Source: a virus
IMG/VR virus record: IMGVR_UViG_3300005747_001530
Location: 1 to 26,449 of that record
Length of the DNA: 26,449 bases
Reading direction: 5' to 3' (one strand)
Shown here one piece after another: positions 1 through 26,449 of this stretch. The notes beneath the pieces are model-generated. The model was not told where the DNA came from. It saw only the letters and a program-made list of their open reading frames with translations, and searched no databases. The stretch's first letter is position 1, and every line of letters starts with the position of its first letter. Made by a program: the position numbers and the translations under genes.

Positions 1-54
1 GAGGCCTCGACGGTGGGTGAGGCCTCGACGGTGGGTGAGGCCTCGACGGTGGCG
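1..54. repeat. 18-bp tandem repeat, three copies
   Basis: Three consecutive 18-bp units at 1-18, 19-36 and 37-54; the last differs at its final two or three bases. The array lies inside the leftward gene and is in frame, adding TVEASP hexapeptides. Because the unit is a multiple of three, gain or loss of copies would change linker length without a frameshift. The array may continue beyond the window start. Confidence 0.9.
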
Positions 55-182
55 TCCGGCGCCATGATCACAGCCTCGACGGCGAATCGCAGCTGGTCGT
101 ATCCTTGCGCCTTTGCTCCCATGATCTGCAGGTCGCAGTCGGTCAGCGCTCGGCGCAGCAGGTCGCGTGTTTCCTTCTTCAT
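1..182 (-). CDS. Unknown phage protein, N-terminal 60 residues (runs off window)
   Basis: Leftward gene whose ATG (182-180) overlaps the TGA of the preceding gene in an ATGA junction, so it is translationally coupled to it. The visible protein starts MKKETRDLLRRALTDCDLQI, is charged and helical for about 45 residues, then enters a repeat of the hexapeptide TVEASP (residues 46-60) encoded by an 18-bp tandem repeat that continues past the window edge. I do not recognise the family. Its place as the last visible gene of the exonuclease operon suggests a recombination/replication-module accessory protein, but that is inference only. Confidence 0.65.
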   Translation of the reverse strand, partial: MKKETRDLLRRALTDCDLQIMGAKAQGYDQLRFAVEAVIMAPDATVEASPTVEASPTVEA

Positions 183-814
183 TGTGCAGCCTCCTCGGCT
201 TCTGTCTTGGGTTGGTTGACGAACGCGAGCAGTGCCGCCCGGTTCTCTTCGGTGTCGAGCTTCGCTGCGAGCGCTGCACGGCGCTGGCCGGTCTGCTCGC
301 TCGGAACGATGCGCCCGCCCTTGCTTGCGGTGAACGCATCAGCGTCGGCGAGCGTCAGACCGAGCCGCACGACGACGAGGCCATACAGCGGGTCGGGATC
401 GGCGGTCAGCTCGAAGCGGCGCCCGCGGATCGACTTCTTGCCGTTTCGGTAGCTGACGGTCGCCGCCCTTTCGATGTCGGGCGAGCCAACGATGCGCGAG
501 CCGCCGACGGTGTCGGGGCCGAAGCGCACATCAGGATCTCGAGTCAGCGTCAGGCGCTTGCCGATGGTCATCGAAGGTGTCCAGCCGACAGCCTTCAGCA
601 ATAGCGCTTCTTGGTTCGGGACGATCCACGGGCGCACGTCCTCGCGCCACACCAGCAGGGGCTTCACGACGTCCTTGCCGCCCTTCCTCTCTCGCCACTG
701 TCGCACGTCGGCGACCGTCAACGTCTTGCCACCTTCGACGTCCATCTGCGTCATGTGCGAGCCGTCGGCGCGGCTGAATGTCTCCGACCAGTCGTCGGGC
801 AGTTGATTCGACAT
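179..814 (-). CDS. Conserved phage recombination-module protein, 211 aa
   Basis: The ATG at 814 follows the TAG of the exonuclease gene by one base, and the stop overlaps the next ATG, so the gene is embedded in the exonuclease operon. An upstream in-frame extension exists, but this start fits the junctions best. Residues about 51-115 carry the pattern KPxLxW...IVPNQ..L, then IGKRLTLTRDPDVRFG and VGGSRIVG. This resembles a widespread phage protein found beside exonucleases and annealing proteins and usually left without a function. No Walker motif or nuclease triad is visible. The C-terminus (about 165-211) is Ala/Glu-rich and probably helical. Its position next to a DUF3799-like exonuclease suggests a DNA-binding or annealing partner; that role is a guess. 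Confidence 0.8.
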   Translation of the reverse strand: MSNQLPDDWSETFSRADGSHMTQMDVEGGKTLTVADVRQWRERKGGKDVVKPLLVWREDVRPWIVPNQEALLLKAVGWTPSMTIGKRLTLTRDPDVRFGPDTVGGSRIVGSPDIERAATVSYRNGKKSIRGRRFELTADPDPLYGLVVVRLGLTLADADAFTASKGGRIVPSEQTGQRRAALAAKLDTEENRAALLAFVNQPKTEAEEAAQ

Positions 815-815
815 G

Positions 816-1733
816 CTACCAAACCTCCTCAACGTCGGCGGTGTCGCGGGTTTGCCAGGCGGGCAGGCGCGACTCGACGATGCCGGTGTGCCGCCCGTCT
901 GCACGACCGGTGCGGCGATGGTGAACGATGCGGCGCAAAAGATCGGTGCGGACCGTGGCGCCATACTCGCGGTCGTCTTCGGACAGCTCGACCCACAGCG
1001 CATCGAATGGCGCGCGGCCGGTGTAGCCGAGCCACAGATAGCGCCACGACTTGACCCAGGGGACCGCCGCGGCGGCGCCCGCCAAGTACTGCGCGGCCTG
1101 CACGTGGTACAGCATGCGCTCGAAGTGAGCGAAGAGCGGGCGGGGAACGGTCGTCGGGATCTCTTTGCAGTCGATGATCACGCCCTCGCGGCGTCCAGCG
1201 TGGACGGCGAGCGCGTCGGTGATCCCCTTGCATTCGACCTCGACGAGCTCGATCTCGGGCGCTTGCTGGCCGTCGAAGAGCACCGCAGGCGGGTCGGCCA
1301 TGGCGACCGTCTCGCGCCACCGCATCGGCTGCTCGACGACCATGCGCCAGCCGTCGCCGCGCCACTCGTCGAGCTGGCGGCGAATCCACCAGTGCCGCCC
1401 GACCGCGGACGCTTGCGCCAGCGCTGCAGACCATTCGCAAGGGTTCAGCACGGCGCGGCCGGCCGCTTCGGCGAGCACGGCCTCGAAGGGCGCTGTCCCT
1501 TTCCGCCGCACGACATCGGACACGACGAACGAACGCTGCACCGCCGCCGCACCTTCGAGGATCAGCGCGTGCGTGCAGCGCAGCTTCGCACGGCTGGCGG
1601 TGTCGCTGCTTTCGCCTGCAGCCCGTTGCCGGCCTCGCTCGTCGTAGGCGAGCGGCGACTCGAACATGGTCGACAGGTGGTCGGTGAAGCCGACGAGCTG
1701 CGGCTCGCTGTACCATTTTGGGCGACCGGTCAT
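816..1733 (-). CDS. PD-(D/E)XK exonuclease (DUF3799 / exodeoxyribonuclease VIII-like)
   Basis: A 305-residue protein whose ATG (1733) sits in an ATGA overlap with the preceding gene. The likely nuclease core is residues about 165-215: a KGITDAL segment supplying Asp173, then VIIDCKEI giving Asp188-x-Lys190, and HVQAAQY at about 210-216, which matches the conserved Gln motif of RecB/lambda-exonuclease-like PD-(D/E)XK enzymes. An N-terminal SPLAY motif near residue 26 also fits phage RecE-type exonucleases. Such enzymes resect double-stranded ends 5'-to-3' for single-strand annealing by a phage recombinase. No RecT, Erf or Rad52-type gene is recognisable in this window. The gene just downstream is the obvious place to look for the partner. 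Motif assignment is by eye. Confidence 0.82.
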   Translation of the reverse strand: MTGRPKWYSEPQLVGFTDHLSTMFESPLAYDERGRQRAAGESSDTASRAKLRCTHALILEGAAAVQRSFVVSDVVRRKGTAPFEAVLAEAAGRAVLNPCEWSAALAQASAVGRHWWIRRQLDEWRGDGWRMVVEQPMRWRETVAMADPPAVLFDGQQAPEIELVEVECKGITDALAVHAGRREGVIIDCKEIPTTVPRPLFAHFERMLYHVQAAQYLAGAAAAVPWVKSWRYLWLGYTGRAPFDALWVELSEDDREYGATVRTDLLRRIVHHRRTGRADGRHTGIVESRLPAWQTRDTADVEEVW

Positions 1734-2164
1734 CGGGACCCCGGCTCGCGACCGTCGACAAGGTCGGCCACCAGCGAAAGGGTCGAGCGTGCGGCGACGG
1801 ACGACTCGGGCCACAGCGTCGACACCGACGACACGACCGCCCGGAGTCGAGCAACCGACCGCACGTCGTAGAGCTGCAGATCTTCGACGACGGCCACCAG
1901 GTAGCCGGCTGCAGCGGCTCGAGCCGCGTGCGGCGATGTCGACCCGCCGTCGAGCGCTTCGCGCCGCGGGTCTGTCTGCCTGCAGTCGCGCAGCAGTGCA
2001 CGCGCTTCGGCGTACTGCGACGCCTGGAGATCTGCGAAGGCGACCTCGTCGGCCAGATACCGAAGGCGATCGCGGTTCTCGCCTCCGATTCTGGCGACGA
2101 GGTCGACCATACTGGTGGCGAAGAGTCGCGCCGCGTTGATCCGGTCGCGTTGGGCTGGTGTCAT
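1730..2164 (-). CDS. Unknown 144-aa helical protein, first gene of leftward operon
   Basis: First gene of the leftward early operon. The ATG at 2164 is preceded by a good ribosome binding site (GGAGG seven bases upstream), and its TGA overlaps the ATG of the exonuclease gene. The protein begins MTPAQRDRINAARLFATSM and is rich in Ala, Arg, Leu and Asp, with predicted helix throughout and no membrane segment or metal-binding cluster. I do not recognise it. Leading position and coupling to the exonuclease argue for a role in phage DNA metabolism or its control. Confidence 0.75.
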   Translation of the reverse strand: MTPAQRDRINAARLFATSMVDLVARIGGENRDRLRYLADEVAFADLQASQYAEARALLRDCRQTDPRREALDGGSTSPHAARAAAAGYLVAVVEDLQLYDVRSVARLRAVVSSVSTLWPESSVAARSTLSLVADLVDGREPGSR

Positions 2165-2283
2165 CGTGTGGCCTCCGTGGCTCGCCAGATGTCTACACTG
2201 GTTTGACCGCGGGTCGCAAGCGGTTTTTTTAATGTTGCCAGCCGCATGCCGTCGAGGTACCGTTTCGGCCGGAGGTCGAAACC
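2165..2283. promoter_or_regulatory. Divergent control region between early operons
   Basis: A 119-base non-coding gap between the leftward (2164) and rightward (2284) first genes, so both promoters probably lie here. On the minus strand, TTGCGA (plus 2214-2219) and TAGACA (plus 2190-2195) are 18 bases apart, a plausible -35/-10 pair. On the plus strand, TTGACC at 2203-2208 is followed by a T-tract and TTTTAA/TTTAAT at an 18-19 base spacing. ACCGC/GCGGT arms followed by seven T (2224-2230) also look like a weak rightward intrinsic terminator. These readings compete, and none is tested. Confidence 0.5.
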
Positions 2284-2862
2284 ATGAACAGATCGATCAT
2301 CGTCCTTGCAGTCGACCCGGGCTTGACCGGGGCGGCGGTGGGGCTGTCTGACTCGCCGCGACTGCTCGCATGTCGCGCCGCCCATGGCACGGGCGGGTAC
2401 TACTCAGGCGTGCCGTCCGGCCGTCTGCCGTTCCGCGCAGCCGCCGACGTTCTGCACAGCCTGCGCGACGAGCTCGCGCGCGGCGGTGCTGCCCCGTCAG
2501 AGGTCTGGTTCGTCGTCGAAGAGGCGGGCAAGTGGGCAACGGGTCGCGAAGGCGCGTCGAGGCTCGCGAAGGTGGTAGCTGACGTCACCACCTGGCGGAA
2601 CGCTGCGCAGCTCGTCGCCGACCATGTCGTCGTGTGGAGTGCACAGCGCACCGACCGCGCAGCCGGTCTTCGGCGCCGCACCAGAGGCCGAGCCGGGCGT
2701 AAAGCCGAGGTCAGGCGGTTCAATCTGCAGAACGTCGAGCGTGGCGACCTGCCGCCGTTCCGCGAGATCCCGCCCGGGTGCAGCGTTCCTTCTGACGGCC
2801 TGCACGACGCCGTGCACATGGCTCGCGGGCTGTTGCGGGTCGCAAAAGGGGGGATGCTATGA
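2284..2862 (+). CDS. RuvC-like Holliday junction resolvase (RNase H fold)
   Basis: A 192-residue protein with GGAGG just upstream of the ATG. The N-terminal strand IVLAVDPGLTGAAVG carries the first catalytic Asp (Asp11). VWFVVEEAG supplies Glu79/Glu80, and DGLHDAVHMARG near the C-terminus supplies Asp171 and Asp175. This D...E...D/D arrangement is that of RuvC-type resolvases, which cut branched DNA as dimers with divalent metal. Phages use them to clear recombination and replication branches before packaging. The HDA sequence with an upstream Asp is typical of phage/RuvC-like members. A basic stretch at residues 127-145 could contact DNA. The stop overlaps the next ATG. Confidence 0.85.
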   Translation: MNRSIIVLAVDPGLTGAAVGLSDSPRLLACRAAHGTGGYYSGVPSGRLPFRAAADVLHSLRDELARGGAAPSEVWFVVEEAGKWATGREGASRLAKVVADVTTWRNAAQLVADHVVVWSAQRTDRAAGLRRRTRGRAGRKAEVRRFNLQNVERGDLPPFREIPPGCSVPSDGLHDAVHMARGLLRVAKGGML

Positions 2863-3113
2863 CGAGCGCCGCAAAGTGGAGACAGATCCGACGGCTGCGC
2901 GCGCTGCTGCAGTTCGGCGTGTACGGCGTGCAGCGGCTCGCGATGTCCGCCCACTACCGCCCATCGCGCCGCGAAACCATCGCGCACCGCTTCGGCTTCG
3001 GCATTGACTACGGGACCGAGCCGCCGACGCCGACAGTCCTGCGCATGCTGAGCGAATCCGACGCGCGGTCGGTCTTCTACTTTGCCAACCGGCCTCCGCT
3101 GGTGATTCCATGA
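2859..3113 (+). CDS. Unknown 84-aa basic protein
   Basis: Small gene held between the resolvase and the helicase by ATGA overlaps at both ends (2859-2862 and 3110-3113), which strongly supports translation. The protein is Arg-rich in its N-terminal half (KWRQIRRLRALLQFGVYGVQ) and ends in FYFANRPPLVIP. No known motif or membrane segment is apparent. It may be a small DNA-binding or helicase-accessory protein, but only the genomic context supports this. Confidence 0.75.
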   Translation: MTSAAKWRQIRRLRALLQFGVYGVQRLAMSAHYRPSRRETIAHRFGFGIDYGTEPPTPTVLRMLSESDARSVFYFANRPPLVIP

Positions 3114-5077
3114 TCCCAATGCCGCCAGGCCAGTCGCCGCGGCGCTGGCAAGTCGAGGCCACAAACGCCGTTCGCGCGCTCGTGCGGCAAGGCTTTCGCT
3201 CGATGGTCGTCGAGTCGGCCACGGGCACGGGGAAAGGGTCGTGGATCGCCGGATTCGCCGTCAAGTGCGCCCGGGCCGGCTGGCGTGTGATGATCCGCGT
3301 GCACCGGAAGGAGCTCGTCGAAGATCTCGCCGACCGCATCGGCCAGATCTTCGACGACGTCGGCGTCGTTCAAGGGCCGCGAAACCAGATTCTCGCCCGC
3401 GTCGTCGTGGCGTCTGTCCCATCGCTGCAGTCGCGGCTCGACGGCCTGCCGCCCTTCGACCTGGTGATCACCGACGAGTGCCACCATGCCACGGCGCCGA
3501 CGTACGTGCGGAGCCTCGAAGCCGTCGAAGAGGCGCTGCAGGCGGCGAAGGGGAAGTCGGCGCGGCTGCTGCACATCGGCTGCACCGCTACGGGCTTTCG
3601 GTCCGATGGCAACGGCGGCACGGTCGGGATCGGCTCGGCGTTTCAGCTGCTCGCCTACAGCTACGGCATCGTCGAAGCCATCGCCGACGGCGTGCTCGTG
3701 CCGCCGCGGGCGCTGAAGATCGAGACGCATCTGTCTGTCGCCGGCGTCAAGGTCACGCGGTCGGGCGACTACGACGAGTCCGAGCTCGCCGCGGCGGTCG
3801 ACACACCGGAGCGAAATCGGCTGATCGCGCTGAAGTACCTTGAGCACGCGCCAGACCGCCAGGCGCTCGCCTTCGCCGTCGACGTGCGGCACGCGCAGAA
3901 CATGGCCGCCGTCTTTCGCGAGCATGGCGTCGACGCGCATGCAGTTTGGGGCGACATGCCGCCCGTCGCGCGCGAGCGACTGATCGACGGCTACACGCGC
4001 GGCGACGTCCAGATGCTCGTCAGCCGCGACCTTCTCTTCGAGGGTTTCAACGCGCCGCGCTGCTCGTGCCTACTGCGCGCTCGCCCTACCCGATCGATGG
4101 TCATCGCGGTGCAGATGGTCGGGCGTGGCCTGCGGCTTTGCCCGACCATCGGCAAGACTGACTGCCTGGTGCTCGACTTTGCCGACGACGGCGTCGAGCT
4201 GCAGCTCGACGTCGAAGCGAACATGACCGACCCGACGGGCCCGCTCGCGACGCGGCAGGCTCGCCCCTTCGAGGTCGGCGACCTGGTGCAGCACCGGGTC
4301 GAATCGCTCGGTACGGGCGTCGTGCTGGCCGTCGACGGGCTGCGCACAGATGTACGCTGGCCGAAGCATGGCGAACGGGTGCACGGCCGCCCCGAGCTGC
4401 GGCTCGCGACAGAAGACGAGGCCGAAGAGGTCGCCGTTGACCTGCAGGTGGCCGGCGTGACCGAATACTCGCTCGAGCTGTTGCCGGGCGACCGGCCAGA
4501 TCGCGCGGTCGGATGGTACCGCGACGGATCGATCTGGTCTGCAGCGGCGAAGGCGCCGAACGAGATCAATCTCGTGTGCATCGTTCGCCAGCTCGCCGAC
4601 GGCAGTTGGTCGGCGTGGGGCGCCCACCTGCCGCGGCGCGGCCAGCCACGGGCCCGCAAGATCTTCACGACGCGCGACCTGCTGCAGGCGCGAACGACCG
4701 GGCGGTCGTGGATCATGCAGCAGGGTGGTCGCGTGACCGACTGGACCGCCGCCTGGCGTGGCAAGCCAGCGACCGAAGCGCAGCTGCGCTTGCTCCGCTC
4801 GCTGCGGGTCGCCCGCGACCTTCGAGACATGACCCAAGGCGAAGCCGGCTGTCTGATCTCCTCGTTGCGCGCTCGGCAGGCCATCAGAGCCGAGATCCGG
4901 GCCAGTCGGTCGAGCCGGTACGACCCGACGCCGTCGCCCGCCATGGTGGCCGGGCTGCAGGCCATCGCCCGCGGCGAGCTCGCCGCGGTGCGTAAACCCA
5001 CACTGGCCGGTCTGCGACGCCGCGGGTTGCTTCGCGGCGAAGAGCTGACGGACGCTGGCCGAGCACTTCTTCGATGA
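3110..5077 (+). CDS. SF2 DEAD/DEAH-box-type helicase with C-terminal extensions, 655 aa
   Basis: ATP-dependent superfamily 2 helicase of the type III restriction/UvrB-like group. Motif I is ATGTGKG (37-43), motif II DECHH (122-126), motif III TATGFR (159-164), an SRDLLFEGFNAP stretch (305-316) corresponds to motif V, and QMVGRGLR (335-342) is motif VI with arginine finger. The helicase core ends near residue 370. Beyond it, 386-430 has a GDLVQH...GTGVVLAV...V pattern like small SH3/Tudor-type domains (DUF3553-like). About 551-586 has a TEAQL...L...MTQGEAGCLI motif seen in several phage and bacterial DNA-processing proteins. The last 45 residues resemble a winged helix ending LTDAGRALL. It probably unwinds or translocates on DNA during phage replication/recombination. 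It starts in an ATGA overlap. Confidence 0.92.
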   Translation: MIPMPPGQSPRRWQVEATNAVRALVRQGFRSMVVESATGTGKGSWIAGFAVKCARAGWRVMIRVHRKELVEDLADRIGQIFDDVGVVQGPRNQILARVVVASVPSLQSRLDGLPPFDLVITDECHHATAPTYVRSLEAVEEALQAAKGKSARLLHIGCTATGFRSDGNGGTVGIGSAFQLLAYSYGIVEAIADGVLVPPRALKIETHLSVAGVKVTRSGDYDESELAAAVDTPERNRLIALKYLEHAPDRQALAFAVDVRHAQNMAAVFREHGVDAHAVWGDMPPVARERLIDGYTRGDVQMLVSRDLLFEGFNAPRCSCLLRARPTRSMVIAVQMVGRGLRLCPTIGKTDCLVLDFADDGVELQLDVEANMTDPTGPLATRQARPFEVGDLVQHRVESLGTGVVLAVDGLRTDVRWPKHGERVHGRPELRLATEDEAEEVAVDLQVAGVTEYSLELLPGDRPDRAVGWYRDGSIWSAAAKAPNEINLVCIVRQLADGSWSAWGAHLPRRGQPRARKIFTTRDLLQARTTGRSWIMQQGGRVTDWTAAWRGKPATEAQLRLLRSLRVARDLRDMTQGEAGCLISSLRARQAIRAEIRASRSSRYDPTPSPAMVAGLQAIARGELAAVRKPTLAGLRRRGLLRGEELTDAGRALLR

Positions 5078-5088
5078 CTGGAGAGACG

Positions 5089-5571
5089 ATGCAGAAGCAA
5101 GAACGAGCACGACGACCGCCGCCGCACGTTCTGGCGTGGCTTCACATGCGAGGCGTCGAGGACAGAATGTCTATCGCCGAAATGGCCGAGATCTTGGGGT
5201 GCTGGCCTCGCACGGTTGTCGGCTGGCGTAGGCGGCTTGGCTTCGAGCACCTCGACCATGCCCGCCTCGCACACCTCACGAGCCAGATCTGCGCGCTCGT
5301 CGAGGCCGAGCCGCGGATCACTGATCCCGAGATCGCGCGGCGCACCGGTGCATGTCGCTGGCACGTCGCCAATCTTCGACGACGAGCCGGAATCGACGAG
5401 TACCGCGTGCGGGTGCGTGCCGAGATCCGGGCCTACCTCGAAGTAGACCCGACGATGCTGCCGCAGCACATCGTCGACGGCATGCAGGCGGACGGCTGGA
5501 ACGTCGTTTCGGTGTCGATGTACACCACCATTGCCAGCGTACGACGCGACCTCTGCCGGTTTGCCGGCTGA
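5089..5571 (+). CDS. Protein with three tandem helix-turn-helix-like units, 160 aa
   Basis: Two starts are possible. ATG 5074 overlaps the helicase stop (ATGA) but has no ribosome binding site. ATG 5089 has GGAG five bases upstream, so I chose it. The protein shows three similar units: MSIAEMAEILGCWPRTVVGW (residues about 32-51), ITDPEIARRTGACRWHVANL, and a more divergent QHIVDGMQADGW...IASVRRDL. Units two and three are each preceded by an I.A.(V/L)E.(E/D)P segment, suggesting internal duplication. A DNA-binding role is likely: a transcription regulator or a replication-origin binder. Which of the two cannot be told from sequence. Confidence 0.8.
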   Translation: MQKQERARRPPPHVLAWLHMRGVEDRMSIAEMAEILGCWPRTVVGWRRRLGFEHLDHARLAHLTSQICALVEAEPRITDPEIARRTGACRWHVANLRRRAGIDEYRVRVRAEIRAYLEVDPTMLPQHIVDGMQADGWNVVSVSMYTTIASVRRDLCRFAG

Positions 5572-5621
5572 CACTTCCGCCCCACTTCACGAGACGGCGG
5601 GGCACTTCCAAGGATGACACG

Positions 5622-6077
5622 ATGACCACACACACCCTCAAGCCATGCCCCTACTGCGAACACTTGCATCTTGCCCGATGCGAGCAGAAAAACGACCTGT
5701 TCAGCACCGGCGATGCCTACTGGGTGAACTGCCCCAAGTGCGAAATGCACGGGCCGGAATCTCCTACCGAAGACGGATCTGTCGCCGCATGGAACGCCCT
5801 GCCCCGCCCCTGGGACGTGGCCGCGCTCCGGGCCCGCATCGCCGAGTTGGGGGCCGCAGTCGCCCTCGTCGAGTGGCGCGAGGGCGTGCCCAGCGTCGAG
5901 GACACGGTCCCCGATGGGTTCACTCTGCCTGACCCGAAAGATTCGCGCTTTAAGCCCATGTGCGGACACAAGGGGCCGCACTACTGCCGGAAGGGCAGCA
6001 ACTGTGCGCAACACAATACCTGCGTGTACTTCACTCTTCCCGCCTCCGACGCCGAGGGGGTGTCCGATGTCGACTGA
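5622..6077 (+). CDS. Lar-like restriction alleviation family zinc protein, 151 aa
   Basis: Start chosen at ATG 5622, with AAGGA seven bases upstream. An open frame extends further upstream but only as a shadow of the previous gene. The N-terminal 60 residues match the Lar pattern: LKPCPYC (Cys9, Cys12), then NCPKC (Cys37, Cys40), GP, and a terminal AAWN (Trp57-Asn58). Lar-family proteins of lambdoid phages modulate type I restriction, although many phage members are annotated only by similarity. After a helical linker (63-100), a second cluster near the C-terminus, MCGHKGPHYCRKGSNCAQHN with one more Cys, could bind another metal ion; this is not part of ordinary Lar. The antirestriction function is unproven here. 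Confidence 0.75.
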   Translation: MTTHTLKPCPYCEHLHLARCEQKNDLFSTGDAYWVNCPKCEMHGPESPTEDGSVAAWNALPRPWDVAALRARIAELGAAVALVEWREGVPSVEDTVPDGFTLPDPKDSRFKPMCGHKGPHYCRKGSNCAQHNTCVYFTLPASDAEGVSDVD

Positions 6078-6549
6078 AGACACCAACCAGGCCGCCTACG
6101 CAACCCTCTGGGACTCCGACCAGCGCATCCGCATCATGGTCGCCATCACCACCGGCTGCCCGTTCGTTGTTGCTGCAGGCGCCCCACTGTCCCGCGCCGA
6201 GCTCGCGCACCAGGGCCCGAACCCCGAGGACTGGATGCTGCTCGAGGCTGGCGTCGACCTCACCACCCTGGACGATGGGCTGTGGGTGGTCGAGGGCTGG
6301 GCCCGGTACCACACCCCGAAGGGCGAGGACCCGGATGTCTCGGCGTCGTCGTGGGCCGTGACGTACCGCCGGCCGTCCACCACCGAGGTGGCGTGGCTCG
6401 CAGGTGCCCGCTCCGATGCTGTGCACGTCTGGGGGCACAGCGGCTCAGACCAGGCCGACGCGGACCTCGATGTGGGGACCGGCCTGGGGGACTGTGATGG
6501 TGCACCGGACGCGCTCGCCGAGGCCCGCGGGCAGTGGGGGGCGGGATGA
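6067..6549 (+). CDS. Unknown 160-aa protein
   Basis: Starts at ATG 6067 inside the end of the Lar-like gene (11-base overlap) with GGGGGTG upstream as the likely ribosome binding site. Its TGA overlaps the ATG of the 44-residue membrane protein gene. The protein begins MSTEDTNQAAYATLWDSDQR, has an acidic middle and a C-terminal Asp/Gly-rich segment, and shows no signal peptide or catalytic motif that I recognise. Alternating hydrophobic strands (WMLLEAGVDLTTLDDGLWVV) suggest a small mixed alpha/beta fold. Function unknown. Confidence 0.75.
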   Translation: MSTEDTNQAAYATLWDSDQRIRIMVAITTGCPFVVAAGAPLSRAELAHQGPNPEDWMLLEAGVDLTTLDDGLWVVEGWARYHTPKGEDPDVSASSWAVTYRRPSTTEVAWLAGARSDAVHVWGHSGSDQADADLDVGTGLGDCDGAPDALAEARGQWGAG

Positions 6550-6680
6550 GGCAAATCGTCCGCTTTGCCACCTTCTTTACTGTCGCGATGGTCGTGGCCA
6601 TCGTGACCGGATGGGATGCCGCCGGAGTCATGGCGTGCATAGCACTGGCCGTGGCTTGTCAGGACAGACCCGACACTTGA
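6546..6680 (+). CDS. 44-aa small membrane protein
   Basis: Short gene found by following the ATGA junction at 6546-6549 on from the preceding gene. It reads without interruption to TGA at 6678-6680. The product begins MRQIVRFATFFTVAMVVAIV and has two hydrophobic stretches (residues about 7-21 and 26-38) separated by a short GWD turn, with charged ends, as in a small two-pass or hairpin membrane protein. Third codon positions are GC-rich like neighbouring genes. It is shorter than known class II holins, so a holin role is possible but weak. Other options are a superinfection-exclusion or membrane-anchor peptide. Confidence 0.55.
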   Translation: MRQIVRFATFFTVAMVVAIVTGWDAAGVMACIALAVACQDRPDT

Positions 6681-6696
6681 CCTCCCACGCGCTACA

Positions 6697-6785
6697 CTCT
6701 CCACACCACTACCGCCCCCGGGTTGCGGCGACCCGTCCTCTGGTGCATACGCACCCGGGGGCGAGTCATGTCTCGGGGTGTGAGA
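6697..6785 (+). promoter_or_regulatory. Structured intercistronic leader covering a start site
   Basis: The gap 6681-6784 contains nested inverted repeats. The inner stem pairs 6713-6723 with 6753-6763 (11 perfect GC-rich pairs) and continues for three more pairs, 6725-6727 with 6750-6752, past one bulged T at 6724. The outer stem pairs CACACC (6702-6707) with GGTGTG (6777-6782) plus flanking pairs. The right outer arm overlaps the GGGGTG directly before the ATG at 6785, so the fold could hide the start site. No U-run follows, so it is not a classical terminator. A TACACT box at 6693-6698 could be a -10 element, but no -35 is convincing. Confidence 0.5.
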
Positions 6786-7072
6786 TGGACGCCAGAACGC
6801 GGATAGCCGGCCTGCTGTGGCCACTGCTCGACCATCATGGCGACCGCGACGCCGACGACTTGCCCGACGAGTACCGCGGGCAGATGCGGGCGCTGTACGC
6901 CGCATGCGAGACGTACTTGGCTGCCGAAGTGGCCGCCGTCGAGGCTCGCCGCGGACTGCGCTGTGCACGCGCTGTGGCCGCTCTGGTGCGTGTCGTGTGG
7001 GTGGCCGGTCAGCTGGCCGGCGCTGCCCGGGTCACGGCGACCAGATTGGCGAAGGGCCCACCCACTGCGTAG
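6785..7072 (+). CDS. Unknown 95-aa protein, last gene of rightward unit
   Basis: ATG at 6785 lies directly after the folded leader; no other start is in frame before upstream stops. The protein begins MDARTRIAGLLWPLLDHHGD, has an acidic middle, then a long Ala/Arg/Val-rich helix (residues about 45-85) that is amphipathic rather than clearly transmembrane. I do not recognise it. The 3' end overlaps the end of the oppositely oriented gene at 7032 by 41 bases. The weak ribosome binding site and folded leader suggest tightly limited or controlled expression. Confidence 0.65.
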   Translation: MDARTRIAGLLWPLLDHHGDRDADDLPDEYRGQMRALYAACETYLAAEVAAVEARRGLRCARAVAALVRVVWVAGQLAGAARVTATRLAKGPPTA

Positions 7073-7382
7073 CCACCAGCACCGTCGGCGCCTGCCACAG
7101 CGTGACGGCGGCCGTTTGCGCGAGCCACGCCTGCCGCAGCACGGGTACCGCCCGGGCCCACCATGGTGCGGCGGCGGTGCTGTTCAGCGCGACGACGACG
7201 GCCTGCACGTTGCGACCCGCGAGCGCCTGCTGCAGCGTGACCCACTCCGCCAGCGTCAGCAGCTCGTCGGGCCGGGCCGCGATGTGGTAGCCCGGGCCGG
7301 CTGCCGGCTCCTCGCACCCGACCCACAGCCGAATGCCACCGGGTAGCAGATCGGCGCCCGCATCGGGCACCCGAGCGCCCAT
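7032..7382 (-). CDS. Unknown 116-aa protein, last gene of leftward late operon
   Basis: The ATG (7382-7380) shares one base with the TGA of the embedded frame upstream (TGATG), so it should be translated by reinitiation. No separate ribosome binding site is visible. The protein begins MGARVPDAGADLLPGGIRLW and alternates short hydrophobic strands and helices (VQAVVVALNS, AAVTLWQAPTVLVATQW); there is no clear signal peptide. Function unknown. As the most distal gene of the late operon, after the lysis genes, it may be a lysis accessory or an unrelated cargo gene. Confidence 0.65.
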   Translation of the reverse strand: MGARVPDAGADLLPGGIRLWVGCEEPAAGPGYHIAARPDELLTLAEWVTLQQALAGRNVQAVVVALNSTAAAPWWARAVPVLRQAWLAQTAAVTLWQAPTVLVATQWVGPSPIWSP

Positions 7383-7624
7383 CAGTGCGCCCGGCCGCGA
7401 AGACCGACGACGGGCTGCAGCTCGGCGTCGATCGTCTCGATGTCGATCACCGCCGCCGTCAGCAGCGTGCAGACGGCGCACAGTCGGGCGGCTTCACTCG
7501 CCCGGGTTGTCGAGCGCTGCCGCGATCGCTGTTCGCAGCTCGGTGAGGATGCCGGCGACTTCCTTTCGGTGGTCGCGCTGCTCGGCGCGGTCTTCGCGCT
7601 GTCGTTCTGCCAGGTGCTCGACAT
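7382..7624 (-). CDS. Embedded overlapping frame, up to 80 aa, in lysis region
   Basis: This frame overlaps the last 131 bases of the membrane/coiled-coil gene in the +1 frame and extends 112 bases past its stop. In the non-overlapped part nearly every codon ends in G or C (GEAARLC-side onward to GLRGRAH), as in real genes here, and the stop is coupled (TGATG) to the next gene. The only ATG available is at 7624, eight bases after a strong GGAGGT inside the other gene. The overlap half is Ser/Thr/Arg-rich; the tail half has a 13-residue hydrophobic patch (LCAVCTLLTAAVI). The arrangement recalls Rz/Rz1, but no lipobox is present. A +1 frameshift product of the upstream gene is an alternative. 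Confidence 0.55.
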   Translation of the reverse strand: MSSTWQNDSAKTAPSSATTERKSPASSPSCEQRSRQRSTTRASEAARLCAVCTLLTAAVIDIETIDAELQPVVGLRGRAH

Positions 7625-7862
7625 CTTTCTTTACCTCCGCCAGCGCGGTCGCCGTGGCCGTCGCTTGCTGAACGTCCGCCGCGGCGGTCGCCTTGTCATC
7701 TTCACCCGTCGACGACTTCTTCGGCAATAGCCCGAACCGGTCCAAGATCAGCACGAATCCGAGCAACACGCCGAGCGGGCCAGTCGCGTCGCCGACGCCG
7801 GGTGTCCAGTGCTCGACGGGCGCAGCCGCAGGTGCCTCGACCTGCGCGTGCGCGTCGGTCAC
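7494..7862 (-). CDS. Single-pass membrane protein with coiled coil (holin or i-spanin candidate), 122 aa
   Basis: Starts at GTG (7862-7860) overlapping the TGA of the preceding gene (GTGA). Residues 28-46 form one membrane segment (GPLGVLLGFVLILDRFGLL) after an Ala/Pro-rich N-terminus. Residues about 60-116 are highly charged with heptad-like spacing (EVKKDVEHLAERQREDRAEQ), a probable coiled coil. One membrane segment plus a long coiled coil, two genes after the amidase, fits an inner-membrane spanin or a holin-like lysis protein. It is somewhat shorter than lambda Rz. A second frame is embedded in its 3' end. The exact lysis role is inference. Confidence 0.72.
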   Translation of the reverse strand: MTDAHAQVEAPAAAPVEHWTPGVGDATGPLGVLLGFVLILDRFGLLPKKSSTGEDDKATAAADVQQATATATALAEVKKDVEHLAERQREDRAEQRDHRKEVAGILTELRTAIAAALDNPGE

Positions 7863-8098
7863 GCACTCGCCCGCAGCGCCGCGACGACTTCTTCGAGGCC
7901 GTCGGCCAGCCGGTCGCGACCGTTCGCCATGGCGCCGATCAGTGTACGGACGACGGGACGCCCGACCGCGTCGGCCGCGATCTCGGCGAAGCCGTGCCAG
8001 TTGGTCATGTTGTCGAGAATACGCACGGCCTTTGCTTCTTCGCCCTTCGCGCATGCGAGCACGAGCTGTGCGACCGGGTGTCGGTTCTTGGTTCCCAT
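7859..8098 (-). CDS. Unknown 79-aa protein between endolysin and membrane protein
   Basis: ATG at 8098 with GGGAG eight bases upstream, three bases after the amidase stop; its TGA overlaps the GTG start of the membrane/coiled-coil gene. The protein begins MGTKNRHPVAQLVLACAKGE and is helical, with no membrane span or signal. The spacing places it firmly in the lysis operon. It might be an endolysin regulator or an unrelated small phage protein; there is no sequence evidence to choose. Confidence 0.75.
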   Translation of the reverse strand: MGTKNRHPVAQLVLACAKGEEAKAVRILDNMTNWHGFAEIAADAVGRPVVRTLIGAMANGRDRLADGLEEVVAALRASA

Positions 8099-8101
8099 GG
8101 T

Positions 8102-8695
8102 TCAGTCTCCCAGCCACGCGCCGACGATGGTGCGGGCGAGCATGTCGACGCCGGACTCGAGCCACAGCGGCGAGTGGTCCGGGTTGTCGATGAATCCGAT
8201 CTCGACCAGCACGGCGGCGACGCCGGCCGGTGTCTCGCTGTACGTGCGGCGCAAGACCGCCCGCACGTTCGGCCACCGGTCGTCTGCCATCTCGATTCGG
8301 ACGTCGCGCGGCCGGAATAGCGGCGACGGGTAGCGCCGCAGCGCCTCGTCGTGCCACTGCTCGGCGTAGCTGGCGCCGAGCGCCGACCGCGGGTCGTAGC
8401 CGCAGAACGCATAGCGACCGGACGGCTGACGTCCGAGCGCGTTGCAGTGCAGGTGCACGAGCACGCCACGGCCACCGTTCGCGGCGATAGCCTCACCGGC
8501 TGCGGCACGCCGTGTCGAGTAGCTGCGCCGGCCTCGTTCCACCTGGTCGCAGATGGTCGCCCGACCTGGTGCGAGCTCGACGACGCGAGCGGCGAGCCGG
8601 CGAACGATCGTTGCTTCGGCGAGACCGTCGAAGGTCGCGCCTGGGTCCCATCTGCCGCCGCGCTGGCCATGGCCCGGGATCAATGCGATGTGCAT
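8102..8695 (-). CDS. N-acetylmuramoyl-L-alanine amidase endolysin (Amidase_3)
   Basis: A 197-residue zinc amidase that cleaves the bond between MurNAc and L-Ala of peptidoglycan. The zinc ligands of the Amidase_3 family are visible: His9 in IPGHGQ, Glu27 in GLAEATIV, and His83 in LHCNA. The catalytic Glu165 lies in LVEIGFIDN. The protein consists only of the catalytic domain, with no cell-wall binding domain and no signal peptide, so release to the wall would need a holin or equivalent. A GGAG lies nine bases before the ATG, and the start follows the previous stop by two bases. Its place at the end of the tail genes fits a lysis cassette. Confidence 0.9.
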   Translation of the reverse strand: MHIALIPGHGQRGGRWDPGATFDGLAEATIVRRLAARVVELAPGRATICDQVERGRRSYSTRRAAAGEAIAANGGRGVLVHLHCNALGRQPSGRYAFCGYDPRSALGASYAEQWHDEALRRYPSPLFRPRDVRIEMADDRWPNVRAVLRRTYSETPAGVAAVLVEIGFIDNPDHSPLWLESGVDMLARTIVGAWLGD

Positions 8696-8697
8696 GG

Positions 8698-9033
8698 CTA
8701 CGACTCCGGCGACAGGGCAAGGGCAAGCACCGCGTCACGGAGCCCGAGGGCGTCGAGATGGCGCGCAGTGACCGGAGTAGACTCTCCAGCGAACTCCCCG
8801 CCACGCACATCAGCGAGCACCGTCTCCAGGGCGTCGGCCGTGACGTCGAGGACGACGACCCCGACATGACGCACGACACCGCCGCCCACGTCCACGGGAA
8901 CCAGGCCCATGCAGTCGGCCGACACGAGGGTATCGGCCTCGAGCGTGACGATTGGCGTCGGGACGTCTCGGGTCTCCGAGTCGGTCCCGACGTCGCCCAC
9001 GAGTCGGAGCCGCAGAATCTCGTTGTGACTCAT
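8698..9033 (-). CDS. Unknown 111-aa protein after tail appendage gene
   Basis: ATG at 9033 overlaps the TGA of the 352-residue gene (ATGA), with AGAGGT upstream; the TAG lies two bases before the amidase start. The protein begins MSHNEILRLRLVGDVGTDSE and is made of short beta-like strands (VRHVGVVVLDV) with acidic loops and a helical C-terminus. No known motif is visible. The location suggests a small tail appendage or assembly protein, or a link between tail and lysis genes. Confidence 0.75.
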   Translation of the reverse strand: MSHNEILRLRLVGDVGTDSETRDVPTPIVTLEADTLVSADCMGLVPVDVGGGVVRHVGVVVLDVTADALETVLADVRGGEFAGESTPVTARHLDALGLRDAVLALALSPES

Positions 9034-10088
9034 TGGTACCTCTGGATGAGGATGCGCTTGACGGTGACAGTGCAGGCGAGAGTGGCCGTGATGACATCAT
9101 AGAGCGGGTCGTAGCCAACCGTGGTCGCCCGATTTGCGACGGAGCCCCCGCCGACCATGTAGGTTGTAGCCGCGCCGGGGTCCGGTGTTGGAGGAGTGCT
9201 GCCGGACGTCCACATGAGCTCGACAATCTCGCCCGCGTGAAGGATGGTCGTCACGACACCCGAAGTGTTCGGGGTGCCCGCCGTGTTGAATGTCGAGTCA
9301 CTCGTGTTGGAGCGACTTTGCTGAAGCTCGGAGCCCCCGGAGTAGTTGCCGCGGTAGCCCCGGAAACGGCCGCTGTTGTGCGATACAGTGCTGTTCATGC
9401 CGATGATTGGGCCGTTCCCCGAGGTCGCGGTGTACGTGACATCGTACACGACGTGAACCGCAATCGGACCGAGGAGCGCGTAGGGGCGTGTGTAAGCCGT
9501 GAGGATGTCGGTCAGTAGCACCCCGGCACGCATCGACCCGTTTCCGATGCCGGTCACGACGATGCCGGTGCCGTTGACGGCCTCGATGTTGCCCGTGTTC
9601 GGTGACACGCGCGACGCCGTTAGCTCGACGGCCGGATACCCGGTGAAGGCGAGCGAATGAACCCCGGACGTGTGCGGCCCGCTGTTCGCTACGGTCGTGC
9701 AGTCGACGTCTTCGACGTCCTCCCACGATGCGCCGCCGCCGCCGCCGCCGCCGCCCGACCCTTCGACGAACTCGGTGTATCCGACGTGCGAGGTCAGGCC
9801 GTCGAGCGTCGCGACCGTCAGGACGTTGCACGCCTCTCCTGTGGTCGTCCCTGCGGGTGCTGTCCACGATGGCGTGGTGGTGGTCGACCCGGTGACCGTG
9901 ACCGCAGCGCCCGTGCTGGCCTGCTCGACAGTCGTGAGGAGCGTCGCCCCGGCCTGTGCGCTGATGGACAGCGAGCGCGCGCCCGCCGTGATCGGGTACG
10001 CTTCGCCGTCGTCTCGCCCGGCCACCGACAACGTCGGTTGAGTGCCTGCAGCGGGGCCGCCGCCCGGGAGGAACAGGCCGCGGCTCAC
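9030..10088 (-). CDS. Tail appendage / fibre-like protein with poly-glycine linker, 352 aa
   Basis: Starts at GTG (10088-10086), overlapping the stop of the previous gene; a longer open frame upstream is only a shadow. The protein is Gly/Thr/Ser/Ala-rich and almost entirely beta-strand-like. An N-terminal domain (about 15-108) is joined by eight glycines (112-119) to a C-terminal domain (120-352) with VYDVTYTATSG and TVTVKRILIQ strands, as in trimeric receptor-binding heads or jelly-roll domains of phages. The composition and position after the tail proteins suggest a virion surface or receptor-binding protein. No enzyme motif was found. The family is not recognised, so the role is inferred. 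Confidence 0.72.
   Translation of the reverse strand: MSRGLFLPGGGPAAGTQPTLSVAGRDDGEAYPITAGARSLSISAQAGATLLTTVEQASTGAAVTVTGSTTTTPSWTAPAGTTTGEACNVLTVATLDGLTSHVGYTEFVEGSGGGGGGGGASWEDVEDVDCTTVANSGPHTSGVHSLAFTGYPAVELTASRVSPNTGNIEAVNGTGIVVTGIGNGSMRAGVLLTDILTAYTRPYALLGPIAVHVVYDVTYTATSGNGPIIGMNSTVSHNSGRFRGYRGNYSGGSELQQSRSNTSDSTFNTAGTPNTSGVVTTILHAGEIVELMWTSGSTPPTPDPGAATTYMVGGGSVANRATTVGYDPLYDVITATLACTVTVKRILIQRYQ
9731..9755. repeat. GC-only triplet run encoding poly-Gly
   Basis: A run of CGC/CCG triplets on the plus strand, read as GGC-type glycine codons on the coding strand. It gives the eight-glycine hinge of the 352-residue tail appendage protein. Triplet slippage here would alter hinge length but keep frame. 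Confidence 0.85.
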
Positions 10089-10372
10089 AGATGATCCCGC
10101 ACGTCGAGGCGCACGGTAGCCGTACCGCTGGCGAGCTTCAGGTACACGACTGCAGCGGCATGCGAGGCTCGCGCCCGGCTCCACAGCAGGAACCCTGCCG
10201 CGTTGGGAGCGTCGGCGTACGTGACGCCGTCGAAGCTGTACTGCAGCCCCGACGTCGCCTCGATGGCATAGACAGCCCGGGCCCGCGGCGGAATCGCCAC
10301 CGTCTGCGCTGTGGTCGTCAGGTTCGCAGTCGCGAGCACCGGAAGCTCGCCAGTCACGTCGATGTCAGCCAT
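10085..10372 (-). CDS. Small beta-rich virion protein, 95 aa
   Basis: ATG at 10372 with GGGGG six bases upstream; its TGA overlaps the GTG of the next gene. The protein begins MADIDVTGELPVLATANLTT and consists of alternating strands (RAVYAIEATSGLQYSFDGVTY, VVYLKLASGTATVRLDV), typical of small phage surface or decoration domains. It contains no Cys and no catalytic motif. It sits between two other small beta-rich genes downstream of the tail tube, which suggests a tail accessory or fibre component. Confidence 0.75.
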   Translation of the reverse strand: MADIDVTGELPVLATANLTTTAQTVAIPPRARAVYAIEATSGLQYSFDGVTYADAPNAAGFLLWSRARASHAAAVVYLKLASGTATVRLDVRDHL

Positions 10373-10387
10373 AGCCGCCCCCGTGGA

Positions 10388-10687
10388 TCACTTGCTGTTG
10401 AGCCACGCCGACTGCACGCCGGTGGCGGCGTCGCGGTAGCTCACGAGTGCCTTGACGTCGCCGATCGGGACCGACACATTCGCGACGCTGGTGGTCATGC
10501 CGGTGGTTTCGATGCCGGCGGCGCTGATCACATTGCAGCCGGCTCCAAGCGCCTTGACCCGCACGCGACAGTCGGACACGGGAGCCGGAAGCGTGAGGGT
10601 CACGCCAGCGTCGAGCGCGACGACGTCATCGTCGCGGAGCCAGGCGATCGGGGCGGTGCGGTCAGCGGTCACGTGCACGGTACGCAT
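10388..10687 (-). CDS. Small beta-rich tail protein, 99 aa
   Basis: ATG at 10687 with GAGGT six bases upstream. It overlaps the end of the frameshifted chaperone frame by 26 bases. The sequence pattern VTLTLPAPV..CRVRVKALG, N, then GIETTG and ALVSYRD...SAWLN matches the repeat often found in phage tail spikes and fibres, where a hydrophobic sheet is followed by a glycine turn and a terminal W. It is probably a small beta-helix or beta-sandwich tail protein. Whether it is a free subunit or a fibre base is unknown. Confidence 0.75.
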   Translation of the reverse strand: MRTVHVTADRTAPIAWLRDDDVVALDAGVTLTLPAPVSDCRVRVKALGAGCNVISAAGIETTGMTTSVANVSVPIGDVKALVSYRDAATGVQSAWLNSK

Positions 10688-11203
10688 TTCGATACCTCAT
10701 CATGGCGGTCTGGCGGCGTCGAACGGTTTCCCGGTCGTCGCCCTTCAGGTGAATGTCCGCGACCATGTCGCGGTGCGCGAACGCCGCAAGCAAGAACGAC
10801 TGCTGCGACGGTGTGAGCGTGTAGATGTGGAGTGGATCGCCCGTCGCTCGCCAGCCCTCGACGATCAGCTCGGCGAGGGCACCCGAGGGTTTCGGCCGTC
10901 CTGCTCGACCAGCGCCGCCGCAGCGTCGGACCGGTCGACCTGCAGCGCTTGCTCGACGAGCGACCACCAGGCGCGCAGCGCCGCGAGGTCGGGGTCGACG
11001 CCAGCGTCGGCGAGCTCGCACGCACGGCGGCGACCGTACTCGACGAGCTGGTCGACGTTGCCAGGCGAGAGCCGGGGCACACCGTCGACGCCGTGCACGA
11101 TGTCGTGCAAGACGGCCGACTGCGGCAGATTCTCGAGCTGTTTAAGGGTGTCGAGGCCGAAAAAGCCAATTCGGATCTCGGAGGGTTGGAGCGTTGTGGC
11201 CAT
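10662..11203 (-). CDS. Tail assembly chaperone, long form made by -1 frameshift (gpGT-like), 180 aa
   Basis: The first frame (11203 to 10865) can shift -1 at A AAC CCT (plus 10886-10892). Translation then continues as SGALAELIVEGWRATGDPLH to TGA at 10664-10662, adding 74 residues to the first 106. The open -1 frame has high GC at third positions and no start of its own that makes sense. Lambda gpG/gpGT and equivalents in most long-tailed phages use such a shift; the long form recruits tail tube subunits and both forms chaperone the tape measure. Identification rests on the shift signal, its size and its position right after the probable tail tube gene, not on sequence similarity. Confidence 0.78.
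10854..10892 (-). promoter_or_regulatory. Programmed -1 frameshift signal
   Basis: On the minus strand the heptamer A AAC CCT (plus 10886-10892) fits X XXY YYZ in the zero frame; after slippage the codons are AAA CCC. Five bases later a perfect 7-bp hairpin GCCCTCG/CGAGGGC (plus 10874-10880 with 10854-10860, 13-base loop) would stall ribosomes. The zero-frame stop follows six codons after the heptamer. Spacer, stem and frame relation match known tail-chaperone signals, though AAACCCT is less slippery than AAAAAAG-type sites. Confidence 0.8.
10865..11203 (-). CDS. Tail assembly chaperone, short form (gpG-like), 112 aa
   Basis: Two in-frame ATGs occur at 11209 and 11203. AGGAGG lies seven bases before the second and too close to the first, so 11203 is chosen. 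The protein begins MATTLQPSEIRIGFFGLDTL, is mostly helical (NVDQLVEYGRRRACELADAG, ALRAWWSLVEQAL) and ends six codons after a slippery heptamer. Size, helical content, the overlapping -1 frame and the preceding tube gene fit the short tail assembly chaperone, made in excess over the fusion. It is unusual in lying downstream, not upstream, of the tape measure gene. Confidence 0.8.
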   Translation of the reverse strand: MATTLQPSEIRIGFFGLDTLKQLENLPQSAVLHDIVHGVDGVPRLSPGNVDQLVEYGRRRACELADAGVDPDLAALRAWWSLVEQALQVDRSDAAAALVEQDGRNPRVPSPS

Positions 11204-11239
11204 GTGCATGCCTCCTCGGCATCGTCAGGCGCCGACCCG

Positions 11240-11770
11240 CTACGGGACGGCGTTCTTCGTGGGGCGCGGTGCGCTGGTGCTGCGGAACGTCAGCGAGTAG
11301 ACCGTCGGCTGCCCTTCGGTCTTCGGAGCGGCGACGAGCAGCGCGTCGGGCACTTCGTAGTAGATGTCTGCGCTGGCCGGGGCAGGCACGCCAGCCGAAA
11401 GCGTCGGGTTCGGGTACCACTGCACATGCAGCGGACGGTGGCCGTCGCGGCGCGTGATGGTGGGCGCCCAAGACGCGGCGGTGATGGCTGCCGACGTGCC
11501 GCCGCGCATCCATTCCGCCAGGCTCGGCAGGTTCACACCGTCGACTACTTCGTCGCTGGCCACCATCGCGGTAAACGTCACCTCTGCGGGCGTCTCGTCC
11601 GTTAGGCGCACCCCAGACCCGTCCGTGATGATCTTGCCGCGGTGCAGGTAGGTGATCGTCTCGGCGAGATCTTCGACGTTGCCGTCGCCAGCGACGGGAT
11701 GGTGGTCGTAGACTCGGGTGCCGTCGGTTATCCGCAGCAGTCCGTCGGTACGGTCGAGAACGTCGGGCAT
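11240..11770 (-). CDS. Probable major tail tube protein, 176 aa
   Basis: ATG at 11770 with GGAGG nine bases upstream, four bases after the previous stop. The protein begins MPDVLDRTDGLLRITDGTRV, and its strands then follow the order common in siphophage tube proteins: LxITDGT, a short acidic loop, TYLHRGKIITDGSGVRLTDE, EVTFTAMVA, a mid-helix NLPSLAEWMRG, and a final ADIYYEVPDAL...YSLTFRSTS. Such subunits form hexameric rings stacked around the tape measure. The next gene is the frameshifted chaperone pair, the usual neighbour of the tube. Assignment is by pattern and context. It lies after the tail-tip genes, which is not the usual place. Confidence 0.7.
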   Translation of the reverse strand: MPDVLDRTDGLLRITDGTRVYDHHPVAGDGNVEDLAETITYLHRGKIITDGSGVRLTDETPAEVTFTAMVASDEVVDGVNLPSLAEWMRGGTSAAITAASWAPTITRRDGHRPLHVQWYPNPTLSAGVPAPASADIYYEVPDALLVAAPKTEGQPTVYSLTFRSTSAPRPTKNAVP

Positions 11771-11774
11771 GGTG

Positions 11775-13379
11775 TCAGTCCTCCGGGCCTTGCTGCGCCC
11801 ACTTGCGCACGTCGACGGCCATGGTGTCGGCCCCACTGTACCGCACGGCGACCACTTCGGCCACGGTGTCGACGGTCGGGTCGACATCGACCACCCGCAC
11901 CAGCACACCGGGGCGCAGCCGCTCGTCTTCGCTGCAGGCCAGCGTCGTCGACCACTGCGGCCTGCAGCGCACCTGCACAGCCATGCGCGCGATCAGCTGC
12001 GCGGTCGCGTCGTCGCACACAATCGGCGCCTGCAGCTCGACCTCGCGCTCGCCCACAGCCGCCAGCGCTCGCCGTGCCCAGTAGTCGAGACCGACCTCGC
12101 TCGGGTCGTCGGTGGGGCGGCGCTGCCCGCAGACGGTGTAGCGCCGGACCATGTTTCCGCCGCGGGCGTCGAGGCCGTACGCGACCGTGACCCGTGACGT
12201 CATGTCGATGTCTTCTTGCACCCACGGCGCGACGCGCTCGGCGTTCACTCCGACGCGCAGCTCGATCTCGGCGTCGGCCCGAGACACGGCGGGCAGCCAC
12301 GGCCAGACATACAGACCGTCCGGGCCCGTCGCCACCGACACGGGCAGCAGCGCCAGCAGCTCGGAGCGCAGCCACGCCGATGGCCGCGCCTGCCCGGTCA
12401 GCACGGTGTCGACCATCAGCGACGAAAGCGCGCCGAGCCGGGGCAGCTCACGTCGAGCGATCCGCAGCGTCGATCGGTCCAGCGCGTAGCGGATCACATG
12501 GTCGAAGCGGCGCAGCAGCCCGCGCCCGTACGGGTTCGGTGCACCGCCGCCGTCCGCTTCGGAGTAGGCGAGCCAATGCTCGGCGTCGACGTCGACGGAC
12601 GTGGCGGGCTGCACCAGCGAGACGAGACGGCCGGCCATGTCGTGACCCGTCTGCACCGCCAGGCGCTCGCCGTACGATGTGACCGATCCGGCGACGCTCA
12701 GATGCCGCAGGTGTGTCGCTTCGATGGTGCCGACCGCGACGAGGATGGCACTATCGGCCGCAGGTGCACCGGCGTTTTCGACCAGGAGGCCGGGCGAGCT
12801 GATCGCGCTGTCGCCGTAGACCGTGCCGGCAGCAATGACGCCCTGGATTCCAGGCACGCCGAGCGGGAGCGGGTACGCCGCTCCCTCGATCCGCGCGTCG
12901 AAGGCTACCGGGCCGGTCGTGTAGGACGGCCAGCCGTCGAGCACACGCTGCGCGTCCGAGCGTGGGAACGTCGACGGCCCGACGACGGCCAGCGGGTCGA
13001 GCAGCAGCCCGCGATCGTCGAGCGCATCTTCGACCACTACCGCCGACCACCAGTGCGACTCTGCGGCCACGCTCCGAAGGTCGCCTCGCGCCACGACCGT
13101 GCGGTCGGCGTAGTCGCTCAAGCTCGACTCGAGCCGGGCCACCTCCGCCGTTCCTTCGACCGACAGGCCACCGGGCCGCAGGACCGTGATCGGCATTTGC
13201 CGCGGCGTCAGCGAGTCGGACAGCCACGACATCGACTCAGCGAGCGCAGCTTCGTCGACGTCGAGGCCGGGCACAAACCGCAGCGTTTCGCCGGTCTCCC
13301 GGTCGGTCAGCGTGACCGCGGGCCCATCGGTCAGTAGAAGGTCGCCCGTCGGCGTCCAGATTCGGCACAGCACGCGCAT
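11775..13379 (-). CDS. Tail tip / hub-like protein, 534 aa
   Basis: ATG at 13379 with AGGAGG eight bases upstream. The N-terminal 45 residues (LCRIWTPTGDLLLTDG.AVTL) resemble the start of baseplate hub or tail-associated proteins. A middle beta-rich part (about 120-260) is followed by a C-terminal half with YVWPWLP, ELRVGVNAERVAPWV, DMTSRVTVAYGLD and LRPGVLVRVVDVDP, similar in layout to hub proteins (gp27/gpJ-N-like), where small barrels close the tail tube. There is no lytic domain. It follows the distal-tail protein gene with a three-base gap, so the two probably assemble together. A specific family cannot be assigned by eye. Confidence 0.7.
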   Translation of the reverse strand: MRVLCRIWTPTGDLLLTDGPAVTLTDRETGETLRFVPGLDVDEAALAESMSWLSDSLTPRQMPITVLRPGGLSVEGTAEVARLESSLSDYADRTVVARGDLRSVAAESHWWSAVVVEDALDDRGLLLDPLAVVGPSTFPRSDAQRVLDGWPSYTTGPVAFDARIEGAAYPLPLGVPGIQGVIAAGTVYGDSAISSPGLLVENAGAPAADSAILVAVGTIEATHLRHLSVAGSVTSYGERLAVQTGHDMAGRLVSLVQPATSVDVDAEHWLAYSEADGGGAPNPYGRGLLRRFDHVIRYALDRSTLRIARRELPRLGALSSLMVDTVLTGQARPSAWLRSELLALLPVSVATGPDGLYVWPWLPAVSRADAEIELRVGVNAERVAPWVQEDIDMTSRVTVAYGLDARGGNMVRRYTVCGQRRPTDDPSEVGLDYWARRALAAVGEREVELQAPIVCDDATAQLIARMAVQVRCRPQWSTTLACSEDERLRPGVLVRVVDVDPTVDTVAEVVAVRYSGADTMAVDVRKWAQQGPED

Positions 13380-13382
13380 CGC

Positions 13383-16300
13383 TCAAACCTCCTCGACGTG
13401 GTCGAGCCAGCCGCGCTGCACCGCGTCGACCACTTCGTCGCCGTCGACGTCGACGATCTCGGGCTCGCCCATCAGGCGCCCCAAGATGGCGAGCTCGCGC
13501 CCGGGTAGCTGCACCTCTTCGACCGCGACCGCGTCGGGGTCGTGTGCGATGCGCGGCAGCAGCACGACTTGCCCGTCGCCGCCTCCGATCAGCGCGGTCA
13601 GCGTCTCGACCGGCGAGAGGTCGCCGACCATGGCGATCGGCACGCCCCCGGCCATCTGGTAGCTCGGGTCATCGCCCCACTCTGTCGGGAACCCTTCCGA
13701 CCACGACACGCGCGTCGCCCGCAGCATCTCGCCACGGCGACGGGCGGCGATGTAGCCGGGCGTCTCTTCGAGGTCGACCTGCGGCACCAGCGTCGTCGAC
13801 CGGCCTCGACTCCACCGCTGGCCGAGCACCAGCACGGGCCCGACCACCAGACGGCCCGTCCGGTAGTACCCTTCGACGGTCGTCTCGGGCGCGATTCGCC
13901 ACCGGTAGTATTTGTGGGCGGTCGTGTAGCCGAGCGCCACGACCGCCCCACATGGGCGCCAGATGTCCAGCGTACCGGTTGCCGTGCCCGCGGGAGCACC
14001 TTCGACACGAACGACGACAGACGCCGAGCCAGACCGCCACGGGCCGGCCTGCACGACGTCGACGACGCGGTACCGAGCCGCACCGTCGGCGATGGTCCCC
14101 CCGATGATCTCCCGAGGCCGGATGACAGCAGCCGTCGCGCCCGCGGCGACGCGGTAGGTGTCGCCGTCGCGACTGTACGACAGACCGGTCAGGCCGTCGG
14201 CGGTGTCGAGCTCGGCGATGTCGACCCAGGTGGCGCCATCGCCGCCCTGCAGCTTCGCTTGCCGATAGTTGGCCCGGAACACCGCAGCACCCGGGGCGCT
14301 GCCTCCGAAGGAATGCTCGACGGCGCCCGAGTCGACCGGGGCGAAGGCGTACCACTGTGCGACGCCGTCGGCTGTGGTCTGGTGCTCCTCTTGCGGGCTG
14401 CGCGAGAGAAGATTGTCAGCTCGCTGGAGGTAGTCGGTCGGGATCCGCCAGTAGTCGCCGCGGGCACCAGGACCGCCGCGCGCCTGCAGGAACGCTTCGG
14501 CCTCGACGTGCAGCCGGTTCGGGCGGGCGGGCAGCCATCCACCGGGCAGCGTGTCGGGCGCTTGCGAGATCGCCAGACCGGCCGCCAGGCTGTCGGTCGT
14601 GGCGGTGTGCGACCCGTAGCCGTCGCCGACTGCGACGTGCACGCCGTACCAGGTCGACGAGTACGCGCCGCCCACGTTGCCCCAATGAACGAACGACGTG
14701 CCAGCGCCGACCGTGCGGCGCGAGGCCACGCCGGACACGCGCAGCGTCCACATTTCGCCGTTCGCCTCTCGGCTGTACAGCGCGACTGTGTTGCCGGCGC
14801 CTGAGTACGTCAGCGCGAGACGGTAGACCCTCCGCACGGTGCAGTCGATGGCCACGGCGGCGCCGACAATGCCGCCGCCGTTCGTGTCGTAGACCGCCAG
14901 CTCGCCATTCGCGAGCCGCACTTCGACGCGCAGATCTTCCGCGCCGTTGCCGACGCCCACTTTGAGCCCTACGCCCTGCACAGTCGTGTTTGCCGGCGTA
15001 GCGCTGGTGTCGGCCTCGAAGTGCACCACGATGCCGGTCTGTGCGCTGTGCGAGCCAAACGTGCGTTGGTACTCGCCCGTAGCGGACGACCACGACAAAG
15101 CGAAAGCGCCCGTCGTCGAGATCGAGCCGGCCGCCCCTACGCCGGTCCAGCCGTACGAAGACGGGCTCGCCAGCGGGATCCACGTCACCGAGTCGAGGCC
15201 GGTCGCCGAGCCACCGAATGCCCGCAGCTCGAAGGGGTGACCCGACGAGACTCGAGACATGGGCGCCATCGTCCAGCCACCCGACTCGACGAGCGCGAGC
15301 CACTGGTCGGGCCGGGCGCCCGTGGCCGTTTCCTGCAGCGTCCACAGCACGCGCGAGCCGAGCGGAATCGCGCGGAAGCGGTCAACGCCAGCACCGGGCA
15401 AGCGCGTCAGCGCCGTCTCGAAGGCGCTCCAAGTCACGCCGCCGTCGAAAGACCGCGCCACCTGCACCCGGTCGCCAGCGCTCCAGGCGACGTACAGATG
15501 CCCTACGGTGTCGCACCAGATGCTCACATCGTCGGCCACGCTGCCCGACAGCGACACCAGGTCGATCGCGTCGGCGCTGCGCAGCGGCAGGTACGGTGAG
15601 GCTGTGCGGCGCACCTGCAGCGTCAGCGAGCCACCGGGTAGCCCTTCGATGTAGGCGGCGACGAAGACGCCGTCGGGTGTCGCGGTCACGTCGGGGCGCC
15701 GCACGTACGGCTGCCCCGTGGCCCACGGGTTCCAGTCCTCGACGAGCTCGAAACTGTGCCCCATGTCGCTCGATGCGTACTGGACCCACCCCCGCCGTGC
15801 GGTCTGTTCATCCGTCCACGATGACCCGACGAGCAGCAGCACCAGCTCGTGTGAATGGTGCCACGAGATCGAATCATAGGTCGCGCCCGCGGGCAGCTCG
15901 ACGTCGTAGCCGGCCAGCGTCAGCGACCGCCAGGTCAGCGCGTCGTCGTCGGAGTAGTGCACGACAAGGTCGACGCCGCCCCCAGGGCCGAGCACCAGCG
16001 CCGCCGCCAGGAGGCGACCGGTCGGCAGCCGCAGCACGTCGACAGGGTGGCCGCTGGTGTAGGCGGCCGGCTCGGGCTGCGCTCCGTCGGCGTCCATCGG
16101 CAGCGAGTGGTCGGCGACGACGACGGCAGGCGCGACCCAGTCGTGCGACGTCGAGTCGTAGCGCCGTGCCGAGATCACGCCGCTGTTGTTCCAGACGACG
16201 ACGGCTTCGCCGTTCTGCAGGTCGACGCCTGCCCAGTTGTGCGGCCCGTCGACCCCGCGGTCGAGCGACGCCTCGCTCGTCTGCTGCAGCACTTGGTCGG

Positions 16301-16640
16301 TGGAGCGCCCGAACCACTGCAGGCCGGCGTCGCCCATCTGGCGGCGCACGGCGACCTCGCACCCGCTGCCCGGCATGCCCGCCCGCGTAACCATGATCTC
16401 CAGGTCGGAGGACTGTTCGCCGACGACTCGAGGCGACAGCGACGGGCCGAGATCGCCGGCCGTCGAGCTGCTGCGCCCGATGCTCCCGCGCTGGTACTCG
16501 GCGACGCCGGGCACGGGCATGGCTTGCGTGAAGCTGCTGTCGGTGACGCCGACGCCGACCGGCTGCAGGGTGGCGGCGCTGATCAGCTGCGCGGGCAGCA
16601 GCAAGCCGGCGAGCGCGCGGTCGAGATCTTCGCGGGGCAT
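13383..16640 (-). CDS. Large tail-tip protein with Asp-box (sialidase-like) propeller, 1085 aa
   Basis: ATG at 16640 shares one base with the tape measure stop (TGATG). Residues about 130-460 contain three Asp boxes of the S-x-D-x-G-x-(T)-W/F type: SDDDALTW (230-237), SSDMGHSF (290-297) and SFDGGVTW (397-404). They are separated by strand-rich repeats, as in BNR/sialidase six-bladed propellers. A beta-sandwich-like part with VVHFEADTS and RVEVRLANGELAVYDTNGG follows (about 490-690), possibly a concanavalin-type sugar-binding domain. The C-terminal 160 residues (RVSWSEGFPTEWGDDPSY...) look like a tail-tip attachment part, and position after the tape measure fits a distal-tail protein. Glycan binding or cleavage is plausible, but catalytic residues were not identified. 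Confidence 0.75.
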   Translation of the reverse strand: MPREDLDRALAGLLLPAQLISAATLQPVGVGVTDSSFTQAMPVPGVAEYQRGSIGRSSSTAGDLGPSLSPRVVGEQSSDLEIMVTRAGMPGSGCEVAVRRQMGDAGLQWFGRSTDQVLQQTSEASLDRGVDGPHNWAGVDLQNGEAVVVWNNSGVISARRYDSTSHDWVAPAVVVADHSLPMDADGAQPEPAAYTSGHPVDVLRLPTGRLLAAALVLGPGGGVDLVVHYSDDDALTWRSLTLAGYDVELPAGATYDSISWHHSHELVLLLVGSSWTDEQTARRGWVQYASSDMGHSFELVEDWNPWATGQPYVRRPDVTATPDGVFVAAYIEGLPGGSLTLQVRRTASPYLPLRSADAIDLVSLSGSVADDVSIWCDTVGHLYVAWSAGDRVQVARSFDGGVTWSAFETALTRLPGAGVDRFRAIPLGSRVLWTLQETATGARPDQWLALVESGGWTMAPMSRVSSGHPFELRAFGGSATGLDSVTWIPLASPSSYGWTGVGAAGSISTTGAFALSWSSATGEYQRTFGSHSAQTGIVVHFEADTSATPANTTVQGVGLKVGVGNGAEDLRVEVRLANGELAVYDTNGGGIVGAAVAIDCTVRRVYRLALTYSGAGNTVALYSREANGEMWTLRVSGVASRRTVGAGTSFVHWGNVGGAYSSTWYGVHVAVGDGYGSHTATTDSLAAGLAISQAPDTLPGGWLPARPNRLHVEAEAFLQARGGPGARGDYWRIPTDYLQRADNLLSRSPQEEHQTTADGVAQWYAFAPVDSGAVEHSFGGSAPGAAVFRANYRQAKLQGGDGATWVDIAELDTADGLTGLSYSRDGDTYRVAAGATAAVIRPREIIGGTIADGAARYRVVDVVQAGPWRSGSASVVVRVEGAPAGTATGTLDIWRPCGAVVALGYTTAHKYYRWRIAPETTVEGYYRTGRLVVGPVLVLGQRWSRGRSTTLVPQVDLEETPGYIAARRRGEMLRATRVSWSEGFPTEWGDDPSYQMAGGVPIAMVGDLSPVETLTALIGGGDGQVVLLPRIAHDPDAVAVEEVQLPGRELAILGRLMGEPEIVDVDGDEVVDAVQRGWLDHVEEV

Positions 16641-18724
16641 CAGTACACTCTCTTTCGGGCGGTGCTGTTGCGGCCGACGCCGGTGCGGTCGACTGCACGC
16701 TGTGTAGCCACTGCGATGCCGAGCCGCAGCGGTCCGTCTCGCACGTCGAGCACCGTCTGCACCATCTGCGGGCCACCACGACCGCCGCCGAGCTGCTGCC
16801 GCAGGCCAGCGTCGTCGCGAGCGGCCACGACGCGGTCGCCGGCCGCGAAGGTCATGCGCTCACCTGGGCGCGCTGTCACTACGCCGGGCGTGTCCGAGAA
16901 ACGCCGGCCGCGACGACCTCCACCACGATCGCGGTCGCGGTCGAGCCCAAGAGCACCGCGCACAGCGTTTCGGATCAGTCTGAACACGGTGCGCCAGTAT
17001 GCCTGCAGCCCCTTAACGATGCCGGTCACGATCCCGACTGCGATGTCGTCGGCCGACTTGATTAGCTCGACGACGATTTTCGGCACAGCCTTCGCGATCG
17101 CGACGATGATGTCGGGCAGCGCGTCGGCGAGCGCTCGCACGAATGGGCCGATGTTTTTGGCCAGCGACTCGACAAAGGCGACGGCGTCTTTCGCCATCTG
17201 CTTTCCGGCGCTGGCGCCACCGGTCGCCGCTTCGAGCAGCTGCGCCGGGCTGGCCAGCGCCGACAACGCGCCACCGGTCAACGTGCCGATCAGGCTTGCC
17301 GCTTTGCTGCCCGCCTCTCGAGCTGTCTCGAGCAGCGAGCCTGCCCAGATCCGCCCCCATGGAATCGCGTCGAAGCTGGCCTTCACCTGCGCGCCCATGT
17401 CCTGCAGTGCCATGTCGGCTACGGCTGTCGTCTCTTCGAGCGCCGTCTGCAGCGGCTGCAGCGCCCGGGCGCCCGCTGTCTGGATCGATTCGATTCGGGT
17501 CGCCAGCGCCGCCAGCGCGCCCGACAGCTGGTCGACCTGCGCTTCGGTGAGCTCGGCAGCAGCAGCGGACGCGACGAGGCCGGCCTGCAGCCGTTGCAGC
17601 TGCGCGAGCTCGGAACGGTCTACGAACGGCTGCCGAGCTGCTTCGAGCGCCTTTGTGTAGTCGCGCAGCGCGCGCTCGGCGGCTTTCGCTGCCTCTGCGG
17701 CTGCCTTGTCGGCGCCGTTGTCGCGCTTGCGCTGCGACTTGTTCTTCTTGCCCTCCTCTTCGCGCAGCTTGGCGATCGTGCCGACCAGCTTCTTGGCGGC
17801 GGCGTCGTAGTCGCGCGTAGCAGCCTCGACACCCTCGAAGGCCAGCTCGACGACTTCGAGCGGCAGGTCGCGAAGTCCGGTTCTGATGTCTTCGAGGCCG
17901 TCGGCCAGCCCGTCGAGGCCGGTCGCGCGTGCGATCTTCTCGGTGATCGACGCCATGTCGAGCAGCAGGCCGAGCGACGGCGCGAGCGCTGTCACGACCG
18001 CCGAGCCCAGCTGCGCGAAGACCGACCCGACCGCTTCGGCGCCGCTGCCCATGGTGTCGAGCGCGTCGCCGGCCATCAGTCCGAGCTTGACCACCAGAAT
18101 GGCGACCCGCTCGACGGTAGGCGCTACCCGGTCGGCGAGCTGCACGACGAGATCCTTGCTCACTGCGACGACGCCGTCGAGTGCATCGTTTGCCGCCGTG
18201 ATGCGGGCCACGGTCGCCGGTGCGATTCCGAGCGCTGCCTGCATCGGCTCAAGCTCGGCGACGAGCTCGCCCGCGGTGCGTGTGAGGCTCACCAGCGCTT
18301 TGCCTGCGCCGAGCACTCCGACGACGAGGCCACCGACCGCCAGCGCGGCACCAGTGGCCGCGACCGTGATCTGTCCGAGCGGCGACGACAAGCCAGCCAG
18401 CACCGCCCGCGCTTTGTCGAAGCGGTCGGCCGACACTCCGGCGAGCTCGGCCAGACCCTTCGCCGCCTCGCGCGCTTCGGTCGCCTGGCGTTCAGCCTCT
18501 CGCGCAGCAGCTCGTGCGGCCCGCTCGGCTGCCTTCTGCGCCTTCGCATTCTCGCGGGCGTCTTGTCGGATCGCCTTCGAAACGCCCTTCGACGCCTTGA
18601 TCGCCAGCCGCTGAATCTCGCGAATCGCCTTGTCGGCTTCCTTGCCGGCGAGGTCGGGCAGATCTTTCAGCGAATCCATCAGCGACGACAGGTCGGCGCC
18701 GATCCCGATCAGTGCGTCAGCCAC
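16640..18724 (-). CDS. Tape measure protein, 694 aa
   Basis: Starts at GTG (18724-18722) with GAGGTG upstream, overlapping the previous gene by eight bases. Residues 1-110 are long charged helices (AKAQKAAERAARAAAREAER). A hydrophobic stretch follows at about 120-148 (GAALAVGGLVVGVLGAGKAL) and others occur near 200-260. More helical coiled-coil follows at about 300-370, then membrane-prone helices near 520-590 (DIIVAIAKAVPKIVVELIK) and a basic Gly/Arg-rich C-terminus. This mix of helix and membrane segments in a long late gene next to the neck genes is typical of tape measures, which set tail length and help DNA entry. By the usual 0.15 nm per residue the tail would be about 100 nm. Confidence 0.88.
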   Translation of the reverse strand: MADALIGIGADLSSLMDSLKDLPDLAGKEADKAIREIQRLAIKASKGVSKAIRQDARENAKAQKAAERAARAAAREAERQATEAREAAKGLAELAGVSADRFDKARAVLAGLSSPLGQITVAATGAALAVGGLVVGVLGAGKALVSLTRTAGELVAELEPMQAALGIAPATVARITAANDALDGVVAVSKDLVVQLADRVAPTVERVAILVVKLGLMAGDALDTMGSGAEAVGSVFAQLGSAVVTALAPSLGLLLDMASITEKIARATGLDGLADGLEDIRTGLRDLPLEVVELAFEGVEAATRDYDAAAKKLVGTIAKLREEEGKKNKSQRKRDNGADKAAAEAAKAAERALRDYTKALEAARQPFVDRSELAQLQRLQAGLVASAAAAELTEAQVDQLSGALAALATRIESIQTAGARALQPLQTALEETTAVADMALQDMGAQVKASFDAIPWGRIWAGSLLETAREAGSKAASLIGTLTGGALSALASPAQLLEAATGGASAGKQMAKDAVAFVESLAKNIGPFVRALADALPDIIVAIAKAVPKIVVELIKSADDIAVGIVTGIVKGLQAYWRTVFRLIRNAVRGALGLDRDRDRGGGRRGRRFSDTPGVVTARPGERMTFAAGDRVVAARDDAGLRQQLGGGRGGPQMVQTVLDVRDGPLRLGIAVATQRAVDRTGVGRNSTARKRVY

Positions 18725-19133
18725 GCTTCACCTCTTCGAGTCCAGCCTCGACGATCTCTTCGGCCATCGGGCCGCGAGCCTCGCGTGTCGGCTTTCCGAG
18801 CTCGTCGGTGTAGAAGTAGCGCGCCCGGGTCGCCCGTGCTGTTGTACCGACCTTCGAGGACAGCACGAACCGCGCGTACCGGGCTGCCGGGCCCTGCACG
18901 CCGACCACTCGCCGCACCTGCGTCGGCGGGCCAGCGACCGGCCGCTCGACGAGGCCGTCGCGCAGCTTGCCCGTCAGCACGGGCGCGCGGGCCTGCGCGT
19001 TTGTCGCGATCCGACCGGTCGTCGCTCGCACGATGCGCTCGGTGCGCAGTCGAATCCGGTCGAAGAGCTCGAGCGGCTGGTCGAGCACGCCCGACAGCGA
19101 TCGCTCGCCGCCCGGGACTTTCTTCTTCGCCAC
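18717..19133 (-). CDS. HK97 gp10-like head-tail / tail completion protein, 138 aa
   Basis: Starts at GTG (19133-19131) with GGAGG upstream. Residues about 46-58 read AQARAPVLTGKLRDGL, the signature of the HK97 gp10 family (ARxPVxTGxLRxS). It is followed by a strand region (VRRVVGVQGPAARYARFVL) and a helical C-terminus. Family members sit at the neck or tail terminator and complete head-tail joining. It lies between another neck gene and the tape measure, which agrees. Its end overlaps the start of the tape measure gene, so expression is coupled. Confidence 0.85.
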   Translation of the reverse strand: MAKKKVPGGERSLSGVLDQPLELFDRIRLRTERIVRATTGRIATNAQARAPVLTGKLRDGLVERPVAGPPTQVRRVVGVQGPAARYARFVLSSKVGTTARATRARYFYTDELGKPTREARGPMAEEIVEAGLEEVKRG

Positions 19134-19142
19134 GCTGCCTCC

Positions 19143-19610
19143 TCACGCCGGCAGCGTAGTCGGCGCTCGCGTCGGAATCGTTGCGTCAATGGTACTCGCC
19201 CAGAACTCGCCGGTCCACACCGTCGAAGCCAGTACCGACGTGGTCGGTACCGTCTCGCCCGCGCCGTCGACGAGGCGAGCGAAGCGCCCGCAGATCTGGC
19301 GCCGCGTGTTCAGGTGGCCCTCGTAGGCGGCGGTCAGGCCGGCGGCGACGCGCCGCGTGTAGAACTGCACCCGGACGGTGTAGGTGCATGCGTTGCTCGT
19401 CGCGACCTCGCGCTGCCGCCGGCCGTCCTGCACCGTCTCGCTCGACACCGGGATGCCAACGTACACTCGCCCGCTCGCGACCTGGTCGGGCTGCACAATG
19501 CCGTCGGGCGGCGGCAGGCTCGACACCGCGGCGGCGCTGCCGAGCTCGTCGCGCAGCTGGTCGAGCACGACCGCCCGCAGCTGCACTTCGGTGTAGGACC
19601 GGCGCGACAT
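19143..19610 (-). CDS. Probable tail terminator / head-closure protein, 155 aa
   Basis: ATG (19610-19608) shares one base with the stop of the preceding gene (TGATG). The protein begins MSRRSYTEVQLRAVVLDQLR, with a first helix, then a strand-loop stretch with GRVYVGIPVSS, a long strand TYTVRVQFYTRRVAAG and a helix HLNTRRQICGRFARLV. The helix-strand-strand-helix-strand order and size match tail terminator/gpU-like or minor tail completion proteins, and its neighbours are neck proteins. The exact neck role (terminator or stopper) is not certain. Confidence 0.65.
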   Translation of the reverse strand: MSRRSYTEVQLRAVVLDQLRDELGSAAAVSSLPPPDGIVQPDQVASGRVYVGIPVSSETVQDGRRQREVATSNACTYTVRVQFYTRRVAAGLTAAYEGHLNTRRQICGRFARLVDGAGETVPTTSVLASTVWTGEFWASTIDATIPTRAPTTLPA

Positions 19611-20380
19611 CAGCGCCTCGTCGACGGGATCGAGCGCTGGTAGTCGTAGACCGTGCCGACGTCGAAGGCGCCACCGGTGAAGATCGGGCCAACGGCCTGA
19701 TTCCGGTTGCCGACGCTGTCGCCGGTGCTCGGTGCGTACTGCAGCACCATGTCGCGTTTGGCCGCAGCGTACAGCCGCCCCCAGTCGCGCGACATCTCCA
19801 AGAACTGCCCGCCGAGCGACGAGGCCACGCCAGCGAAAAGCACTTCGAGCGCATGCAGCGTGTGCAGGTCGGCAAGATCGTAGCTGTTCAGGATCAGGTG
19901 CGACCGGTTTCCGCGGCGCCACAACCACGACTCGAGGTCGTCCCACGCCACAGACATCGCCCGCAGCATCATGCTCTTGGCTTCGGCGGTGTCGGGCGAC
20001 AGCAGATTCTCGGCGGCGTCGAGCGCCAGGCGGGGCACGCGGTCGACCAGGTTCTGCACGCGAATGACCGGGTGCAGATCCTGCAGGCAGACGGCGGCGT
20101 CCTGGCGGTACGGCGTCGTCGTGCCGTCCGACTCGGTGAAGACCCACTGCAGGTAGTAGTCGTCTGCCGCCTCGACGGTCGTGGCGACTGTCTCGGTCCA
20201 CTCGACGGCGCCCGTGCCCGAGTCGGTGAGCACCGAAGCGCCCGCGCGCAGCAGCTCGACCGTCCAGCTGGTCGGCACGACTGCGACGTCTTCGGAGTCG
20301 TACAGACCGACCGCGACGACCGTCTGGTGTCCACGCACGAGCAGCGCCCGCGACCCAACAATGGTGTGAATCGAACCCAT
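19610..20380 (-). CDS. Probable head-tail adaptor with N-terminal beta domain, 256 aa
   Basis: ATG (20380-20378) shares one base with the preceding stop. Residues 1-100 are beta-rich, resembling an immunoglobulin-like domain (VAVGLYDSEDVAVVPTSWTV, YYLQWVFTESDGTTTPYRQD). From about 105 to 220 the protein is helical (NLVDRVPRLALDAAENLLSP, LHTLHALEVLFAGVASSLGG), as in gp6/gp15-type adaptor proteins that bind under the portal. The first part may be a fused accessory domain. Gene order (after the capsid, before terminator and gp10-like genes) supports an adaptor, but no family signature is certain. Confidence 0.62.
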   Translation of the reverse strand: MGSIHTIVGSRALLVRGHQTVVAVGLYDSEDVAVVPTSWTVELLRAGASVLTDSGTGAVEWTETVATTVEAADDYYLQWVFTESDGTTTPYRQDAAVCLQDLHPVIRVQNLVDRVPRLALDAAENLLSPDTAEAKSMMLRAMSVAWDDLESWLWRRGNRSHLILNSYDLADLHTLHALEVLFAGVASSLGGQFLEMSRDWGRLYAAAKRDMVLQYAPSTGDSVGNRNQAVGPIFTGGAFDVGTVYDYQRSIPSTRR

Positions 20381-21279
20381 CAGAGAGTCACCGACCCGTC
20401 GCCGGCAGCGTCTTCGTCGGGCGCTTCGAGCTCGGCGATGGTGGCGACCGGTGCGGGCACGCTGGCCTGCGGTTGGCCGTGGCCGAGCAGTGCCGCCCGT
20501 TGCTCGGGCGAGAGACTGGCGACCATGTGGCGCAGCTCGACCGGCAGCGAGCCGAGCCCGGTCGGGTCGGCGGTGGTCTCGACCGTGCCGACGCATGGGC
20601 GCAGCTCGCCGTCGTCGTGTGGGATCCATCCCATCGCCCGCATTCGACGCTCGACCGACTGCAGCTTCTGCAACGCGACGGCGTTTCGGTCGGCATGCGC
20701 GCGACACTGCGCCCGGGTGCGCTCGTCGATGGCGCGCAGCCGCAGCAGGTGGTGCTCGGCGGCGCCGCCCATGTAGTCGACGCCCCACGATGCGTACAGC
20801 CTGCACTTCGCCGCCACGTCGACGTCCATGCGGGTCGAGCCGGGCCCGGGCACGGGCCGCTCGAAGGCCCAGCAATGGTGCGCGCCCGCGGGCGTTTCGT
20901 ACCGCAAGATGTACTGCTCGTGTCGCTGGCCGTGCGCTTCGACCGGGTAGTCGAGAGGCACGACGATGGCGCCTCGGTTCGCCCACTCTTCGAGCACCTT
21001 GCTCGCATCGGGCACGGTCAGCACGCGACCGCTCTGCGGGTCGCGCACGCGGCGACCGCAGACGCCACCAACGCCGATCTGGTGGCGGACAAAGATCGGG
21101 TCGGGCACGACCCAGGCGCGCGTGTCACTGCCGCCGTGCTGCTCGGGATCGACGTCTTCGAGCAAGATCTGCCAGTTGCCCGGGACGAGCACGGTCGACC
21201 AGAACGGCGTAGCCGGCAAGCGCAAGCGCACCTGCCGCGGGCTGCGCCGCTGGTATTGGGGGATGGCTGTCGGCTGCAT
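20380..21279 (-). CDS. Unknown head-region protein, 299 aa
   Basis: ATG at 21279 with GGAGG seven bases upstream, directly after the capsid gene and its hairpin. The protein begins MQPTAIPQYQRRSPRQVRLR and has a beta-rich N-terminal half (about 10-150, with WQILLEDVDPEQ and QIGVGGVCGRRV). A helical segment at about 180-215 (IDERTRAQCRAHADRNAVAL) and a disordered acidic C-terminus (EAPDEDAAGDGS) follow. Placement right behind the capsid would suit a capsid-associated or early connector protein. I do not recognise its family. Confidence 0.72.
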   Translation of the reverse strand: MQPTAIPQYQRRSPRQVRLRLPATPFWSTVLVPGNWQILLEDVDPEQHGGSDTRAWVVPDPIFVRHQIGVGGVCGRRVRDPQSGRVLTVPDASKVLEEWANRGAIVVPLDYPVEAHGQRHEQYILRYETPAGAHHCWAFERPVPGPGSTRMDVDVAAKCRLYASWGVDYMGGAAEHHLLRLRAIDERTRAQCRAHADRNAVALQKLQSVERRMRAMGWIPHDDGELRPCVGTVETTADPTGLGSLPVELRHMVASLSPEQRAALLGHGQPQASVPAPVATIAELEAPDEDAAGDGSVTL

Positions 21280-21298
21280 GGTGTGTCCTCCACAGAAC

Positions 21299-21319
21299 GG
21301 GCCGGCTCCTCGCCGGCCA
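21299..21319 (-). promoter_or_regulatory. GC hairpin downstream of capsid gene
   Basis: Perfect 7-bp stem GGCCGGC/GCCGGCC (21300-21306 with 21312-21318) with a five-base loop, just after the capsid stop and before the next gene's ribosome binding site. No T-run follows on the transcribed strand, so an intrinsic terminator is unlikely. It may protect or trim the capsid mRNA or dampen read-through. It shares the sequence GGCCGGCTCCTCG with a site at 22343-22355 on the other side of the capsid gene. Confidence 0.6.
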
Positions 21320-21338
21320 TGGTGTCACGCTGGCGAGA

Positions 21339-22310
21339 TCAGGCGCGGCCAGTGCCACGGATGCGGCAGCACAGCTCTTGCTTGATGATGGTCGCGCCGT
21401 AGGTCTTCGCGCCGACCCACTTCGTGGTCTTGCCGTCGGTGTCGCGCGCCTCTTCGACGAGCAGCGCGAGCCCTCCACCTTCGCGGCGCACTTCGAGCAC
21501 CACCACGGTCGACGCGGTCGGCTCGGCCTGGTCGATCGACAGGTAGCCAATGCCGCCCGGGGCGACGAGCATGCCGGAGTAGACACCGGTGGACACGGGC
21601 ACGCGCGACGACACGAAAAAGTCGATCCCGTCGTAGCTGCCCTTATACGCCCCCATGCCTGCCATCTGCATTTCGTCGAACTCGCGGCGCATCTGGATCG
21701 CTCCACCGCGCGACTCGATGTCGGCCGCGACGAGTGCCCACTGCGCAGTGTGGAGCGCGCAGAAGAACCGCCCGGTCGGGTTCTCGCCGTTGTCTTCGAC
21801 CTCGTTTTTCGCTTCGCGGATCGTGTCCCAGCTGGTCGCGTCGGTGGATGCACCGGCGACGTTCGTCATGGTGCCGGCGAGAGCCAAGATGATGTTGGCT
21901 TCGCTGTACTGCCATCCGCGCACGATGCGGTCGGCGATGGCGGGCCAGTTGTACAGCCCGGTCGCGTCGCGGCGGCGCAGTTCGTCGGACACTGCGTACG
22001 CGATGTCGTAGTTTCCGACGCTGATCGACACGTACGTCGGGTCGATGTCGGTCGGCGTGGCCACGCTGGTCGACTCGTTGGTCGAGCCCCACAGCGCCGC
22101 CTCGTCGTTGATCTGCATGCTGAACGTGCCAGCAAGCGTCATGCCGGCGACGCCGCCGAGCGTGTCGCTGATCGTCTGCAGGTCGACCATGGCCGGATGC
22201 GCGCCGATCGTGAAGGTGTCCTCGACGGCTTCGAGGATCAGCTCGGCGGCGAGCTTGTCGGTGTAGGGAAGGGTTCCGGCCGGAACGGTGCTGGTGTACT
22301 CGGTCGCCAT
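21339..22310 (-). CDS. Major capsid protein, 323 aa
   Basis: ATG at 22310 with GGAG nine bases upstream. The protein begins MATEYTSTVPAGTLPYTDKL. It follows the portal and scaffold genes and has the layout of HK97-fold shell proteins without a long N-terminal delta domain: a helical N-arm (AELILEAVEDTF), an A/E-loop-like strand region (VSISVGNYDIAYAVSDELRR), a spine helix (AADIESRGGAIQMRREFDEM), the segment GSYDGIDFFVSSRVP usual near the axial domain, and a C-terminal strand (STVVVLEVRREGGGLALLVE). It would form the icosahedral head. It is flanked on both sides by non-coding hairpins, so its mRNA level is probably set separately. Confidence 0.85.
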   Translation of the reverse strand: MATEYTSTVPAGTLPYTDKLAAELILEAVEDTFTIGAHPAMVDLQTISDTLGGVAGMTLAGTFSMQINDEAALWGSTNESTSVATPTDIDPTYVSISVGNYDIAYAVSDELRRRDATGLYNWPAIADRIVRGWQYSEANIILALAGTMTNVAGASTDATSWDTIREAKNEVEDNGENPTGRFFCALHTAQWALVAADIESRGGAIQMRREFDEMQMAGMGAYKGSYDGIDFFVSSRVPVSTGVYSGMLVAPGGIGYLSIDQAEPTASTVVVLEVRREGGGLALLVEEARDTDGKTTKWVGAKTYGATIIKQELCCRIRGTGRA

Positions 22311-22338
22311 GGTGCGGCACTCCGTCGTAGGGTTTCAG

Positions 22339-22372
22339 TGTCGGCCGGCTCCTCGCTGGCGAGTCGCCGACA
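22339..22372 (-). promoter_or_regulatory. Hairpin upstream of capsid gene
   Basis: Inverted repeat TGTCGGC/GCCGACA (22339-22345 with 22366-22372) enclosing a further CTCG/CGAG stem, in the 77-base gap before the capsid gene. It holds the same GGCCGGCTCCTCG sequence (22343-22355) as the hairpin after the capsid gene. It ends about 29 bases before the capsid ATG, beyond the ribosome binding site. There is no U-tract. It could be a 5' stabilising stem or processing site for a capsid mRNA. Confidence 0.55.
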
Positions 22373-22387
22373 TGGTAGCACGCTCGC

Positions 22388-23020
22388 CTATCGCACGCGA
22401 CGGCGGGCCGAGCGGTAGAACGCGCTGCGTACCGCCGCGCGGTCATCGGGAGACATGGCGCGGTAGTCCTCGACGGATAGCTTGCCGGTGTCCCCGGGCT
22501 TGGCGTCGCGGCGGTTGCGGTTGCCGGGCGTGCCAGGCTGGCGGTGCTGGCCTCCACCTGCACCACCTTCGCCGCCCTTGCTGCCGCTTTCGGTCATGTA
22601 GACCGAAAGCGCCTTCGGCATCTTGCCGCGCGCCTCGTCGTCGGCCGCGGTGTCGGTCCACCACTTGCCAAGGTCGGGCCGCTTGTCTTCGGCGACGTCG
22701 GCCACGGCGGCGGTGTACCGGCTGTGCGCCATGTCGGCGATCGTGTCGTCGTCGATTCCGGTCGCGAGCCGCACCTGCATGCGGCGGTTGCTCGTGCGGG
22801 CGTCGTCGCGCTCGCCGGTGAGCGTCTGCACGCTCGACTCGAGCTCTTCGACTCGACCGCGCAGCGTGGACGCTTCGGTCTGTGCCTCGCGCAGCAGCGC
22901 CGCCGACACCATCGACTCGGCTGCACCTGCACCTGCACCTGCGGTCTGTCCTGCACCTGCACCTGCACCTGCGGTCTGTCCTGCGGTCGAGCCGCCGCTG
23001 CTGTCGTCTTCGGTTCCCAT
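22388..23020 (-). CDS. Scaffold-like capsid assembly protein, 210 aa
   Basis: ATG at 23020 with AGGAGG seven bases upstream, two bases after the portal stop. Residues 9-34 are a Gly/Ala repeat (GQTAGAGAGA twice), then a coiled coil at about 36-80 (LREAQTEASTLRGRVEELES), a helical middle, a Gly-rich disordered stretch near 145-165 and a basic C-terminus (SARRRVR). Low complexity, coiled coil, basic tail and position between portal and capsid are the marks of a scaffolding protein that binds the shell through its C-terminus and then leaves. No protease motif was seen in it or its neighbours. Confidence 0.75.
   Translation of the reverse strand: MGTEDDSSGGSTAGQTAGAGAGAGQTAGAGAGAAESMVSAALLREAQTEASTLRGRVEELESSVQTLTGERDDARTSNRRMQVRLATGIDDDTIADMAHSRYTAAVADVAEDKRPDLGKWWTDTAADDEARGKMPKALSVYMTESGSKGGEGGAGGGQHRQPGTPGNRNRRDAKPGDTGKLSVEDYRAMSPDDRAAVRSAFYRSARRRVR
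22921..22980. repeat. 30-bp tandem repeat, two copies, in scaffold gene
   Basis: Two identical 30-bp units (22921-22950 and 22951-22980), each with three CTGCAC-type hexamers followed by CTGCGGTCTGTC. They encode the decapeptide AGQTAGAGAG-type repeat near the N-terminus of the scaffold-like protein. Copy changes keep the reading frame. Without spacers between units it is not a CRISPR array. Confidence 0.9.
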
Positions 23021-23022
23021 GG

Positions 23023-24459
23023 CTATGCCTCCTCGGCTGCCGTGCGTGCTGTGGGTAGGCGAGCTGCAGCCGCTTCGACTGTCTCGCCGAGAATCCGGGC
23101 TCGTGCTTCGGCCCGGGTGATCAGATTCCGCTCGAGTAGCGCCAGCGTCTCGCGCTCGATCTGCGCTTGCTCGCCCGTCGACAGCGGAAGCAGCGCGTAG
23201 GAGACGCGGTAGCCGGCCTCCGGGCGCGTGCCGCCGTCGATGCGGTTCATGCAGGCCGCGGTCATCGCCGCGAGCCGGTCGTCGTGCGGGCGGTAGATCG
23301 GAGCTCGCCGCATCTGCACTTCGCGCGTGCCCGCCCGAGACAGCGACAGCGCCACGCCCGACCGCGGGTCGCTCGTCTGCCGCACCAGGTCGTCAGGCGA
23401 CAGACCCCAAGATTGCGCGATCAGTCCGAGTCGACGCTCGTAGACGTCCTGCATGGCGCCCACTTCGGCGCCCGCTTTCCACTGCCATTGCATCGCCTGC
23501 ACGTCGTCGGCGATCGGGACAAACGCCAGGATCGACGCCGCGTCGCCTTCCATGACCGCCACCGGTCGGCCGTCGTCGGCGTCGCGCACCTTCGCACCAG
23601 CGGGCGCCATGTTGTAGACCGCGCGCTGCGGGTTCGCGGCGTTCGTCATGGCGTGGTCGATGTACGCGCTGTGGCGCGCGGCCACCATCGTCGCTTCGAT
23701 GGTCTCGACCCGGTAGTACGGGTTCCACAGTTGCGGAGGGTCGGCGACGCTGTGCGTGATCGACCATGGCAAGAACGGCCGGCCGTTCGCCCACCTGTAG
23801 ACCGCCGGCCACTCGCCGCGGGCGTCTTCCGGGCCGCCGCCGAAGTGGCGACCATGCACCTGCAGCGTGATGTCGCGCGACTGCATGTCGTACACGCGGT
23901 AGGCGGGATTCTCGGGATCTCGCACGTCCCACGACTCACGCACCCAAGACCAGCGGCCATCGACCGACCGTAGGCACCACTCGCTGATCTCAAGAGGCAC
24001 GCCGGGCCGATTCGGGTCGCTGTGGCCGTCGAGGAGATCGGGCGAGACGATGCGTAGCCGCATGCGGCCCGTGTCCGGGTCGATGTGCAGCATGCGCCCG
24101 GCCTCGTTGCACATCTCCGTGATCACCTGCGCATGGTGCATCGCCGCCCGCGCCTGCATGGTCTGCCATCGCTGTTCGACCTGGCGGGCCGCTTCGCTGT
24201 CGATGGCCGAGGACACCTGCAGGTCGTCGTCGTACAGCACCGACACCGATTCGGCGAGGTCGCGCGCGGGGCACGCGGTGAGCTGTGGCGGGCCCCACGC
24301 TCGCGCCCGGGTCGCGCCGACGGCCTGGTAGATGTGGCGCCGCAGGTCGTCGTGCCACCGACCGAGCAGCATGCGCAGCCGCAGGCGAGTGTGCTGCACA
24401 CGGTCGGACCCCATGCGGGGCGGCGGCAGAACGGTGTAGGGCGAAGACGATGCGGGCAT
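23023..24459 (-). CDS. Portal protein, 478 aa
   Basis: ATG at 24459 nine bases after the terminase stop. The protein has an N-terminal clip/wing region with WSWVRESWDVRDPENPAYRV and HGRHFGGGPEDARGEWPAVY. The central segment PFLPWSITHSVADPPQLWNP is followed by long helices near 270-300 and 345-385 (GAMQDVYERRLGLIAQSWGL). The late helical stem ends in YRVSYALLPLSTGEQAQIER, then a C-terminal helix LLERNLITRAEARARIL, a motif very common in phage portals. Portals form the dodecameric DNA channel at one vertex and dock the terminase. The position between terminase and scaffold is standard. Confidence 0.88.
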   Translation of the reverse strand: MPASSSPYTVLPPPRMGSDRVQHTRLRLRMLLGRWHDDLRRHIYQAVGATRARAWGPPQLTACPARDLAESVSVLYDDDLQVSSAIDSEAARQVEQRWQTMQARAAMHHAQVITEMCNEAGRMLHIDPDTGRMRLRIVSPDLLDGHSDPNRPGVPLEISEWCLRSVDGRWSWVRESWDVRDPENPAYRVYDMQSRDITLQVHGRHFGGGPEDARGEWPAVYRWANGRPFLPWSITHSVADPPQLWNPYYRVETIEATMVAARHSAYIDHAMTNAANPQRAVYNMAPAGAKVRDADDGRPVAVMEGDAASILAFVPIADDVQAMQWQWKAGAEVGAMQDVYERRLGLIAQSWGLSPDDLVRQTSDPRSGVALSLSRAGTREVQMRRAPIYRPHDDRLAAMTAACMNRIDGGTRPEAGYRVSYALLPLSTGEQAQIERETLALLERNLITRAEARARILGETVEAAAARLPTARTAAEEA

Positions 24460-24468
24460 GCGCGGATC

Positions 24469-25968
24469 CTACTCGATTCGGTAGCGGTCGGCCATGACAC
24501 GGCCACCCGACCGCGTCGGCGCCCAATACTCGACGAGACTGTACCGCAGCGCGTCGATCACGTCTTTGGCTTTGTGCATGTCGGTCCCATCCCACACCGA
24601 CAGCCCGTCGCCCAAGTGCGTGCAGCGCTTGTCGACCATCCACGCCAGCGGCGTCATCATGCGCTCGTTGATCCATCGCACCGACAGCCACTTCGCGCCA
24701 GCGCCTCGACGCGCGCCACGCTTCGCCGAGCGCACCCGGGGCATCGTCCGGTCTTCGGCGAGCCCGAGACGGCGAGCGACCGCCGCCTCGAATCGTGCGT
24801 TTGACTTCTTCACCGTGCGGCCCTTCGCGTCGGTGTATTTCTTGTCGCCGTGCACGCTGGCGAGCTGGCGCCACTGCAGGCCGAGCCCGGCGAGCATGGC
24901 GAGCACCGCGTCGGCGTCCATGGCCACGGTAGTCGCGCTCTTCGCGACGTACTCGCTGAGCACCCACACACGCGACGGGATGCCGCGGCGCTCGTCTCCG
25001 GTCTGGACCGCGCACAGCACCGCCGCCGTTCGCAGCGACTCGTCGCCCCAGTCGAGGCCGAGCACAAGTCGCACCCGTAGACCTTTCCCCTTCAGGCCGA
25101 TGTCGGGATGCGTGTAAAGACCCGGGATCATGTGGCGGGCAGGATCCCACGACTCGAATACTTGCCCGTCCGCCCGCATCTCCCACTCGCCATCGATCAG
25201 CACCGGCTCTTCGAACGACAACACCTTCTCTCGCTCGCGCTCGATCCACGCGGCATCCATGGCGTCGCCCTTCTCCGTCTTCAGCACCGTCCCATTCGGC
25301 AACCGCAACATCTCGGGCGTGCACTTGAAGTGCAGGTCGGTGAGCGCGCCCGACTCGGCCATCTCCTTGATCCAGTCGATCCGCGCGTTCACCGGCGTCA
25401 TCGTCAGGCACAGGTCGCCCCCCGTCCGAGTCAGCCGGCGCTCAAGCTCCGAAAAGTTGCGCTGACGCTTCGGCGGCTCGTCGTACAGCACCAGGTGCAG
25501 CGTCGCGCCCGCTTGATCCAGCGGATCTTGCTTGCCGGTCCTGAACCAGATCTGCGACCCGTCGAGAAACGTCATGCAGGGGACATTCGCGCCGAAGCCG
25601 CGCTCGCGCGTGTATCTGGCGCGTGTCTCTGGCGTGATCGCCGCTTTGGGCGTCAGCGCCCACATTTTGCGCTGAATGGCGAGCGACTGCGACCAGCTCA
25701 CACAAATGAACCACACCTGCACCGGACCGGCCGGCGTGCGGCGGTGCGGGTGTGTGTGGGTGCACCACCACAGACCCTCGATACAGGCGGCGGTGGTTTT
25801 CCCTCCGACCTGGTTGCCGGTCCGCAGCAGACGGCGCGACGACGGCGACGACCAGAATGCCATCTGTGGCGGAGTGCCGACAAAGTGCGCCAGCGGGTCG
25901 AGCTCGTTCGCTCGAAGGTAGCGCCCGGCCGCGGCCCGTGCCGCGGTGAGCCAGTCGGGCGCCTGCAT
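24469..25968 (-). CDS. terL: Terminase large subunit (ATPase-nuclease), 499 aa
   Basis: ATG (25968-25966) shares one base with the small-subunit stop. The ATPase domain has a Walker A variant GNQVGGKT (51-58), Walker B LVLYDEP with Asp163/Glu164, and the coupling motif TMTPVN (189-194). The nuclease domain has GLDWGDE (Asp306), GDKKY (Asp375) and KAKDVIDALRYSL (Asp469 and Asp472), the RNase H-like acidic set of TerL. It pumps DNA into the head and cuts concatemers. The length is typical. The TGATG junction couples its translation to the gene before it. Confidence 0.93.
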   Translation of the reverse strand: MQAPDWLTAARAAAGRYLRANELDPLAHFVGTPPQMAFWSSPSSRRLLRTGNQVGGKTTAACIEGLWWCTHTHPHRRTPAGPVQVWFICVSWSQSLAIQRKMWALTPKAAITPETRARYTRERGFGANVPCMTFLDGSQIWFRTGKQDPLDQAGATLHLVLYDEPPKRQRNFSELERRLTRTGGDLCLTMTPVNARIDWIKEMAESGALTDLHFKCTPEMLRLPNGTVLKTEKGDAMDAAWIEREREKVLSFEEPVLIDGEWEMRADGQVFESWDPARHMIPGLYTHPDIGLKGKGLRVRLVLGLDWGDESLRTAAVLCAVQTGDERRGIPSRVWVLSEYVAKSATTVAMDADAVLAMLAGLGLQWRQLASVHGDKKYTDAKGRTVKKSNARFEAAVARRLGLAEDRTMPRVRSAKRGARRGAGAKWLSVRWINERMMTPLAWMVDKRCTHLGDGLSVWDGTDMHKAKDVIDALRYSLVEYWAPTRSGGRVMADRYRIE

Positions 25969-26449
25969 CAGCTCGCCACGGCCGGCAGCCGGATGACTTC
26001 CGACGGCGACCAGTCGTCGGGCATGCGGCCAGCTTTCAGCACTCGGGCGAGCTCTTCGCGCACCGCTTGCGGGATCTGTAGCAGCTGTTGCGCTAGGCGC
26101 CCTAGCTCGCTGTCTGGATCGCCGACCATGGCCGCCGTCTTCCGGGCTTCCTCTTCGAGCATGCGCTGCCGTTCCTGCAGCTCGTCGGCGTGTCGCGTCC
26201 ACTGCAGCGCTGGGCCGTGCGAGCCTTCGACCGTCGCGAGCGTCGAGCGTGCACGAGCGACTGCGATCTCGTCGGTGAGGCCGTCGATGGCTTCGAGCAC
26301 TTCGAGCCGCTGCAGCTCTTCTTCGCACCGCTGCAGGTGGCGCAGTGCGGTGACCCGTGCCGAGTCGCTGCGGATCGTGTTCTTGTCGCTGCGGTAGTCT
26401 TCGAGGTCGATCCCGAGCTGCCGAGCCCACTCGTCGACTTGCTCGCTCT
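25968..26449 (-). CDS. Probable terminase small subunit, C-terminal 159 residues (start outside window)
   Basis: The frame is open from the right window edge to TGA at 25970-25968, where it shares a base with the large-subunit ATG. A GTG at 26300 could be read as a start, but the frame continues upstream with EWARQLGIDLEDY, which looks like a helix-turn-helix, so that part is probably coding too. It then has a long charged coiled coil (ERQRMLEEEARK) and a helical C-terminus ending RLPAVAS. DNA-binding head plus oligomerising coil, directly before TerL, is the usual small subunit plan. It lacks a recognisable family signature. Confidence 0.72.
   Translation of the reverse strand, partial: SEQVDEWARQLGIDLEDYRSDKNTIRSDSARVTALRHLQRCEEELQRLEVLEAIDGLTDEIAVARARSTLATVEGSHGPALQWTRHADELQERQRMLEEEARKTAAMVGDPDSELGRLAQQLLQIPQAVREELARVLKAGRMPDDWSPSEVIRLPAVAS

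Follow-up and report, generated by a model that had tools for sequence, protein, structure and literature searches.

A likely tail assembly chaperone gene downstream of the tape measure gene in a viral contig, with −1 frameshifting very likely at a Y_CCU site

A −1 slip before a hairpin, serving tail building, is known and frequent in phages. The locus described here raises the question of whether two overlapping frames on the minus strand, between positions 11203 and 10662, are joined in this way, and whether their product is a tail assembly chaperone. What is unusual is that the gene lies on the other side of the tape measure gene, and that its slippery site is looser than in the textbook cases.

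The window, by which we mean the whole stretch of DNA analysed, is one virus record of 26,449 bases, the late genes of which were named from library matches and inspection of their translations. On the minus strand they run in the order terminase, portal, scaffold, major capsid, three connector-region genes, an HK97-gp10-like neck gene (18717-19133) and the tape measure gene (694 aa; 16640-18724), followed by a 1085-aa tail protein with BNR-like repeats (13383-16640), a 534-aa tail protein (11775-13379), a 176-aa protein and the frameshift gene. The tape measure assignment is made because homologues of this protein in two related contigs, L066 and L058, match Pfam PhageMin_Tail above the cut-off, TMP_2 at the cut-off, and PHROG tape measure families. 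The 1085-aa protein is kept in relatives; it matches Pfam BNR_2 (BNR/Asp-box) weakly (E 0.001, below the cut-off), and a beta-propeller in the tail is possible. The 534-aa gene, which fills the stretch from the tape measure block to the tube gene, is kept in all relatives, and its L066 homologue shows a weak Phage-tail_3 match.

The zero frame begins with ATG at 11203 and ends with TGA at 10867-10865, encoding 112 aa, the presumptive G-like short form (10865-11203). Initiation at another in-frame ATG, that of 11209, would lengthen the protein to 114 aa; the spacing of AGGAGG favours 11203. The candidate slip site, A_AAC_CCT, stands in phase at 10892-10886 (CCT at 10888-10886), and six sense codons separate CCT from TGA. 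After the slip a T-like −1 reading of 74 codons (10662-10886) begins SGALAELIVEGW and continues to RARDR and a stop at 10662. These frames and the in-phase heptamer, which lie on the minus strand, are otherwise as the original prediction described them. Compared with the related contig G001, the window has a dN of 0.38 and a dS of 1.00 in the zero frame up to the slip; past the zero-frame stop the −1 frame has 0.18 and 0.59; judged by these rates, both frames are under purifying, protein-level selection. The 5,830 predicted-gene codons of the window contain 12 in-phase XXXYYYZ heptamers, of which solely A_AAC_CCT lies within 50 codons of a stop. From the window alone the signal is suggestive, not decisive; comparison with relatives places it far beyond chance.

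Ten contigs were analysed, the window and nine related viral contigs. G001 and G002 were reached through a search with the capsid protein; they are 99.96% identical to each other over their shared tail end and about 75-78% identical to the window in DNA. The two frames of these contigs led to L013/G003, a 40 kb contig in which the tape measure gene spans the contig ends. An alignment of terminases yielded G005 and G007, and the 534-aa protein yielded L057, L060, L061, L064, L065, L058 and L066. A peptide pattern overlapping the hairpin served as the route to L013 only; since the remaining relatives were found through unrelated genes, conservation in them did not arise from the way they were found. 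Near relatives are grouped in G001/G002, G005/L057 and L061/L064/L065, so that the ten contigs count as about six lineages. Against phage records the gene gave no DNA match and protein matches at chance level, and the short form alone gave no match among viral contigs. The prokaryote genome collection gave no match with either the A2 alignment or the terminase, and no host could therefore be named. Homologues of the terminase in named phages were tried as a guide to the tail and set aside; the structural genes of those phages look podovirus-like and the similarity is confined to the terminase.

In all ten contigs a homologous zero-frame ORF ends in TGA exactly six codons past CCT, in keeping with the stop position first proposed from the window. 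Y_CCU, a 5-nt spacer, the hairpin and an open −1 frame are conserved together with it in every one. Homologues with a disrupted −1 frame, which were to count against the original prediction, were looked for: no relative that has retained the gene shows such a break, and in the ten contigs the frame stays open for 64 to 74 codons past the site. Since stop distance, spacer, compensated hairpin and −1 frame are all kept, programmed −1 frameshifting at the overlap is very likely, and the conservation supports the proposed fusion of the two frames with a hairpin as the probable stimulator. Two adjacent frames of one gene may also look like the product of an indel error, in sequencing or in a pseudogene. 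The relatives refute this explanation, to which we give practically no weight: the break falls at the identical codon in ten contigs from different samples, and both frames are selected.

The main alternative to a fusion would express the −1 frame as a separate protein, through termination and reinitiation at the CUGA overlap with CUG as the start. The −1 codon overlapping TGA is indeed CTG in all ten contigs, and in L058 the stop of a 135-aa ORF overlaps a GTG in the continuation frame (GTGA) at the aligned position; the continuation in that contig may be made by reinitiation, not frameshifting. CUG, however, is a very poor bacterial start. TTG would encode the same Leu and be usable, yet ATG, GTG or TTG occurs at the overlap in none of the ten; it is because CTG, which is no usable start, invariably occupies the overlap that reinitiation is disfavoured. 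Nor was a Shine-Dalgarno-like sequence found ahead of the CUGA overlap. Reinitiation would furthermore leave unexplained the constant Y_CCU, the 5-nt spacer and the conserved PSxAL of the −1 frame, although the hairpin could partly constrain these, and we consider it very improbable. As to starts elsewhere, the −1 frames of G003, L057, L064 and G001 have no ATG, GTG or TTG ahead of the slip, and beyond it the first 20-62 codons are free of them as well. In G005, L060, G007 and L061 start codons stand in the −1 frame 16 to 35 codons ahead of the slip, and the extension contains none. Across the whole set, a frameshift fusion would be the simplest route of expression for the −1 frame.

How the ribosome would slip is a separate matter. 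The original prediction set out from a lambda-type slippery heptamer; that this is the essential signal is not supported by the relatives, most of which lack XXXYYYZ and keep Y_CCU only. The heptamers of the ten contigs are AAACCCT, AAATCCT, GGTCCCT, CGTCCCT, GGACCCT, CATCCCT and TATCCCT. The codon preceding CCT is variously AAC, AAT, GTC, GAC or ATC, and alignment of these seven distinct sites leaves nothing in common other than CCT and the pyrimidine before it. A single tRNA-Pro slip from CCU to CCC (UCC in G005 and L057) would be possible in all contigs, while tandem slippage of two tRNAs would be possible in the window clade and not in most other relatives. Tandem slippage at a canonical XXXYYYZ, as in lambda G/GT, with the relatives having diverged to other sites, is a rather unlikely explanation. 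The window, G001 and G002 carry A_AAC_CCT, and at the A_AAU_CCU of G005 and L057 the tRNA-Asn in the P site could restore two of its three pairs on AAA; but GTC, GAC or ATC before CCT re-pairs poorly in G003, G007, L060, L061, L064 and L065, where the rest of the signal is kept. Since Y_CCU is conserved and the heptamer is not, a single tRNA-Pro slip combined with the hairpin fits better than tandem slippage.

Nearly all −1 frameshifting has been described as needing Z_ZZN as its minimum (PMC5009743). C_CCU is of this form, which we count in favour of the single-tRNA slip, and like known sites of this class it has a stem-loop a few nucleotides downstream. It differs from them in that the codon is one for proline, that two relatives have U_CCU, and that the stimulator carries the zero-frame stop in its loop. 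In those two relatives, G005 and L057, the −1 codon UCC requires a first-position G.U pair, and this is counted against the single-tRNA slip. In the PRFect survey, which has frameshift motifs other than XXXYYYZ in phage chaperone genes, most annotated overlaps were without a three-three motif, and XXXYYYZ was not strictly required (PMC10885494); the motifs of that survey were inferred from annotation, whereas the window motif was inferred by comparing divergent relatives. The window and G001 have AGGA ahead of the slip, but the other relatives do not keep it, and for this reason an internal Shine-Dalgarno stimulator is not claimed. Transcriptional slippage was rejected, there being no long homopolymer at the site.

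Between CCT and the candidate stimulatory hairpin (10854-10880, minus strand) lies the spacer (10881-10885; CGGGT in the window), which is five nucleotides long in all ten contigs. The hairpin had been predicted as a perfect 7-bp stem beginning five bases past the heptamer. Its position and the 7 bp were correct; the stem in fact has 11 positions, in which the 7 bp (GCCCTCG...CGAGGGC) are followed by one C.U mismatch and 3 bp, and it closes on a GCTGA pentaloop containing the zero-frame stop (10865-10867). In the window the 32 nt after the heptamer fold with an MFE of −16.7 kcal/mol (z −2.5); the z-scores for G003 and G007 are −3.4 and −4.6. Among 273 CCT sites on the minus strand, this stem, with 10 of 11 pairs at +5 from CCT, is the best. 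Standard pairs fill 94.8% of the base-pair cells over the seven distinct sites, as against 36-46% in controls with the partners shifted one to three columns. Compensatory cells occur at two stem pairs: position 9 varies by lineage between C-G, A-U and G-C, and position 8 between C-G, G-U and an unpaired C.U.

The covariation score is 0.212, compared with a shuffled mean of 0.091, and was reached in none of 500 shuffles, a result to be read with the caveat that related sequences can exceed shuffles without structure; two of five covariation measures were unremarkable, being reached by 207 and 110 of 500 shuffles. For some genome pairs the stem codons are more conserved than the 534-aa protein (window-G003, 8/8 vs 50%, p 0.004), while for pairs with G005 there is no such excess (p 0.13 to 0.23). 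A longer fold of 52 nt in the window has no excess stability (z −0.4), and so neither a pseudoknot nor a second stem is claimed. The conserved hairpin permits a direct test of single-tRNA against tandem slippage at the proline codon.

We thus propose that most ribosomes would read the zero frame and terminate at TGA, giving the 112-aa protein, and that a minority would slip back one base, with tRNA-Pro on CCU (Y_CCU to YCC), just before the 11-position hairpin. The slipped ribosomes would read on in the −1 frame, and their fusion product would measure about 180 aa. The short form would coat the tape measure protein, and the extra C-terminal domain of the fusion would recruit the tube protein, which is encoded just upstream. 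We infer the occurrence and rate of the frameshift, the single-tRNA mechanism at Y_CCU and the chaperone function. In lambda G/GT, which has counterparts in most long-tailed phages, likewise a short protein is accompanied by a −1 extended form, with the stop a few codons past the slip (PMC5009743). The shared N-terminal part and longer frameshifted product of that system would have their counterparts here, to judge from the conserved and selected dual-frame architecture. In contrast to lambda G/GT, the site in the present gene is Y_CCU without a conserved heptamer.

The identity of the protein rests on its neighbour. The 176-aa protein encoded directly upstream of the frameshift gene (11240-11770, minus strand) is predicted to be the major tail (tube) protein. 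An earlier fold from three sequences was too poor (pLDDT 44), and an AlphaFold2 model from 11 sequences, its own and ten relatives, was used instead (pLDDT 70.9, pTM 0.72). The top VIA-align rows for this model are mostly tail tube proteins and Hcp, the best being 8gtb (Z 9.7, rmsd 3.5, 114 residues); best Z values of 7 to 8 are common for unclear models, and the consistency of the rows therefore outweighs the value. Foldseek against the PDB likewise places mostly tail tube proteins and Hcp in its top rows, the best at E 2.8e-3 and none below 0.001, and the best BFVD row is a TP901-1-type major tail protein. A tail tube fold is thus predicted from the model.

Because the frameshift gene directly follows this predicted tube-fold protein, it is likely to encode the tail assembly chaperone. 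A place beside the tail tube gene, and low sequence similarity between phages, are shared with lambda G/GT (PMC5009743). The frameshift-gene protein has no convincing match in Pfam, PHROGs or PDB sequences, and an E 0.001 match of the chaperone to a designed protein covers 48 residues and was not accepted as homology. Since chaperones share little sequence between phages, the lack of a family match is weak evidence; together with the position of the gene, which is not upstream of the tape measure gene, it was nonetheless counted against a chaperone. The frameshift might then be real and serve another protein, such as a minor virion or accessory protein of two lengths, as the distance from the tape measure gene and the unmatched chaperone families would allow. 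We hold this to be improbable, as in the window and nine relatives the gene comes immediately after that for the tube, L066 has a similar two-frame gene about 0.5 kb past its tube-like gene, there is no space for a chaperone between the neck and tape measure genes, and L058 has a candidate tube-chaperone pair upstream of its tape measure gene and none downstream. Taken as a whole, a two-form tail assembly chaperone made by a −1 slip at Y_CCU before a hairpin is the reading that we strongly favour.

Many long-tailed phages have the chaperone gene ahead of the one for the tape measure (PMC3556154), and tail gene order has been described as conserved (PMC9022992). The comparison with lambda G/GT made by the original prediction is thus apt for the likely chaperone role beside a tube gene and inapt for gene order: in the window the tape measure gene lies about 5.4 kb upstream, and the frameshift gene, not being flanked by it and the major tail gene, stands downstream of it and of tail-tip-like genes, whereas the usual chaperone gene comes before the tape measure (PMC3556154). 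The same order as in the window is found in G001, G003, G005, G007, L057, L060, L061, L064, L065 and L066, where the genes for neck and tape measure are immediate or near neighbours. In the part of the literature covered, no chaperone gene was found described on the downstream side of the tape measure.

The exception is L058. Its tape measure protein is 46% identical to that of L060 over the full length, and it also shares proteins of 1090 and 542 aa, yet no tube-chaperone cassette follows the 542-aa gene. Upstream of its neck and tape measure genes it has instead a 161-aa protein and the 135-aa ORF with a −1 continuation, in a place where the window lacks a cassette of this kind. The L058 region in question, 2477-4164, also holds a 184-aa gene. 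The 135-aa ORF and its continuation are 36% and 58% identical to the window chaperone over short stretches, and hhalign gives a weak match between the L058 chaperone-like gene and the window chaperone (probability 46%, E 2e-4 for one comparison); it gives no support for homology of the 161-aa candidate tube protein to that of the window. The opposite placement supports the chaperone assignment and suggests that the tube-chaperone cassette has moved relative to the tape measure gene.

That there is a lineage of long-tailed phages with this cassette beyond the tape measure and tail-tip genes, using a single-tRNA slip at Y_CCU with the stop in the stimulator loop, appears to us somewhat more probable than its negation. 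If so, a strict order of genes in the tail module would not be needed for tail assembly, as L058 and L060 have similar tape measures with the pairs on opposite sides, the L058 pair being the less certain. These two contigs offer a natural comparison, with the chaperone gene on either side of similar tape measures. Chaperone frameshifts are usually sought just before the tape measure gene, often by XXXYYYZ; the present gene family escapes such searches, as it belongs to no known family, lies on the other side of the tape measure gene and mostly lacks the heptamer.

The two-frame gene of L066 (12680-13370), a more distant relative, has a chaperone-like architecture, a 163-aa ORF continuing in the −1 frame (LGIALHGDPRWIFTLEREHR...) after GAG_GGG_CCT, the candidate site in a gene without Y_CCU. 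A comparison by hhalign does not establish its kinship with the window gene (probability 1.5%).

Two further products of the window may be mentioned. The 155-aa connector-region protein (19143-19610) matches Pfam DUF6374 below the cut-off (E 6.5e-4), and on the plus strand a 655-aa ORF (3110-5077) reads as helicase-like from its TGTGKG and DECHH motifs.
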